The notes under the pieces are model-generated. The model saw only the letters and a program-made list of their open reading frames with translations, searched no databases and was not told the DNA's origin. Positions 1 through 64,000 of a stretch of 64,000 nt of DNA are shown here, in pieces (the first letter of the stretch is position 1; each line of letters opens with the position of its first letter). Source of the DNA: Novibacillus thermophilus (GTDB taxonomy: Bacteria > Bacillota > Bacilli > Thermoactinomycetales > Novibacillaceae); assembly GCF_002005165.1 (NCBI RefSeq), contig NZ_CP019699.1:3348001-3412000 (forward strand), in the 5' to 3' direction. The position numbers and the translations under genes were made by a program.

Positions 1-255
1 AGTTCCATGAGCACTTGAATGTCCTCGTACAGACTGTACAATGTTTCCATCTGTTCCACTTGGTGTTTCAAGTGGTTACTCTCGTCAATGACTTGTCGAG
101 CTTGATCCCGGTCGTCCCAAAAATCGGGGCGGGACATTTTCTGTTCCAGTCGTTCAATTTGTTTCTTTTTCTCCCCGAGGTCAAAGAGACCCCCTGATTT
201 CCGCCAGTCGGCTGGCTGTCTTTTCGAGCTCTTGCTTCAGTTCCGTTTCGTTCAT
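1..255 (-). CDS. prfB: Peptide chain release factor 2, 5' part
   Basis: Release factor 2 recognises UGA and UAA stop codons and releases the finished protein on the ribosome. Only the N-terminal part is in the window; the gene runs off the left edge. The frame starts at an ATG at 255 and reaches an in-frame TGA at 181-183 after about 24 codons. After a +1 shift it continues as a typical RF2 helical N-terminus (SRPDFWDD and a Q/E-rich coiled region). The gene follows secA on the same strand, as in B. subtilis. A naive translation would miss it because of the programmed frameshift. The start ATG has an AAAGG about 13 bases upstream, so the exact start is slightly uncertain. Confidence 0.93.
181..195 (-). 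promoter_or_regulatory. prfB programmed +1 frameshift site
   Basis: On the minus strand the site reads AGGGGGT-CT-CTT-TGA-C. It has a Shine-Dalgarno-like AGGGGG (190-195), the slippery CTT (184-186) and the in-frame TGA (181-183) followed by C. This is the known autoregulatory signal of RF2: when RF2 is scarce the ribosome stalls at UGA and slips +1, making more RF2. Spacing and bases match the classic site. Confidence 0.93.
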
Positions 256-397
256 CTCACATCATACCTTTCCGTGTAAAAATTGAGGGATTGAATGCTA
301 AAAACGTCATCGGCATGAGAAAGAAAACCGTCTGCCTATCGGATTGGCGTCACGCGGTAGGCGTACGCCATGGTGTTGGTTCCCCGAGGCCGGGGCG

Positions 398-2956
398 CTA
401 TTCCGTCCCCGTCTTCCCAACAGCGCCGTGACACTGTTTGTACTTTTTGCCGCTTCCGCACGGGCACGGGTCGTTGCGGCCCACTTTCGCTCCTACGCGG
501 ACAGGCTGTCTTTTTTTCGGTTCCTGTTTCGGAGCGGGTTGATTGTAATTTCTCGTCGTCGCCGTTTGTCCGACGGCCACTTCTTCCCGTTCCAGATTGT
601 CGCTCACTTCCGCCTTCATGACGAGCTTCGCCACTTCCTCGGATATTTCGAATACCATCTCGTTGAACATGTTAAACCCTTCAAACTGGTATTCGCGGAG
701 CGGATTGCTCTGCCCGTACGCCCTGAGGTGGATGCCCTGACGCAGTTGTTCCATAGCGTCGATGTGGTCCATCCACTTGCGGTCAACAGTCCTCAGCACG
801 ACCACTTTTTCAAACTCGTTCATCCGTTCACGGGTGATTTGCTGTTCCCGTTCATCGTACTGCGTGAGCACTTTGTCTTCAACAATTTGAATGACCTCAT
901 CCCGCTCTTTCAACTTGATCTCATCGGCTGTCAGACGTTCCGGTTCTTTGAGCAAGTTAGCGTTGACGTAATCGACGATCGCGTCAATGTCCCACTCTTC
1001 CGGGATGTCCTTCTCCGGTGTGCTCAGCTCGACAATGTGCTCGATGACGGTTTTGATCATACCACGGACAATGTCGCGCATGTTGTCCGTTTCCAGCACT
1101 TCGCGCCGCTGTTTGTAGATGATGGAGCGCTGCTCGTTCAACACGTTGTCGTACTGCAACACAATCCGCCGGGTATCAAAGTTCGCGCCTTCAATACGCT
1201 TCTGCGACGTTTCGATCGCCTTCGTAAACATCCGCCCTTCGATCTCTTGCTCGTCGTCCATCCCCATTTTCTCCAAGACCCCTTTTATCCGGTCGGACCC
1301 GAAGCGGCGGATCAAATCGTCTTCAAAGGAAAGGAAAAACTGGGACGAACCCGGGTCTCCCTGTCGGCCGGAACGTCCTCGCAACTGGTTGTCGATGCGC
1401 CGGCTCTCATGCCGCTCCGTCCCGATGATGTGCAGGCCCCCCAGCTCGGCAACCCCTTCGCCGAGGACGATGTCTGTTCCGCGCCCGGCCATGTTCGTCG
1501 CAATGGTGACGGCCCCCTTCTGTCCTGCCTGACTGATAATTTCCGCTTCTTCCCGGTGGTGTTTGGCATTCAACACTTTGTGGGGAATGCCCTTTTTCTT
1601 CAGCATTTTCGACAGGCGTTCCGAGTTGGCGATGGACACAGTGCCGACGAGGACCGGCTGCCCTTTCTCGTGGCGCCTCACGATTTCCTCCACCACTTTG
1701 CGGTACTTCACTTCTTCCGTCTTGTACAGGACGTCGGACAGGTCCTTTCGGATCATCGGTTTGTTCGTCGGGATGACGACGACGTCCATGCCGTAAATTT
1801 TGCGGAACTCTTCTTCCTCTGTTTTCGCTGTACCGGTCATCCCCGCCAGTTTCTCATACATGCGGAAGTAGTTTTGGAACGTTATCGTGGCCAGCGTCAT
1901 GCTCTCCTTCTGCACCTGCAGCCCTTCTTTTGCTTCGATAGCCTGGTGCAGCCCGTCACTGTAACGGCGCCCGTGCATGAGGCGGCCAGTAAACTCGTCG
2001 ACGATGACGACACCGTCTTCGTTGACGACGTAATCTTCGTCGCGGTGCATCATGACGTTCGCCTTGAGCGCCTGGTTGATGTGGTGATTGAGCGTCATGT
2101 TTTTCGCGTCGTACAAATTGTCGATGCCAAACGCCTGCTCCGCCTTGTCGACGCCCTGTTCGGTCAGCATCACGGAGCGGGTTTTCTCATCGACGGTAAA
2201 ATCTTCGTCCGGCTTCAACCGCTTGGCAAACCGGTCCGCGGCGTAGTATATGTCTGTCGTCTTGTTCGCCTGCCCGGTAATGATGAGCGGTGTCCGCGCT
2301 TCGTCAATTAAAATGCTGTCCACTTCGTCCACGATGGCGTAGTGAAGCGGACGTTGCACGATTTGCTCTTTGTACAGCACCATGTTGTCGCGCAAGTAGT
2401 CAAAGCCGAATTCGTTGTTCGTGCCGAACGTAATGTCCGCCTGATACGCCTCTCGCTTCTCTTCGGCTTTCATCCCGTGCAAATTCAACCCGACGGTCAG
2501 GCCGAGAAATTCGTAAATTTGTCCCATGCTCTCCCGGTCGCGCTGGGCCAAATACTCGTTCACAGTGACGACGTGCACGCCTTTTTCCGTAAGGGCATTT
2601 AAGTAGGCGGGAAGCGTCGCCACGAGTGTCTTCCCTTCCCCCGTCTTCATCTCCGCAATGCGCCCTTGGTGCAGGACGACGCCCCCCATTAACTGCACGT
2701 AAAAATGGCGCATCCCGAGCACCCGCCGCGCCGCCTCCCGCACGACGGCAAACGCTTCCGGCAGCAAGTCGTCCAACGTCTCCCCGCCCGCCAGCCGCTC
2801 TTTAAACTCAGACGTCTTGTTCCTCAGCTGTTCGTCCGTACAACGGCTGATCTCCGGTTCCAACGCCTCGATGCGGTCGGCTATTTTCTTTATCTTTTTC
2901 AGTTCCTTGTCGTTTTGACTCGGAAACACTTTTCGCATCGCCGATTTAAGAGACAC
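398..2956 (-). CDS. secA: Preprotein translocase ATPase SecA
   Basis: SecA is the motor that pushes secreted proteins through SecYEG at the cytoplasmic membrane. The 852-residue length is normal for Bacilli. Visible elements are Walker A MKTGEGKT at about 103-110, the DEVDS Walker B near 205-215, a long helical scaffold, and the C-terminal zinc-binding SEC-C motif with Cys831, Cys833, Cys842 and His843. The start is a GTG with AAAGGAG about ten bases upstream. It lies between hpf and prfB, the conserved Bacilli order. No frame defects are seen. Confidence 0.98.
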
Positions 2957-3053
2957 GCGTTTTCACTCCTTTCGCTCGTTGTCCCAATCCGTGCTTTACC
3001 GTATAGTTTATCATGAAAAAGCGCCGATGACCTAATTTGGTCAACTGCATGCA

Positions 3054-3081
3054 GCAAAAAGGCTTGCCGGTGCGGCAAGCC
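3054..3081 (-). terminator. Rho-independent terminator after hpf
   Basis: The minus strand has an 8-bp GC-rich stem (GGCTTGCC pairing with GGCAAGCC) with a short loop, followed directly by five T. It lies just downstream of the hpf stop and separates hpf from secA. Confidence 0.88.
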
Positions 3082-3097
3082 GTGGTCGCGATTCAAA

Positions 3098-3667
3098 CTA
3101 CATTTCCGGCTCAATTAAACCGTAACGCCCGTCTTTTCGCTTGTAGACGACGTTCACTTCATTCGTGCTGGAATTAGAAAAGACGAAAAAGTTGTGTCCC
3201 AGCATGTCCATCTGCAAGATCGCTTCTTCTACATCCATCGGCTTTAAAGTAAAGCGCTTCGTGCGCACAATTTCAAATTCGCTTTCATCCGTCTCCTCTG
3301 CGTCTACGGCGGAAGGCGGTGAACCGTTTAACCCGTTTTCTTTAAAAAGCGTGCGGAGGCTTCCATTCTGTCTCGCTTTTCGGTTGACTCTCGTCTTATA
3401 CTTGCGAATCTGTCGTTCCAGCTTTTCCACCACGAGGTCGATGGACGCGTACATGTCGCCGCTCGTCTCCTCGGCTCTGAGCAACACCCCTGGAAACGGG
3501 ATCGTCACTTCCACTGTGTGCTCATCCTTGAGAACCGATAGCGAGACGTTCGCCGGAGCCGTCGGAGCCGTGTTGAAGTACTTTTCCACGCGGCTCAGCT
3601 TCTTTTCCACGTAATCGCGCAATGCAGCTGTGACCTCGATGTTGTGACCCCGGATGTTATATTGCAT
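3098..3667 (-). CDS. hpf: Long-form ribosome hibernation promoting factor
   Basis: HPF binds the 30S subunit and drives formation of inactive 100S ribosome dimers in stationary phase. The 189-residue protein has the N-terminal S30AE domain (starting MQYNIRGHN) and the C-terminal dimerisation domain (KRFTLKPMDVEEAILQMDML), the long form usual in Firmicutes. The ATG at 3667 has a strong AAGGAGG; an upstream extension of the open frame has no family match. A sigma-H-like promoter lies 34-62 bases upstream, matching the known stationary-phase control of B. subtilis yvyD. Confidence 0.96.
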   Translation of the reverse strand: MQYNIRGHNIEVTAALRDYVEKKLSRVEKYFNTAPTAPANVSLSVLKDEHTVEVTIPFPGVLLRAEETSGDMYASIDLVVEKLERQIRKYKTRVNRKARQNGSLRTLFKENGLNGSPPSAVDAEETDESEFEIVRTKRFTLKPMDVEEAILQMDMLGHNFFVFSNSSTNEVNVVYKRKDGRYGLIEPEM

Positions 3668-3700
3668 CAGGTCATTCCTCCTTATCGCTTTTATACTTAT

Positions 3701-3729
3701 GTATTCCCGAAGAAATGTAAAAATCCTTC
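3701..3729 (-). promoter_or_regulatory. Candidate sigma-H promoter of hpf
   Basis: The minus strand shows GAAGGATTT, an exact fit to the sigma-H -35 RNAGGAWWW. An 11-base spacer follows, then CGGGAATAC, close to the -10 RNNGAATWW. The position suits hpf, whose B. subtilis homologue is transcribed by sigma-H as well as sigma-B. Confidence 0.55.
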
Positions 3730-3784
3730 TCAAACCCTTAATCTTTTCTTTACATATTCTTGACACTATCCATCGTGAGCATTG

Positions 3785-3818
3785 AAAAACCCCTTGCATC
3801 CACTTGGATCCAAGGGGT
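3785..3818 (-). terminator. Terminator after the cold-shock gene
   Basis: An ACCCCTTG / CAAGGGGT stem with a 14-base loop is followed by a run of five T on the minus strand, 28 bases past the cold-shock gene stop. Confidence 0.85.
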
Positions 3819-3845
3819 ATCCATTCGACGTTAGGTTAATCAGTT

Positions 3846-4043
3846 TTACAACTTGTTGACGTTAGAAGCTTGCGGGCCGCGTGCGCCTTCGACGATTTCG
3901 AATTCGACGGCTTGGCCCTCTTCTAATGTCTTAAAGCCCTCTTCATTGATGGCAGAGTAGTGAACGAACACATCACCGCCATCTTCGCGCTCGATAAAAC
4001 CGTAACCTTTCTCTGCATTGAACCACTTAACTTTCCCTTGCAT
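3846..4043 (-). CDS. Cold-shock protein (CspA family)
   Basis: This small single-stranded nucleic-acid-binding protein of 65 residues acts as an RNA chaperone in the cytoplasm. It is a single OB-fold cold-shock domain with RNP1 (KGYGFIE) and RNP2 (VFVHY) intact. The ATG at 4043 gives the usual N-terminus [13 protein letters not shown] four codons upstream is less likely because it abuts the AGAAAGGA ribosome site. It has its own promoter and terminator, so it is a single-gene unit between fliT and hpf. The paralogue (cspA, B, C or D) cannot be told from sequence alone. Confidence 0.95.
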
Positions 4044-4099
4044 GAACGTACACAATCCTTTCTAAAGTTAAAACTATGAGAGGGCATCTCACATACACT

Positions 4100-4128
4100 A
4101 CTATACCATTCCTGAAAGTGCCAGTCAA
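4100..4128 (-). promoter_or_regulatory. Sigma-A promoter of the cold-shock gene
   Basis: TTGACT (4123-4128) and TATAGT (4100-4105) on the minus strand are separated by exactly 17 bases, a near-consensus housekeeping promoter. It leaves an untranslated leader of about 50 bases before the cold-shock ATG. Confidence 0.75.
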
Positions 4129-4155
4129 TTGAAAGCGCTGTTAAAACTTTGCCAT

Positions 4156-4239
4156 TTATCCACAGCAAAGCCCACGGTCCATTCAGTTATGCACAATCTT
4201 ATCCACATTATCCACAGCTTCATGTCCACACTTTCCACA
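4156..4239 (+). promoter_or_regulatory. Cluster of DnaA boxes
   Basis: Four nonamers match TTATNCACA exactly: TTATCCACA at 4156-4164, 4199-4207 and 4208-4216, and TTATGCACA at 4187-4195. All are in the same orientation, and two more with two mismatches follow at 4222-4230 and 4231-4239. The cluster lies in the gap between the fliT terminator and the cold-shock promoter, 28 bases upstream of its -35. No replication-origin genes are nearby. B. subtilis is known to have DnaA-box clusters outside oriC that affect initiation by binding DnaA, so a DnaA-titration or DnaA-controlled promoter role is inferred. Confidence 0.75.
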
Positions 4240-4280
4240 AGAACGTGGGTTTTTTTGTCTAAAGTGACAGAATGTTGTCG

Positions 4281-4305
4281 AAAAAACCCGCCTGCACGGG
4301 CGGGT
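4281..4305 (-). terminator. Terminator of the flaG-fliDST operon
   Basis: A 7-bp ACCCGCC/GGCGGGT stem with a six-base loop is followed by six T on the minus strand. It begins right at the repaired fliT stop codon, which supports that stop. Confidence 0.88.
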
Positions 4306-4654
4306 CACTCTTTCCGGTCGAACAGCACAGGGGGACCGACGAATACGGTATTCTGCTCGCGTAACCCCGGTGCTGTCTCTCGGCAGTTTTCAGTTTTTTT
4401 AAGTTTAAGGCAGCTGTTTCCTTGACGTCTGCAACTCGCTCTGTCAAAGCCGTTTGTTTTTGCAGGATGCGGCGCAATCGATCTTGGACGTCGGGTTGGC
4501 GCTTTTCTGTCTCAGGCAGTGCATCAAATTGCTGCTGAAGGGCCTCTATGCGGTTTTGCGCCTCCTCCAGACGCTCCCAATCTTCCTCGGACAGTGCGCG
4601 GTCCACCACATTCACGAGGCGTTCGTAGGCCGTTAAAACCGTGAGAGCTGACAT
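4305..4654 (-). CDS. fliT: Flagellar chaperone FliT-like protein (frame broken near its end)
   Basis: FliT-type proteins are small helical chaperones for filament-cap export. This one is identified by position directly after fliS (stop and start overlap by one base) and by helical, E/Q/R-rich composition. As given, the frame runs through the terminator hairpin to a stop at 4259. Adding one base to the GGGGG run at 4330-4334 gives a 116-residue protein ending PPVLFDRKE with TGA at 4305-4307, just before the hairpin. FliT proteins of Bacilli commonly end in a similar FDKK-like tail. A one-base deletion in the assembly is therefore the likely cause. Sequence similarity to FliT is otherwise weak. 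Confidence 0.72.
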
Positions 4655-5052
4655 TATAAACCGGCCTCAACGGACGCCTGTTGTCTCGCGTACTTCACGA
4701 CTTCTTTCCACGCATCGCGCAACTCAGTCAACAACCCTGTCACTTCCTCTACGACGGCCGCATCTTTTTTCACGTTGGCTTGCGTTAGGCGGAACAACAT
4801 GTAGTCGTACAGCGCCTCCAGCTGTCGCCCGACGTTCACGGACGTGTCGAGAGTCAGCATGAGTTCTTGAATAATGTCTTGTGTTCGGTGCAACCGGTCG
4901 TTAGCTGTTTCAATTTCTTGGCGCTCGATGGCCTCCCGCGCCTGGCCGAGAAAGCGAATCGCACCGTTGTACAACTGCAGGGTCAACTCTGCAGGAGACG
5001 CGGTTTCATACTGATTGCGCAAATACACTTGCTGTGCGTTATGGTATGCCAC
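4654..5052 (-). CDS. fliS: Flagellin export chaperone FliS
   Basis: FliS binds flagellin in the cytoplasm and keeps it unpolymerised until export. The 132-residue protein shows the family N-terminus (AYHNAQQVYLRNQYETASPAELTL, positions 2-25) and an all-helical body of usual length. It lies between fliD and fliT, overlapping fliT by one base (TAATG), which suggests translational coupling. Its presence implies a flagellin gene exists somewhere, though none is in this window. Confidence 0.96.
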   Translation of the reverse strand: MAYHNAQQVYLRNQYETASPAELTLQLYNGAIRFLGQAREAIERQEIETANDRLHRTQDIIQELMLTLDTSVNVGRQLEALYDYMLFRLTQANVKKDAAVVEEVTGLLTELRDAWKEVVKYARQQASVEAGL

Positions 5053-5082
5053 GTTCGAAAACCCCTTTATCAGCTGTTTGCC

Positions 5083-6594
5083 TCAACCTTGCATGCTGCC
5101 CAGTTGACTCATCAACCAGGCGTTCTGCTGATTTAACCGCTCCATTGCCTTCTCCAGTGCGGTGAACTGGCGCCAGTAACGGTCTTCGATTTGCTGCAGG
5201 CGGCGCTCCATGTCTGAAATGCGTTCATCGAGATCGCGCAACTGTTTTCCGATGAGGCTGTTGTCCGCTTCAGAGAGGGAAACGGGGTAACCCGCTTTTT
5301 CATTGAGCTGACTGATGACTCGGTTTACGGAATCGTACACCCTTTTGGCGATACCCGTCTCCTTGTATTTCGCTGCCTCGTCTTGAGACGTGCCGCTCAC
5401 AGTGAACAAGTTCATGACGAAGTCAGGGTCGTTGGAAATGGCTTCACGCAGCTTCGCTTCGTCTATATACAATTTCCCGCCGTCGCGGTAGCGGGAAAGC
5501 CCGACGACGGGGTCGCCGACCGTAATGCCGATCTCAGACAAGTGACCGACACCTTCTACCGTTGAATAAAAGTCTAGGCGCAAGTCGCTCAACGCTCTGC
5601 TCAAAAGCGGATCGTTTTTAATCAGGCCGCTTCTCGCTCGTTCCTCCCACTTCTCGATCTCTGTCTCGGACAGCTGTTCCCGCTGTTCATCGGTGAGGGG
5701 TGGATAATCGCGGTATCGATTCTCTCCCAGCTTTTCGTTGACTTTCGCAATTAAATCGTTGTACGCTTCCACAAACGCCTTCACTTTCTCAAATATAGCA
5801 TCTACATCGCGGGAGATGGACAGATTGACCGTCTGCCCTCCCGTCATCTGTTTGACGTCCATCTGGATGCCGTCGTACGTAAAGCGGTTCGTATCACTCG
5901 TCAGTGTGACACCGTTAATCACGATTTTGGCCTGCTGTGGAGGTTCATTCTTTGGATGAAGACCGGCCAAACTGAGCACATTGTTGTCTTCGACCGCGAC
6001 GCTAATTTCTGCCTGCGAGTGAACGTCATCCGATTTCAACACAATTTGATTCACGTTATTGCGGTCAATTTCGGCTCTAAATCCACTTTCATAGAGCTTT
6101 TCATTCAACTTGACGACGACGCTCTCGACGGTGTCTTCTCCGGTCACATTGAACTCTACACCGTTCACTGAAAACGTGAAGTCACCGGCCCACCCTTCCG
6201 CTTCGGAAAACTTCTGTCCAGGGTGTGCCACCGCAAAGTCAAACGTGGCCGACGCGTGTTTCCCCGCCTGAGCCAACTGGACGACTTCCACCGAGTACAT
6301 CGATTGGGACGGACGCCCCACGACCGAACTGGTGAGTGCGGCTTCGTTTGACGACACGACGTTGTACACGGAAAAACCGCTTTGGAGCCGGAGGGCGTCT
6401 ACTTTTTCCCGAAAAGAGGTGAACAGGCGGTTCATCTCCCGGTAGTCCTCGCGCTGCCACTCGAGCATTTGCCTGTTTTGGTTCAACCGGTCGAGGGGAA
6501 GGCGCTCAACGCGCATCAAGTCTCGGATGATCTGGTTCGTATCCAGCCCTGTCGCCAAGCCGGTAAACATGGTCCGATTCACACTGTACACCAT
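5083..6594 (-). CDS. fliD: Flagellar filament cap protein FliD
   Basis: FliD forms the cap on the growing flagellum and helps flagellin monomers fold into the filament. The 503-residue protein has the FliD N-terminal domain (TGLATGLDTNQIIRDLM near the start), a variable middle, and a coiled C-terminal domain (SDMERRLQQIEDRYWRQFTALE). The ATG at 6594 was chosen because AAAGGG lies at proper distance; the GTG three codons upstream touches it. It is in an operon with flaG upstream and fliS downstream. Confidence 0.96.
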   Translation of the reverse strand: MVYSVNRTMFTGLATGLDTNQIIRDLMRVERLPLDRLNQNRQMLEWQREDYREMNRLFTSFREKVDALRLQSGFSVYNVVSSNEAALTSSVVGRPSQSMYSVEVVQLAQAGKHASATFDFAVAHPGQKFSEAEGWAGDFTFSVNGVEFNVTGEDTVESVVVKLNEKLYESGFRAEIDRNNVNQIVLKSDDVHSQAEISVAVEDNNVLSLAGLHPKNEPPQQAKIVINGVTLTSDTNRFTYDGIQMDVKQMTGGQTVNLSISRDVDAIFEKVKAFVEAYNDLIAKVNEKLGENRYRDYPPLTDEQREQLSETEIEKWEERARSGLIKNDPLLSRALSDLRLDFYSTVEGVGHLSEIGITVGDPVVGLSRYRDGGKLYIDEAKLREAISNDPDFVMNLFTVSGTSQDEAAKYKETGIAKRVYDSVNRVISQLNEKAGYPVSLSEADNSLIGKQLRDLDERISDMERRLQQIEDRYWRQFTALEKAMERLNQQNAWLMSQLGSMQG

Positions 6595-6609
6595 CTCGGT
6601 CACCCTTTG

Positions 6610-6963
6610 CTAACGTTTTTCATCGACCATCATTCCCATGAACCTGTACATGTCCGCCATCATGTCCAAAAACCGCTTTGGCGGAACTTCGCGAATGACT
6701 TCATCCTCCAGCGTGTCCACAATCTCTACGTAGTAGCGGTGCGTATCTTCATGCAACCGAAACCGCAAGTGGGTCTGCAACACTTTCAGCGCTTCGTTTA
6801 ACCCGCCGATCGCCTGGTCCAGATCGGAAACGTCCGGTACTGTAACCGTCTGTTGCGATGCCCCCTCGTTTAAGTGACTGCGAAGAGCATCTCTCAGTTC
6901 TTGTCCATTCGGTTGCTGAACAAGAGGTGTGAACGTTGTAACGGATTGAATGGAAAGCGTCAA
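6610..6963 (-). CDS. flaG: Flagellar protein FlaG
   Basis: FlaG is a small protein of the fliD operon that affects filament length in several bacteria. The FlaG domain lies in the C-terminal half (LRFRLHEDTHRYYVEIVD and EVIREVPPKRFLDMM). The TTG at 6963 has GGGGTGA at good spacing and gives 117 residues. An upstream TTG at 6996 would add 11 residues without a ribosome site. It is the first gene of the flaG-fliD-fliS-fliT unit, with a sigma-D-like promoter upstream. Confidence 0.9.
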   Translation of the reverse strand: MTLSIQSVTTFTPLVQQPNGQELRDALRSHLNEGASQQTVTVPDVSDLDQAIGGLNEALKVLQTHLRFRLHEDTHRYYVEIVDTLEDEVIREVPPKRFLDMMADMYRFMGMMVDEKR

Positions 6964-7008
6964 AAGGATCACCCCAGTTCCATAACCCCAATTCAATTGT
7001 TAGTTATA

Positions 7009-7035
7009 GTATCGGAAGAATCAGATGGATGTTTA
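7009..7035 (-). promoter_or_regulatory. Candidate sigma-D promoter of flaG-fliDST
   Basis: TAAA (7032-7035), a 15-base spacer, then TCCGATAC (7009-7016) on the minus strand, against the B. subtilis sigma-D consensus TAAA-N15-GCCGATAT (all four -35 bases and six of eight -10 bases). The location upstream of flagellar late genes is what sigma-D control predicts. Confidence 0.72.
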
Positions 7036-7117
7036 ACCGCAACTTTTCGCCATCACCTCCCGTTTCTCTGTTAGAGCGCCACCCCAGAAGCTCGGGACCA
7101 ATTCACCACATCTCGTC

Positions 7118-7145
7118 TTGAATGAAACGGCTCACATATTATAAT
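7118..7145 (+). promoter_or_regulatory. Sigma-A promoter of tagD
   Basis: TTGAAT (7118-7123), 16-base spacer, TATAAT (7140-7145). It lies 30 bases upstream of the tagD start. Confidence 0.6.
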
Positions 7146-7175
7146 GGAACTATGGTTTACAAGGGGGTACATCAC

Positions 7176-7574
7176 ATGAAAAAAGTCATCACTTACGGAA
7201 CGTTCGACCTATTGCACTGGGGCCACGTCAACTTGTTGAAACGGGCCAGGGAACTAGGCGATTACCTGATCGTCGCCCTCTCGACAGACGAATTTAACGC
7301 CGTCAAAAAGAAAAAGGCGTACTACAGCTACGAAAATCGGAAACTGATTCTCGAGGCGATCCGTTACGTCGACAAAGTGATTCCAGAGAAAACGTGGGAG
7401 CAAAAAGTCGACGATGTCCTCAACCACGACATCGACATTTTCGTCATGGGGGACGACTGGAAAGGAACATTTGACTTTTTGAAGGAGTACTGCGAGGTCG
7501 TCTACCTGCCGCGCACGGTCGGCATCTCCACTACACAGATCAAACGGGATTTACTCTCCGTGAGAAACGGATAA
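7176..7574 (+). CDS. tagD: Glycerol-3-phosphate cytidylyltransferase
   Basis: TagD makes CDP-glycerol from CTP and sn-glycerol-3-phosphate, the precursor of glycerol-phosphate wall teichoic acid. The 132-residue protein has the nucleotidyltransferase signature GTFDLLHWGHV near the start and the C-terminal RTVGISTTQIK motif, both intact. The ATG at 7176 follows AAGGGGGT. It runs opposite to the flagellar genes and is followed 62 bases later by a CDP-glycerol-using transferase. The pair sits between flaG and csrA, where B. subtilis carries flagellin. Confidence 0.96.
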   Translation: MKKVITYGTFDLLHWGHVNLLKRARELGDYLIVALSTDEFNAVKKKKAYYSYENRKLILEAIRYVDKVIPEKTWEQKVDDVLNHDIDIFVMGDDWKGTFDFLKEYCEVVYLPRTVGISTTQIKRDLLSVRNG

Positions 7575-7636
7575 GCGCGGGCTTTCGCCATGTGACGAAG
7601 CATTTCACACGTTTGAGAAGGGAAAGGAACGACACC

Positions 7637-8881
7637 GTGAGAGAGACGATTAAACAATACAAGCGATTGTACAGATGCTTAAAAAAAACGTACAAGCGAC
7701 TGTTTCGCCTGATGTCACGCCTTCCGGTAAAAAAAGATTCCATCGTCTTCGAAAGCTTTCGCGGCGTGCAATACAGCTGTAATCCCCGGGCCATCTACGA
7801 ATACATGCGACAGTACCATCCCCACTTTCGCATGGTGTGGAGCGTGGACAAGCGCTCTGTCGATTACTTTGAGAAACACCGCATTCCGTACGTCAAGCGC
7901 TCCTCCATCCGCTGGATGTTTTGGATGGCGCGAGCCCAGTACTGGGTGACGAACAGCCGCTTACCGCTCTGGCTCCCCAAACCGAAACACACGACCTACG
8001 TCCAGACGTGGCACGGCACGACCCTTAAGAAGTTAGCCGGCGACATGGACGAGGTGCACATGCCTGGAACGGACACCGTGAAGTACAAGCGCAACTTTTT
8101 TAAAGAATCGGGCAAGTGGGACGTGCTCATCTCGCCGAACGCTTATTCAACGGACATCTTTCGCCGGGCGTTTCTTTTTGGCAAAACGCTGATCGAAACG
8201 GGGTATCCGCGGAACGACTACCTGTACACACACAACAACCGGCAGGCGATCGAACAGTTAAAGACGACGTACGACATCCCGAAGGACAAAAAAGTACTCC
8301 TTTACGCTCCGACGTGGCGTGACGACCAGTCTTACGAAAAAGGCCGCTATAAATTTGACCTCCCCCTCGATTTGAACCTGCTCAAGCAAAAGTTGGGGGA
8401 GGAGTACGTCGTCATTTTACGCATGCACTACCTCGTGGCAGAAAATTTTGACCTTTCGCCTTACGAAGGGTTTGTGTACGACTATTCGACGAACGTGGAC
8501 ATTCGCGATTTGTATCTCATATCCGATTTGTTGATTACCGACTACTCGTCCGTCTTCTTCGACTACGCCAACTTGCGGCGCCCCATCGTCTTCTACATGT
8601 TTGACATCGATCAGTACCGGGACACGCTGCGCGGCTTTTACTTCGACATCGAGAAAAACGCTCCCGGCCCCATCGTGAAGACGACAGAGGAAGTTGTCGA
8701 GGCCATCGAGTCTTTTGCCGCTCAAAACTTCGCCGTACCGCCTTCGTTCCATCCATTTTACGACAAATTTTGTTACCTGGAAGACGGTGAAGCGACGAAA
8801 CGGGTGGTGGAACGCGTGTTTCTGGGAAAAGACTTGACGCAAGAGACGGCGAACACCGCTGTCACGACCTCCACCCGCTGA
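7637..8881 (+). CDS. CDP-glycerol glycerophosphotransferase (TagB/TagF family)
   Basis: Enzymes of this family transfer glycerol phosphate from CDP-glycerol to a lipid-linked disaccharide (TagB, primase) or a growing chain (TagF, polymerase) at the inner membrane face. The 414-residue protein has a basic N-terminus and the family motifs QTWHGTTLKKL, LYAPTWRDD and ITDYSSVFFDYA. Its length is nearer TagB than the longer TagF, but the exact role cannot be fixed. The GTG at 7637 follows AAGGGAAAGGA. The gene probably shares a transcript with tagD. Confidence 0.92.
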   Translation: MRETIKQYKRLYRCLKKTYKRLFRLMSRLPVKKDSIVFESFRGVQYSCNPRAIYEYMRQYHPHFRMVWSVDKRSVDYFEKHRIPYVKRSSIRWMFWMARAQYWVTNSRLPLWLPKPKHTTYVQTWHGTTLKKLAGDMDEVHMPGTDTVKYKRNFFKESGKWDVLISPNAYSTDIFRRAFLFGKTLIETGYPRNDYLYTHNNRQAIEQLKTTYDIPKDKKVLLYAPTWRDDQSYEKGRYKFDLPLDLNLLKQKLGEEYVVILRMHYLVAENFDLSPYEGFVYDYSTNVDIRDLYLISDLLITDYSSVFFDYANLRRPIVFYMFDIDQYRDTLRGFYFDIEKNAPGPIVKTTEEVVEAIESFAAQNFAVPPSFHPFYDKFCYLEDGEATKRVVERVFLGKDLTQETANTAVTTSTR

Positions 8882-8987
8882 GCGGATCCACAACCGGCTA
8901 CGCCATACGGTGTGCCATTTGTATGTGGAGAGGTGGCGCACCTCCCCGCACCACGTCACACAATGTCCATTCCATTGCTCTCGCAAG

Positions 8988-9251
8988 TCACTCGCCTCTA
9001 CCCTGTTCTTCCCCTTTGCGGTCTTCGCTCACTCGCTTCAGCTGCCGCAACAAATCGGCAGAAGGTGGCCCTGTGCGGGCCCGCCTGTTCTCCTCTTCTA
9101 CGGCGTCCAGCAGTTCCTTGCGCACAATTTCCACATCCTTTGGCGCCTGTATACCGAGCTTCACCCGGTCGCCCTCCACTTGCAGGACGACGACTTCGAT
9201 GTTCTCATCGATAACCAGCGTCTCCCCGACTTTCCTCCGCAGGACGAGCAT
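8988..9251 (-). CDS. csrA: Carbon storage regulator CsrA
   Basis: CsrA is an RNA-binding translational repressor; in B. subtilis it represses flagellin (hag) translation and is antagonised by FliW. The start MLVLRRKVGETLVI and the GDRVKLGIQAP segment are typical. At 87 residues it is longer than the usual 60-75, with a charged C-terminal tail of unknown role. Its ATG overlaps the fliW stop by one base. In B. subtilis hag comes next, but here the gene ends against the convergent TagB-like gene. Confidence 0.96.
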   Translation of the reverse strand: MLVLRRKVGETLVIDENIEVVVLQVEGDRVKLGIQAPKDVEIVRKELLDAVEEENRRARTGPPSADLLRQLKRVSEDRKGEEQGRGE

Positions 9252-9703
9252 CAGCGTTCCCCGCTTCCTGCCGCCTGTTTGGAGAACAGCGGGTGTTTGA
9301 CGGCGTAGCGCGAATCGTTCAAAATGACCTGCCGCCCTAACCGGCGGCGGTGATTGATGACGACCGGAGCTTGCAGATTGACGGTGGACTGTCTGAAGTC
9401 TTCTGCGACGACGACGATATTCCGCACCCAGATGTCTTCCGGCGCGTGAATCTCCAATTGCTCGACGATCGCTTCTGGCAGTTGGAAGTCGTAATCACGG
9501 AAAAACGCGAAAGGATCGACGGTCAAAAAGCACAACTGTGCCTCCTCAAGGGACTGCAAGTGGTAGAACGGCCACATCTCCTCATGAAAAAGGACCGCAA
9601 AACGGGTGCGGTCAGGCCACCCCGGCAAACCTGCCGGGAAAACGATCTGGTCGTCGTCTGGTATGTCCACTTCCCCCATGTAAGCAGTCTGATAGTGGGT
9701 CAT
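9251..9703 (-). CDS. fliW: Flagellar assembly factor FliW
   Basis: FliW binds flagellin and CsrA in turn, linking flagellin export to its translation. The 150-residue protein has the family core (GLPGWPDRTRFAVL, TVDPFAFFRDYDF, VNLQAPVVIN). The ATG at 9703 gives the expected MxxxTxxxGEV start and has GGAAGG at good distance. An ATG at 9712 overlapping the upstream stop as ATGA is an alternative. It is coupled to csrA by a TGATG overlap. Confidence 0.94.
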   Translation of the reverse strand: MTHYQTAYMGEVDIPDDDQIVFPAGLPGWPDRTRFAVLFHEEMWPFYHLQSLEEAQLCFLTVDPFAFFRDYDFQLPEAIVEQLEIHAPEDIWVRNIVVVAEDFRQSTVNLQAPVVINHRRRLGRQVILNDSRYAVKHPLFSKQAAGSGER

Positions 9704-9708
9704 GCCCT

Positions 9709-10182
9709 TCATCCTTCCAAGTCAAAGTCACGGTTCACATCGTAATCAGACAGCCAAAGCTTCGTCACCTTTCCTTCCTGCTCCATCCGGTAGGCGACTT
9801 CGCCCAGTTTCCAGTGCCGTGTCACGCGGTCAGGCGTATAGCGCAAGCGAGGCGGCTCCGAAGGAGGCGGATCAAGGGCAACCCCTTTGGGGCGAAACAT
9901 CGATTCGAACGCTAATTCGACGATGACGTCCTCCCCGGTGTGAATGGCAGCATACCGATCCCCTTCCCGGGCGACGCGGGCCGTCCCTTCCAACACCGCC
10001 TGACGGGCCAGCTCTGCCAGGCGTCCGCTTAATTCGACCGGAGGATACATGCCGAGGGCCCGTCGGCCGGCCGTCTGGTCAATTTCCAGGCCGCCGCGTT
10101 CCCGAACCGTCTCGTACCGGGGCATGACGGCAGGCTGTACACCTAACCGGGGCAACTGCTGTCTTATATTGAGGAGCTTCAT
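9709..10182 (-). CDS. DUF6470 family protein (YviE-like)
   Basis: This protein has no established function; the family is found between flgL and fliW in Bacilli, as here. The 157-residue protein is soluble, with a start resembling YviE (LNIRQQLPRLGVQPAVMPRYET) and a Trp/Tyr-rich C-terminus. The start is uncertain: ATG 10182 or GTG 10191, both with weak ribosome sites. Its stop overlaps the first possible fliW ATG, suggesting co-translation. A flagellar accessory role is inferred from context only. Confidence 0.8.
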   Translation of the reverse strand: MKLLNIRQQLPRLGVQPAVMPRYETVRERGGLEIDQTAGRRALGMYPPVELSGRLAELARQAVLEGTARVAREGDRYAAIHTGEDVIVELAFESMFRPKGVALDPPPSEPPRLRYTPDRVTRHWKLGEVAYRMEQEGKVTKLWLSDYDVNRDFDLEG

Positions 10183-10210
10183 TCCGCTCACTGATCTACA
10201 ACCCCTGTCT

Positions 10211-11140
10211 CTACTTCAAAAAGTCCACAAGGCTCGGTTGAATGATGCGGGCACCGGTGGAGAGGGAGGCGATGTACACATTCTCTGCCATTTTCAAGTT
10301 CGTAATGGCTTCAGCAATGTCGACGTCCTCCGTGCGGGACAGCAATCTCTGCAAGTTGACACTGTCGTCGTTCAGCCGCTCCGTCGTCAGCTCCAGCCGC
10401 CGGGTCCGCCCGCCGACGCTGGCCAGTGACCGGAGCAAGGCGTCTTGCCGCTCATCCAAACGGCCGATGATCTCATGTATCCCCTCAGTATCTTCGTTTC
10501 GCAACGCTTGCGACAGTCCGTGCATGACGTCAAAAAGGTTGTTGTACACGTCTTGATGATCACCGTCACCACCGCCTTCATCCACAAGCGGTCCGAACAC
10601 TTCCTCGAACGTGACGTTCACCTCGATTTGTACGCCCGGCCCCACTTGTAATACGATTTTGCCGTTGTCGATATCGCTTAGGTCGGGATTTTCAGGATTA
10701 TAAGGCGGTGCATCCGTCTTTTCCCCGTTAAAGACGTACTTGCCCTGGAACTTTTCGTTGGCGATGCTCTCCAGCTGCTCAATCATTTCGTCGATTTCCG
10801 CCGCGATGTTCTCCCGGGCGGTATCCGGGTTTGTATCGTTCGCCCCTTGAATGGCCAGCTCTTTCGCCCGCTGGATGATCTCGTTCACCGCGTGCATCAG
10901 ACTTTCCGTCGTCTCCAGCCGGGAGAGGGCGTAGTCCCGGTTCTTCTGGTACTGTTCGTTGGCCCGCAGTTCACTGCGGTAGCGCATCGAAAAGTTAAAC
11001 CCGACCGGGTCGTCGGAAGGGCGGTTCATTTTCCGTCCGGTCGTCAAGTATTCCTGGTAACGCTGCATGTGCAGCAAGTTGTGGTTCAAGTTCGTCATCA
11101 TGTTCCGCGAAAGCATGCTTTGTGTCACACGGAAACTCAT
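10211..11140 (-). CDS. flgL: Hook-filament junction protein FlgL
   Basis: FlgL (HAP3) joins the hook to the filament. The 309-residue protein has the flagellin-like N-terminal helix (MSFRVTQSMLSRNMMTNLN) and C-terminal helix (NVYIASLSTGARIIQPSLVDFL), with a variable middle. The ATG at 11140 has a strong GAGGAGG. It is downstream of flgK in the flgM-flgN-flgK-flgL operon. Confidence 0.97.
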   Translation of the reverse strand: MSFRVTQSMLSRNMMTNLNHNLLHMQRYQEYLTTGRKMNRPSDDPVGFNFSMRYRSELRANEQYQKNRDYALSRLETTESLMHAVNEIIQRAKELAIQGANDTNPDTARENIAAEIDEMIEQLESIANEKFQGKYVFNGEKTDAPPYNPENPDLSDIDNGKIVLQVGPGVQIEVNVTFEEVFGPLVDEGGGDGDHQDVYNNLFDVMHGLSQALRNEDTEGIHEIIGRLDERQDALLRSLASVGGRTRRLELTTERLNDDSVNLQRLLSRTEDVDIAEAITNLKMAENVYIASLSTGARIIQPSLVDFLK

Positions 11141-11172
11141 CCCGTTACCTCCTCACGAATATACGTGTCCGC

Positions 11173-12774
11173 TTACCTTCCCACGTGGCCCATGCCGTTA
11201 ATGATCCGGTCCAGCATTTCGTCGATGGCCGTGATGTTGCGAGCCGCGGCGTTGTACGCGTGCTGAAACATGATCAGATTCGCCATCTCTTCGTCTAAGG
11301 ACACAGCGCTGACGGACGCCCGCCTCATCTCCACGTGGTTCAAGACCGACATGTTGTTGCTCAACTGCTTTCCGGCGCTGTCCGTTTCGACTCCCAGATT
11401 GGCTGCATACGCACTGTAGTAGCCGCCGATCGTCCCTTTGGCCACCGTCGCATTGCCGTTTCCGTCGTCGAACTCGAATTGCCCTTCGTCTTTGAACTTG
11501 GCTATGATCAAGGCGATGCCGTTACTTTCCGGCAGGGCTGTGTAGCTACCATCCTCATGGACAATGACTTTGTTCGACGGCGCGAGCAGCGATTCATCTT
11601 TTAAAAGTTCTGATGAAACACGAATATTTTCAGCGGTGAAGGCCTCGCTGTCATCTGCTGTCTCAAACAACAGGCCACCCGGCTGAGGCGGCTCCTGACC
11701 GTCCCACCCTAGCTGGTGGAGACCGTTTAAGCCGTTTACGGTAATCGTAAGGGGTTCGTCAAGAACCGTGTCTTTTTGATACAAAATAGTCCCGTCTTCT
11801 GCTATGATGTCACTTGCCAACACTGTCCCTGCTGGAAGGGTGACTTCTACCTTTCCTTGAACGAGCGTGTTCACCAGGGCGTTCAGCTCATTTTGATAAC
11901 GCGTAACGGTATCGAGGGACACGAATATCCCGTTGATCTCGCCGCCGTCGATAAAGTCTTTTAAAGAATCATCCAGTGAATAAGGGTTATTCGTGCCGTC
12001 CAAAAGTACGCCGTCAAATTCTTGGTCTGACGGGTCACTCTCACCGTTGGCCAAGACAATCTTGTACGTCTCGTTCCCTTTCTCGCCTGACACTTCGACG
12101 CGGATGTCGAGGAGCCGAGACAACTGGTCGACGGCCAGATCGCGCCGGTCGCGCAAGTCGTTGGCGTTGTCTCCCGACGCCTCCACTTTGTTAATCTGCT
12201 CGTTTAAATCCCGAATGTGTTTGAGGAGTTCGTTCGCTTCGTTAAACTTAATGTCGAGGTTTTCCTCCAGATCGCGTTTCAAATCGCTCAACTGTCGACC
12301 CTTGGCGTTAAAAGCTTCCACCAGCGCCTGCATCTTTTGGATCACGAGGGTCCGCGTCGTGTGCTCCCCTGGGTTGGCGGCGAGCTCGTCCCACGCCGTC
12401 CAAAACTCATCCAAGGCAGCGCCGAGCCCGTTTTCAGACGGCTCGTTAACGATCGCTTCCAATTTTTCCAGCGTGTCCAGGCGGACTTCCCAGTCGCCCA
12501 CCCGCTGGTGCTCATGGCGAAACTGGCTGTCGAGAAAAGCCTCACGTAAACGGACGACGTCGCGGACGATGACCCCAGTCCCAAGCTGTCCGGCCATCGC
12601 CGAGCGGTTTACGCCAATCGGGTCAAGGGGCGTCATCGTTCCCATATTGACCCGCTGCCTGGTATACCCTTCCGTATTGGCGTTGGCGATGTTGTGCCCT
12701 GTCGTGTAGATTCCGTACTGTTGGGCGTAAATTGCCCGTTTCATCGTTTCCAGACCGTGAAAAGTAGATCGCAC
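11173..12774 (-). CDS. flgK: Hook-associated protein FlgK
   Basis: FlgK (HAP1) is the hook-proximal junction protein. The 533-residue protein has the conserved N-terminus (GIYTTGHNIANANTEGYTRQ) and C-terminus (DEEMANLIMFQHAYNAAARNI), with a long insert between. The GTG at 12774 follows GGAGGAG. Its neighbours are flgN (its chaperone) upstream and flgL downstream. Confidence 0.97.
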   Translation of the reverse strand: MRSTFHGLETMKRAIYAQQYGIYTTGHNIANANTEGYTRQRVNMGTMTPLDPIGVNRSAMAGQLGTGVIVRDVVRLREAFLDSQFRHEHQRVGDWEVRLDTLEKLEAIVNEPSENGLGAALDEFWTAWDELAANPGEHTTRTLVIQKMQALVEAFNAKGRQLSDLKRDLEENLDIKFNEANELLKHIRDLNEQINKVEASGDNANDLRDRRDLAVDQLSRLLDIRVEVSGEKGNETYKIVLANGESDPSDQEFDGVLLDGTNNPYSLDDSLKDFIDGGEINGIFVSLDTVTRYQNELNALVNTLVQGKVEVTLPAGTVLASDIIAEDGTILYQKDTVLDEPLTITVNGLNGLHQLGWDGQEPPQPGGLLFETADDSEAFTAENIRVSSELLKDESLLAPSNKVIVHEDGSYTALPESNGIALIIAKFKDEGQFEFDDGNGNATVAKGTIGGYYSAYAANLGVETDSAGKQLSNNMSVLNHVEMRRASVSAVSLDEEMANLIMFQHAYNAAARNITAIDEMLDRIINGMGHVGR

Positions 12775-12792
12775 TTACGTCTCCTCCCGTTC

Positions 12793-13284
12793 TCACGCTT
12801 TGCGGTCAAATATGCCACTGCTTTCCCTGTTTTCTGCCGGCTCCTGCTGTCTCGGGCCGTACAGGTAATCTTCTGCCGGGTGTTTCGTCAGGACGTTCAA
12901 CGTGTGCTGCACGTGCTGCAGCGACTCGTGCACGAGCGTCTGATTGAGCTCGTTCTCGCGCTTCAACTGTTCAATGAGCTGCAACAGTTGTTTCATTTGC
13001 CCTTGAATCGCAGTGCGGTCGCGTTCATCCATCTGTTCCAACAGTTGATGGAGCGTCACGTGTCGCACATCTTTCGCAGCCGGCGCAATTTGCCCCACGC
13101 ACTTCAACCGCTCTTCTTCCACGGTTTCAAGCTTTGCGATCAGAGCGTCCTCTTCTTTCAGCAAATTTTGGAGGGCGTCTGGCTGCCCAGACATGACAAC
13201 CTTTCGCTTTTTCTCCGCAACAGTCAACAGTTCTCGGTGAAGTTCTATGAGTTGATCCAAAATGGCGGACAGTTGTTTAAACAT
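12793..13284 (-). CDS. flgN: FlgN-type flagellar export chaperone
   Basis: FlgN chaperones FlgK and FlgL for export. The 163-residue protein is all-helical and coiled (LLTVAEKKRKVV, LLKEEDALIAKLETVEEERL), as the FlgN family is. The ATG at 13284 has GGAGG. It lies between flgM and flgK, as in B. subtilis (yvyG). Confidence 0.88.
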   Translation of the reverse strand: MFKQLSAILDQLIELHRELLTVAEKKRKVVMSGQPDALQNLLKEEDALIAKLETVEEERLKCVGQIAPAAKDVRHVTLHQLLEQMDERDRTAIQGQMKQLLQLIEQLKRENELNQTLVHESLQHVQHTLNVLTKHPAEDYLYGPRQQEPAENRESSGIFDRKA

Positions 13285-13295
13285 GAGTCCGCCTC

Positions 13296-13580
13296 CTACA
13301 GCGATTTCCAGTACTGGATCATTTTCTCCACGACTTGACGGGCGTCGACGTAGTACGTGCCGTTCTGTACGGCATCCATGAGCTGGTTGATCCGTTCACT
13401 CCGCTCCGGTGATGTCACATCGCGCACGGTCTGTTGGTGCAACGCTTTCGCTTCCTGTGAAATATTCACTTCATCCCGTGCGTTCTCCGTTCCCGAAGGC
13501 TTGTTGCCAGAGGGAGCCGACTGCTTCGTCTGCTGGTAGGCACTGATCGACTGTACCGATTGGTTCCCTTCGATTCTCAC
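13296..13580 (-). CDS. flgM: Anti-sigma-D factor FlgM
   Basis: FlgM holds sigma-D inactive until the hook is complete. The 94-residue protein has a disordered N-terminus and the C-terminal binding segment (SERINQLMDAVQNGTYYVDARQVVEKMI). The GTG at 13580 with AAAGGA gives the start MRIEGNQS. It begins the operon for late flagellar structural genes. Confidence 0.93.
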   Translation of the reverse strand: MRIEGNQSVQSISAYQQTKQSAPSGNKPSGTENARDEVNISQEAKALHQQTVRDVTSPERSERINQLMDAVQNGTYYVDARQVVEKMIQYWKSL

Positions 13581-13613
13581 ATTCTCACGTCCTTTTAAGT
13601 CAACCTATCATTG

Positions 13614-13640
13614 TTATCGGAAAAATGGACAGACGTTACA
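13614..13640 (-). promoter_or_regulatory. Candidate sigma-D promoter of flgM
   Basis: TCCGATAA (13614-13621) matches seven of eight sigma-D -10 bases by the GCCGATAA form. The -35 (TGTA, 15-base spacer) is poor. The -10 match and the position before flgM are the only support. Confidence 0.42.
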
Positions 13641-13643
13641 GTC

Positions 13644-14072
13644 CTAATTTTTGGGCTTGTAAATCCGGTATTTATGTCGCACATTTGAATGAAGAGAGTC
13701 TCTGTCATGCTTCTTTTGAACCACTTTCTCCACTTCGTCCGTCAAACGTTTTTCACATTGGGAGCACAGCCTCCCCGAGCGGATTCGTTTTCCGCAACTC
13801 TCACAATGGTAAAACATGTTGGGATTGTCCTTTGTTAAAACGAGACGGCCTTCGATAATGAATTGAATGATTTCCCGCACGCTCACCCCGGTCGCCTCAC
13901 TCAGTTCTTTCATTCTCGTTTCTGGGTTGTCGCGCAAGTAGTCCCGACACCGCATAAAATCTTGTTCCCTCTTTTCCGTGCAAGCGGGGCAGAGGGATTG
14001 CTGGCGGTAACGCACGAACACCTTGCCGCAGCGGGAACAGTTCCCAATCCGGTTCATCGCGTTTTTGTTCAC
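13644..14072 (-). CDS. yvyF: Flagellar operon zinc-ribbon protein YvyF
   Basis: YvyF-family proteins lie at the head of the flgM operon in Bacilli; the molecular role is not settled. The 142-residue protein has an N-terminal CxxC pair (CSRCGKVFVR with CPAC), a helical middle resembling a MerR/winged-helix segment (MKELSEATGVSVREIIQFI), and a second zinc ribbon (CESCGKRIRSGRLCSQC). The GTG at 14072 follows GGAGGG at good spacing. It is likely cotranscribed with comF or flgM genes. Confidence 0.88.
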   Translation of the reverse strand: MNKNAMNRIGNCSRCGKVFVRYRQQSLCPACTEKREQDFMRCRDYLRDNPETRMKELSEATGVSVREIIQFIIEGRLVLTKDNPNMFYHCESCGKRIRSGRLCSQCEKRLTDEVEKVVQKKHDRDSLHSNVRHKYRIYKPKN

Positions 14073-14205
14073 GGGGCACCCTCCTGCTCTTCGGGGACAT
14101 CTATCGAAAAACAAGCGTCATCGTCCGATATATTGATATATAAGGGCAACGTGTGACTCACTCCAGACTACTTCACTTTTGATATCGGCAAGGGGGCGGT
14201 TTATT

Positions 14206-15942
14206 TTGAATGCTGGCAACAGTTTACAGGTCACCGGTGACAAAATCCGGATGGCAGACCCCGACTTAAAATCGGCCCTCATCGTTCCCGGCAAACACTG
14301 CATATTGATTGTAAGCGGAAAAAAAGTGTCCAGCCCGATCCAAATCGCTCCGGAAGACGACGTGACGTGGCGCGGGGCACACGAAACTGACCCCCCTTTT
14401 GAATTTAAAGTCACGGCCGACCGTCTGCAAGTGCAGCTGACCGTGTACGCTGACTGTTACGACAAGTGGGCGGCTTCCCTGGAGCGAAAAAAAGAGGGGT
14501 GGGTCGTCAACTGTTCCCCGGAACCGGATCCCAACCGGCCAGTGAGGGTTGACGACATAATACGACAGTACCGTGCGCGCCGTTTCCAAGCCGTCCTCGA
14601 CCGTTCAGCAGTCGAACAGGCCCTTGATGAAAAAGCGGGAACGCCTGTCGTCATCGCCAGAGGAATTCCTGCGACAAAAGGGAAAAACGGGTGGGTAGAG
14701 CCCCACTTCGCCCTTGATGAAGAAGTGGAGTTTGAAACGACGGGAAACAGAATCAACTTTCGAGAAAAACGGCGCATCCCGATCCTCCGGGCTGGTGATC
14801 TGATGGCAACGGTGCACCCTCCCATTCCAGGCAAGCCGGGAACAGACGTATGGGGACACCCCATTCCACCCGCTCCCGCTCGGCCTGCCAAATACCGTCT
14901 AAAACAAAATGTGCGGGAAGACAACGGGAAAATTTACGCGAAGATCACCGGACGCCCGAGTATGACGCGAGAGATCAACCCCGTACTGGACGTCGTCTCT
15001 GTCTACACGGTCCCCGGAGATGTCGACCTCACGTTCGGTCACGTCCGCTTTGAGGGGGACGTCATCGTGTTGGGGAACATTCTGGAATCGATGAAAGTCA
15101 CGGCGACGCAGCGCATTATCGTGCACGGCGGCGTATACGGTGCGGAGCTAGCCGCGGGCGGCTCTGTTCACGTCGATCAAACGATAAGCAACAGTAAAGT
15201 GTACGCCGGTCAACGCGGCACACTCGCCCGCAAACTGCAACAGCCCCTCAAAAAACTTTACAGACACGTCATGTCTGTCGAGAAATCGCGTCAACAGCTG
15301 GAAAGCGAAGCGAAAAAACAGCAGAAAACCGTCTTGCAAACTGACATTTTGCATCACTTGCTCACCCGCTTTTACCCGGACACGACCAAACAGATTAAGA
15401 CTGTCCTCAACCTGTTGGACACGACAAACAAAGGGTTACTGCCCAACGAATTCATTCCGGTCAAAGAAAGTTTGGAACGGCTAGTCGAAGAAAGCAAGTC
15501 CCGGTTCCGTCTCGCAACGTGGCACAGTGTACGGGATGAACTCCAACACTTCCTTCACGAAACGCTGGCTACCTGTCTACAGAAAGAAACCCTCACGTTG
15601 CAAACGGCGGATGTGAGTGAACTGGAAGTGCACGGCGACATCGTGTTTACCGGAAAGGGGAGCACTCATTCCCACATGTCCGCCAGTGAATGCATTTTGT
15701 TCACGAAACCGAATGCCTCTTGCCGCGGCGGATCTTTAACCGCCGGAAAACGCATCGTAGCAGAAAACTTGGGGAGTTTAAGCGGGAGCAAGACCGTCTG
15801 CCGGGCCGGCAAGCGGATCGCCGCTAAATCGATTCAGCACTGCGACATTCAAATCGAAGGACCCGTCCAATACGTGGAAGACATGACAGACATCGAATTT
15901 TACAAAGATAAAGGCCAAACGCGATCCCGTCCCTGGACTTGA
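14206..15942 (+). CDS. FapA/DUF342 family protein
   Basis: The 578-residue protein belongs to the FapA (DUF342) family, whose biochemical role is unclear; members occur in many Bacilli and Clostridia. An N-terminal domain is followed by the DUF342 signature (ARGIPATKGKNGWVEPHF and HPPIPGKPGTDVWG), a right-handed beta-helix region rich in short hydrophobic repeats (DLTFGHVRFEGDVIVLGNI), a helical coiled insert at about 340-450, and more beta-helix. The start is a TTG at 14206 with AAGGGGG, not the TTG at 14179. It is on the plus strand, opposite its competence and flagellar neighbours, and ends at a bidirectional terminator shared with HU. Confidence 0.85.
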   Translation: MNAGNSLQVTGDKIRMADPDLKSALIVPGKHCILIVSGKKVSSPIQIAPEDDVTWRGAHETDPPFEFKVTADRLQVQLTVYADCYDKWAASLERKKEGWVVNCSPEPDPNRPVRVDDIIRQYRARRFQAVLDRSAVEQALDEKAGTPVVIARGIPATKGKNGWVEPHFALDEEVEFETTGNRINFREKRRIPILRAGDLMATVHPPIPGKPGTDVWGHPIPPAPARPAKYRLKQNVREDNGKIYAKITGRPSMTREINPVLDVVSVYTVPGDVDLTFGHVRFEGDVIVLGNILESMKVTATQRIIVHGGVYGAELAAGGSVHVDQTISNSKVYAGQRGTLARKLQQPLKKLYRHVMSVEKSRQQLESEAKKQQKTVLQTDILHHLLTRFYPDTTKQIKTVLNLLDTTNKGLLPNEFIPVKESLERLVEESKSRFRLATWHSVRDELQHFLHETLATCLQKETLTLQTADVSELEVHGDIVFTGKGSTHSHMSASECILFTKPNASCRGGSLTAGKRIVAENLGSLSGSKTVCRAGKRIAAKSIQHCDIQIEGPVQYVEDMTDIEFYKDKGQTRSRPWT

Positions 15943-15950
15943 CCGCAAAC

Positions 15951-15990
15951 TCAAAATAGAGCCTTCGCACAAAGCGCGGCTCTATTTTGA
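15951..15990. terminator. Bidirectional terminator between FapA-like gene and HU
   Basis: A perfect 13-bp inverted repeat (TCAAAATAGAGCC with its complement) has a 14-base loop. The A/T-rich outer stem gives T runs in both directions, serving the two convergent genes. Confidence 0.88.
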
Positions 15991-16009
15991 CCTTTTTGAC
16001 CTTTCGCGG

Positions 16010-16282
16010 TTATTGAACTGATTCTTTTAACTGTTTTCCAGGTTTGAAAGCGGGCACTTTGCTCGCTTTAATCTGAATTTCTTCACCCGTCTGCGGATTG
16101 CGCCCTTTGCGAGCGGAGCGTTCCCGCACTTCGAAGTTGCCGAATCCGATAAGGGAAACTTTTTCTCCGTTCTTCAGCGCTTCTGAGATCGTTTCCAATA
16201 CCGCATCCACCACTTGTGTGGCATCTTTCTTCGTTAATCCTCGCTTCTCTGCCACCTTCTCGACGAGTTCCGTCTTGTTCAT
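16010..16282 (-). CDS. hup: DNA-binding protein HU
   Basis: HU is the histone-like dimer that bends and compacts DNA. The 90-residue length and sequence ([16 protein letters not shown], the [21 protein letters not shown] arm region, [10 protein letters not shown]) are standard. The ATG at 16282 has AAGGAG eight bases upstream. It is a single-gene unit here; B. subtilis keeps its hupA elsewhere, so its place beside comFC is unusual. Confidence 0.97.
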
Positions 16283-16415
16283 TCATCTCACTCCTTATCC
16301 AAAAATGAAGTCTCGTTCCTTTTGTTACCCGTATGCACGCAATTTATACTTGATGGCACAACATTCTACTCAGTTTATCGGCCCAATTTTCACAAATTGT
16401 TAGTTTTTAACCTTC

Positions 16416-17123
16416 TCAACGCGCAAACGTCACCGCCAGCACCTGGGGACAACCTCCTTGCAACAACTCACGGGAACAGGCGCGCAACGTCGCCCCCGTC
16501 GTGTAGACATCGTCGACGATTAACAGCGGACCGCAGTGTCCTAAGTCGCTTTTCAACGTAAAGGCTCCCGTCATCCCCATCAAGCGGCTTTGCCTCGGTT
16601 GTCGGCTCTGTTTCGGCGTATCCCTCGTGCGGACTAACGTACTGACGACTGGACGGCGCAACTTTTTGCCGATGACGCGGGCTAACAATTCGGCCTGGTT
16701 AAAGCCCCGCTCCTCTTCTCGCCTTTTGTGCAGCGGAACGTACGTGACGGCGTCGATCTCTTTACTTTCGTATTCCCGCCACACCACGTCCGCCATCATC
16801 GTCCCCAGAACATCTGCTAACGTCTCCCGCCCGCGGTATTTGAATAGACTGATCACTTCGCGCGCTAGGGGCGTGTACTGCACAACGGCGCGGTTCACCA
16901 CGGGCACCCCTCCTTCGAAGCGGACGCAATCGGAACAGTGCGCTACTCTCGCCTTCTCCGGAAACGGCTCCATGTGTCGACCGCACTGTTCACAACGCGT
17001 CTCACCGATCCATCCGATCTCCTCCCGGCATTCAGTGCAGAGCGGCCATCTCCCGCCCCTCTCAGCTGGGCGGGAACAAAAAGCACACGGCTTCGGTTGC
17101 GGAAACAGCCAGTCTACATACAC
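16416..17123 (-). CDS. comFC: Competence protein ComFC (phosphoribosyltransferase fold)
   Basis: ComFC is a cytoplasmic protein needed for natural DNA uptake. The 235-residue protein has N-terminal zinc fingers (CAFCSRPAERG..CTEC and CEQCGRHM..CSDC) and a phosphoribosyltransferase domain with the PRPP-loop motif LLIVDDVYTTGATL. The GTG at 17123 follows GAGGGGG. comFA lies 45 bases upstream, with no comFB between them, unlike B. subtilis. Confidence 0.95.
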   Translation of the reverse strand: MYVDWLFPQPKPCAFCSRPAERGGRWPLCTECREEIGWIGETRCEQCGRHMEPFPEKARVAHCSDCVRFEGGVPVVNRAVVQYTPLAREVISLFKYRGRETLADVLGTMMADVVWREYESKEIDAVTYVPLHKRREEERGFNQAELLARVIGKKLRRPVVSTLVRTRDTPKQSRQPRQSRLMGMTGAFTLKSDLGHCGPLLIVDDVYTTGATLRACSRELLQGGCPQVLAVTFAR

Positions 17124-17168
17124 GGTTTGAGATCCCCCTCAACGTAACGGGCCGTCAGGTGCTCAAGG

Positions 17169-18935
17169 CTACCTCCCGTCTTTCGCTTTAAGCCAACCGT
17201 TCTCCCACGCCTCTCGATTCATGCGGCGGATATGTTTCAACGCGCGACTCTGTTCCCGGGAGGCTTCCTGCGCGATCCAAAATACGTGCCCACTCGGAAA
17301 CGAAGAAGATCGGCCACACCGGCCCGACATTTGGACGAGTGCCGCTTCGTCCCATATCGGGTGGTCCGCCTGCAGGATGGCGACGTGGGCATTGGAGACG
17401 GTCACCCCCCGTTCCAATACGGTCGTCGTCACCAAACAGTCGTACTCGCCGTCGCGAAAGTCTTGGACTTTCTTTTCCCGTTCGCGGTCACGGCTGGAAA
17501 CTCCTGCCGCACGCAGTTCCGGCGCGTGCGCGCTCAACCAGTGTAACACCGGGGTGACATGAGACAAACTGGGGACAAACAGATAGGCTTGACCACCTAC
17601 ACGCTGCACGTGAGCCAAAAATTGATCGAGAGCGGTTATCTGCCGCTTCTTTAGAACCTTCTCCCACAAGCGCCGCTCCAAGGTGATGTACGGCTCCGGA
17701 AGTGGGTGGCCGTGATGGCGTACCGGAATCGTGACTCCCGGCAATTTACCCTGTCGAAACGCCGTCTGCCAGCTCCGCGGCGGCGTCGCCGTCAGCCACA
17801 GCTGTTGGCCGGTTTCTTTTAGCGCGCGACGAACGCCCGCTTGCAGTGACTCATTGTGCCTGTAAGGAAACGCGTCTACCTCATCGACGACGATCAAGTC
17901 AAACGTCCGGTACCACCTGAGCAGCTGATGTGTCGTCGCGATCACCAACTCGCCGTCCAGCCACGTCTCGCCGCTCTCTCCGTGCAGCTTCACGATGCGG
18001 ACAGCGGGAAAAGCGTGTCGAAAGCGAGGCGTTAATTCGTTGACGACATCTTTGCGCGGAGTGGCGACGGCGACACGCCCCTGCCTGTTCAGCACGTGCG
18101 AAACCGCGGCAAACGTCATCTCCGTCTTCCCCGCCCCGGTCACCGCCCACAAGAGCAGTACCGGTTCCTTCCCGTCTCGGACAAACGCCAAGGCCCGCTC
18201 CGCCGCCCGCCTTTGGGCGGGAGTCAACGACATGGTCCCGGCCTGAGTCCCGTTTCGACTGGACGCCCTTTCCCTTCCAGCTGCTTCCTGTACAGTGTTC
18301 TCCTCCTCCCGTGCAGGCATGGGAATTTGCAACAGCGGCTCACAGGCACGGCTCCTTCCGAGCAACAAACATTCGTCACAGTAGTAACACGTGCCGCCGC
18401 ACCGGGCGCAAGCCGTTTGAACTAAGCGACTCCGACCTGCGTGACAGCGTTCACATCTCCAGTTCGCTTGTCCGCCTATCGTGCGAACCGCCGAACGGAG
18501 GAACACCTCCCCCTTCAGCACACCCACTTGCAGCACACGCAGTATCCTCTGCTGCGAAAGGTCATCCCCTTTCCAGCGGATTGCGAGGACTCGCCGTACC
18601 TCACTCAAGAGGAGTGATCGGCCGCCCAAGAGGGGACGCCATTCACGCCACAGCTCGGCACTCTTCTTTAAGCTCCCTCTCTCCATCGCTGCGCCTAATC
18701 CGACTGGCACGTTTTCTCCCCCGACTCCGCCTCTCGCAAAGCCCACGTGCATCCACCCTCTTTCCCGCCTTTTTCCTTTCTCCAAAGCCTCCCGCTCACA
18801 CATCGCCTGCGCCACGGATCTGTAACGCCATCCCTCCGTCACGTCGACCCCTTTCTCTCGCCAGTACGCCACGTCGGTTTCGAGCGCGAGACTGACACAC
18901 CACCGCCCTTCGACACGGTACAACCAGGCAGTCAT
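17169..18935 (-). CDS. comFA: Competence DNA helicase ComFA
   Basis: ComFA is a DEAD-box-like ATPase driving DNA import across the membrane during transformation. The 588-residue protein has a long N-terminal region, a four-cysteine zinc site (Cys161, Cys164, Cys176, Cys179) with further cysteines at 183, 186 and 189, Walker A AVTGAGKTE near 264-272, the DEVD box, an LTATPP motif III and the C-terminal helicase motif QMSGRCGRS. It is longer than the roughly 460-residue B. subtilis protein, mostly in the N-terminus. The ATG at 18935 has GGTGGAGG. It forms an operon with comFC. Confidence 0.95.
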   Translation of the reverse strand: MTAWLYRVEGRWCVSLALETDVAYWREKGVDVTEGWRYRSVAQAMCEREALEKGKRRERGWMHVGFARGGVGGENVPVGLGAAMERGSLKKSAELWREWRPLLGGRSLLLSEVRRVLAIRWKGDDLSQQRILRVLQVGVLKGEVFLRSAVRTIGGQANWRCERCHAGRSRLVQTACARCGGTCYYCDECLLLGRSRACEPLLQIPMPAREEENTVQEAAGRERASSRNGTQAGTMSLTPAQRRAAERALAFVRDGKEPVLLLWAVTGAGKTEMTFAAVSHVLNRQGRVAVATPRKDVVNELTPRFRHAFPAVRIVKLHGESGETWLDGELVIATTHQLLRWYRTFDLIVVDEVDAFPYRHNESLQAGVRRALKETGQQLWLTATPPRSWQTAFRQGKLPGVTIPVRHHGHPLPEPYITLERRLWEKVLKKRQITALDQFLAHVQRVGGQAYLFVPSLSHVTPVLHWLSAHAPELRAAGVSSRDREREKKVQDFRDGEYDCLVTTTVLERGVTVSNAHVAILQADHPIWDEAALVQMSGRCGRSSSFPSGHVFWIAQEASREQSRALKHIRRMNREAWENGWLKAKDGR

Positions 18936-19108
18936 CGCCCCGCCTCCACCTTTCGTCTTAATGCGTGCAGCAGGCCATTCTTCCTACATTTTATATTGAG
19001 ATCCTGTGAGAGGCGACCAACCGCTTTCTTCTTTTTGCTGCACTTTTTACAGCAAAATGTGCGATACCGCTTCCATTCGCGGGTTTTCAGGATTTTCCAA
19101 CACACGTG

Positions 19109-19137
19109 AAAAAAGACCTATCCTTGCCGATAGATCT
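19109..19137 (-). terminator. Terminator after the 140-residue membrane protein gene
   Basis: A GATCTATC/GATAGGTC stem (one G-U) with a short loop is followed by six T on the minus strand, 24 bases past the stop. Confidence 0.75.
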
Positions 19138-19160
19138 CGTGAAAAACGGGATGCTTCGAT

Positions 19161-19583
19161 TTATAGCAAATCTTGAACGACACTGCGAGCTCTGGCGTTA
19201 TCCAGTTGCCGCAAGTCGAGGACGGCTGGGCGCACCTCCTGCAAGCGCTCCGGAATGAGCTGGTCGGACGGGCACTCCCTGTCTGCAGCGTTAAAACGTC
19301 TCACTTCTATCCAGGAGAACCGGCGTTTAAGCCGTTGCAAAATAGCCAGTGTATCGTCTGTCGAGCCTAAATCAATGCACGTACACCTGCAGACCTCTCC
19401 GCGCACCCAGTTCCAAAACACGTACGAGCGCACCCACCACTCTATCGTCGCCTGACTGTCGGCGGAAATCACGACAAGGTGCTTTGTCCCCTTGCCTGAT
19501 CCGCTGCGGCGCAGAGACGCCCAGAGTCGCCAAACACTTCCCAACAACACAGTCAAAACGAGCACGCTGATCCACGGGAACAT
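19161..19583 (-). CDS. Membrane-anchored protein with glycosyltransferase-like motif
   Basis: I do not recognise a named family. The 140-residue protein has one N-terminal membrane segment (WISVLVLTVLLGSVW) and then a soluble domain. The segment CTCIDLGSTDDTLAILQRLKRRF resembles the GT2 nucleotide-binding motif (D-x-GSTDDT-x-I), but the rest of a GT2 domain is missing. It may be a reduced glycosyltransferase fold or a regulatory remnant. The ATG at 19583 has AGGAGGG. It is between comFA and degU with its own terminator; the same slot in B. subtilis holds an unrelated gene. Confidence 0.7.
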   Translation of the reverse strand: MFPWISVLVLTVLLGSVWRLWASLRRSGSGKGTKHLVVISADSQATIEWWVRSYVFWNWVRGEVCRCTCIDLGSTDDTLAILQRLKRRFSWIEVRRFNAADRECPSDQLIPERLQEVRPAVLDLRQLDNARARSVVQDLL

Positions 19584-19659
19584 GGTTCGACCCTCCTTTA
19601 TGCCATCCTATGCACAAAGGGGGGTACGAGTGCCTGGGACGGTCCGGAGCCTTTCGGGG

Positions 19660-20364
19660 TTATTTGACTTTAACCCAGCCGCTCTTAATGGCCGTGATGA
19701 CGGCTTGCGTCCGGTCTTGCACGTTCATTTTTTGCAGAACACTGCTCACGTGGTTTTTCACCGTCTTTTCACTGATGAACAAGTACTCGCCAATGGCCCG
19801 GTTGCTGCGCCCTTCAGCCATCAGCTTTAGTACCTCCATCTCCCGGCGAGTCAACAACCCTCGCCACCCTTCGTTCATGTTGGCAGAATGCAGGTCGTCT
19901 AGCACTCCTTCTTGCTCACTTAACCGCCGGAACTCTTCGATCAATTTGCCGGTCACTTTCGGATGGATGTATGCGTTTCCCGAAGCGACCATCCGCACGG
20001 CTTCAATCAAGTCCTCTGCTTCCATGTCTTTTAACAAATACCCGAACGCACCCAGTCGAAGGGTTTCAAACACGTACGCTTCATCGTCGTGAATCGAGAG
20101 GACGATGACGCGCGTGTTCGGACACGAATCCCGCAAACACTGGGTCGCTTCCACTCCGTTCACATTGGGCATATTGATGTCCATGAGGACGACGTCAGGT
20201 TGTAATTCGCGGCAGACTGCGGTTACTTCCTCCCCGTCCGAACACTCTGCCACCACTTCCATATCTTCCTCCAAATCGAGGATTCGTTTCACTCCCTCTC
20301 GAAACAACTGGTGGTCGTCCGCCAAAACGACTCTTGTTTTCTCTGCCTTTTCATTACCCAGCAT
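19660..20364 (-). CDS. degU: Response regulator DegU
   Basis: DegU controls exoenzymes, motility, competence and biofilm genes. The 234-residue protein has an N-terminal receiver with the acidic pair near Asp16-17 and phospho-acceptor Asp62 (VVLMDINMP), and a C-terminal LuxR-type helix-turn-helix ([22 protein letters not shown]). Its ATG overlaps the degS end by 11 bases, so the two are translationally coupled. Confidence 0.96.
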
Positions 20365-21517
20365 GATGTTTCCCCCCGTCCATCGGAATGTTAAATTTCA
20401 CATGTGTGCCCGCTCCAAGGGATGTGCGGATCTCCATCTTTCCTTCTAACATCTCGACGCGTTCCCTCATGCCGATTAAACCGAACTGATTTTCGCTCTG
20501 TTCTTCCGGTGGATATTCAAAACCGACACCGTCGTCCCGAATGCTGACCGTGACGCCCCGCGGCTGAAATTCGAGGCGAACCACCACTTCAGACGCCTTG
20601 GCGTGCTTCCCCACATTGCTCAACGCTTCCTGGATCAGCCGGAACAAAGCCACCTCCATCGGAGGGGCGAGACGCTTTTCTTTTCCTAGAACAATTAACT
20701 CATACATGACCCTGTACCTTTGTTTAAAATTTTCTAAGTATTTGCGCAGCGTCGGTAACAATCCGAGATCATCCAGCACCATCGGGCGTAAGTCAAAAAT
20801 AATTTTACGCACTTCCGACAAACTGGAACGCACGGTTTCCTTTAAATCATGCAGTTCACGGCGCGCCTGTTCCACATCTTTCTGCAGCAGCCGCTCTGCA
20901 ATTTCAGAAAGCATGACGACGTGCGCCATCATTTGCGCGGGGCCGTCGTGAATTTCCCGGGCCACCCGCTTGCGCTCCTCCTCTTGCGCCTGTATAATTT
21001 TTAAACCGATCATCTGCCGGTGCTGCGCCTTCTCCAATTCTGCACCTAACTGATTTAAGTCTCCCGTCAGAAAATCTAGCACGACCCCGACTTGCGCGGC
21101 CAGACTGTCGGCTCGTTCAATCGTTTTCGCAATGTTCTTCAGCCTTTGTTGCAGCTCGTTGCGCTGGTTGCGCAAATTCGCTTCCCGCTCACGCGCCACA
21201 AACAAATTCAGCTGTTTCTCATTTGCGCTTTCATACGCTTTACGTATATCTTCTTCCGTGTATGTATTGAAATAGCGGCTCACTTCCGCCAAACGTTGGC
21301 GGGATATGCGATACTGCACCTCCAACCTGTCCACTTCGCGAATGACGTGCCTCACTTCTGCTTCCACTTGCTGAAGTTTCTGATAAAGGGCTTCTTCTTC
21401 TTTACGAGCCATTTCGGCTATTTCAAAAATTTGAGACTTGCTCCGCTCCACAGCCTCAACTGTATTTTCAATCACTTTGTCTAAAAGAGCAATATCGATT
21501 TTCCGGCTATTTCGCAC
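20354..21517 (-). CDS. degS: Sensor histidine kinase DegS
   Basis: DegS is the cytoplasmic, non-membrane kinase of DegU. The 387-residue protein has an N-terminal coiled-coil sensor domain, the HisKA_3 box [13 protein letters not shown] with the phospho-His, and an ATPase domain ([17 protein letters not shown]). The GTG at 21517 has AAAGGGG eight bases upstream; a TTG ten codons earlier is in the open frame but lacks one. There are no membrane segments, as expected. Confidence 0.95.
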
Positions 21518-21703
21518 ATTTTTCACCCCTTTAGACAACAACTGCAACGAATTTACTAAATTTTTCGCAATACTGTTCTTTTCCAGCGATTTGTTTTACA
21601 GGATTAGTACTTTTGGACAGTGCGAATATATCTATTTTAGCCGATGTCCAAATCGTTGGCTATCGACCTCTTGGATTAGGCCTAAAGACCTATTTTGGAG
21701 CCA

Positions 21704-21731
21704 AAAGAAAATCCCCGCCTGGCCTCGGGGA
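21704..21731 (-). terminator. Terminator after the O-antigen-ligase-like gene
   Basis: A TCCCCG/CGGGGA stem with an eight-base loop is followed by TTTTCTTTTGG on the minus strand, immediately past the stop at 21732. Confidence 0.75.
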
Positions 21732-23000
21732 CTAATGAACGGCACGCGGAGAGTGGGATAGCTTCCGCTTTTCTATTTTCGGTTGCTTCAAAGGCGCGAG
21801 CTGCATCCAGCGGATGTGAATAAAGCCGAGGGAGAGAAGGAACAGCCACCCCGTCTGAGGGACGAGAATCGTGTAGTCGGCCAGACCCTGGCCGAGAAAG
21901 GCCATGACGAGAGACATGAGCACAATGGCCAACTCTTTCTCGCGACGGCTGTTTGCCCAGTGAATCCACTGTACTCCCCGGATGAGGCCGGTCACGAGCA
22001 ACAGCGTGAACAGTGTAAACCCGATCAGCCCAAAGTCGACGGCGATGCCAATCCACAAGTTGTGGGCGTGATACTCGTACTGTCCGAAATACTCCATGAA
22101 CACTTCGCCGAAGTGAAGCGGCAGCACTCCGAACAACCAGTTGTCGTAAAAGATGTCCAGCGACCGCTCCCATATTTGCAACCGCAAAAACAGGTCTGTG
22201 TCAAAACTCGCTTCCCTCGGAAGCCACTCTTTACCCAAGAGCAACAGTAAGCCCGGTAAGGCGATGAGCAGCAACACGTGTGAAAAGTGAAAACTCTTGA
22301 GCCAGTGTTTGAAGAAAGAGCCGTACAAAAACCAGAGCTGGACGGCCATCCCTGCGCCGAGAGCAATCCAGGCCATGCGCGTTCCCGTGAGATCGAATCC
22401 GAGCGCGTACACGGCGAAAATCCCCGCCCAAAACAGCCGCTGCTTCAACGAACGGCCCGCTGCTACGATCTTGTAGAAACAGACGAGGGCCAAGCAGACC
22501 AACAGTCCCGCTGCCAGGTTGGCGTTGCCAGACGTTCCCGTACTGCGGATAGATTCTGTCGGCTTCCACGACTCCAAGCCAAAGAAGTAAGCGAGGGACG
22601 AAGGCAAAAAGTCGAAGCCGCCCAGGCGGTCTATGAGCATCACGGCTACGATGCCGGTTCCGGTCACAGCCGTCAACGTCAGCCCAGTCCGAAAGTGGGC
22701 CACCGTCAAACTTTTCTTCATCCAGCTGTAAACTACCACGTAAACGGTGAGAAAGAGGATGGCGACAAACCCCCACGGCGTTTGGTGAACGAGTGTCGCC
22801 ACTAATGCCACTGAAGCGAGCCCGAGCAGTGTGACAGTGACGAGATCCCCTTCCAGCAACTGCCACCTGTACTTTCCCCAAGCCCACAAGGCGATGAACC
22901 CGAGCCACACGCCGGGCAAAACCGGTGAAAGGACGGTACACACTAATAAAGCAGCAAACAAAGGGTTCTGCCATACACCCTCAGCACGAATGTGAGTCAC
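21732..23000 (-). CDS. O-antigen ligase / polymerase family membrane protein
   Basis: The 422-residue protein has about eleven hydrophobic segments and the Wzy_C-type periplasmic loop region (RLQIWERSLDIFYDNWLFGVLP ... YEYHAHNLWI). Proteins of this family either polymerise or ligate lipid-linked glycans outside the membrane. Which glycan it acts on cannot be told; the surface-glycan cluster to the right is a plausible partner. The GTG at 23000 with GGGGG seven bases upstream was chosen over a GTG at 23057 that lacks a ribosome site. It lies downstream of metK. Confidence 0.85.
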   Translation of the reverse strand: MTHIRAEGVWQNPLFAALLVCTVLSPVLPGVWLGFIALWAWGKYRWQLLEGDLVTVTLLGLASVALVATLVHQTPWGFVAILFLTVYVVVYSWMKKSLTVAHFRTGLTLTAVTGTGIVAVMLIDRLGGFDFLPSSLAYFFGLESWKPTESIRSTGTSGNANLAAGLLVCLALVCFYKIVAAGRSLKQRLFWAGIFAVYALGFDLTGTRMAWIALGAGMAVQLWFLYGSFFKHWLKSFHFSHVLLLIALPGLLLLLGKEWLPREASFDTDLFLRLQIWERSLDIFYDNWLFGVLPLHFGEVFMEYFGQYEYHAHNLWIGIAVDFGLIGFTLFTLLLVTGLIRGVQWIHWANSRREKELAIVLMSLVMAFLGQGLADYTILVPQTGWLFLLSLGFIHIRWMQLAPLKQPKIEKRKLSHSPRAVH

Positions 23001-23063
23001 GATGAATCCCCCATATAAGTATCTTTCTGTTTTTTTTTTGTTATCTGTCTTTGTCACGAGATG

Positions 23064-24274
23064 TCAAACGATTGCCTCAGCCTGCTTGCGCAACAATTCC
23101 GCTTTGTCCGTACGTTCCCACGGCAGGTCGAGATCCATTCGTCCGAAGTGGCCGTAGGTCGCTGTTTGCCGGTAAATCGGCCGTTTCAAATCGAGCATCT
23201 GGATAATGCCTGACGGTCGTAAGTCAAAATTTTGTCGTATGAGGCGTACGAGCACCCGTTCGCTCACCTTTCCCGTTTCAAACGTGTCCACACTGATGGA
23301 TACGGGTTGGGAGACCCCGATGGCATAGGCCAGCTGAACTTCACACCTGTCGGCCAGGCCGGCAGCCACGACGTTTTTCGCGACGTAGCGCGCAGCGTAA
23401 GCAGCCGAACGGTCCACCTTCGTCGGATCTTTCCCGGAGAAAGCACCCCCTCCGTGTCGGGCGTATCCGCCGTACGTGTCGACGATAATTTTACGTCCCG
23501 TCAAACCGGCGTCTCCTTGTGGCCCGCCGATGACGAACCGCCCCGTCGGATTGATAAAGTACTTCGTTTCACTGTCGAGCCACACACTGGGCACGACAGG
23601 TTCGATGACGTCGCGACGTATGTCTTGTCGAATTTGTTCCAGCGATACCTCTTCGGCGTGTTGAGCGGAAACGACGACGGTATCTACCCGCACCGGACGA
23701 TCCCCGTCGTATTCGACGGTCACTTGCGTTTTGCCGTCGGGTCGCAAGTAAGGGAGCGTTCCGTCTCGGCGCACTTCAGACAACCGACGGGCCAGTTTGT
23801 GGGCTAACGAGATAGGCAGCGGCATCAGTTCCTCCGTTTCATTACAGGCGTATCCGAACATCAAGCCCTGGTCCCCTGCCCCAAGTTGTCGTCTGTCTGC
23901 CGATTTTCTCCCTTTTCCCGATCTTCGTAAGCGACGTTGACGCCGGCTGCAATTTCTGGGGACTGTTCGTCAATGGAGGTCAGCACTGCACACGTATCGG
24001 CGTCAAACCCGTACTTTGCCCTCGTATAACCGATCTCCTTAATCGTCTGCCGCACAATTTTCGGTATGTCCACATAACACGTCGTCGTAATCTCTCCAGC
24101 AACGAGGACGAGCCCAGTCGTCACGGACGTCTCACACGCGACACGGGCATTCGGATCTTGAGTTAAAATCGCATCCAAAACAGCGTCTGATATTTGGTCG
24201 CAAATTTTGTCAGGGTGCCCTTCCGTTACCGATTCAGATGAAAACAAGCGCCGTCCTTCAGTTAATACCATCAT
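23064..24274 (-). CDS. metK: S-adenosylmethionine synthetase (frame broken by one base)
   Basis: MetK makes S-adenosylmethionine from ATP and methionine. Two adjoining frames give the halves: residues up to TDDNLG from an ATG at 24274 (strong GGAGG), and the remainder from MFGYACNE to a stop at 23064. Adding one G to the GGGG run (plus-strand C at 23879-23882) restores the conserved [12 protein letters not shown] motif and a normal protein of about 400 residues. Other motifs, such as the N-terminal [13 protein letters not shown] and [18 protein letters not shown], are intact. Since metK is essential in most bacteria, this is very probably a sequence error. Confidence 0.93.
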
Positions 24275-24332
24275 GAATTCCTCCGTGTTAGAGCCTATCT
24301 GTTTCGTTCGACGGCATTTCAATGATATGCTT

Positions 24333-24361
24333 ATGTTAGCGAACTTACACGCACCTGTCAA
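24333..24361 (-). promoter_or_regulatory. Sigma-A promoter of metK with overlapping palindrome
   Basis: TTGACA (24356-24361), 17-base spacer, TAACAT (24333-24338) on the minus strand. A perfect 14-bp palindrome CTGTCAATTGACAG covers 24355-24368, overlapping the -35, and could be a repressor site. No S-box riboswitch is seen between the promoter and metK, unlike B. subtilis metK. Confidence 0.65.
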
Positions 24362-24377
24362 TTGACAGCTTCTGCAC

Positions 24378-26807
24378 CTATTCCAAAAAATAGGTGATCG
24401 TATACGGAGTGGCTTGTTCTCCGGACAGGCGTCGAACGCGGATGTAGTACCGCCCTTCCGGCAGTGTCTCCGTCCAGCTGAGGGATTTGTCGCCAGGGGC
24501 GATCTCGCGACGCTCTAGTGCCATCCTCTCCTCGTCGTACACGGTGACTTCCGCCCGAACCGCCTCTTCCAGACCGTCGATGCGCACTGTCACGTCCGAT
24601 TCCCGTGGCACGGTCAACTGGTACCAGTCGTAGTCTGCAGCACTGTGAAGGGAAGATTCAACCGGAGTCGACGGATGGGACAAATGCCGCGCCTGATCGG
24701 ATCGGTCGTTCGGCTCGCTGACGTCGTTGACGAGGGGCTCGTAATGGACGGCCAAATCGTACTTGCCCACGGTGGGGTGCATGTTCAGATCGCTGACGCG
24801 AACGTAGTAAATCCCGCCGGCTTCGGCCCGGATTTGCAACTGTTCCCTTCCGGTAGGCCCGTTTTCGTCGACGAGTACGCCACTGCCCCCCAGTTGCTGT
24901 ACGAACAGAACGAGATCGGTGCGCGGCGAAGCAGCTGACACGTCCACGTACAAATTGCCGCCCTCTGGTGTCCTGAGGCGGTACCAATCATCGTCCCCTT
25001 CTGTATGAAACGTCCCTTCGACGAGCGTTGCCTCATCCAGGTCTAACTCGTGTGCATGCCACTGCTGGTCGTTGTCCTCGTACAGATCCGGAGACATGAG
25101 CACCTCCGTCTCCAGCGCGTAGGCGAGGAATCGGGAAGGCTCACTCTCGTGAAAACGGACGTTCACATACGTCTCACCCGGTCTCAACGTCAGCAGTACC
25201 TCGTCTGAACGCTCCAGCGTATACGTGACGAACGTTTCCTTCCCCGGCTGTTTGATGCGCACCTCGACACCGCTTTCTAACGAACGGGGCATCTCCAGCC
25301 GCACTTTTACGTGAAAATCGAGAGCGTCACTCAAATTCGGAACGTCAAACACAAACCAGTCTTCATCGTCGGGACGATTCAGTACCGCTTCGGCTCTGGC
25401 ATTAATCGAAACGCGTGCCGCCGTGTCCTGCGTTTCATTTTCTTCATAAATGTCGGGCTGAGGCGCTTCCGTCAACGCGCGAAAGGCGTTCACCCGTCCA
25501 TAACCCGTCTGTTCGTTCCACCCGTGGACATCCGTGTCTGCCGTTTGGCGCAGTAAATTGCGCACTTGAGCCGGTGACATGGTGGGGTGCTGTTGCATCA
25601 CCATCGCTGCCACAGCTGTCACTTGTGGCGTTGAAAAGGAGTTCCCGTCTACAAGGCGGAACCGTTCTCCGTCCCGATTGCCCGTCGTCCAAATGTGTTC
25701 GTCCGGTGCCACCAGATCGAGGCCTGTCCCGTGATTGGAGTAGACGTCAAACACCCCGTCGGCCGTCACGCCTCCAACGGCGAGCACAGTGGGGAAAGCG
25801 GCAGGATAAAAGATCGGTTCATTGGTCGCCCCCTGTCGGTTTCCGGCAGCCGCCACGACTAGCACTCCGGACTCCTCTGCATACTCTACGGCATCCCGCG
25901 CGTTTTTTGAATACGCCCAGTCGCCGAGGGAGAGGGATATAATGTCTGCCCCTCGATTTACTGCCATACGGATCGCCTCTGACATGTCAAAGTCGGACCC
26001 GCCTTTCTTCTCACCGTCGTGGTACCCCATCACTTTGATCGGCATAATTTTGGCTGTCGTCTCTGTCGATTCGACCGGATTTTCTCCATCGACCAACCCC
26101 AACATTTGCAACAAGACCCCGACGACCCCCGTGCCATGGCCGACTGCTCCGAGCCGTTCTTCGTAGTCGTTGTAGACGCCGCTCTCTGCATACATCGCGT
26201 CAATTTCTTCGGCTGTCTTTCCTCGCTCCTCTGGCCTTTGGATGTCCTCTACCGTAATATCTTCCGCCCCCTCGCCAGGGTAAGCGATATTCATCGGGTT
26301 GACGATGTGCGGGGCAATGAGCGGATGGTCCAAATCCACTCCCGTGTCGATGACGGCGATGACCACTTCTTTCTTCGGTTTCCACACGTCCCACGCTTCG
26401 ACAGCGGACGTCTGTCGCAAAAAATAATCGGGAGAAGGCTCCTTCGCCGCTGCTGAAGGAGCCTCCCCTCGTTCATCTACCGTTTCGTTGTTTAATTTAT
26501 ACTGGAAATTCGGTTGAATATACTCCACTTGATCGTGGAGCAGCCATTCGGCCCGCCACTTTTCTTGATCGACATCCTCGTGAACCTTTACCAGCATCGT
26601 TTGATCTTCATCATTCTTGCGCAACACATCTACCGTTTCCAGAAAAGCCGGATCAGGCTCGCCGTTCCATTTGACGACCCACTCGCGCGTTTCTGTCGGC
26701 TTCTCTGCCGGCTCCTGTCCCACCTGATCCGGTTCGCCTAAACTGCAAGCGTTCAGTATAAAAATGAAGAGCATCATGCCAGCGGTCCGGATGCACTGTT
26801 TCACCAT
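24378..26807 (-). CDS. Lipoprotein subtilisin-like serine protease with PPC repeats
   Basis: The 809-residue protein starts with a lipoprotein signal (lipobox LNAC, Cys21), so it is probably anchored outside the membrane. A fervidolysin-like propeptide (about 45-110) is followed by an S8 domain with the triad Asp154 (VIDTGVD), His224 (GHGTGVVG) and Ser390 (GNSFSTPQV), and oxyanion Asn323. Three tandem C-terminal regions resemble pre-peptidase C-terminal (PPC) beta domains (repeated DWY-LxVP and YYIRV motifs, about 455-809). The ATG at 26807 has AGGAGG. The substrate is unknown. It is upstream of metK on the same strand but metK has its own promoter. Confidence 0.9.
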
Positions 26808-27150
26808 AGCCCCGAGCCTCCTGTAAGACTTACACACAGTGTACCACGTGCGTCCATTTTTTGGCGAGTCGAAAAGCCTCTTCGACAGGTGCGGGCCCGG
26901 AAGGAAAGCACCCATCTACATGACTCCGCCGCAACGATTCACTGCGCGAAGGCGGTAAAAATATGTTAAGACAATTCTCAAGGGGAGCGCGCCTCCTTGC
27001 TGAAATAATGACAGCAAAAGCCCACCCCCCATCTTGATGTGAAACCTTTGCCCCACAAAGGGCGTCTAATTCCACGAACCATCTTTAAAACGTACCGCTC
27101 CAACACATACTACCCGTTAAACGCAGTTTCACGATTGGAGAGAGTGTGCC
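26808..27150. other. Intergenic region between divergent protease and LCP genes
   Basis: These 343 bases should hold the promoters of the minus-strand protease and the plus-strand LCP gene. I see a GGAGAG ribosome site just before 27151 but no confident promoter, hairpin or small gene. Confidence 0.5.
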
Positions 27151-28173
27151 ATGCGAAACCGTGGGAAAAAAGCCCTGCGCGCGACGGGAGTCCTCGTATT
27201 CGCCTCAATTGTGGCCGCTGTCGCTTTTGCGCAGTGGATGGATACCGGAAACCCGGGCCATTCGACGAACGACATCGCACAAACGGAGAACGCTCGCCCC
27301 CAACCGTCGGGCATCTCCCAGGGGGACAAGGCCGGTCACGACACAGTCGACAGACTACCGAAAGCCGAACGGGATAAGGACTCACTCTCTCCTCCGCCGT
27401 TGAACAAAAACCTGAAACGGCCCCTCGCGTTCCTCGTTGTCGGGATCGACGAACGCCGACACGACAGCGGGCGAACCGACACGATTATCGTGTTCACCGC
27501 CAACCCCGACAATCGCACGATCAAAATGATGAGCATCCCGCGGGATACAAAGACCGCCCTGGCGGACGTCTCCCACCATGTGTACGACAAAATCAACCAC
27601 GCCTATTCCCGCGGGAAAGGTCTGGAATCGACGAAAAAAACAGTGGAACAGTTTCTCGGCATCCCTATCGACTACACGGTGAGCATTAACATGAGGGGGT
27701 TCGAACAGTTAGTCGACACATTCGGCGGGGTCGACGTGAACGTTCCCCGCGACTTCACTGTTGAGGGGCACCACTACACGAAAGGACCGATGACTTTGGA
27801 CGGTCGAGCCGCCCTCTACTACGTGCGCGAGCGCAAAAACAGCAACGACTTCGACCGCAACTTGCGACAACAGCAAGTGCTCAGGTCGCTCATCGACAAA
27901 TCGTCCCGTTTCTCCACGGTAACAAAGATCGACGACATCTTGAAAATTGTCGGCCGTAACGTGAAGACGAATTTGACACCGTGGCAACTTTACCAGCTGC
28001 AGCGCCTGTACGGCAACGTCACAGACGACGACATCGAACGACTGGAACTGACAGGAACCGACGAATGGTCAGACGCTTACTACTTCATCGTCAATGAATC
28101 CAGCAAAAACAGAGCCGTTGAAACATTACGCGCCCATTTAGAGTTAAATCGTACAAAAGCAACTTTCTACTAA
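27151..28173 (+). CDS. LCP family cell-wall polymer ligase (1)
   Basis: LytR-CpsA-Psr enzymes transfer undecaprenyl-phosphate-linked teichoic acids or capsule to peptidoglycan. The 340-residue protein has a single N-terminal membrane segment (VLVFASIVAAVAFAQWM), a 50-residue linker, then the LCP domain with LVVGIDER, the GRTDTIIV motif, the SIPRDT phosphate-binding Arg, and the conserved R-x-R region (YYVRERKNSNDFDRNLRQQQV). All key residues are present. It is followed by a second LCP gene on the same strand. Confidence 0.93.
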   Translation: MRNRGKKALRATGVLVFASIVAAVAFAQWMDTGNPGHSTNDIAQTENARPQPSGISQGDKAGHDTVDRLPKAERDKDSLSPPPLNKNLKRPLAFLVVGIDERRHDSGRTDTIIVFTANPDNRTIKMMSIPRDTKTALADVSHHVYDKINHAYSRGKGLESTKKTVEQFLGIPIDYTVSINMRGFEQLVDTFGGVDVNVPRDFTVEGHHYTKGPMTLDGRAALYYVRERKNSNDFDRNLRQQQVLRSLIDKSSRFSTVTKIDDILKIVGRNVKTNLTPWQLYQLQRLYGNVTDDDIERLELTGTDEWSDAYYFIVNESSKNRAVETLRAHLELNRTKATFY

Positions 28174-28259
28174 AATTCGACAGTATGAGTTGCTGAACTA
28201 GCCATTAAGCTTTAATATAGAAAAGGACACGTAACTAGAAAAAAGCGAGGTTTCCAGAC

Positions 28260-29300
28260 TTGGAGAGGATAGACAGAAGCCGGGCAAGCCGTTTGCCTCA
28301 ACGGGGCAGACGCCGCCGACAGAGAAGAAAAAAACCGAACTGGTTTTTACGGATCATGGTGTTCATGTTGGTGGGCATTTTCGTATTCGGAGCTTACATT
28401 CTGTACAACGTCCTCGGTGCTTTTTCCGACACGCAGTACGAACTGGCCAGAGGCGATAAGTCAGACAAGCGGGAACAGGCCGTCAATACAGACGACCCCG
28501 TCTCACTGCTGATCATGGGGATCGACGAACGCCCTGATAAACAAGACGTCGGACGCCCCGATGTGTTAATGGTCGTCACAGTCAACCCGGAAGACAAGTC
28601 AGCCAAAATACTCAGCATTCCGCGGGATACGTTAACGTACATCCCCGCCATCGGCAAAGAGGACAAAATAAACCACGCCTATTCCCTCGCCGAAGTGCAA
28701 CAACCCGGGACCGGTATCGAAAGCACCATCACGACTGTGGAAGAACTGCTCGACATTCCCATCGACTACTTTGCTAAAATTAACTTTGACGGATTTGTCG
28801 AAATTATTGACACGTTAGGCGGCGTCGACGTCAACGTTGAGCGGGCGTTTAAGCAGAAAGCTTTTGACGGGGGAGAAGAAATTTACTTTGAAGAAGGGCC
28901 GGCCCACCTGAACGGCAAAGAAGCCCTCGCTTACGTGCGCATGCGCAAGGAGTGGGGCGGAGACGCCGGACGCAACGAACGGCAGCGCGAAGTGCTCGCC
29001 CAACTGATGCAAAAAGGCGCCAGTTTCTCCAGTTTGACAAAAATTGACGACATCATCGAGAGCCTCGGCCGCAACGTCGACATGAACGTGAGCGGCGGCG
29101 AACTGTTAGCCTTCTCGCGCAAATACGGCAGTATTCCGAAAGAGAACATCGAATCCTTAACGCTGGAAGGTACAGACGTTATGCGGGACAGGTCGTACTT
29201 CATTTTGGAAGAAGGCGAGGCAGAGCGAGTCGGCAACATTTTAAAAGCGCACTTAAACCTTCCAACGACATCCACCGTCAACACCGGGGCTGAATCTTAG
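28260..29300 (+). CDS. LCP family cell-wall polymer ligase (2)
   Basis: The 346-residue protein has a very basic N-terminus (RRRRQRRKK) before one membrane segment (IMVFMLVGIFVFGAYILY), then a full LCP domain (LIMGIDERPD, RPDVLMVVTV, SIPRDT, YVRMRKEWGGDAGRNERQR). It starts at a TTG with GCGAGG upstream. It is paralogous to the preceding gene, with 86 bases between them, so an operon is likely. Specificity for one polymer or another cannot be read from sequence. Confidence 0.93.
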   Translation: MERIDRSRASRLPQRGRRRRQRRKKPNWFLRIMVFMLVGIFVFGAYILYNVLGAFSDTQYELARGDKSDKREQAVNTDDPVSLLIMGIDERPDKQDVGRPDVLMVVTVNPEDKSAKILSIPRDTLTYIPAIGKEDKINHAYSLAEVQQPGTGIESTITTVEELLDIPIDYFAKINFDGFVEIIDTLGGVDVNVERAFKQKAFDGGEEIYFEEGPAHLNGKEALAYVRMRKEWGGDAGRNERQREVLAQLMQKGASFSSLTKIDDIIESLGRNVDMNVSGGELLAFSRKYGSIPKENIESLTLEGTDVMRDRSYFILEEGEAERVGNILKAHLNLPTTSTVNTGAES

Positions 29301-29332
29301 GCCCCTCTTCTTTTGGAAAGGAGACATGATGT

Positions 29333-29956
29333 TTGCCTTACAAAACCGTTGCAGCTTACGCTACCGACGAGATCACAATCGAGAAATCCCGTTTTATCGC
29401 CCACGTCTACCCAGCTCCTGACGAGGAGACAGCCAAAGGCCACATTCACACTGTATCCAAAAAGCACTGGGACGCCACGCACAACTGCTACGCCTATGTC
29501 ATCGGGGAAAACGGATACATCCAGAAGGCGAACGACGACGGAGAACCGAGCGGGACTGCCGGGGTCCCTATTTTGGAGACAATCAAGAAAAACGGCCTTA
29601 CAGACACATTGGTGATCGTCACTCGCTACTTTGGAGGAATTAAGCTGGGAGCGGGAGGGTTGGTCCGGGCTTATACGCGATCTGCAAGCCAAGGCCTTCG
29701 GCAAGCTCAACTGGTACAGCGCGAAAAACACCTTTTTTATGAACTAAACATGGATTACGCGATGTGGAACAAAGTAGAGCAACAACTTAACAAAGTTTGT
29801 TTCTTCCACGACAAGACGTTTACGGATAAAGTCACCGTCTTAATTTCTGTCCGCGAACAAAACAAGGCTAGCCTCACGTCATTCTTTCAAAAATGGGGAA
29901 GCCATGTTATTCAATACAAGAAGGTAAAAGAAGACTGGGTTGCCGTTCCATTATAG
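29333..29956 (+). CDS. YigZ / IMPACT family protein (YvyE-like)
   Basis: Function is uncertain; the family is linked by homology to translation control. The 207-residue protein has the N-terminal UPF0029 domain with the signature VIVTRYFGGIKLGAGGLVRAY and a C-terminal DUF1949-like ferredoxin fold. It starts at a TTG at 29333 with GAAAGGAG about nine bases before. In B. subtilis the homologue yvyE is beside lytR (an LCP gene) and degS, so the LCP neighbour is conserved. Confidence 0.92.
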   Translation: MPYKTVAAYATDEITIEKSRFIAHVYPAPDEETAKGHIHTVSKKHWDATHNCYAYVIGENGYIQKANDDGEPSGTAGVPILETIKKNGLTDTLVIVTRYFGGIKLGAGGLVRAYTRSASQGLRQAQLVQREKHLFYELNMDYAMWNKVEQQLNKVCFFHDKTFTDKVTVLISVREQNKASLTSFFQKWGSHVIQYKKVKEDWVAVPL

Positions 29957-30184
29957 TACGTGAATGTGATGCAATTTTTACAATGCTGTAAAGAAAACGT
30001 AATAATCCCCCTTTATAATGGGTCGCAACACACTAAACGGGGGTGGCACGATAAGTGGACAGCTGCCAACGCGTCAACGCGTCATTTTGGATTGGAATCA
30101 CCTCTGCCACGCTACTCAGCTTGCCTTTTTGGTGTATAATGATCTTACTTGCGAAAATATTCCTTCTGTAGTTGCAAAACATTT

Positions 30185-30217
30185 AAAGGAGGTACTCCCT
30201 CTGTCGGGATACCTCCT
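30185..30217 (-). terminator. Terminator of the sugar-transferase/UDP-glucose dehydrogenase unit
   Basis: AGGAGGTA paired with TACCTCCT with an inner CCC/GGG pairing, followed on the minus strand by TTTAAAT. It lies 11 bases past the 30228 stop. Confidence 0.7.
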
Positions 30218-30227
30218 GACTTTCAGT

Positions 30228-30872
30228 TCACCTTGCACCTTCACCTGTCAATACGACCTTCACCGTCTTCAGCAATATTTTTAAATCGAGGACGGGCGAC
30301 TGATGCCGTATGTAATACATATCCATTTCAAATTTTTGCTCTGGTGACACGTCATATCCGCCATTCACTTGAGCCCATCCTGTTAAACCAGGTTTCACCG
30401 AGAGGCGCTGCGTAAATTGGGGAATCTTCTTCACAAACTTGCGCGTAAAACATTCACGCTCCGGTCGCGGTCCAATCAAGCTCATGTCTCCCTTAATCAC
30501 ATTGAACAATTGCGGAATTTCGTCAATACGAGTTTGGCGAATAAACCTCCCGATTTTCGTCACGCGCGGATCATTCTTTTTCGCCCATTGAGGTCCATCC
30601 TTTTCTGCATCAACACGCATGGAACGAAATTTATAAATGTAAAATTTCTTCCAATTCTGGCCTAACCGTTCTTGTCGATACAAGATAGGGCCTGGTGATT
30701 CAAGTTTAATCAGTACAGCCACAACAAGCGTTGTCGGCAGGGTCAGTACCAACAAGAGTACTGCAATCAGTACTTCGACAATCCGTCTGATAAACGGGTA
30801 AATACTGACTAAGTAAGGTATACCATGAGCTGATTGAAGTGAGTATGAATGTCTCTCCGCCATTGGCTTCAA
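30228..30872 (-). CDS. Short phosphoglycosyl transferase (bacterial sugar transferase family)
   Basis: Monotopic phosphoglycosyl transferases move a sugar-1-phosphate from a UDP-sugar to undecaprenyl phosphate, starting glycan synthesis. The 214-residue protein is the short form: an N-terminal re-entrant hydrophobic helix (VEVLIAVLLLVLTLPTTLVV), then KFRSMRVDAE, the catalytic-type DEIPQLFNVIKGDMSLIGPRPE and PGLTGWAQVNG motifs, all intact. It starts at a TTG with AGGGGTG. A second, long-form enzyme is 3 kb away, suggesting two glycans or a division of work. Confidence 0.93.
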   Translation of the reverse strand: MKPMAERHSYSLQSAHGIPYLVSIYPFIRRIVEVLIAVLLLVLTLPTTLVVAVLIKLESPGPILYRQERLGQNWKKFYIYKFRSMRVDAEKDGPQWAKKNDPRVTKIGRFIRQTRIDEIPQLFNVIKGDMSLIGPRPERECFTRKFVKKIPQFTQRLSVKPGLTGWAQVNGGYDVSPEQKFEMDMYYIRHQSPVLDLKILLKTVKVVLTGEGAR

Positions 30873-30970
30873 GATGAAGACACCCCTGTCAAATCACAAA
30901 AACTTTTTCTGTCTGTTCACTTATATAGACGGTACTTTGTGTCAAAATGTTTCACTTCATGTCGGATCAT

Positions 30971-32305
30971 TTAACTGTTAACCAATTCCTGGAGGATCTG
31001 TTGACTATTTTGGCGTCCAAAACTGCTATACTGAATGCCCATCGCCCTCATTTCCTCTGGATCAAACACATTCCTTCCGTCTATCACCACGGGCCTGTGC
31101 ATCTTATCCTTCATGAGCCCCCAATTAATTGTCTTAAAGTCTTCCCACTCTGTCAACAGGACAGCTGCATCGACACCTTGAAGCAATTCTTCAATGCCAT
31201 CACAGTATACGACGTCAGCTGGAAGAACCCTTCGCGCCATTGCCATTGCCACCGGATCGTACACCTTAATTTTACTATTATATTCTTTCAAATTGTGAAT
31301 AACATCAACTGACGGCGCTTCACGCATGTCATCCGTGTTCGGCTTGAAAGCCAGTCCCAGAATACCAATAACTTTGTCCTCCAGGCGTCCCAGTTGTTGC
31401 TGCAGCTTTTCAATAACTTTCAGCCGCTGTTGGCTGTTGATCTTCACCACTGATTTCAACAGCTCAAAATCGTGGTCCACATCTTCCGCAATCTGTATAA
31501 GGGCATTCGTATCTTTTGGAAAGCAAGAGCCACCATAACCGACTCCCGCCTTCAAAAAATGGGAACCGATTCGTTTGTCCAACCCGATGCCTTGTGCAAC
31601 CATAGTCACGTCTGCATCGACTTTTTCGCAAATATTTGATATTTCGTTTATGAACGATATTTTAGTCGCCAAAAAAGCATTAGAGGCGTATTTAATCATT
31701 TCAGCACTTCTCGGATCCGTCTCAATGATCGGAGCGTCAAACGGTTCATGCAATTTGTTCAATACTTTGACAGCTTCCGGATTGGCTCCCCCGATGACGA
31801 TGCGATCCGGATTCAAAGAATCTCTCACTGCCGACCCTTCACGCAAAAACTCCGGGCATGACACCACGTCGAACGGAACATCTTTTTCCAGGTGTTCCTC
31901 TATCCAAAGCTTGACTTTGTCCGCTGTTCCTACGGGCACAGTACTTTTATTGACGATAATCTTGTGTCTGTCCATATTCTGGGCGATATCCCGGCAAACA
32001 GCTTGGACGTACCTTAAATCAGCACTCCCATCTTCAGCAGACGGTGTACCAACCGCAATAAAAATGATATCTGAGGATTGAACAGCTCGCTTCGCATCCG
32101 TCGTAAAGTCCAATCGTCCACTGGACATGTTACGTATAACCAATTCTTGCAGTCCAGGCTCGTAAATCGGGACATCTCCTCGTAAAAGTCTGTTAATTTT
32201 CTCTTCATCAATGTCCAGACAAATCACCGAGTTTCCTTTATCAGCAAAAACAGTTCCCGATACTAGGCCCACATATCCAGTGCCAATAACCGTAACGTTA
32301 AACAT
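30971..32305 (-). CDS. UDP-glucose 6-dehydrogenase
   Basis: It oxidises UDP-glucose to UDP-glucuronate in two NAD-dependent steps. The 444-residue protein has the N-terminal Rossmann motif IGTGYVGLVSG, middle motifs (GTPSAEDGSADL, CPEFLREGSA) and the catalytic Cys in GYGGSCFPKD. The ATG at 32305 gives the usual start; one eight codons upstream lacks a better ribosome site. With galU directly upstream it would form a UDP-glucuronate supply line, as tuaD/gtaB do in B. subtilis. Confidence 0.95.
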   Translation of the reverse strand: MFNVTVIGTGYVGLVSGTVFADKGNSVICLDIDEEKINRLLRGDVPIYEPGLQELVIRNMSSGRLDFTTDAKRAVQSSDIIFIAVGTPSAEDGSADLRYVQAVCRDIAQNMDRHKIIVNKSTVPVGTADKVKLWIEEHLEKDVPFDVVSCPEFLREGSAVRDSLNPDRIVIGGANPEAVKVLNKLHEPFDAPIIETDPRSAEMIKYASNAFLATKISFINEISNICEKVDADVTMVAQGIGLDKRIGSHFLKAGVGYGGSCFPKDTNALIQIAEDVDHDFELLKSVVKINSQQRLKVIEKLQQQLGRLEDKVIGILGLAFKPNTDDMREAPSVDVIHNLKEYNSKIKVYDPVAMAMARRVLPADVVYCDGIEELLQGVDAAVLLTEWEDFKTINWGLMKDKMHRPVVIDGRNVFDPEEMRAMGIQYSSFGRQNSQQILQELVNS

Positions 32306-32356
32306 AAGTGTTTTTTCTCCCCTCATTTCTGTTTGTCAGACCAACATACTCTCTGT

Positions 32357-33246
32357 TTACCCTTTCAAGGCTTTATTTTTATCGAGTGTTTCTTCAAGGT
32401 AACGGAGAACGTCATCACGTAGATCGTCGCGATCTAACGCAAAGTCCACCGTTGCTTGAATAAAACCGAACTTATTCCCTACGTCGTACCGCCGTCCCGC
32501 AAATTCATAGCCAAGGATTGCTTGAGATTGGTTCAATACTCTTAGAGCATCCGTCAGTTGGATTTCACCTCCGGCACCGGGGGGAGATCTCGCAAAATGT
32601 TAAAAATTTCCGGGCGTAAAACATAACGTCCCATAATCGCCATATTCGACGGCGAATCCTCTTGCCGCGGCTTCTCAACCAGATCGATGACGTTATGCAC
32701 ACCAGGTTCCAGCGGATTTCCGTTCGGTTTAATCACACCGTATTGGCTGACATCTTCAGGTTCCACCTGTTGCACACCGATGACGGAAGAGTGATACCGC
32801 TCAAAAACATAGATCAGCTGTTTAAGACAGGGTTCTTCAGATACGACAATGTCATCCCCTAAAAGGACAGCAAACGGCTCATCTCCAACAAACTTACGCG
32901 CACACCAAATAGCGTGGCCCAAACCTTTGGCTTCCTTTTGCCTGATGTAATGTATATCGACCATATTCGATATGTTCTCAACTTCATGCAATAAGCCTGT
33001 TTTCTTCTTCGAGGCCAAGACTGCTTCCAGTTCATACGACTTATCGAAGTGGTCTTCAATCGCTCGCTTGCCACGGCCTGTTACAATCATAATGTCTTCG
33101 ATACCCGACTGCACCGCTTCCTCGACAATATACTGGATGGTAGGCTTGTCTACGATGGGAAGCATCTCTTTCGGTTGGGCTTTTGTCGCCGGCAGAAATC
33201 GTGTACCCAGCCCGGCAGCCGGAATAATCGCTTTTTTGATCTTCAA
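32357..33246 (-). CDS. galU: UTP-glucose-1-phosphate uridylyltransferase (frame broken by one base)
   Basis: GalU makes UDP-glucose. From the ATG at 33246 the protein reads normally ([35 protein letters not shown]) until DLPP, where the given frame ends at 32554. Adding one base to the GGGGGG run at 32579-32584 gives the expected [12 protein letters not shown] and continues through [12 protein letters not shown] to a TAA at 32357-32359. This gives a normal length near 296 residues. The frame break looks like an assembly error. It is the B. subtilis gtaB type. Confidence 0.93.
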
Positions 33247-33263
33247 TTCAATCCCCCCAGATA

Positions 33264-34640
33264 CTACATCCCGATGTTTTTACTTTCTTTCATGTTCTTC
33301 ACCTTCTTTGGCAGAGCAACCCCCGACGCCTTTTGCTTATCCAACAAAACCTTCAAGGTCTTAAGAATAATCACAATATCGAAAAATACAGAGTAATTGC
33401 GAATGTAATACAGATCGTAACGCAACTTGTCTTCAACGTCCGTTTCGTATTTTCCATTAATTTGAGCCAATCCGGTCAATCCAGCTTTTACGGCCGACCG
33501 ATAGCGGTAGGCGCCGTATTTTTTCTTATAAATTTTTGTAAAGTGCGGCCTTTCAGGCCGTGGACCGACAACGGACATGTCCCCTTTTAACACATTGAAC
33601 AATTGGGGGAGTTCGTCGAGTCTTGTCGCCCGTAAAAAACGGCCGACAGGTGTAATCCGTTCATCAGATTTAGACGCTAAAACGGGGCCGCTGTTACACT
33701 CTGCATTCGGAATCATAGTGCGGAATTTATAAATGTCGAATTCCTTGTCGTCTATTGTCATTCTTTTTTGCTTATAAATCACAGGATGTCTCGGTTCTGA
33801 AATCTTAAGCGCCAAAGCCACAACAATCATGATGGGGAGGGTTAAAATGAGTAGACAGATCGAAAACACTAAATCACCTATTCGCTTGATGATTTGCTTA
33901 TCGGGCGGGAGCTTCCAATCTTTTACAGACATGACGAGTAGGTCGTCGAACGTCGTCGCATCTGCCTTGCTAAGTAACAGCTCATACGCTTCAGGGACGA
34001 CATATACTTTCACTTGCTTCACCATGCATTCCTGAATGAGGGTCTGGCTGATCCTTTTGTCGACACTGTCACAAATAAACACGTTATCTGCTTTTGCAAT
34101 ACGTGAATACATAACATCGAGTTTCTCATCGGGTGGCAAAGAAATGAAGTTAGCGCGTTTCGACATGTTTTGTGCTACTCGTTCCTGTACATGGTGTACT
34201 TCTTCATCGGTACCAATGATCAAAATATTTTTCGTGTCGTCTTTAATAAAAATACTTAACATATATTTCCAGAATAGAATAGCCGTTAACGAAATACATG
34301 CTCCTATTAAAATGATGGAACGTGGAAAAGCAAACGCTCTGAAGGTAAAAGAAGCCAGACCAATTAAACCGGCGATCACGACAACGGATACGATAGTCGA
34401 CGAAATGTTTTCCCAAGTCACGCGACTGGCAATCACATAGGCGTCGTACAATAAAAAAACCAAGATGGATATAAGTGCCATCCAGGGTAAAACATCTAAA
34501 AAGGCTTGCATATTCCGTATCGGGATATTGCCGATGGAAAACCGCACATGAAAGGCAGCATAATAAGAACCGATGACGATTAACGTATCCACAAGTATGA
34601 CAAATGTGTAAAATAACTTATGCTCTCGAAAGCGTGACAT
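33264..34640 (-). CDS. Long polyprenyl phosphoglycosyl transferase
   Basis: The 458-residue enzyme has four N-terminal membrane helices (about 10-120), a CoA-binding-like Rossmann domain (about 135-235, [17 protein letters not shown]), a further membrane segment ([18 protein letters not shown]), and the C-terminal catalytic domain ([50 protein letters not shown]). This is the WbaP/CpsE layout, initiating exopolysaccharide on undecaprenyl phosphate. It is 17 bases upstream of galU, in one transcript. Confidence 0.93.
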
Positions 34641-35213
34641 AAGTCCAATATCCCCTTTTGAACCCTTGTCAAACCTTACATCATTATAACGTATTGGTGG
34701 GCAAAATTAAACTGGAATTCCATAACCTCAGGGCCTACGCTTTAAACATCAACTACACTATTCACCCGGGTTTAAGAGTTCATCAACCCTTCAATTAAAA
34801 ATCTTTGTTCGTTAAACAAAATATTCAGGAAAAAGACGCTCCACTTCCAACAGATTTTAAGAAAACAGTACAGATTAAGTACTCCATCTCGTCCTGTTTA
34901 GGGCCAGTACTTGTGGTGGAAAAGGATCGCTAAAACAATTCAGCTCCATCCATCACGACTATACACCAAATTTTTATGTCCCTATTTTGGACCAACGACT
35001 TTGTTTAAATCTCCATATAAAATTGGACAGAGCTTTCGGTCAAACGTTAAATCCGATTGACATAAACCGTTCCAAAACGTCTCATGAGAATATAACGAGT
35101 ATGTGAAAACTATTTTGAGTCTTTTTTAATGATATCTAATGTGTAGACGTATGACAGATCTATATCAAAGAAACGAGTTAAAGACCAAAAATATCAATTA
35201 TGCTCTTATTATG
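34641..35213. other. AT-rich gap, no gene seen
   Basis: There are 573 bases without a convincing coding frame in either direction. A TATAAT is present on the minus strand about 45 bases before the 34640 start, but its -35 is weak. Base composition changes here from the GC-richer left side to the AT-rich glycan cluster on the right, so this may be a boundary of an acquired segment. Confidence 0.5.
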
Positions 35214-36527
35214 TTAGGATGTCCTTTTTTTGTAAACACACCTTGTATCTACTATTAAATTGCTGTGTTTTAAAATTAAGTTGTAATCAAATAGATCGTG
35301 ATCAGTAGCCAAAAGTACACAATCCATTTTCTCTAAGTTTTCTTCATTTATTTCTATAGATTGCAAATCAAAAATATGTTCCCTCATTTTAGGAAACCTT
35401 GGCACAAATGGATCAGAATAGAAAACATTCCCTCCTCTCTCCCTTAATTTTTCCATGATCTTTATAGCCGGAGATTCCCTTACATCCGCAATATTTTTCT
35501 TGTAAGATATCCCTAAAACAAGGATATTTGAGTTTTTTAATGCCTTTTCTCTTTCATTTAACGCATCTACTACCTTTTGAACCACCCAATCAGGCATCAA
35601 CCTATTAATTTCACCAGAGAGTTCAATGAACCTTGTATTTAAACCATACTCCCTTGCCTTCCATGTAAGATAAAATGGATCGATAGGAATACAATGCCCT
35701 CCCCATCCAGGTCCAGGATAAAAGGGTGTAAAACCAAAAGGTTTCGTAGCAGCAGCATCAATAACTTCCCAGATATCTATATTCATTTTGTCCGCTACTA
35801 TCTTCATTTCGTTCACCAATCCAATATTCACTGCTCTATAAATATTCTCTAATAATTTAGTTAACTCTGCTGCCTTTGTAGAACTTACAGGAACTACTTT
35901 TTCTATTACTTCTTTATATAGAGCTACACCCACATCAAGACAATTCGATGTTATACCCCCTATAACTTTAGGAATATTGCTAGTAGAAAAGCCGGGATTT
36001 CCCGGATCCTCTCTTTCAGGAGAATAGACTAAATAGAAGTCTTCACCAACGCAAAACCCTTTCGATTCTATTGTTGGTTTAAGTACCTCTTCTGTAGTTC
36101 CAGGATATGTCGTACTTTCTAAACTTAATAACTGACCACTTTTTAAAAACGGACAAATTTTTTCCATTGTATTTGTGATATAAGATAAGTCTGGTTCTCT
36201 ATATTTGTTAAGAGGTGTTGGAAGGCAGAGTATAACAACATCTTGTTGTTCTATTATTGAAAAATCAGTTGTTGCACAGAGATTTCCTTTCTCTACAAAA
36301 TAGTTTATTTGATCATCTTTAATATGTTTAATATAGCTCTTCCCATTATTTATACTCAGTACTTTTTCATGATCAATATCAAAACCTATCACTTTAAAAT
36401 TTGAATTAGAAAATGTTATGGCAAGTGGTAAACCCACATACCCCAATCCAACTATACCTATATTAGCTTCTTTATTTTTTATTTTTTTTATTTGCCTATG
36501 TTTTATTTTATCCACCAAATTTTCCAA
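35214..36527 (-). CDS. UDP-N-acetyl-hexosamine 6-dehydrogenase (WbpA/WecC type)
   Basis: It oxidises UDP-GlcNAc or UDP-ManNAc to the uronate, NAD-dependent. The 437-residue protein has [29 protein letters not shown], the EREDPGNP block and the catalytic Cys in [14 protein letters not shown], plus a UDP-binding C-terminal domain. The specific hexosamine cannot be determined. The start TTG at 36527 has AGAGGTGAT; it lies inside the end of the upstream glycosyltransferase gene (20-base overlap), so translation is coupled. It is strongly AT-rich. Confidence 0.93.
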
Positions 36528-39500
36528 GGAGATCACCTCTGTATTTTTTTATTCTGTCGGCATGCTTTGAATACCCAAAATGTTGTTCAACATATTCATA
36601 CGCTCTATTCACTTGAGCTTCATAGTAATCATCATCACTCATTAATTGGTTAATTTTTTCCTTCACTTCAAAAGGGTTGGCATAAATCGCAGCTTCTCTA
36701 AATAACTCTTGGTAACTATACGGAACAATAACCGGTACACCTACCGCCATAGCTTCTATGATCACTCGACCAAAGGCTTCAACTAAATCAGCATGTGTGA
36801 AATACACAAAGACATCCAACGTGGATAGAAAGTCCTTAGGATGCATCTCTCCAAACTCTAATACATGCCAATTGGAAGGTAATCGTCCAAGTGCCTTCTT
36901 CGGCGTTTCCGCTCCACCAAGTATGTGTACTTCATATCCATCTGAATCTGGATAAATTGCAAGCAATTCTTCTCGATTTGAAGGCCATTTTACGTATTGG
37001 TCTCTAGAATGCCTTCCTATTCTCACGCTTGTCCCCCTTTTAGGGCGTGAAGGGCGTTTCCACTCCTCTACATTAATAATGTTTGACCAGTCCTCTTTTG
37101 CTAAAGTGATAGACTTTAACTCCTCAGCATGATGCTCATGGAGTGCCTTTCGAATGAGTGGTCCGATTGGATGCCATACTCCTTCCTTACCAAAATATTC
37201 CCGAAGGTGTTCACTGGCTCTTCTAATATCGTAACGCAACACGGCATTCGGTCCATAATCGCTCATAGGGGTCTGGTTCACGATAACACGAATGTCTTTA
37301 GCTTTCACATCTGGAACAAAACGTTGCCATTCCTGCAATATAGGAGGATACCTCAGAAGTAGTATGTCACATGACACCTTCTCCCCATAGACGATCATTT
37401 GGACGCTATCACCGTCAATTAGATCCCGTATTTTGGGATTGATTTTTTTTCGGGGAGGATAATCATACCGGGACATCTGAATCAATCCTGTACGAAGTCC
37501 CATCTGTTTCTGGGCTTTGATCTCCTCTAAGTTCGATATGTTGGATCCCCCGTCTAAACGAAAATCAGATGCCAAGATCACATCAAAGTGACGTCTACCA
37601 GAACCTTGACGTTTCGGCAACATTGGCTCCGGAACAGCAAAAGGACGTGACTGTTGAGGAAATTCATAACGTAAATTCTTATTTTGACTATGGAAATAAG
37701 TCTGTGCCTCAGCATATTCTTTACGTGCTCCCATGAAGTATCCAGGAAAGCCGAAGGCGGAGTTTCCAGTCAGAGACGATTCAGATTGACGTTGGAAAGA
37801 GAGAGGACCTGTTGGCACCTCGACTACTGCTTCCTCACCAAAAACTTTTTTAATCCTTTTGATAAATTCGGAATCTGCGCCAAACCGGACACAATCCCAG
37901 TACCCGACCGCTTCCATCACGGGCTTACGACGGAACATAAAGGATGACATATTGCTAAATATATAGGCCCCCGGCTTACCTCTCCTGAAAAATTTGAGTT
38001 CATTAGTTGCACGTGCCTGCTGAGAAGTGTTTCCGATCACTGACGGATTTTCTAGTAAATGACGCACTTGTTTCTCAATCTTTTCAGGATGCGACCAGTC
38101 ATCGGCGTCATTCACCGTCACAAAATCACCCGACGCCTCGCGAAGCGCAAGGTTGCGAGCTACATAAGCACCTCCGTTAGATTTTGCTTTGATCAAATGC
38201 ACTCTCTTATCACGCGCTACATATTCTTCTACAATGGAGACTGTCCGGTCCGTACTGCAATCATCGACAACAAATATTTCCAAATTGGTCCATGTTTGTG
38301 TGAGTACAGACCCTAGTGACGTGTCAATAACATCTTCGGCATTATAGACAGGAATAATGACTGTGACTTTTACAGTCTCGTGTTCCGAAAGCCGCACCCC
38401 TTCGCTTATTTCACGCTCGCATACGAGGCAGTCATACAAGGGACGATCGGTAGACGTCATTAATGAAACAGTACTGATTCCATACAACTGCAATGCTTTG
38501 TTGATCCACTTTATGCGCGCAGAAGCTGATGATTCTAAATTCGCAGCCGCAAGATAAAGATCGGCATTAGGTCCCTCTTCTAATGCGGACATTATAGTAC
38601 GTTTAGCCGCCTCAATATTTCCCAATAATTCATGACATTCTGCTTCTATTATGGCCACACGACGTAACCGCGGACCAGCCCCACCATCAACTGCTTGGGG
38701 TAATACTTCCAGACAACGACGGGCATCCTCTCTATTATGTTGATTCGCATACCATAAAGCAACCTCCCACGCAGCTGCTCTTTTTGCAAAAGGATCCTTA
38801 CTCTCTTGATATATGTTTCTAAGATCATTTAACCCACGTTGTGTAAAACCAAGATTATAAAGACGTTTTTTTTGTTCTAATATTAATTTTTTTATTTTTT
38901 TCTGTTGTTTGGACTTACCCCTTTTATGTTTATTTGATTTGCTCTCCTCTATATTTTCAGACCTGTCTTTTTTCTGAACCTCTCTCGGTTCAAATCCACT
39001 AAACAGTTTCCTTTTTAACGTTTTTAGAAAATCCATTGTTTTTCTTATAGGTTTCGAATATCGCCATACACGACTATGTTGAATTTTAGTATATTCCCTC
39101 TTAAAATAGTTTCTTTCTCGTTTAACTTTTTCGTATCCTTCCTTTATTTCTTGAAAGTTTAATCTCAGTTTATTCATCTCACTTTTAAGTTCCTTTAATC
39201 TCTCTTCTTCCTCTCTTATTTTTGAACTAAGTATTTTGTTTTGTTCCTCTCGAATTTTAATTTCTTCTTGGAGTAATTTATTCATTTTGACAGTGCTGTC
39301 TATTTTATTGTTCAGTTTCCTATACTCAGGATGAGCCTCTGCTAAAATCGCTGCTCTATTTAGCACATCATGTTTTTCACTAATCAAAAATTTAACATCA
39401 ATTTGTTTCTTACTAATTGTGTCTTCCGATTTAACATGCTGTTCATCATAAAGTTTCTCTTTTATATAAATAGATGTATCGAATGCATGAGAATTAAATT

Positions 39501-40191
39501 TATATCCGATATTTTTCAGATACTGGTGAATATCACTGTTCTCTAATCCAACTTCTTGAACAGAGTAGTCCTCAATTAAAATAACGTTTGGACAATATTT
39601 TTCCCAATTATTAGACTTTAATACCTGAAGATCTAAACCTTCAACATCTATATTTAATAAATCAATTTCCTGCCCAGCTGGTAGATATTCATCTAAAATA
39701 TCTGCTAGTGGTTGCACACGAATTTTTTCTTTTCCAACGATTTCTACATCACCTTTAAGCAATTGGCGCTGAACATTTTCTTCTAAAACAGTGTTTCTTG
39801 CTGGAAAATTAAACTTCCAATAATCAGTTTCCCTTCTAAAATTCCCAACAGCAGTATGCAGATTTATATCTTTGGGACGATCTTGTTTAAAATGTTCTAT
39901 AGTTTTATCGGAAGCATCGATGTTAATCCCTTTCCAACCGAAGAAAGTATGCAATATAAACGTGTTAGAATACTTGCGAGGATGAAAAGCGCCAACATCT
40001 ACATAAAAGCCGTTTCTAATATCACCCTTAAACTTCTTAAACAGTCTTAATAAAATCACATCTTCTGCTGATTGACCGAAGTGAAACCCAACCCCATCAG
40101 TAGCAGCCGTTGCCAAAAACATGGCTGGAGAGACCTTTTGACCAAATAATCTAAAAGGCATGTTTTTTGTCCCATTCTTTTTCTCTACCAT
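36508..40191 (-). CDS. FkbM methyltransferase - GT2 - GT4 fusion glycosyltransferase
   Basis: The 1227-residue protein carries several enzymes in one chain. It has an FkbM SAM methyltransferase domain (about 35-240: [24 protein letters not shown]), a coiled-coil (about 285-375), a basic low-complexity linker, a helical TPR-like region (about 440-560), a GT2 domain (about 615-800: [33 protein letters not shown]), and a GT4-like C-terminus (about 880-1215: [20 protein letters not shown]). It would methylate and extend a surface glycan on the cytoplasmic side. The part after the coiled-coil is nearly identical to the upstream gene. Start ATG 40191 (AAAGGAG) overlaps that gene's end by 41 bases. 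Confidence 0.9.
36567..38856 (-). repeat. Near-identical 2.3-kb direct repeat, copy A
   Basis: This stretch matches 40225-42517 (offset 3658, becoming 3661 after a 3-base indel). The central part, about 37255-38650, shows no differences that I can find, while both edges carry clusters of changes. It encodes the TPR-like, GT2 and GT4 parts of the fusion protein. Confidence 0.93.
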
Positions 40192-42709
40192 TGGTTAACT
40201 CCTTTCTCAATCGAGATAAATGGGTTGAATACCCAAAATGTTGTTCAACATATTCATACGCTCTATTCACTTGAGCTTCATAGTAATCATCATCACTCAT
40301 TAGTTGGTTAATTTTTTCCTTCACTTCAAAAGGGTTGGCATAAATCGCAGCTTCTCTAAATAACTCTTGGTAACTATACGGGACAATAACCGGTACACCT
40401 GCCGCCATAGCTTCTATGATCACCCGACCAAAGGCTTCTATCCAATTAGGATGTGTGAAATACACAAAGACATCCAACGTGGATAGAAAGTCCTTAGGAT
40501 GCATCTCTCCAAACTCTAATACGTGCCAATTGGAAGGTAGCCGTCCAAGTACCCTCCTCGGTATTTCCGCTCCACCAAGTATATGTACTTCATATCCATC
40601 TGAATCTGGATAAATTGCAAGCAATTCTTCTCGATTTGAAGGCCATTTTACGTATTGGTCTCTAGAATGCCTTCCTATTCTCACGCTTGTCCCCCTTTTA
40701 GGGCGTGAAGGGCGTTTCCACTCCTCTACATTAATAATGTTTGACCAGTCCTCTTTTGCTAAAGTGATAGACTTTAACTCCTCAGCATGATGCTCATGGA
40801 GTGCTTTTCGAATGAGTGGACCGATTGGATGCCATACACCTTCCTTTCCAAAATATTCCTGAAGGTGTTCACTGGCTCTTCTAATATCGTAACGCAACAC
40901 GGCATTCGGCCCATAATCGCTCATAGGGGTCTGGTTCACGATAACACGAATGTCTTTAGCTTTCACATCTGGAACAAAACGTTGCCATTCCTGCAATATA
41001 GGAGGATACCTCAGAAGTAGTATGTCACATGACACCTTCTCCCCATAGACGATCATTTGGACGCTATCACCGTCAATTAGATCCCGTATTTTGGGATTGA
41101 TTTTTTTTCGGGGAGGATAATCATACCGGGACATCTGAATCAATCCTGTACGAAGTCCCATCTGTTTCTGGGCTTTGATCTCCTCTAAGTTCGATATGTT
41201 GGATCCCCCGTCTAAACGAAAATCAGATGCCAAGATCACATCAAAGTGACGTCTACCAGAACCTTGACGTTTCGGCAACATTGGCTCCGGAACAGCAAAA
41301 GGACGTGACTGTTGAGGAAATTCATAACGTAAATTCTTATTTTGACTATGGAAATAAGTCTGTGCCTCAGCATATTCTTTACGTGCTCCCATGAAGTATC
41401 CAGGAAAGCCGAAGGCGGAGTTTCCAGTCAGAGACGATTCAGATTGACGTTGGAAAGAGAGAGGACCTGTTGGCACCTCGACTACTGCTTCCTCACCAAA
41501 AACTTTTTTAATCCTTTTGATAAATTCGGAATCTGCGCCAAACCGGACACAATCCCAGTACCCGACCGCTTCCATCACGGGCTTACGACGGAACATAAAG
41601 GATGACATATTGCTAAATATATAGGCCCCCGGCTTACCTCTCCTGAAAAATTTGAGTTCATTAGTTGCACGTGCCTGCTGAGAAGTGTTTCCGATCACTG
41701 ACGGATTTTCTAGTAAATGACGCACTTGTTTCTCAATCTTTTCAGGATGCGACCAGTCATCGGCGTCATTCACCGTCACAAAATCACCCGACGCCTCGCG
41801 AAGCGCAAGGTTGCGAGCTACATAAGCACCTCCGTTAGATTTTGCTTTGATCAAATGCACTCTCTTATCACGCGCTACATATTCTTCTACAATGGAGACT
41901 GTCCGGTCCGTACTGCAATCATCGACAACAAATATTTCCAAATTGGTCCATGTTTGTGTGAGTACAGACCCTAGTGACGTGTCAATAACATCTTCGGCAT
42001 TATAGACAGGAATAATGACTGTGACTTTTACAGTCTCGTGTTCCGAAAGCCGCACCCCTTCGCTTATTTCACGCTCGCATACGAGGCAGTCATACAAGGG
42101 ACGATCGGTAGACGTCATTAATGAAACAGTACTGATTCCATACAACTGCAATGCTTTGTTGATCCACTTTATGCGCGCAGAAGCTGATGATTCTAAATTC
42201 GCAGCCGCAAGATAAAGATCGGCATTAGGTCCCTCTTCTAATGCGGACATTATAGTACGTTTAGCCGCCTCAATATTTCCCAATAATTCATGACATTCTG
42301 CTTCTATTATGGCCACACGACGTAATTGTTCAGAATCCGTCTCTCCTTCAATTGCTTGGGGCAACATTTCCAGACAACGGCATGCATTCTCTCTATTATT
42401 TTGATTCGCATGCCATAAGGATAACTCCCATGCAGCTTTTCTTTTTATAAAGGGATCCTTACTCTCTTGATATATGTTTCTAAGATCATTTAACCCACGT
42501 TGTGTAAAACCGAGATTCTGAAGCCGAAATTTGGTTAGTTCAATTTCACGTAAATGAGTTTGAATATTCCCTCGACTAAATAGCCTTTTAATCTTCTTTT
42601 TCTGTTTTTGAGTAAACAAGTTTGTTATAAATCGCCTTTGTTTTGTATCGAATAACTTATAAGCAATCCATTCAAGAAAATCTATCACTTTGCTCTTGAG
42701 TACTTCCAT
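40151..42709 (-). CDS. GT2 - GT4 fusion glycosyltransferase
   Basis: The 852-residue paralogue has a distinct basic N-terminus (about 1-60), then the same TPR-like region, GT2 domain (about 235-420) and GT4-like C-terminal domain (about 500-840) as the downstream FkbM fusion, and no methyltransferase. Near the end the GT4 acceptor-side segment differs (YFTHPNWIEAFGRV rather than [14 protein letters not shown]). The ATG start is at 42709. It probably adds sugars to a surface glycan; donors are unknown. It sits between the ABC exporter genes and the fusion gene in one minus-strand series. Confidence 0.9.
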   Translation of the reverse strand: MEVLKSKVIDFLEWIAYKLFDTKQRRFITNLFTQKQKKKIKRLFSRGNIQTHLREIELTKFRLQNLGFTQRGLNDLRNIYQESKDPFIKRKAAWELSLWHANQNNRENACRCLEMLPQAIEGETDSEQLRRVAIIEAECHELLGNIEAAKRTIMSALEEGPNADLYLAAANLESSASARIKWINKALQLYGISTVSLMTSTDRPLYDCLVCEREISEGVRLSEHETVKVTVIIPVYNAEDVIDTSLGSVLTQTWTNLEIFVVDDCSTDRTVSIVEEYVARDKRVHLIKAKSNGGAYVARNLALREASGDFVTVNDADDWSHPEKIEKQVRHLLENPSVIGNTSQQARATNELKFFRRGKPGAYIFSNMSSFMFRRKPVMEAVGYWDCVRFGADSEFIKRIKKVFGEEAVVEVPTGPLSFQRQSESSLTGNSAFGFPGYFMGARKEYAEAQTYFHSQNKNLRYEFPQQSRPFAVPEPMLPKRQGSGRRHFDVILASDFRLDGGSNISNLEEIKAQKQMGLRTGLIQMSRYDYPPRKKINPKIRDLIDGDSVQMIVYGEKVSCDILLLRYPPILQEWQRFVPDVKAKDIRVIVNQTPMSDYGPNAVLRYDIRRASEHLQEYFGKEGVWHPIGPLIRKALHEHHAEELKSITLAKEDWSNIINVEEWKRPSRPKRGTSVRIGRHSRDQYVKWPSNREELLAIYPDSDGYEVHILGGAEIPRRVLGRLPSNWHVLEFGEMHPKDFLSTLDVFVYFTHPNWIEAFGRVIIEAMAAGVPVIVPYSYQELFREAAIYANPFEVKEKINQLMSDDDYYEAQVNRAYEYVEQHFGYSTHLSRLRKELTNGREKEWDKKHAF
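40225..42517 (-). repeat. Near-identical 2.3-kb direct repeat, copy B
   Basis: This is the partner of 36567-38856. The two copies are separated by the FkbM/coiled-coil-encoding segment, about 1.4 kb. Homologous recombination between them would delete that segment and leave a single GT2-GT4 gene. Confidence 0.93.
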
Positions 42710-42737
42710 ACAAATATCATCTCAGTCTTCAATTAAA

Positions 42738-44261
42738 TTAATTTCGTTTTTTCTTCTCAATATTTGTTAACTTTTTGTATTGTGTCACTGCTTCCTTAGG
42801 TTCTCCGTCGAAACGTATCTTACCTTGATCGATCCAAATAACTCGCGTACAAACCTTTTCAACAAATCTCATACTGTGCGAAACGATGATAACCGCCTTA
42901 GCCTGTCCTATCATTTCCTGCATTTTTTCACTGGCCTTTTGTTGGAATGCCATGTCCCCGGTTGATAAAGCTTCGTCAATGATAAAAATATCGGGCTGTA
43001 ATGTAGCTGCTATACTGAATCCAAGTCTCGATCTCATACCACTGGAGTATTCCTTTACCGGCTTATTGATAAACCTCTCTAATTCAGAAAAACTGACGAT
43101 TTTTTGATATTCGCATTCCACTCTCTTCTTAGGTATTCCAAGGAGCATACCGTTTAAATAAATGTTATCTCTCCCTGTTAGCTGAGCATTAAATCCCGTT
43201 CCATAACCGAGTAACGCCGTAGTTTCTCCTTTAAGTTTTAACGAACCTTTGTCTGGAGTAATAATTTTAGTCAAAACTTTGCACAGTGTACTTTTACCCG
43301 CACCATTTTTTCCGATAATCCCGACAATTTCCCCTTCATTGATTTCAAAGCTCACATTATCAAGTGCCCAGTGCGTTTCTTTACCGATCTGATAAGAAAC
43401 ACTGATATTCTTCGCTACCATTACACGTCTATTTTTAATGTCTGATTCAGTTTTCTGTATGGAAAAACTTTTTCCTGATTTTGGTTTTTCCGGCACAGTA
43501 GAACGGTACATCTCGACAATTTCTTCTGGATTCCCTTCGGCCCTAATGACCCCCTTGTCCAACCATATTAAACGATCACAGTTGGACTGGGCGTAGCGTA
43601 GACTGTGAGTCACCAAAATAACCATTTTTGCCCTACTTACAAGTTCCCGCATCTTGGCCGCAGCCTTCTGGCTAAATTCAGCATCTCCTGTATTTAAAGC
43701 TTCATCAAGTATGAGAATCTCCGGTTCTAAAAACGAGGCAACACTAAACCCGAGCCGTGACTTCATGCCGCTTGAATATGTTTTGACAGGGCGGTCAAAA
43801 AAAGCTCCTATACCGGAAAAATCATGAATTTGTTGAATGAACTTATTTATTTTACTCTTTTCTATCCCTAACATCATTCCGTTTACATATACGTTTTCTC
43901 GGCCTGTTAACTCCTTGTTAAAACCCATTCCTAAGGAAAAGAGTGCAGATACACTGCCATCAACATAGAGATTACCTTCATCGGGGTGGAGTATCCCCGC
44001 AATTAACTTGCAGAGAGTGGTTTTTCCTGAGCCGTTTGACCCTATGATCCCCAAAATCTCTCCTTGATAACCTGTAAGGTTAATATTTCTCAACGGCCAA
44101 AACAGCTGATGTCGATTAAGTTTTTTCTTCCTGCTTAGAAAATCAAATACACGTGACTTATAATCGTCTTTCTGAAACCCAGTTTTAAAGGAAACGCCAA
44201 TATTTTCGGCTTTTATGACAATTTGATTCGTCAGTTTATGTGGCTTTTTTTCCAATAACAT
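42738..44261 (-). CDS. Tandem-domain ABC ATPase of a polysaccharide/teichoic-acid exporter
   Basis: The 507-residue protein contains two complete TagH/Wzt-type ATPase domains. The first has Walker A GSNGSGKTT, signature YSSGMKSR, Walker B ILILDEALNTGD and switch VTHS. The second has GKNGAGKST, YSSGMRSR, IFIIDEALSTGD and VSHS. All catalytic motifs appear intact in both, so the usual homodimer may be replaced by one fused chain. No carbohydrate-binding C-terminal domain is seen. The ATG at 44261 lies just after the permease gene stop (repaired), so both make one exporter driven by ATP at the inner membrane. Confidence 0.92.
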   Translation of the reverse strand: MLLEKKPHKLTNQIVIKAENIGVSFKTGFQKDDYKSRVFDFLSRKKKLNRHQLFWPLRNINLTGYQGEILGIIGSNGSGKTTLCKLIAGILHPDEGNLYVDGSVSALFSLGMGFNKELTGRENVYVNGMMLGIEKSKINKFIQQIHDFSGIGAFFDRPVKTYSSGMKSRLGFSVASFLEPEILILDEALNTGDAEFSQKAAAKMRELVSRAKMVILVTHSLRYAQSNCDRLIWLDKGVIRAEGNPEEIVEMYRSTVPEKPKSGKSFSIQKTESDIKNRRVMVAKNISVSYQIGKETHWALDNVSFEINEGEIVGIIGKNGAGKSTLCKVLTKIITPDKGSLKLKGETTALLGYGTGFNAQLTGRDNIYLNGMLLGIPKKRVECEYQKIVSFSELERFINKPVKEYSSGMRSRLGFSIAATLQPDIFIIDEALSTGDMAFQQKASEKMQEMIGQAKAVIIVSHSMRFVEKVCTRVIWIDQGKIRFDGEPKEAVTQYKKLTNIEKKKRN

Positions 44262-44274
44262 AAGATACCCTCAT

Positions 44275-45050
44275 TTAGAGTGCTTTTATTATTTTGTGTT
44301 CATTTTGGCTATAATAAAACAATAAGCCAGCCATTACAACAAGTGAGCTAATACCAATAATAAGCAACCCAGTAAAGTCTGGAGCTGATTGGTACATAAG
44401 TATGTCGCGATATGCCCCGACAATAATCGCAACCGGGTTAATATCAGTAACCCAACTGTACTCAGCAGGCAGCCGACGCCCCTCCCAAATGATGGGGAGG
44501 CATAGAAAATAATGCGGACAATATGGCCCAAAACATTGTCAATATCCCTTACAAAAACGCAGATATAGGCAACAAATAGACTAATAGCCAATAAAAAAAT
44601 TAATTGTATTATAATGATAAATGGCAAATATACAATCTGCCATCCGGGTATAACTCCAAAGACAACTAAAAAAATGCCGACAATTATGAGGCCAAATGCA
44701 AAGTTAATCAATTGGGTAAATGATATTGTCATTGGAAATATCGCCTTAGGCAAATACACTTGGTTAATAATCGAAGAATATTTTAGGATCGCCTTTGCTG
44801 AACTATTTACTGTCGTACTGGTCCAACGCCATGATACCAAGCCAATAACGAGATATACCGGATAATTTTCTCCACCCCGCCCCAACACTATGACAATGAG
44901 AAAGTAATAAACGACAACATTGAGTAAAGGATCTAGCAACCACCAAAAATAGCCTAAATAGCTGTTGCGATGATCTGCTTTTAATCCATATTTTACCAGA
45001 TAGAGTAAAAGATCTTTTCTTTTCCGAATTTCATATAAATATTTTCGCAT
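44275..45050 (-). CDS. ABC-2 polysaccharide export permease, TagG-like (frame broken by one base)
   Basis: This is the membrane part of the exporter with the tandem ATPase. The N-terminal two thirds read as an ABC-2 permease (NSYLGYFWWLLDPLLNVVVYY, VRIIFYASP). In the given frame the protein then becomes unrelated and ends at 44334. Adding one base to the GGGG run at 44494-44497 restores the typical continuation IIWEGRRLPAEY and ends SQNEHKIIKAL with TAA at 44275-44277, just before the ATPase ATG. The repaired length is about 258 residues with six membrane segments, normal for the family. Confidence 0.88.
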
Positions 45051-45095
45051 AATAATCCACTACACCGCCTTAAAGATTCATACACACAATACCGA

Positions 45096-45153
45096 TTATA
45101 CCATGCTATACTTCTTTATGGAGAAATACAAATAATTCACAAAGTACCATATA
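45096..45153 (-). pseudogene. Orphaned 3' end of a GT2 glycosyltransferase gene
   Basis: If the IS1380 element and one copy of its ATATA duplication are removed, the GT2 frame that stops at 46861 runs on as WYFVNYLYFSIKKYSMV to a TAA at 45096-45098. Such a hydrophobic/basic tail is common at the end of GT2 enzymes. The stop would then be 45 bases from the permease gene, a normal operon spacing. Confidence 0.8.
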
Positions 45154-45226
45154 CCTGAATTATTCATATAGCTGAACTTAAAATATCAAAAAGCGCGTCA
45201 TACCAGGCCATTAAAAGCATTCCACC

Positions 45227-45247
45227 TTTTCACCCAATGGGTGAAAA
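45227..45247. repeat. Palindrome inside the IS before the transposase
   Basis: TTTTCACCCA and its complement flank a single central base. It lies about 70 bases upstream of the transposase start. Hairpins here in insertion sequences often limit read-through expression of transposase; that role is inferred. Confidence 0.5.
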
Positions 45248-45317
45248 ATAGAAATGGAGCCCAACCTTTGGTATTGTAAAAGTGACCAAAACCAATACAA
45301 ACCAAGGAGGCTCCCTT

Positions 45318-46640
45318 ATGCATAGTGTAAACGAGCAGACCATGCATTTCAACAAAAGTGTGAAAGTCAATTTTGAAGGTGGAAACCTGACCTCAGATGC
45401 CGGTTGGTTACTGTATAAAGAATTTGATGAAAAAATCGGGCTCAGTCAAGCGATCACGGATCACCTCAATGTGAATGATCCAAACCGTCATCACATCCAT
45501 TTTAACGATGACGTCATCATCCAAAAGATCTATCAGCACATTGCCGGGTATCATGCGGATGATCATGCCGATGAATTACGTCATGAACCTGTGTTGACCA
45601 CCATTTTGGGTAAAGAAGTCCTGGCTTCTCAACCGACCATTTCCCGGCTAAATCAGAAATTGGATAAGGAAACGATGAAGCAGTTGCAATCGGTCAATTC
45701 ACTGATGCAAAAACGAGTCGATATCATCCAACCCAAGGAAAACATCATGATGGATCTGGACTCGACCAACTTGGCCACCTATGGTGAACAGCATGGATCC
45801 GCCTTTAACACGCATTATCAAGCCCAGGGTTACCATCCCCTGATGATGTTTGATGGACTGACTGGAGATTGTCTCAAAGCAGAACTGCGCGCTGGTCATG
45901 TGTACACATCCCGGCAAGTCGTCCGCTTTGTCGGCCCTGAAATCAAGCGATATCGGAAGCAAAGTCCATGGGCAACGCTATGCATACGCGGGGACAGCGG
46001 TTTTGCCATCCCGGCTCTCTATCAATTGGCGGAAACACATGATGTCCACTATGTGATCCGCTTAAAAGCAAACAACGTGTTGAAACAAAAAGCACAGCCA
46101 TTTGAAGATGAACTCTGGAAACAGTTTGATCTGAACACGACAGAAGCCAAGGTGTTTTACACATCATTTGACTACCAGGCACGTGCTTGGGATAAGCCGC
46201 GTCGTGTGGTGGTCAAGATGGAGAAACCGGAAGGTGAGCTTTTCTTCACCTACACCTTCATCGTGACCAACATGGGGCTCTCACCCAAAAACATCGTCAA
46301 GCTTTATGCGAACCGTGGCACGATGGAAAACTTTATCAAAGAAGCCAAGAACGGCTTTGCTTTCGATCAGATGAGCAGTCCATCGTTTTACAGCAACGCC
46401 ACAAAGCTGCAACTCATGGTGCTCGCCTATAACTTCAACAACTGGTTTCGTCGACTGTGTCTACCCAGAACGATGAACAAAAATCGTATCGACAACATCC
46501 GTTTGAAGTTGCTTAAGATCGCGGGAAAGCTGGTTCGTTCAGGCAGATATCTGACATTTAAACTGTGCAGCAGTTGTCTGTATCAAAAGGCTTATTGGCA
46601 GACTTTACGAACCATCCATCACCTCCCACGGTTTGGTTGA
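45318..46640 (+). CDS. IS1380 family transposase
   Basis: The 440-residue DDE transposase is recognised by NFEGGNLTSDAGWLLYKEFDE, the DLDSTNLATYGEQ and RGDSGFAIPAL motifs, and YANRGTMENFIKEAKNG, which carry the expected acidic residues. The ATG at 45318 follows AAGGAGG; the frame opens 12 codons earlier without a ribosome site. The gene looks intact and probably active. Confidence 0.95.
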   Translation: MHSVNEQTMHFNKSVKVNFEGGNLTSDAGWLLYKEFDEKIGLSQAITDHLNVNDPNRHHIHFNDDVIIQKIYQHIAGYHADDHADELRHEPVLTTILGKEVLASQPTISRLNQKLDKETMKQLQSVNSLMQKRVDIIQPKENIMMDLDSTNLATYGEQHGSAFNTHYQAQGYHPLMMFDGLTGDCLKAELRAGHVYTSRQVVRFVGPEIKRYRKQSPWATLCIRGDSGFAIPALYQLAETHDVHYVIRLKANNVLKQKAQPFEDELWKQFDLNTTEAKVFYTSFDYQARAWDKPRRVVVKMEKPEGELFFTYTFIVTNMGLSPKNIVKLYANRGTMENFIKEAKNGFAFDQMSSPSFYSNATKLQLMVLAYNFNNWFRRLCLPRTMNKNRIDNIRLKLLKIAGKLVRSGRYLTFKLCSSCLYQKAYWQTLRTIHHLPRFG

Positions 46641-46860
46641 ATGAGATGATATTAGAAAAGTCAATCTCATAGCATTCACATTAACCACAGGATCAGTGTG
46701 CCCTTTTACAGCCGATTTTGAAAGCTAGCGTATGACTTCCTGCTGTTTTTCCAGTAGATTAGGTAATATATTATGAGAAAACATCTAGGGAAACCAAAAA
46801 CTTACAAAAATCAGGCTTGAAACTGGTTTTTAAAACATTTGAGACGCGGTTATGAATAAT

Positions 46861-47589
46861 TCAGGATATACTTTTCAAGAGGCCTAATCGCTCAATTTCG
46901 CGGTAAACTTTCCACGTTTGTTTAGCCATCTTTATTTTGTTGCTTGATACCGAGCCTTTGACCACCCTGTATTTAGACAACACCTCTTGTAACCCATAAG
47001 CGGTGAAGCCCTTTTTACATAAGGTCAGCCACAATGCGAAATCTTGTCGGGAGCGTATATCAATCATTTTGACCTCACCAATCATTTCAACATCCAGCAT
47101 AACGGTCAAGCATCCGATCACATTGTGTTTTAAAAGTTGTTTATAATTAACTTTTTCGGGAATGTTTATAATTGAGTTTGTTTCTTTTCCATCTTCTGTT
47201 ATTTTCATATATTTCGTAAATGAAAACGCGATCTGACGATCTTGCATAAAACGCAATTGTTTCTCCAGTTTTTCCGGCATCCACTGATCATCACCATCCA
47301 AAAATGCCAAATAGCGACCTTTAGCGTGCTCAATAGCGACGTTGCGAGCTACGGCGGGTCCGCGATTCTCTTTAAACCTAATTAGGCGAATTCTGGAATC
47401 TCGACTTACATACTGTTTAACAATTTCAATGGTGTGATCTTGTGAACAATCATCTACTATAATCATTTCCCAATTCACATAGGTTTGTCTCTGAACAGAT
47501 TCAATAGTATTATGTATAAATCTTGCCGAATTATATGTGGGAGTAATGACAGATACTAGAGGATGTTTTTGTTGAGTTGTATGTCTCAT
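46861..47589 (-). CDS. GT2 family glycosyltransferase, 3' end cut by IS
   Basis: The 242-residue protein has the GT2 fold: SVITPTYNSARFIHNTIES, IIVDDCSQDHT, NRGPAVARNVAIEHAKGRYLAFLDGDDQW. The frame ends SIS-stop where the IS terminal CCTGA supplies the stop codon. The original tail lies at 45096-45153. The catalytic domain is complete, so activity may persist. It adds sugars to the glycan made by this cluster; the donor is unknown. The reconstructed gene stop, 45 bases before the permease, indicates that the exporter genes were once directly downstream. Confidence 0.9.
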   Translation of the reverse strand: MRHTTQQKHPLVSVITPTYNSARFIHNTIESVQRQTYVNWEMIIVDDCSQDHTIEIVKQYVSRDSRIRLIRFKENRGPAVARNVAIEHAKGRYLAFLDGDDQWMPEKLEKQLRFMQDRQIAFSFTKYMKITEDGKETNSIINIPEKVNYKQLLKHNVIGCLTVMLDVEMIGEVKMIDIRSRQDFALWLTLCKKGFTAYGLQEVLSKYRVVKGSVSSNKIKMAKQTWKVYREIERLGLLKSIS

Positions 47590-47631
47590 TAAATCTACAC
47601 CACCAACAATTCCATACGTTGTTTACTACGT

Positions 47632-48756
47632 TTAAGTCCTCCTCCATATATCACTGTACCATTTAATTAACTTTTTTTCTTCTAACTGCCAATTCAACTT
47701 TTCTTGAACAGCCTTTCTTCCGTTTTCTCCCATTTTCCTTGCAATCTTTGGATTTTCCTTAAGATATTTCAAGGCACACTTTATTTCCAATTCATTCAAA
47801 GGATTAACTGCGATGCCACAGGCATATTTTTCTACAAAACGTTTCCAAACTGGGAAATCTGAACACAAAATGGGTATACCTGCCATCATATACTCAAAAA
47901 ACTTAGTAAGTTCTTTTTGTCTATAATGATCTGTTGGTGGAAAAAGAGCTAATCCGGCTAACCAATCATGACTAATATATTGATTATCAATTTCTTCTCT
48001 CGGAACAAAGCGATCAATCCCTTTAATGAAGAGTTGATTCTTTCTGCTTCCTGCTATGTCATACATTTGATTAGCTAAACGAGAATCACATTTCCCTACA
48101 AAGTGAACGGAAACGTTAGTATCAATTAAAGGAAGGCTCGCATGTAACAAAGCTCCACGATCAATTGTAACATTTCCGGTATAAATTAAATTTTTGCTTT
48201 GTTTTTGTTCTATCTGAAGAGAAGTAATTTTGTCATTTAGAATAGGGTAGTTTAATATACATATTCCTTTTGGGTATTTCCTTTTATAATATTTCTCAGC
48301 TAAACATAGTTCTAATTTTCGGGTCAAAATCCTCTCAACGACACGGTAAGACAATGCCACAATTTTTCGGATAGGCTTAATAATGTATTTTTTTTGCAAG
48401 ATACTCGTCTCGTAATCTTCGTGTATATCATATATAACAACATTGTCATCTTTTTTTAAAATCCTAGCTACTGGCAAAAGCTCTGGATCATGTATGTGGT
48501 AATAGTCAGCTTTTATATCACGAGCTTTTTTATATGCTTGTACTGTTGTAAGAAACATTCTGAGCAATCGATTTCGATACTTTTTTATGGGGATGATATT
48601 TACTTTGTCCTTTTTGAATCCTCGTATCTCAGGAGCAATTAGTGTTACATTGTAACCTGCTTTGTAGAGAGATATGCACTCTTTGTAATAAATTCTTGTA
48701 TCATATGGATGATGTACCGTTGTTATATGAACCACATTTTTTTTTAATTTATCCAA
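47632..48756 (-). CDS. GT4-like glycosyltransferase
   Basis: The 374-residue GT-B protein has an N-terminal HITTVHHPYDTRIYYKE and DYYHIHDPELLPVA, and a C-terminal nucleotide-sugar region (TKFFEYMMAGIPILCSDFPVW), typical of glycosyltransferase family 4. The TTG at 48756 has AAGGAG ten bases upstream; the open frame extends seven codons further to another TTG. AT-rich like its neighbours. Role in surface-glycan assembly is inferred from context. Confidence 0.88.
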   Translation of the reverse strand: MDKLKKNVVHITTVHHPYDTRIYYKECISLYKAGYNVTLIAPEIRGFKKDKVNIIPIKKYRNRLLRMFLTTVQAYKKARDIKADYYHIHDPELLPVARILKKDDNVVIYDIHEDYETSILQKKYIIKPIRKIVALSYRVVERILTRKLELCLAEKYYKRKYPKGICILNYPILNDKITSLQIEQKQSKNLIYTGNVTIDRGALLHASLPLIDTNVSVHFVGKCDSRLANQMYDIAGSRKNQLFIKGIDRFVPREEIDNQYISHDWLAGLALFPPTDHYRQKELTKFFEYMMAGIPILCSDFPVWKRFVEKYACGIAVNPLNELEIKCALKYLKENPKIARKMGENGRKAVQEKLNWQLEEKKLIKWYSDIWRRT

Positions 48757-48869
48757 ATCTCTATTACTCCTTATCAATCACCTTTAAATGGATCCCTATA
48801 AATCTATTTTACCCATCATTAAATGGACTCCCGCTGGTCAAGGGAGTTCATTAAAACAGGATTCTTAAA

Positions 48870-48903
48870 AGTGGTAGTCTGAGTTTAAACTCAGACTACC
48901 ACT
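48870..48903 (-). terminator. 34-bp perfect palindrome, likely terminator
   Basis: Each arm is 17 bases (AGTGGTAGTCTGAGTTT) with no loop, located just past the stop at 48907, and followed on the minus strand by TTTTAAG. It probably ends the repeat-protein transcript, although its perfect symmetry would also allow protein binding. Confidence 0.65.
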
Positions 48904-48906
48904 AAC

Positions 48907-51900
48907 TTACTTATATCTTGGTATATCAAAGTGCATAACAGGGTCAGTCAATTGTTCGTACAAATTTTTAATGTTCGGTACTTGTTTCACAGCCCAACCA
49001 ATATCTGTTGCATATTGTGGGTATCCTGGATTGGCAGGATTCCATCTCATTTTGTATAAAGTGTTTTGTTTGTAGCTATTATGAATGTACCTTTGAGCTA
49101 TGAACTTTGAACCGCCTATAATCGCATCTTCTGGAGTGAACCAGCCTTGTTCATAAGCGTATGTCGCACCTGCTTTAACGGCGTTACCATCATGTGCACC
49201 AACTCCAAACATATTGTATGTCGTTCTAATATTTGTTAGACTGCTTCTATTACTTGAGGTGACTAATACTAAATGACCATCACGGTTCTTTCCAACTTCA
49301 ACACCTTTTGCTAGTTGCGATGTCCCGTTTCCTGTTTCCAATATAGCATGTGATATTAAGTACACTTCATTAACAGAATATTTTCTTCCTCCGTCAATAA
49401 ATGCTTGTCCCATGCCACTTAATATTCCTCTCCCAGCTAATACTTTATTTAGCTGTTTAGCCGAAACTCCCACACTTTCAGTTAAAACTAAGTGCTGGAA
49501 AATATCGTTATTATTTGGGTCTAAATATTCTGCAACGGCCGCTTCGCTAGCATCATGAAAAAGCCCTGGTGCTGAATAAGAAACATCTAGCCAGTCGCCT
49601 TTTTGGCCTAAAATTGTGACTTTTTGCCCCTTTTCTAACTTTCCTATAATATTTCCCGTCATACTCGCTGAACTTCGAACATTTAAATGTCCTGAACTTA
49701 TATTGACTCTACCGTTCTTTATATAATCTTTATGAACATATCCCCTAGGCGTGGTCGTTTTCGGCGATCTTGTCATTTGTATTCGCAGTGCCTCTTCAAA
49801 GGATATATTATAATCTGTATAGGTGATGATAGTTCTACTAAATGGAATTTCACCTTTCTTGGCTAATTCTAGATTTTTTAGAGCTTGGTTCCTTATGCTT
49901 TCCGGTACGCCAGGTGCATTTAAAATACGGTTATACCTCTCTATTGCGGTTTCAAATTTTCTTTGTCTGTGTTGTTCCATAGCCCAATTTAACAAACTTT
50001 GGGCACTTTCTTCAATTCCCTTTAAAAATCTTTTGTCCTCTGGATACAAAATATATCCTTCTACAAATAATCTTAACCTTTCCGAAGAATGAGGATGATT
50101 ATTGGCTTCTTCATATATTTTTTCTGCTGATGGAATTTTTTCTCTACGTTCAGCATATTTAAGTTTAATTTCCGTCTCTTGTTTTATTTTTGAATCTAGT
50201 GCAGGTGCTGAAAGTATTAGGTTATACCGATCGATCGCCGTTTCATAGTCCCCTTCCTGATGTTTCTCACTTGCCCAATTCAACAATGATCGCGCACTTT
50301 TATTTATTCCCTCTATAAATCGACTATCATTCGGATATAAAACATAACCCTCTATAAAAATAGATAGACGGTCAGAAGAATATGGCTTATTTTGGGCTCT
50401 ATTATAAAGACTGTTTGCTGTAGGTATGTCTTTTCCTTCTTCCGCATATTTTAGTTTGATTTCAGTCTCTCGTTTTATTTTTGAATCTAGTGCAGGTGCT
50501 GAAAGTATTAGGTTGTACCGATCGATCGCCGTTTCATAGTCCCCTTCCTGATGTTTCTCACTTGCCCAATTCAACAATGATCGCGCACTTTTATTTATTC
50601 CCTCTATAAATCGACTATCATTTGGGTATAATTTATATCCCTCGATAAATTTAGAAAGGCGATCTGAGGAATACGGTTGGTTGTGCGCTAAACTATGTAA
50701 AGCACTTTTATGCTTGCTCTCCGTCTCTTGTTTTATTTTTGAATCTAGTGCAGGTGCTGAAAGTATTAGGTTGTACCGATCGATCGCCGTTTCATAGTCC
50801 CCTTCCTGATGTTTCTCACTTGCCCAATTCAACAATGATCGCGCACTTTTATTTATTCCCTCTATAAATCGACTATCATTTGGGTATAATTTATATCCCT
50901 CGATAAATTTAGAAAGGCGATCTGAGGAATACGGTTGGTTGTGCGCTAAACTATGTAAAGCACTTTTATGCTTGCTCTCCGTCTCTTGTTTTATTTTTGA
51001 ATCTAGTGCAGGTGCTGAAAGTATTAGGTTGTACCGATCGATCGCCGTTTCATAGTCCCCTTCCTTATGTTTCTCACTTGCCCAATCCAACAATGATCGT
51101 GCACTTTTATTTATTCCTTCTTTTATTAACTTTGCTCCCCCATATATGCTATGTCCTTCAATAAATAACGTTAGACGATCTGAGGAATGTTGCTGACTTA
51201 TAGCATACTTATAGTATAATTCAACAGTCCTTTTCCCTTGCTTAGCATAGTTAAGATTGTACTCAGCCTCTTGTTTTATTTTTGAATCTAGTGCAGGTGC
51301 TGAAAGTATTAGGTTATACCGATCGATCGCCGTTTCATAGTCCCCTTCCTGATGTTTCTCACTTGCCCAATTCAACAATGATCGCGCACTTTTATTTATT
51401 CCCTCTATAAATCGACTATCATTCGGATATAAAACATAACCCTCTATAAAAATAGATAGACGGTCAGAAGAATATGGCTTATTTTGGGCTCTATTATAAA
51501 GACTGTTTGCTGTAGGTATGTCTTTTCCTTCTTCCGCATATTTTAGTTTGATTTCAGTCTCTCGTTTTATTTTTGAATCTAGTGCAGGTGCTGAAAGTAT
51601 TAGGTTGTACCGATCGATCGCCGTTTCATAGTCCCCTTCCTGATGTTTCTCACTTGCCCAATTCAACAATGATCGCGCACTTTTATTTATTCCCTCTATA
51701 AATCGACTATCATTCGGATATAATTTATGTCCTTCAATATAAGCTTTGAGCCTACTTGATGAGTCAGGTTGAGACGCAGCATACTCAAGCCATTCATTTG
51801 CTGTTTTAGGCTCATTACTTGTTGAGCGAAAAGGTTTAATTTCTTGTTCTTCAATTTTAACTTCTAAGGATTTACTAATATCTTGATCTAAATCATCGGA

Positions 51901-52203
51901 GTTTTTTTGCTCAACGAGTTCATTTTCATTATTCTTTTCATCTTCAAATTCTTCTTTCCTGTAGTATTTATGATTGAATTTATCTTCTAGCTCTTCACTT
52001 GATGGGGATTTTGAATTTTCTTTACTATCCGTATCACCTTCCATTAAAAGTTCCTTATTATTATCAAGATTTTCAATATCCTTTTTATGTATACCTTTTT
52101 CATCTGCGTTCACAAGATGAGGGTGTGTAATCATACTGATAACCAATAAAGTGGTGACTAATAACTTCAAGGACACTCTCACTATTCTCCACACCTCTTT
52201 CAT
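48907..52203 (-). CDS. Secreted repeat protein with SH3 and glucosaminidase domains
   Basis: The 1098-residue protein has a signal peptide (about 1-33), an acidic, likely disordered linker (34-130), and seven tandem 86-97-residue helical repeats (134-787), each with the core SDRL-x2-FIEG and AIDRYNLILSAP. A bacterial SH3 domain (about 825-875: GHLNVRSSASMTGNIIG) and a C-terminal N-acetylglucosaminidase domain (about 900-1085: SHAILETGNGTSQLAKG, TYNMFGVGAHD) follow. It would bind and cut peptidoglycan outside the cell. The repeats resemble TPR-type units. The ATG directly abuts the preceding glycosyltransferase stop (TGAATG), so it is made with the glycan genes. Confidence 0.92.
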   Translation of the reverse strand: MKEVWRIVRVSLKLLVTTLLVISMITHPHLVNADEKGIHKKDIENLDNNKELLMEGDTDSKENSKSPSSEELEDKFNHKYYRKEEFEDEKNNENELVEQKNSDDLDQDISKSLEVKIEEQEIKPFRSTSNEPKTANEWLEYAASQPDSSSRLKAYIEGHKLYPNDSRFIEGINKSARSLLNWASEKHQEGDYETAIDRYNLILSAPALDSKIKRETEIKLKYAEEGKDIPTANSLYNRAQNKPYSSDRLSIFIEGYVLYPNDSRFIEGINKSARSLLNWASEKHQEGDYETAIDRYNLILSAPALDSKIKQEAEYNLNYAKQGKRTVELYYKYAISQQHSSDRLTLFIEGHSIYGGAKLIKEGINKSARSLLDWASEKHKEGDYETAIDRYNLILSAPALDSKIKQETESKHKSALHSLAHNQPYSSDRLSKFIEGYKLYPNDSRFIEGINKSARSLLNWASEKHQEGDYETAIDRYNLILSAPALDSKIKQETESKHKSALHSLAHNQPYSSDRLSKFIEGYKLYPNDSRFIEGINKSARSLLNWASEKHQEGDYETAIDRYNLILSAPALDSKIKRETEIKLKYAEEGKDIPTANSLYNRAQNKPYSSDRLSIFIEGYVLYPNDSRFIEGINKSARSLLNWASEKHQEGDYETAIDRYNLILSAPALDSKIKQETEIKLKYAERREKIPSAEKIYEEANNHPHSSERLRLFVEGYILYPEDKRFLKGIEESAQSLLNWAMEQHRQRKFETAIERYNRILNAPGVPESIRNQALKNLELAKKGEIPFSRTIITYTDYNISFEEALRIQMTRSPKTTTPRGYVHKDYIKNGRVNISSGHLNVRSSASMTGNIIGKLEKGQKVTILGQKGDWLDVSYSAPGLFHDASEAAVAEYLDPNNNDIFQHLVLTESVGVSAKQLNKVLAGRGILSGMGQAFIDGGRKYSVNEVYLISHAILETGNGTSQLAKGVEVGKNRDGHLVLVTSSNRSSLTNIRTTYNMFGVGAHDGNAVKAGATYAYEQGWFTPEDAIIGGSKFIAQRYIHNSYKQNTLYKMRWNPANPGYPQYATDIGWAVKQVPNIKNLYEQLTDPVMHFDIPRYK
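49843..51804 (-). repeat. Seven tandem intragenic repeats
   Basis: The repeats are roughly 258-291 bp each and code residues 134-787 of the glucosaminidase protein. Several are near-identical in DNA: units 4 and 5 share the ALHSLAHNQ lead-in and the same core, and units 2 and 6 share ANSLYNRAQNK. Only the outermost unit nearest the SH3 domain is strongly diverged. The pattern suggests recent unit duplication. Confidence 0.93.
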
Positions 52204-53325
52204 TCATTGTTTTAATGTGTCGATAAATATATCCTCATATTGTTGAACGATCTTTTTTGCCTCAAAATCTAAAGCCCGTTTATATCCTTTATCTACAATT
52301 TCGGAAGCTCGTTTTTCTTTTTTTAGTGTCAACACTTCCAGCATCTGCTCAGCCATTTCCTCGGCGTTGCCGACTTCGCACAAACGTCCATACTCACCGT
52401 TGTTTAAAACCTCACTAGGGCCGGATGGACAATCTGTTGATACAACAGGCGTTCCCGTTGCAAGCGCTTCTGTAATGACATGACTAAAACCTTCGTGCTT
52501 CGATGACAACACAAATAAATCTGCTTGTTTAAAGTATACATACGGATTTTTCTGAAACCCGACAAAATGCACGCGGTCTCCGATGTTTAAATCGTCCGCT
52601 TGCTGCAACAATTCTTCCTTTAAAGGGCCTTCGCCTAAAACGATCAATCGGCTGTTGATGTGCCTGCTTACCTTAGCAAAGGCATTCAGTAATGTACGGT
52701 GATCTTTCTGTTCGACCAGTCGCCCCGCTGTTATAATCACTTTGTCCTCTGTATTAAAAAGTTTACGGTGTTCGGGCGCTATTTCCCCATGTTTTACTTT
52801 ATCTTCTATATCTTGAAGGTCAACAGGATTATAGATCACTTTAACATTTTCGGAAGGGATGCCGTATCTCGTGATCAAATTTTCTTTAACACCTTCTGAC
52901 AACGAGATAATTTGATGGGATAATCTATAAATGATGCCAAAACATCTCAGTTTCAAATTCGTCCGAAACGTCCCTCCCAAATTGTCGGCTTCTCTGATTA
53001 TGTTTTTCGCACCTGTTAACGACAACAACCGGGAAATGATGGCGATCGTATTGACGTTGGGGATAGTACTAAAGACGATATCGGCCTTTTCATCCCGTAT
53101 GATTTTGGCTAGGGGGAATACAGCTCCTCTCAGCCGTTTAGAGTTCAGTTTAATAAACGTTACATCTGGTTTTAATTCGGATTCGTAAGCGCCGTTAAAG
53201 TTAAGAGTTACAAGCACAGGTTTGAATTTTGACCTGTCTAAATTGTTCATAATATTTAATAACGTCCGCGCAGCACCTCCTCCACCCATCTGGTAAATGA
53301 AGAATAAAACTTTCACCTTTTTCAT
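52204..53325 (-). CDS. GT4 family glycosyltransferase
   Basis: The 373-residue GT-B enzyme has FFIYQMGGGGAARTLLN at the start, the AGRLVEQKDHRTLLNAF and LGEGPLKEEL segments, and the EX7E-type donor site (SSKHEGFSHVITEALATGTPVVST). It probably adds a sugar to an undecaprenyl-linked chain on the inner membrane face. Start ATG at 53325. It directly precedes the repeat glucosaminidase gene. Confidence 0.93.
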   Translation of the reverse strand: MKKVKVLFFIYQMGGGGAARTLLNIMNNLDRSKFKPVLVTLNFNGAYESELKPDVTFIKLNSKRLRGAVFPLAKIIRDEKADIVFSTIPNVNTIAIISRLLSLTGAKNIIREADNLGGTFRTNLKLRCFGIIYRLSHQIISLSEGVKENLITRYGIPSENVKVIYNPVDLQDIEDKVKHGEIAPEHRKLFNTEDKVIITAGRLVEQKDHRTLLNAFAKVSRHINSRLIVLGEGPLKEELLQQADDLNIGDRVHFVGFQKNPYVYFKQADLFVLSSKHEGFSHVITEALATGTPVVSTDCPSGPSEVLNNGEYGRLCEVGNAEEMAEQMLEVLTLKKEKRASEIVDKGYKRALDFEAKKIVQQYEDIFIDTLKQ

Positions 53326-53413
53326 TTGTTTCCAAACATCCCCTGTGTCAACATTTTACAATAAACAATACGAATCCCCATACCATAAGTACCTAATGAT
53401 ATAGGGAGAAATT

Positions 53414-54394
53414 TTACCTGTTTTGAATTTTGGCCAACTCTTTCTCAAAGTCCTTCGTGCTCAACCAGAGCTTGTATATAATCGCCAGTTCGAACATAAA
53501 CAGCAGAGCGGAGCTGAACAGAATAATCTCAGGGATAAACCCGACGATGGGCGCAATGATGAAGATAAACATCTGAAACTCAATACCGCTGAACAAGTGC
53601 ATGCGGATGCGATTCCTTAACAGCATCTCTCGGATTTTCAAGTACCGCGGAAATTTCGATTTGAATGCCTGCTGCAGGTCGATCTTCCTCTTCTCTTCTG
53701 CATCTTCCTTCACACGCCCCTCTGTATACCTTCGAACCTTTTCCTCAGCTTCCGACAGAACGCGTTCTGCCCGCTCCACATCTTCCTTTAGAGCAGACGC
53801 CGGGTGGCTGTCATCTATCCAATGCTCTGTATGGAGCCAATGAGCGCGAACGAGGGCTTTCTCCTCTTTATTGCGGTTCGCTCTCGCCTTCTTGATCTTT
53901 CCCCGCATTTGACGGCGAAGTTTGTACAAGGTCAACGCGTTGTAGTGGCGAAAAAAGTAGACAAACATAAAGAGCAAAGCTAAGAACAAAAATGTATGAT
54001 CCCCTGTCAGCTGAAACTGTCCGACTGTCAGCGCCACGCCGCACACGATGACGCGAATGTGATCGAGCATAATGTCGAGCAAAACGCCGAACATGGAGCC
54101 GTTCCCCTTCAACCGGGCGATTTTCCCGTCCATACAGTCGAGAATGAAGCTGATGTGGTACAGGATGGCCCCGGTTAAGAGAGCGTCAGTACTACCCACG
54201 TAAAAACTGTAAGCGGCGATCATACCGACTATAAAAGACACGATGGAGATTTGGTTTGGCGTAATGTTCGTGTAGTTGGCGACTGGTACGACTAACCGCG
54301 ACGCAATAGGGTCGACGAATAAGACGGTCCACCAGGCGTCTTTCGCTTTGTACGTACTATGAACGTCTGACAGGGTATATTTCCCATCTGTCAA
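53414..54394 (-). CDS. CDP-alcohol phosphotransferase (1)
   Basis: These integral membrane enzymes join a CDP-linked alcohol to a second alcohol through a phosphodiester. The 326-residue protein has the full signature DG-x2-AR-x8-G-x3-D-x3-D (DGKIARLKGNGSMFGVLLD and D four residues on; about 87-110), several membrane segments, and an unusual 80-residue charged helical insert (about 165-250) in the cytoplasmic part. It starts at a TTG. It is next to an ABC exporter and a sn-glycerol-1-phosphate dehydrogenase, so CDP-glycerol or similar is the likely donor. The acceptor is unknown. Confidence 0.88.
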   Translation of the reverse strand: MTDGKYTLSDVHSTYKAKDAWWTVLFVDPIASRLVVPVANYTNITPNQISIVSFIVGMIAAYSFYVGSTDALLTGAILYHISFILDCMDGKIARLKGNGSMFGVLLDIMLDHIRVIVCGVALTVGQFQLTGDHTFLFLALLFMFVYFFRHYNALTLYKLRRQMRGKIKKARANRNKEEKALVRAHWLHTEHWIDDSHPASALKEDVERAERVLSEAEEKVRRYTEGRVKEDAEEKRKIDLQQAFKSKFPRYLKIREMLLRNRIRMHLFSGIEFQMFIFIIAPIVGFIPEIILFSSALLFMFELAIIYKLWLSTKDFEKELAKIQNR

Positions 54395-54400
54395 AAAGGG

Positions 54401-55135
54401 TCACGCTCCTCGCTGTTTTCCAGTTTCATACAAATTAATCATCTCGTGAATGTCTCCGATCGCTGTGACCTTTCCTTTTTTCAGTATCAAACCGCGATCA
54501 CATATTTTTTGTAACGGTTTGAGACTGTGGGAAATGATAACGATCGTCTTTCCCTCTTTCTTTAATTCCTCCAATTTGGCATAACATTTCTTTTTAAAGT
54601 CTTTATCACCAACAGCCAACACTTCGTCAATAAGAATTATTTCTGCATCGATGTGAACGGCAATCGAAAAACCGAGACGAGCTTTCATCCCCGAAGAGTA
54701 AAACTTCACCGGTGTATCTATAAACTCTTCCAGCTCTGCGAATTCGACGATCTTCGGATAAACCTTTTCGATCTGTTCTCGATTTAAACCAAAGATGGCA
54801 CAATTAAGGCGGATGTTCTCTCTCCCGCTCAAATCGCGGCTAAGGCCGGCACTCAGTTCGATCAACGGAGCAATCTTGCCGTTAATTTGTACAACTCCCT
54901 TGTCTTTTTCTATAATGCCGCTGAGTATTTTAAATAAGGTGCTCTTGCCCGCACCGTTGTCGCCGATAATCGCAAAAGCTTCAGCCTTTTTGACTGCAAA
55001 GGATACGTCGTTCAAAGCGTAAAACGTCTCATACAGTCTTTCCCTTTTTGCCAGAGAAATAAAGTAACCTTTTAACGTTTTATCGTAGTACTTTCTAAAC
55101 TGTTTGCTCAAATGTTTTACTTCGATCGCGTTCAC
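54401..55135 (-). CDS. ABC exporter ATPase (TagH/Wzt type, single domain)
   Basis: The 244-residue ATPase has Walker A GDNGAGKST, Q-loop region, signature YSSGMKAR, Walker B IILIDEVLAVGD and switch ISHS. It lacks a C-terminal substrate domain. It pairs with the permease 18 bases upstream and forms the second polysaccharide exporter of this window, separate from the tandem-ATPase system 10 kb to the left. Confidence 0.94.
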   Translation of the reverse strand: MNAIEVKHLSKQFRKYYDKTLKGYFISLAKRERLYETFYALNDVSFAVKKAEAFAIIGDNGAGKSTLFKILSGIIEKDKGVVQINGKIAPLIELSAGLSRDLSGRENIRLNCAIFGLNREQIEKVYPKIVEFAELEEFIDTPVKFYSSGMKARLGFSIAVHIDAEIILIDEVLAVGDKDFKKKCYAKLEELKKEGKTIVIISHSLKPLQKICDRGLILKKGKVTAIGDIHEMINLYETGKQRGA

Positions 55136-55153
55136 GTTTAACCCTCCATGGGC

Positions 55154-55927
55154 TTAAATAATTTCCCCGACGCGACGGCTCATCCGGTCGAACAATTTCC
55201 AAGAGATTGTTAGCGCCACAACACAAAGTGTCACGACGTAAATAATAAAGTCTCCAGGAACGGTTATGTCAGAGAAAAAAACCCAGCGGTAGAGTGACAA
55301 AATCACAGCCATCGGGTTTAACAAATACCAATCAATGAATTGTTCTGGCACAAACGACAGTGGATAAATAATTGGCGACAAGTACATCCAGCCCCTGAGC
55401 ACAACGGTCAAAATTATTTCCACATCTTTGTAGTACACGTTCATTACGGACAACACGATGGTAATACTCAAAACGAGTAATGCCTGCAACAGAATGATTA
55501 AAGGCAGTGCAAGCAATCGCAGAAACGGAATTTCTCCGCCTTCTGTTATGAGGGCTAAAATCAAGACAAGCGCGAGCGCTGGAAGAAAGTGTATAAAATT
55601 CGTCAGCACCGTTGATAAAGGGAATATCTGCCTTGGGAAATAAATCTTTTTTATTAATGAAGCATTAACCGTAAGAGATTTTGCCCCCTTTTGTATAGAA
55701 TTGGACAAAAACATCCACGGTATCAACCCAGACAAGATAAATAACGGGTAATTATCAACCTTAAAGCGGATAATAATGGAAAACACCACTGTGTAAATAG
55801 CCATCATCCCGAGCGGTTCCAACAGCGTCCAGAAAAAACCGAAAAACGAGTTGCGGTACTTCACCCGCAGTTCTTTGTGCACGAGAAAGTATATCAGCTC
55901 TCTGTAGTTCCGGATCGTCGATAACAT
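55154..55927 (-). CDS. ABC-2 exporter permease (TagG/Wzm type)
   Basis: The 257-residue protein has six membrane segments and the family N-terminus (KELRVKYRNSFFGFFWTLLEPL) plus the YLSPIIYPLSFVP loop. It would carry a lipid-linked glycan or teichoic-acid-like polymer to the outer membrane face. The reading frame is intact. It starts at the ATG at 55927, downstream of the sn-glycerol-1-phosphate dehydrogenase. Confidence 0.94.
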   Translation of the reverse strand: MLSTIRNYRELIYFLVHKELRVKYRNSFFGFFWTLLEPLGMMAIYTVVFSIIIRFKVDNYPLFILSGLIPWMFLSNSIQKGAKSLTVNASLIKKIYFPRQIFPLSTVLTNFIHFLPALALVLILALITEGGEIPFLRLLALPLIILLQALLVLSITIVLSVMNVYYKDVEIILTVVLRGWMYLSPIIYPLSFVPEQFIDWYLLNPMAVILSLYRWVFFSDITVPGDFIIYVVTLCVVALTISWKLFDRMSRRVGEII

Positions 55928-55955
55928 GCATGACTTTCTCCTTCCCGCGGGAACC

Positions 55956-57035
55956 CTAGGCGAATGAGATCACCCGCTTTCCGGTCCTTGACGGAAACAC
56001 GTCGTCCAACAACTGATCGATTTGGCGATCGTTAAACGAAAACTCGTTTAAAACTGTGTACCGATCGCGCATAGCGGGTGCCATGCGAATGGCGAGGGCC
56101 ATCTCTTCCCGGGTATACCCAAGGTCACCGAAATGTGTGGGAAGCCCCAGCTGTTCGTAGTACTGGCGGACATTGCCACTGGACCGGTGTTCGTCCTGCA
56201 AATATTCCGCGACGAGAATGCCAAGGGCCACTTGTTCGCCGTGGAGTGCTTTCCCCCCGCAGTAGTAGTCCAGCGCGTGACTGATCAAATGCTCTGATCC
56301 GCTGCACGGCCGGCTCGATCCTGCGACGGACATGGCGATGCCGCTCATCACGAGCGATTCGGCCAGTACTTTTACTAACGTCGTTTTGTCAAACGAACGG
56401 TTGCCTACTGTATTCATAAACGCTTCAACCGCGTGATTCGCCATGAGGCGGGCGAACGTATTCATTGTATCCTGTTGAGCCCGGCATGCCAAGTCCCAGT
56501 CGAAAATGGCCGTCTTGTTTGACAGTAAATCGCCGATGCCGGCGATCGTCAACCGCTCTGGACTGGAAGCGATCACCTCCAAATCAATGATGACCGCTTG
56601 CGGCATTTTCACCCCGAGGCTCGCCTTCTTGTTCATGCGGATGACGGCTACGGGGGAACAAATGGCGTCATTGGAGACAGAAGTGGGCACGAGGACGACC
56701 GGGACGTTGGAGCGGGTGCCGACGACTTTCGCCACATCCAGCGCTTTCCCTCCGCCGACGCCGATGACGATGTTCGCGGACGACTCCAACACTTGGCGCT
56801 CTAGAGCGTTGATCGTGTCGAGTGTGTTGTCTCGGCACTTCAGGACGTGTACGCGTCCGGTATCCGGTTGGATGTCGTGGGCGAGGCGATCGGCGACGCG
56901 GCACGTCTTCCCTGCACCACTAATGATGACAACCGTTTGTTCTGTTACCCAATTGTAGACATCTGTCCGTTTCCACTTTTTCAACGCATTGCGTTCAATG
57001 ATAAGCTGTTCCGGGATGTCTGCCGTCTGACTCAA
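55956..57035 (-). CDS. sn-Glycerol-1-phosphate dehydrogenase (AraM/EgsA-like)
   Basis: It reduces dihydroxyacetone phosphate to sn-glycerol-1-phosphate, the enantiomer used in archaeal lipids; B. subtilis AraM is a known bacterial case. The 359-residue protein has the NAD motif IGVGGGKALDVAK, the PTSVSNDAICSPVAV segment, and metal-binding residues in NHAVEAF and SEHLISHAL/ALHGEQVALG. It starts at a TTG with AAGGGGGG. There is no pcrB-type prenyltransferase beside it. It lies with a nucleotidyltransferase and two CDP-alcohol transferases instead, which points to CDP-activation of the product. Confidence 0.88.
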   Translation of the reverse strand: MSQTADIPEQLIIERNALKKWKRTDVYNWVTEQTVVIISGAGKTCRVADRLAHDIQPDTGRVHVLKCRDNTLDTINALERQVLESSANIVIGVGGGKALDVAKVVGTRSNVPVVLVPTSVSNDAICSPVAVIRMNKKASLGVKMPQAVIIDLEVIASSPERLTIAGIGDLLSNKTAIFDWDLACRAQQDTMNTFARLMANHAVEAFMNTVGNRSFDKTTLVKVLAESLVMSGIAMSVAGSSRPCSGSEHLISHALDYYCGGKALHGEQVALGILVAEYLQDEHRSSGNVRQYYEQLGLPTHFGDLGYTREEMALAIRMAPAMRDRYTVLNEFSFNDRQIDQLLDDVFPSRTGKRVISFA

Positions 57036-57065
57036 CGTCAGTCCCCCCTTTTTCAGCTGTTTTTC

Positions 57066-57782
57066 TTACGAAACGACGATGGATGAGGCCAACTGCCTAG
57101 CTGCCTCCAGATCGTCCGGGTCGTCAATCTCGACCCAAGGATAACCTGCCGTATCGACGGCCATCATCTCGATGTCGTTGGCGCAAGCTTCGTACGCGTT
57201 TTCGTACCAGGCGTTCGTCTCGCCGGAGCGGATCAGTTCGTCTGCCTTTTGGTACAGGATGTCCAAATCGCGGACAGACAGTTTAGAAATGCCGATATAC
57301 TCCCCGTCGGCAGCTGCAGGGTCGATTTTCTTGTTTACGAATTTCACACGGTTGCCTTCGAGTTTCACGCGCATCGCCTCTTCGGTCAGCTCCTTCTCCC
57401 GGTCGACGAGAATAGCAGTCTCTGCCTCACTGTCCATGAGGCGCGGGATCAAACGCTCGTCGTAAAAATCGTCGGAATTGATCAGCAAGATGTCGTCTCC
57501 GAGTTGCCTCGTAAGCCAAAAAGAGTAAATGTTGTTCATCGTATCGTAATGCGGGTTGTCGATAAACTGAACGTCTGTGCCGCGGAAGTGCGCTTTAATC
57601 CGTTCAGACTTGTATCCGGTGAGCACGACGATGTCTTTCAACTCAAAACCGGCATTCAGCACGCTCTCCACTTGGTATTGGATGAGCGGCTTCTGTTTGA
57701 TTTCAATCATCGCTTTCGGCTTGTCGGCCGTCTCTTCCCTTAATCGGCTGCCGACGCCGGCCGCTAAGATGACAACTTTCAC
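57066..57782 (-). CDS. Nucleotidyltransferase (phosphocholine cytidylyltransferase-like)
   Basis: The 238-residue protein has the sugar-nucleotidyltransferase motif VILAAGVGSRLREETADKPK, a LLINSDDFYDERL metal-binding site, and a C-terminal WVEIDDPDDL block. Relatives activate phosphocholine, inositol-1-phosphate or phospho-sugars with CTP. Here sn-glycerol-1-phosphate made by the next gene is the best guess of substrate (inference). It starts at a GTG with AAGGGGG, 30 bases before the dehydrogenase. Confidence 0.88.
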   Translation of the reverse strand: MKVVILAAGVGSRLREETADKPKAMIEIKQKPLIQYQVESVLNAGFELKDIVVLTGYKSERIKAHFRGTDVQFIDNPHYDTMNNIYSFWLTRQLGDDILLINSDDFYDERLIPRLMDSEAETAILVDREKELTEEAMRVKLEGNRVKFVNKKIDPAAADGEYIGISKLSVRDLDILYQKADELIRSGETNAWYENAYEACANDIEMMAVDTAGYPWVEIDDPDDLEAARQLASSIVVS

Positions 57783-57840
57783 GATAAAACCCCCTTACTT
57801 TTTATCATTTTTTAATCTGCTTTTAATCTGCGTGTAACAT

Positions 57841-58589
57841 TTACTTAATACAACGATAGGTAATATATAAGCGAAGCAACGTTTTGAGACTGAATAAACT
57901 TAAAAACACGGCAAAAAATACAGCCATAACCGGAGCGTGTAACAACACTTCGCCTGCCACGGCGATCGGCAGCACGGCAAAAAAGCCGGGCAAGCCGAGA
58001 AAGAAAGCAAGCCATTCCGCCCGTCGCGATTGTACCCGCATGTCGCCAACGGGGTCCCGTCCCTCCCCCTCACTGTACGTCAAGTGATAAGCGAGGGGAC
58101 GAGCAGCGCCATGGTCGACATGACCACGATCCCGTAAACGAGCGAGGGCTCACCGAATGACACTTCATGCCAACGGACGAGAGCAAGGCCGATAGAAGCG
58201 ACAATCGGAATACTGCACGCTCGGATGAGGGTGTCCAGGAAGACGCCGCGGCGGCTAGTTTTGTTTCTCAGGCGCGCCAATTCGCCGTCAATGCAATCAC
58301 ACGCATACCCGGTGTTATAAGTCACAACGGCCAAAAGGTGCGACCACGTTTCACCGACGGCTACGAGCCATCCGGTGAGGAGGAAGAAACCGATGCCGAG
58401 CCAGCTGACGCCGTTCGGGGTGAAAGGCGTGCGGTTCAATAACAGCGTCACATAAACCGTCACCCGCCGCAACACAAACCACGACCAGATTTCTTCCTGT
58501 TCACGCGGTTTTTGGCAACGTTGGCGGGCCTTAAGGATGCGTTCGGAATCAAGAGGTAATGTCGGGTACGCGTTTGTACTCTGTTTCAT
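57841..58589 (-). CDS. CDP-alcohol phosphotransferase (2), frame broken by one base
   Basis: As given there are two frames: 58080-58589 (169 residues, with the signature) and 57841-58083 (80 residues, two membrane segments). Adding one base to the GGGG run at 58095-58098 joins them through LLVPLAYHLTYSEGE into one protein of about 249 residues, the usual size. The signature reads DGELARLRNKTSRRGVFLD, but the final Asp of D-x3-D is Arg (DTLIR), the position of the proposed catalytic base. It may be inactive, altered or regulatory. The start overlaps the upstream GT2 gene by 41 bases. Confidence 0.8.
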
Positions 58590-59601
58590 AAACCCTTTTT
58601 TTCCTCCAGTAATCCTTGCTCACCAAACTGACAGCCGAACCGATGCCACGGCTGAAGTGGAGCAGGAAGAACGCGAGCATACACGGAACAAAATAACGCG
58701 CCCCTTTTTTCATGGCCAGCCCTGCCGACGAGACGGTGAGGAGGCAAGCGTAGGCTAAAACTAGGGCCAGCAAGATGGCGACACTCACCCGACTGAAAAA
58801 CGATCCAGCCAGAAGCAAGCAGCCGGTGAGGAAAGCCAAAAGCGGCATTTTGTGCCGCCAGCGCAAAACCCCTGTTCCCCGCCTCGATGCGACCATCGTC
58901 CACTTGCCGTCGCCGAATGATTTTTTTAAGAGGGCGCCAAGTGTGTTGCGGACGAAGTAAGTGGAGCGAATCTCTGTCGAGAGAAAGAACCGCCCGCCGT
59001 TGTTGCGGATGCGCGCGTGCATCTCGAGATCTTCATTCCGCTTCAGACTTTCGTCAAAAAGGCCGATTTCTTGAAAGAGTTCCCGTCGGTATGCGCCGTA
59101 AGGGACAGTGTCCACATACCCCTCCCACCGGTTCTTCGTAATGCGGAATTTGGAGTTGCCCACACCGAACGGGTGAGAGTACACGTACGCATTCACTTCA
59201 CCCCAGAATCCCTCACCCTCGGTTTGAATGACTCCGCCGACACAGTCGGCTTCTGGCACGCGCTGAATGACCTCATACGTCTTTGAGAGGAAATCGAAGG
59301 GAATGTCACTGTGCCCGTCCACGCGGATGACATAATCTCCCTTGGCGTGCCTTATCCCAATGTTCCATCCCGACGGCAACGTCTGTTGCGGATTTTTGAT
59401 GTATTGAATCCGTCCTGGATAGCGCGTTTGATACGTTTGGACAATGGCGGGCGTCCTGTCCGTCGAGTACCCATCGACGACGATTATTTCATACTGCTGT
59501 TGGGGAAAGTCTTGATGCAAGATGCTTTCCAACACCCGCCGTATATAACCCATCTCGTTACGCACCACTAACAGTAACGAGAACACTAAATCGGCACTCA
59601 T
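58549..59601 (-). CDS. GT2 glycosyltransferase with C-terminal membrane segments
   Basis: The 350-residue protein has a GT2 catalytic domain (about 8-240: LLLVVRNEMGYIRRVLES, VDGYSTDRT, RVDGHSDIP, RNEDLEMHARIR) and three C-terminal membrane segments (about 250-330). It is the first gene of the minus-strand glycerol-phosphate/exporter series. A membrane-bound GT2 of this kind can make or extend a lipid-linked glycan. The acceptor is unknown. Confidence 0.92.
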   Translation of the reverse strand: MSADLVFSLLLVVRNEMGYIRRVLESILHQDFPQQQYEIIVVDGYSTDRTPAIVQTYQTRYPGRIQYIKNPQQTLPSGWNIGIRHAKGDYVIRVDGHSDIPFDFLSKTYEVIQRVPEADCVGGVIQTEGEGFWGEVNAYVYSHPFGVGNSKFRITKNRWEGYVDTVPYGAYRRELFQEIGLFDESLKRNEDLEMHARIRNNGGRFFLSTEIRSTYFVRNTLGALLKKSFGDGKWTMVASRRGTGVLRWRHKMPLLAFLTGCLLLAGSFFSRVSVAILLALVLAYACLLTVSSAGLAMKKGARYFVPCMLAFFLLHFSRGIGSAVSLVSKDYWRKKRVYETEYKRVPDITS

Positions 59602-60002
59602 CGCGCATCACTCACTCACAGTTTAATGGCCTTTTGGATCCTTCATGACATTTAACGATGTGGGACAACCACACGTTGCCGTACTTATTGATTATATCAC
59701 GTTCTGTCCCCATTCGTTTATACAAAAAACGGAAACGCCGGAAAAAGGGGACCTTTTAAAGGATACAGCTTCTGTACGAAACGTAAACACTTCTTTCGTT
59801 CTAATGGGCAGCACAAAAACCTTCCCTAAAGAGACTCACCTTCCTTTCTTCTCATTTAGTTCAAAAGACCTGTCTCGAAACTCGTGCAAGCGTAGCACAT
59901 GTGGCCATGTGGCGCATTGACTGACGGGAGCGGGTGCCTTAAGACAACCCTTCCCCACGCCACGTCACACTTTTGCGCCGCTGCTCCCGGCAAAGAAGGA
60001 AT
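59602..60002. other. Intergenic region upstream of the glycan operon
   Basis: There are 401 bases between two minus-strand genes. An extended -10 promoter candidate is noted separately. No small gene, clear terminator or other repeat was found. Confidence 0.5.
59691..59699 (-). promoter_or_regulatory. Candidate extended -10 promoter for the GT2-exporter operon
   Basis: The minus strand reads TGATATAAT, a perfect TGn-TATAAT, 90 bases before the 59601 start. There is no good -35, as extended -10 promoters allow. Confidence 0.45.
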
Positions 60003-60872
60003 CTATTCATTTACTCCCTGTCTTAGCCGATCGATATCGTTTACCGTCATCTCTTCGTTCAACCTGACGCACGGGACGTGCAATCCGCTGCACAGCGCCT
60101 GTACAGCATCGTATGTCGTCACCACGGCGTGCATGTCCGCCAAAATATCGATCCACTGCTGAGGTGGATACATTTTTCGCACGACGGGAACAGCGCGTCG
60201 CATGTGGTCCAGCACGTGATTCGCTGCCTCCATGTCGGCAAAGTGATCGACCGGCAAAAACACCAAATGGGTCCCTTCCTCCACCAGTTCGTCGGCCAAT
60301 GACGCCACATCTCTCGTCCGCTGTGACACGGTTTTATGATCGATACACCAGGCAACGGGTCGTTGTGACGTATAAATCCCTTCCTCCTGAAGGAGGCGCA
60401 ATCCGTCTCTGCGCGAGGGACGCACGGCGACAAGTGGATGGGGATGAACGTCATCGGTCAAGCCGTACACATAGGTCTCATCACTCTTTGAGCACACACG
60501 TCTCGCGGGACCGGCCAGCCAGCCGGCGGGCTGTGGGCTTGCTGCAGGACGGTAGACGACTAAGTGCTTATTCCGCCATTTCGCCAAACGAATGAGTAAG
60601 AGCTCTAGGCCGAAAGTCCGCCAGTCCGTCACGTGTTCGGACCACAGCCAGACGACCGTGTCACTGTCCTCTACAGCTTCCCACATCGCTTTCACGTCGT
60701 GACGGGGAACAGCCTCCACTCCCAGTTTGGCGGTTTGACCCGGTTGATCACTTAAAACCCCGACATGTGCGCCAGGATGGTCTTGACGCACGTTGACCAT
60801 CACTTGGTGCATCATACACTCATCGCTCATTTTCCCAAAGCCGATCGCGCCGACTATGAACACACGCTTCAT
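60003..60872 (-). CDS. Polysaccharide pyruvyl transferase family protein
   Basis: Relatives (CsaB and others) add ketal pyruvate to wall or secreted glycans, in some bacteria anchoring S-layer proteins. The 289-residue protein has a start typical of the family (VFIVGAIGFGKMSDECMMHQ, a G-x-G-N-like loop with N changed) and a C-terminal THLVFLPVD ... VVTTYDAVQALCSGLHVPCV segment. The usual GxGN loop is altered to GFGK, so activity is uncertain. The ATG start is at 60872. Confidence 0.78.
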   Translation of the reverse strand: MKRVFIVGAIGFGKMSDECMMHQVMVNVRQDHPGAHVGVLSDQPGQTAKLGVEAVPRHDVKAMWEAVEDSDTVVWLWSEHVTDWRTFGLELLLIRLAKWRNKHLVVYRPAASPQPAGWLAGPARRVCSKSDETYVYGLTDDVHPHPLVAVRPSRRDGLRLLQEEGIYTSQRPVAWCIDHKTVSQRTRDVASLADELVEEGTHLVFLPVDHFADMEAANHVLDHMRRAVPVVRKMYPPQQWIDILADMHAVVTTYDAVQALCSGLHVPCVRLNEEMTVNDIDRLRQGVNE

Positions 60873-61005
60873 CCTTGTCCGTCACCTCTAAATGACTATC
60901 ATGGTCGTACAAAGGTTAACGAGATTCGAAAGGCTTGCGTTCCAGAAAAAAGGCGTTTACAATCATTTACAGAAGCTGACAAATACAGATTGGGGAATCT
61001 ATGAA

Positions 61006-61965
61006 ATGGGTGATTCATTATCCAGGTCTTCTAAAAAGAAGACAAAACGTCGCTGGGTGTGGCTCACGCTCACGGCGGTCTTTATATGTATCTTCATTTA
61101 CGGCGGTCTGTACGCTTACGATATCTACCATTCGGTAAAATCGACGTACAAACCGATCCCGGAGAGGCCTAAGTCAGAAAAGCGCGAAGAAACCGTTTCG
61201 ATTCAAGAACAAGACCCCGTCTCCTTTCTCCTCCTCGGAGTGGACAAACGGGCGAATGACCCCGGCCGATCGGACACGATGATGGTTGCGACGCTGAACC
61301 CTGCAAAGCAAAGCATGATCTTGTTCAACATCCCCCGCGACACGTATGTGGACATCGTCGGCAAGGGGATCAAGGACAAAATTAACCACGCCTACGCTTA
61401 CGGTGGCGTGGAGATGGCGATTCACACAGTCGAGAACTTCCTCGACATCCCCATCGACTATTACGCCGAAATCAATATGCAAGGGTTTCGGGAAGCGATC
61501 GACGCCCTCGGCGGTGTGGCAGTGAATGTTCCGTTTACCTTTGAATTCGGCGGCATTCTGTTTGAAGAAGGTCCTATGTTTATGGACGGCGAAACGGCGA
61601 TGAAGTACGTGCAAATGCGAAAGCTTGATCCTCGCGGCGACTTTGGTCGCAACGAACGGCAGCAACAAGTGATCAAAGCGATTTTAAAGCAGAGCCTTTC
61701 CGTGAAAAACTTCAACAAAGTCGACAATGTGATCGAAACGGTAGGGAACCATTTGAAGACGAGCGTCGCTCCGTCCGACTACATGTCGTTGCAGGAAATT
61801 TACCGCAATCTGGACACCAATCAAATTGAAAGTTTTCAAATCGAGGGACAAGGTCAAATGATAGACGGCATTTATTATTACATCGTCGACGATGCGGAAA
61901 GGGAACGCGTCAGCCAACGGTTGAAAGAGCACCTCGATCTCCAAAGCGAATACACGCAAACGTAG
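61006..61965 (+). CDS. LCP family cell-wall polymer ligase (3)
   Basis: The 319-residue protein has a basic start, one membrane segment (WLTLTAVFICIFIYGGLYAY), and the LCP domain: LLLGVDKRANDPGRSDTMMV, NIPRDTYVD, and YVQMRKLDPRGDFGRNERQQQ, with all expected Arg and Asp residues. The ATG at 61006 was chosen; an upstream extension to 60892 lacks support. With two LCP genes at 27-29 kb this makes three, flanking the glycan cluster on both sides. It is followed by a terminator. Confidence 0.92.
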   Translation: MGDSLSRSSKKKTKRRWVWLTLTAVFICIFIYGGLYAYDIYHSVKSTYKPIPERPKSEKREETVSIQEQDPVSFLLLGVDKRANDPGRSDTMMVATLNPAKQSMILFNIPRDTYVDIVGKGIKDKINHAYAYGGVEMAIHTVENFLDIPIDYYAEINMQGFREAIDALGGVAVNVPFTFEFGGILFEEGPMFMDGETAMKYVQMRKLDPRGDFGRNERQQQVIKAILKQSLSVKNFNKVDNVIETVGNHLKTSVAPSDYMSLQEIYRNLDTNQIESFQIEGQGQMIDGIYYYIVDDAERERVSQRLKEHLDLQSEYTQT

Positions 61966-61983
61966 TCTTTGGCAACAAGGAGC

Positions 61984-62006
61984 CACCCCTTGACGGGTGA
62001 TTTTTT
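61984..62006 (+). terminator. Terminator after LCP gene 3
   Basis: A CACCC/GGGTG stem with a six-base loop followed by ATTTTTT. The stem is short, so it may be only partly efficient, and the next gene starts 30 bases on. Confidence 0.6.
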
Positions 62007-62035
62007 AGGGCGGGAAAGAAAGGGGAAGTTAACTT

Positions 62036-63085
62036 TTGCAGAGGGATGAAAAACGGGTCGTCACCTGGAGCGTCATCGCCGCCTTGATCTTGATCAGTTA
62101 TTTTGCTGTCCAAAAGTTTTGGGGACAGGAGTCTTCGATTCAGGCCTCGCTTAACGCTTCATTTGCCGAACGTGAGGTATCGCAAACGGCGCCGGAAAAG
62201 GCTGTCGGGGATAAGGCCGTCCTCTCGTATTGGGAGGCGTTGGCTGGACAGGAAGAAGTGGACGTCTTTTTGCACGGAACTGAACAGACGGCTGACCGCG
62301 TGATGTCCATCTTGGGAGACAGCTGGCCGGAAGAAGCCAGAGTGAACATCCATCACGAAAGGGATCGGGAACCTGACTTCATCGAGATGTGGCTGCAAAC
62401 TGCCGAAACCGGCCCTTTATCGGAAAACAGTTGGGTCCTGCTGCAACAGGACGACTGGCAGGCTGAAACATTGACCACGCTGGAACGTGTAGTGCGGCAG
62501 CTGTTAATCGAACAACCGCAACTGGCGATCACGATACTCTCCGAACGAAACGACGGCATAAAGCAAGACATCGATGCGTTCACCCGGACATACGGCGTGT
62601 CCTGGACGACGGTTGACGAATTAGGACACGTTCTGCCGGACATCTCCCTCGCCCGTTTGCCGGACGAACCGGTGTTTGGCGGTGCAGCGGCACAAGAGGT
62701 GAAACGCGTCGACTCAACCGATTGGTTTCACGGAAACGTCGAATTGCGTACCATCTCATCCGAAGACCATCCCTTCGTGTTCGACGAGTACTACGCCCTG
62801 TTCGAACCGGATCATCAAGTTGACTTCGAAGTGGAAGGCGATGAAGTCGGTGTCGTTTACTTAACCGATGCGAACGGCGGCATCGGCGCCATTGACGTAA
62901 ACGGCGAAACAGTCGGAGAAATCAACTGTTACAGCGAGGCACTGTCGCAACGAGTCGAGTGGGTCCCCCTCCCCGGTAACGGGGTCCAAACTCTTTCCAT
63001 CAACTATACGAGTGAACACAGCGAAAACGCCTCAGACAGCCAAGTGTTCGTCGCAGGTTTGATTGTACTGGAGGAAGAAGAGTAA
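62036..63085 (+). CDS. Membrane-anchored extracellular protein of unknown function
   Basis: I do not recognise a family with certainty. The 349-residue protein has one N-terminal membrane segment (VTWSVIAALILISYFAV) and a large acidic extracellular part. A middle region (VDVFLHGTEQTADRVMSIL ... VVRQLLIEQPQLAITIL) could be a degenerate SGNH-hydrolase-like fold, lacking a clear catalytic GDSL serine motif, and the C-terminal part (YYALFEPDHQVDFEVEGDEVGVVYLTDANGG) reads as a beta-rich, possibly carbohydrate-binding domain. It starts at a TTG with AAAGGGG. It follows the LCP gene on the same strand, so a role near wall glycan attachment is inferred. Confidence 0.75.
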   Translation: MQRDEKRVVTWSVIAALILISYFAVQKFWGQESSIQASLNASFAEREVSQTAPEKAVGDKAVLSYWEALAGQEEVDVFLHGTEQTADRVMSILGDSWPEEARVNIHHERDREPDFIEMWLQTAETGPLSENSWVLLQQDDWQAETLTTLERVVRQLLIEQPQLAITILSERNDGIKQDIDAFTRTYGVSWTTVDELGHVLPDISLARLPDEPVFGGAAAQEVKRVDSTDWFHGNVELRTISSEDHPFVFDEYYALFEPDHQVDFEVEGDEVGVVYLTDANGGIGAIDVNGETVGEINCYSEALSQRVEWVPLPGNGVQTLSINYTSEHSENASDSQVFVAGLIVLEEEE

Positions 63086-63157
63086 TCGAGTAGGAGGGGG
63101 CGGCTAGCCCCCGTCCTCTCACACCACCTAGCATGCGGGTCCGCACTAGGCGGTTCC
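63086..63157 (-). ncRNA. Group II intron 3' end (domains V and VI)
   Basis: On the minus strand, GGAACCGCCTAGTGCGG pairs with a CGCATGCTAGGTGG arm as domain V. A GGGGGC-TAGC-CGCCCCC stem with TCCTACTCGAT follows as domain VI and the intron end. The end falls immediately after the stop codon of the gene on the plus strand at 63085. The intron-encoded reverse transcriptase lies directly upstream. Confidence 0.75.
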
Positions 63158-63422
63158 AAAAGGTTGACGAAGTTCCATATAACGAAAAAGCATACTCTTC
63201 AGCCCTTTCGCTTCCCAGTAGGAAGTCGGAAGGGCATTGTTTGTGTTCCGGGACATTTCCCATGGTCCTCGGCGGGAATTGGCCATCATGAAGCAGGCCC
63301 ATTCTGGTACGCCAAGGGCCCTAAGTTCACGAAGACGGGTTCTGACCCGTTTCCATTGTTTCCATAGGCACATCCTCAGTCTGCGCCGAATCCATTGGTC
63401 GAATCTTTCACAGTGCGTCTTC
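63146..63422 (-). pseudogene. Group II intron reverse transcriptase/maturase, C-terminal remnant
   Basis: The frame reads FDQWIRRRLRMCLWKQWKR, RLRELRALGVPEWACFMMAN and WEAKGLKSMLFRYMEL, the typical maturase C-terminus. The stop lies inside domain V. Everything before about 63422 is missing, replaced by an IS21-like terminus, so there is no functional intron. Confidence 0.85.
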
Positions 63423-63471
63423 TGTCAACACCAATTGAAAATTCCCCAAAAATAACGTTTTAAAATTCCCC
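63423..63471 (+). mobile_element. Possible IS21-family element terminus
   Basis: TGTCAACA at 63423-63430 is followed by two copies of AAAATTCCCC (63438-63447 and 63462-63471) spaced 24 bases apart. IS21-type elements have TG-starting ends with short repeated motifs of this kind. No istA or istB gene follows, so at best a remnant or solo end remains. Confidence 0.4.
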
Positions 63472-63531
63472 AGTTTCATCATTGAATGCATGTCCATATC
63501 CCTTTGTTGTTTTCAGCATCACCCCTTTCAG

Positions 63532-64000
63532 GAGTTAAGTCCTTATAATTGTGTAAAATGGATTCCTTAAAAATAAAGGAGCCAATTTCAAAATCCTCGG
63601 TTAGAATGGAGTTGTCGGAAATACCATTCTGGAGAGGAGAATTTTGAAATGGCTCAATACCAGATTACCGTAGATCAAGAACTTTTGCAGCAACTTTTTT
63701 TAGGACATTCAAAAGACGCTGGTGTAGCGAAATTACTGGAATCGGTATTAAACCAAATTCTCCAAGCGCAGGTGACCGAACAGCTGGCAGCTGAACGCTA
63801 TGAACGCACGGATTCCCGTCAAGGCTATCGCAATGGATCCTATCCTCATCAATTAACCACTCGGGTGGGGACCATTACGTTACGTGTTCCACGGATTCGA
63901 AACGGTCAGTTCTCCACTGAACTGTTTGCCCGTTACCAACGGAGCGAGCAAGCTTTGGTGTTGGCTTTGATGGAAATGGTCGTGAATGGGGTTTCCACAC
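63532..64000 (+). mobile_element. IS256-family element, left part
   Basis: The region from about GAGTTAAGTCC (63532) to the window edge holds an untranslated leader and the first part of a transposase gene. The exact left terminal repeat cannot be fixed because the right end is outside the window. Confidence 0.6.
63649..64000 (+). CDS. IS256 family transposase, 5' part
   Basis: 117 codons are in the window, open to the right edge. The translation (MAQYQITVDQELLQQLF, VTEQLAAERYERTDSRQGYRNG, TITLRVPRIRNGQFSTELF) is the usual start of the Transposase_mut (IS256) family. The ATG at 63649 follows GGAGAGGAG at good distance. The frame is intact as far as seen. Confidence 0.92.
   Translation, partial: MAQYQITVDQELLQQLFLGHSKDAGVAKLLESVLNQILQAQVTEQLAAERYERTDSRQGYRNGSYPHQLTTRVGTITLRVPRIRNGQFSTELFARYQRSEQALVLALMEMVVNGVST

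Follow-up and report, generated by a model that had tools for sequence, protein, structure and literature searches.

Organization of the region upstream of hpf–secA

The window, a 64,000-nucleotide stretch of the Novibacillus thermophilus chromosome (positions 3,348,001–3,412,000 of a single contig of 3,629,225 bp), contains on its minus strand the gene order fliD, fliS, fliT-like gene, csp, hpf and secA, where fliD is named from its match and its position. The intergenic region between the fliT-like gene and csp is occupied by a cluster of DnaA boxes, which lie on the strand opposite to that of the surrounding genes. In window coordinates the features are the following.

398–2956, minus strand: secA (Pfam SecA domains)
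3098–3667, minus strand: hpf, long ribosome hibernation promoting factor (Pfam Ribosomal_S30AE and its C-terminal domain)
3846–4055, minus strand: csp, cold-shock domain protein (Pfam CSD, 2e-32)
4100–4128, minus strand: promoter-like site for csp, TTGACT-17-TATAGT with TG before the -10 (consensus scan)
4156–4164, plus strand: outlying exact DnaA box, TTATCCACA
4187–4195, plus strand: core box 1, exact DnaA box TTATGCACA, which opens the conserved core
4199–4207, plus strand: core box 2, exact DnaA box TTATCCACA, 12 bp after box 1, conserved core
4208–4216, plus strand: core box 3, exact DnaA box TTATCCACA, 9 bp after box 2, conserved core
4222–4239, plus strand: two weak DnaA-box-like sites, ATGTCCACA (4222) and CTTTCCACA (4231), with two mismatches each
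4259–4654, minus strand: fliT-like gene, from its position after fliD–fliS; FliT is matched only weakly in Pfam (E 0.023, sub-threshold)
4301–4286: terminator-like hairpin beside the cluster, on the side of the fliT-like gene

Four exact TTATNCACA boxes start at 4156, 4187, 4199 and 4208, all on the plus strand and within 61 bp. The original prediction of four exact and two weaker boxes, in one orientation within 84 bases, is thereby located on the plus strand at 4156–4239. It had also placed the boxes between a fliT terminator and a cold-shock promoter. The hairpin, the promoter-like site and the gap of 28 bases between the first box and the start of that site (4128) are indeed present, and the part of the claim that names fliT is weakened by the poor Pfam match. 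The consensus scan returned one promoter-like site, where 1.0 is expected by chance.

An Rfam search over the site gave only a sub-threshold cspA match, which spans csp with its leader, and a miRNA match of chance level (4234–4300). Neither covers the core boxes, and an RNA element was rejected. A small inverted repeat (TGAGATGCCCTCTCA in the orientation of the leader) is found 5' of the csp start codon and is common to the host (window 4060–4100) and genome G001 (L092 1650–1680). Elsewhere in the window, positions 36562–38865 and 40220–42526 form a duplicated segment with a spacing of ∼3.66 kb, in which 300 nt are 96% identical and 182 nt are 86% identical.

Rarity and conservation of the three-box core

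The density of boxes was compared with 400 windows simulated from a dinucleotide Markov model of the window. The model predicts 1.8 exact boxes per 64 kb, and the window has seven. In no simulated window did an 84 bp span contain more than two exact boxes, against four in the actual cluster, in agreement with the original expectation that such clustering is very unlikely to arise by chance. In the complete host genome, close pairs of exact boxes on the same strand occur at three places only: in the window cluster, directly upstream of dnaA and at a site 211 bp downstream of tsaD. A reversed control pattern gave no close same-strand pairs in this genome.

Conservation was assessed by locating the hpf locus through Hpf in 42 genomes of the host's order (Thermoactinomycetales) and scanning ∼8 kb upstream of hpf. 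Sufficient upstream sequence was available for 35 genomes, and 27 of these contain the cluster, in each case in the same orientation relative to hpf. The core TTATNCACA-N3-TTATCCACA-NNATCCACA is perfect in 19 of the 27 carriers, has one mismatch in three (G024, G025 and G035) and is weaker or altered in its spacing in the remaining five (G029, G030, G039, G040 and G041). Carriers that can be named from public contigs are, among others, Lihuaxuella thermophila, Paenactinomyces guangxiensis, Marininema halotolerans and Polycladospora coralii. The comparison of this gap in related genomes, which had been proposed as a check, thus found the boxes retained rather than lost. Extra hpf copies, which serve as an internal control (G016b, G017b and G018b), are not accompanied by a cluster.

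Column information is ∼2 bits within the boxes, drops to ∼0 at position 5 of box 1, the variable N, and is mostly at or below 0.5 bits outside them, so that conservation ends at the box edges. This column pattern matches the specificity of DnaA. Taking the best core match at each locus biases the result towards the box columns. Carriers, with at most one change, are nevertheless well separated from the background. On the opposite strand of the same DNA the best core match requires 7–11 changes.

The cluster is absent from eight of the 35 genomes (G008, G014, G015, G019, G020, G021, G028 and G031, of which G021 retains a single box) and is therefore dispensable. One of these, G028, has 46 close one-strand box pairs in a genome of 2.5 Mb, far above its relatives.

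Searching 399 Bacilli genomes for the core gave 23 occurrences, one per genome and all upstream of hpf–secA; in G033 the core lies ∼3 kb upstream of secA and hpf was not found. While 20 of the 23 belong to the host's order, three come from two other orders. Their gene orders are fliD–fliS–fliT–[cluster]–SBP–permease–csp–hpf–secA in G063, fliD–fliS–cheW–[cluster]–hpf–secA in G094 and fliD–fliS–two genes–[cluster]–hpf–secA in G079. The latter two genomes belong to one order, where the core was present in two of the five genomes examined. With base 9 of box 1 relaxed, two more matches appeared in the host's order, namely the clusters at tsaD in G000 and G001. Among 75 public hpf loci outside the host's order (Paenibacillus, Aneurinibacillus, Alkalihalobacillus and others) no core was detected within five changes in the available upstream DNA, and the cluster is thus not general in Bacilli.

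The eight genomes of the host's order that have no cluster are what one might expect of a chance arrangement or of non-functional DNA shared by ancestry. We nevertheless regard this explanation as highly improbable. The simulations, which rule out chance, never reached the observed density. Shared ancestry is countered by the restriction of conservation to the box positions while the flanks have diverged, other orders included, where the core is retained at the same locus within fully diverged flanks. On this comparative evidence, the cluster is under selection.

Neighbouring genes and the question of transcriptional control

The genes that adjoin the cluster are not constant. In most of the host's order it is located within an amino-acid ABC transporter locus, flanked by the genes for the solute-binding protein and the permease, ∼2 kb from hpf. 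In G009 a DEAD-helicase gene and one further gene precede it, and by position we take the pair to be comF genes. In G079, G094 and G041 the cluster is found 166–265 bp upstream of hpf. What is constant, judging from the gene orders compared, is a position upstream of hpf–secA with no fixed target gene.

The original prediction had suggested that DnaA might control the cold-shock gene. If so, the boxes should have been kept beside the csp promoter in relatives, and in most carriers either two ABC-transporter genes intervene or csp is absent. No csp is found between the cluster and hpf in six carriers (G030, G039, G040, G041, G079 and G094). Conversely, csp is present at the locus and the cluster absent in G008, G014, G015, G019, G020 and G031, as well as in G021, which has the single box only. 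Even where the two adjoin, their distance varies. The variable neighbours, the carriers that lack csp and the gap of ∼2 kb to hpf in most genomes argue against cold-shock control, and comparative gene order rules it out as the main role. Rather than switching the cold-shock gene, the cluster probably serves in the timing of replication.

A broader form of this idea is that DnaA acts at the cluster as a transcription factor for whichever gene lies downstream (csp here, the permease operon or hpf elsewhere), coupling its expression to replication status. In the host a promoter-like site follows the boxes after a gap of 28 bp, in the three genomes mentioned above the cluster is 166–265 bp upstream of hpf, and in B. 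subtilis DnaA plays such a role at some of the regions that it binds (PMC4447404). This has to be set against an adjoining gene that may be csp, permease, SBP or hpf, an inconstant distance to csp or hpf, and the existence of both csp-less carriers and cluster-less csp loci. We therefore consider transcriptional control unlikely, although it deserves some weight.

Chromosomal setting and a candidate role in replication initiation

In five genomes for which the distance was obtained, the cluster is 154, 169, 182, 210 and 276 kb from dnaA (4.1–7.6% of the genome), the host having the largest value (276 kb, 7.6% of its genome). The earlier description of the cluster as lying far from origin genes is correct in the sense that dnaA is 276 kb away, but by the usage applied to the B. 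subtilis clusters the site counts as oriC-proximal.

Clustered DnaA boxes would equally be found at an ectopic or relict replication origin. Neither dnaA nor dnaN is nearby, however, a search for a DnaA-trio-like run in 4056–4260 found none, and the oriC-like region of the genome sits at dnaA. The lack of origin genes and of a DnaA-trio-like run rules this candidate out, and we assign it a vanishingly small likelihood.

The second non-oriC cluster of the host, downstream of tsaD (L002 1501–1572, genome ∼314,971–315,040), is 316 kb from dnaA on the other side. It has the same three-box core with 12 + 9 bp spacing and one changed base, both in the host and in G001. A box pair is observed 65–410 bp downstream of tsaD in 16 of the 24 genomes with comparable pair positions, always on the strand opposite to tsaD. 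In the hpf and tsaD clusters alike, boxes and gene occupy opposite strands, and the boxes point towards oriC wherever oriC can be placed. Some genomes of the host's order also contain a box pair near rlmH (L155, L156, L157, L160 and L162), which in L160 and L162 is located between an HtrA-like gene and rlmH. We take yydA of B. subtilis to be rlmH, and the pair near this gene appears to correspond to the yydA cluster. The gcp (tsaD) and yydA regions are among the high-affinity DnaA regions of B. subtilis (PMC4447404). Both clusters thus appear to be conserved in the host's order too, and their recovery by the same approach provides positive controls. A further DnaA-box pair was seen in G001 (L158 5228–5248), within a phage-like group of genes that includes a replicative helicase and other replication genes.

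The window cluster resembles the B. subtilis gcp–ydiF cluster, downstream of tsaD, in consisting of grouped DnaA boxes in an intergenic region outside oriC, and it is the host tsaD cluster, at the place that matches gcp–ydiF, that shares its 12 + 9 bp core; this layout was compared within the host. The two differ in locus, and DnaA binding has been measured at gcp–ydiF, whereas the window cluster is known from its sequence. Several boxes per intergenic region are likewise found in the yydA, ywlC, ywcI, sda/yqeG and trmE clusters of B. subtilis, which are bound by DnaA in vitro (PMC4447404) and most of which are on the oriC side of the chromosome. None of the 20 strongest B. subtilis DnaA regions tabulated in that study is at hpf/secA, and a rigid three-box core is not among the features of the B. 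subtilis clusters in the descriptions accessible to us. We found no earlier report of a cluster at hpf–secA in the searchable literature, which is incomplete.

The assignment to the non-oriC type known from B. subtilis, proposed originally, agrees with these comparisons: the four exact and two weak boxes are intergenic and conserved. More specifically, several boxes fall within ∼100–200 bp, outside dnaA–dnaN, in an intergenic and oriC-proximal position, and a canonical DnaA is present. The host DnaA contains the HTH domain (Pfam Bac_DnaA_C, 4.8e-33) with the motif GGRDHTTVIHA of the canonical box-recognizing domain.

We therefore favour, with reasonable though not full confidence, the view that this is an oriC-proximal DnaA-box cluster (DBC) to which DnaA binds cooperatively and which, by retaining the protein, restrains initiation. 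DnaA would load first on the head-to-tail core with its 12 + 9 bp spacing and would then spread across the nearby weak boxes as a cooperative oligomer. Being only ∼4–8% of the genome away from oriC, the site would be doubled soon after initiation, and the doubled site would keep DnaA off the origin such that re-initiation is restrained or delayed. The holding role is suggested by analogy, since the B. subtilis clusters act in this way together. Binding of B. subtilis DnaA to such regions is cooperative, and a strong preference for ATP-DnaA is seen at some of them, gcp included (PMC4447404); deletion of six non-oriC clusters leads to early initiation (PMC5295017 and PMC13220808). For the hpf–secA site, occupancy by DnaA, its cooperativity, a preference for ATP-DnaA and the influence on initiation are all inferred.

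Titration alone does not account for the strict orientation and spacing. The rigid spacing suggests that a defined DnaA oligomer would form. This raises the alternative that the cluster does more than serve as a sink, either altering the nucleotide state or assembly of DnaA in a manner similar to datA or DARS, or acting as a directional element towards oriC. The E. coli datA, DARS1 and DARS2 loci are also non-coding DnaA-box loci with a conserved chromosomal position, and they tune initiation. They are, however, dependent on IHF/Fis, have no known relation to the present cluster and are reported absent from B. subtilis (PMC13220808). The rigid layout, the orientation of the hpf and tsaD boxes against the gene strand and towards oriC where it can be placed, and the strong preference of the B. 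subtilis gcp and sda sites for ATP-DnaA (PMC4447404) speak for such an activity; its absence from B. subtilis in the datA and DARS form, and an rlmH cluster in G016 that is not directed towards oriC, speak against it. On balance we judge it decidedly unlikely. The boldest version, which we see as rather unlikely, is that an ancient rigid module of 12 + 9 bp, in one orientation to oriC and in at least three orders of Bacilli, forms a defined ATP-DnaA oligomer and is a dedicated regulator of initiation, a Gram-positive counterpart of datA/DARS and not a passive sink.

A cluster that traps DnaA near oriC, our preferred reading, bears on the question of what keeps DnaA in check in Bacillus-type bacteria in place of Hda, datA or DARS. 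The module common to the hpf and tsaD clusters offers a defined system for studying the effects of spacing and orientation on DnaA cooperativity. That the cluster is held in place and in register across orders despite the turnover of its neighbours is strong evidence that such clusters are selected in their own right.
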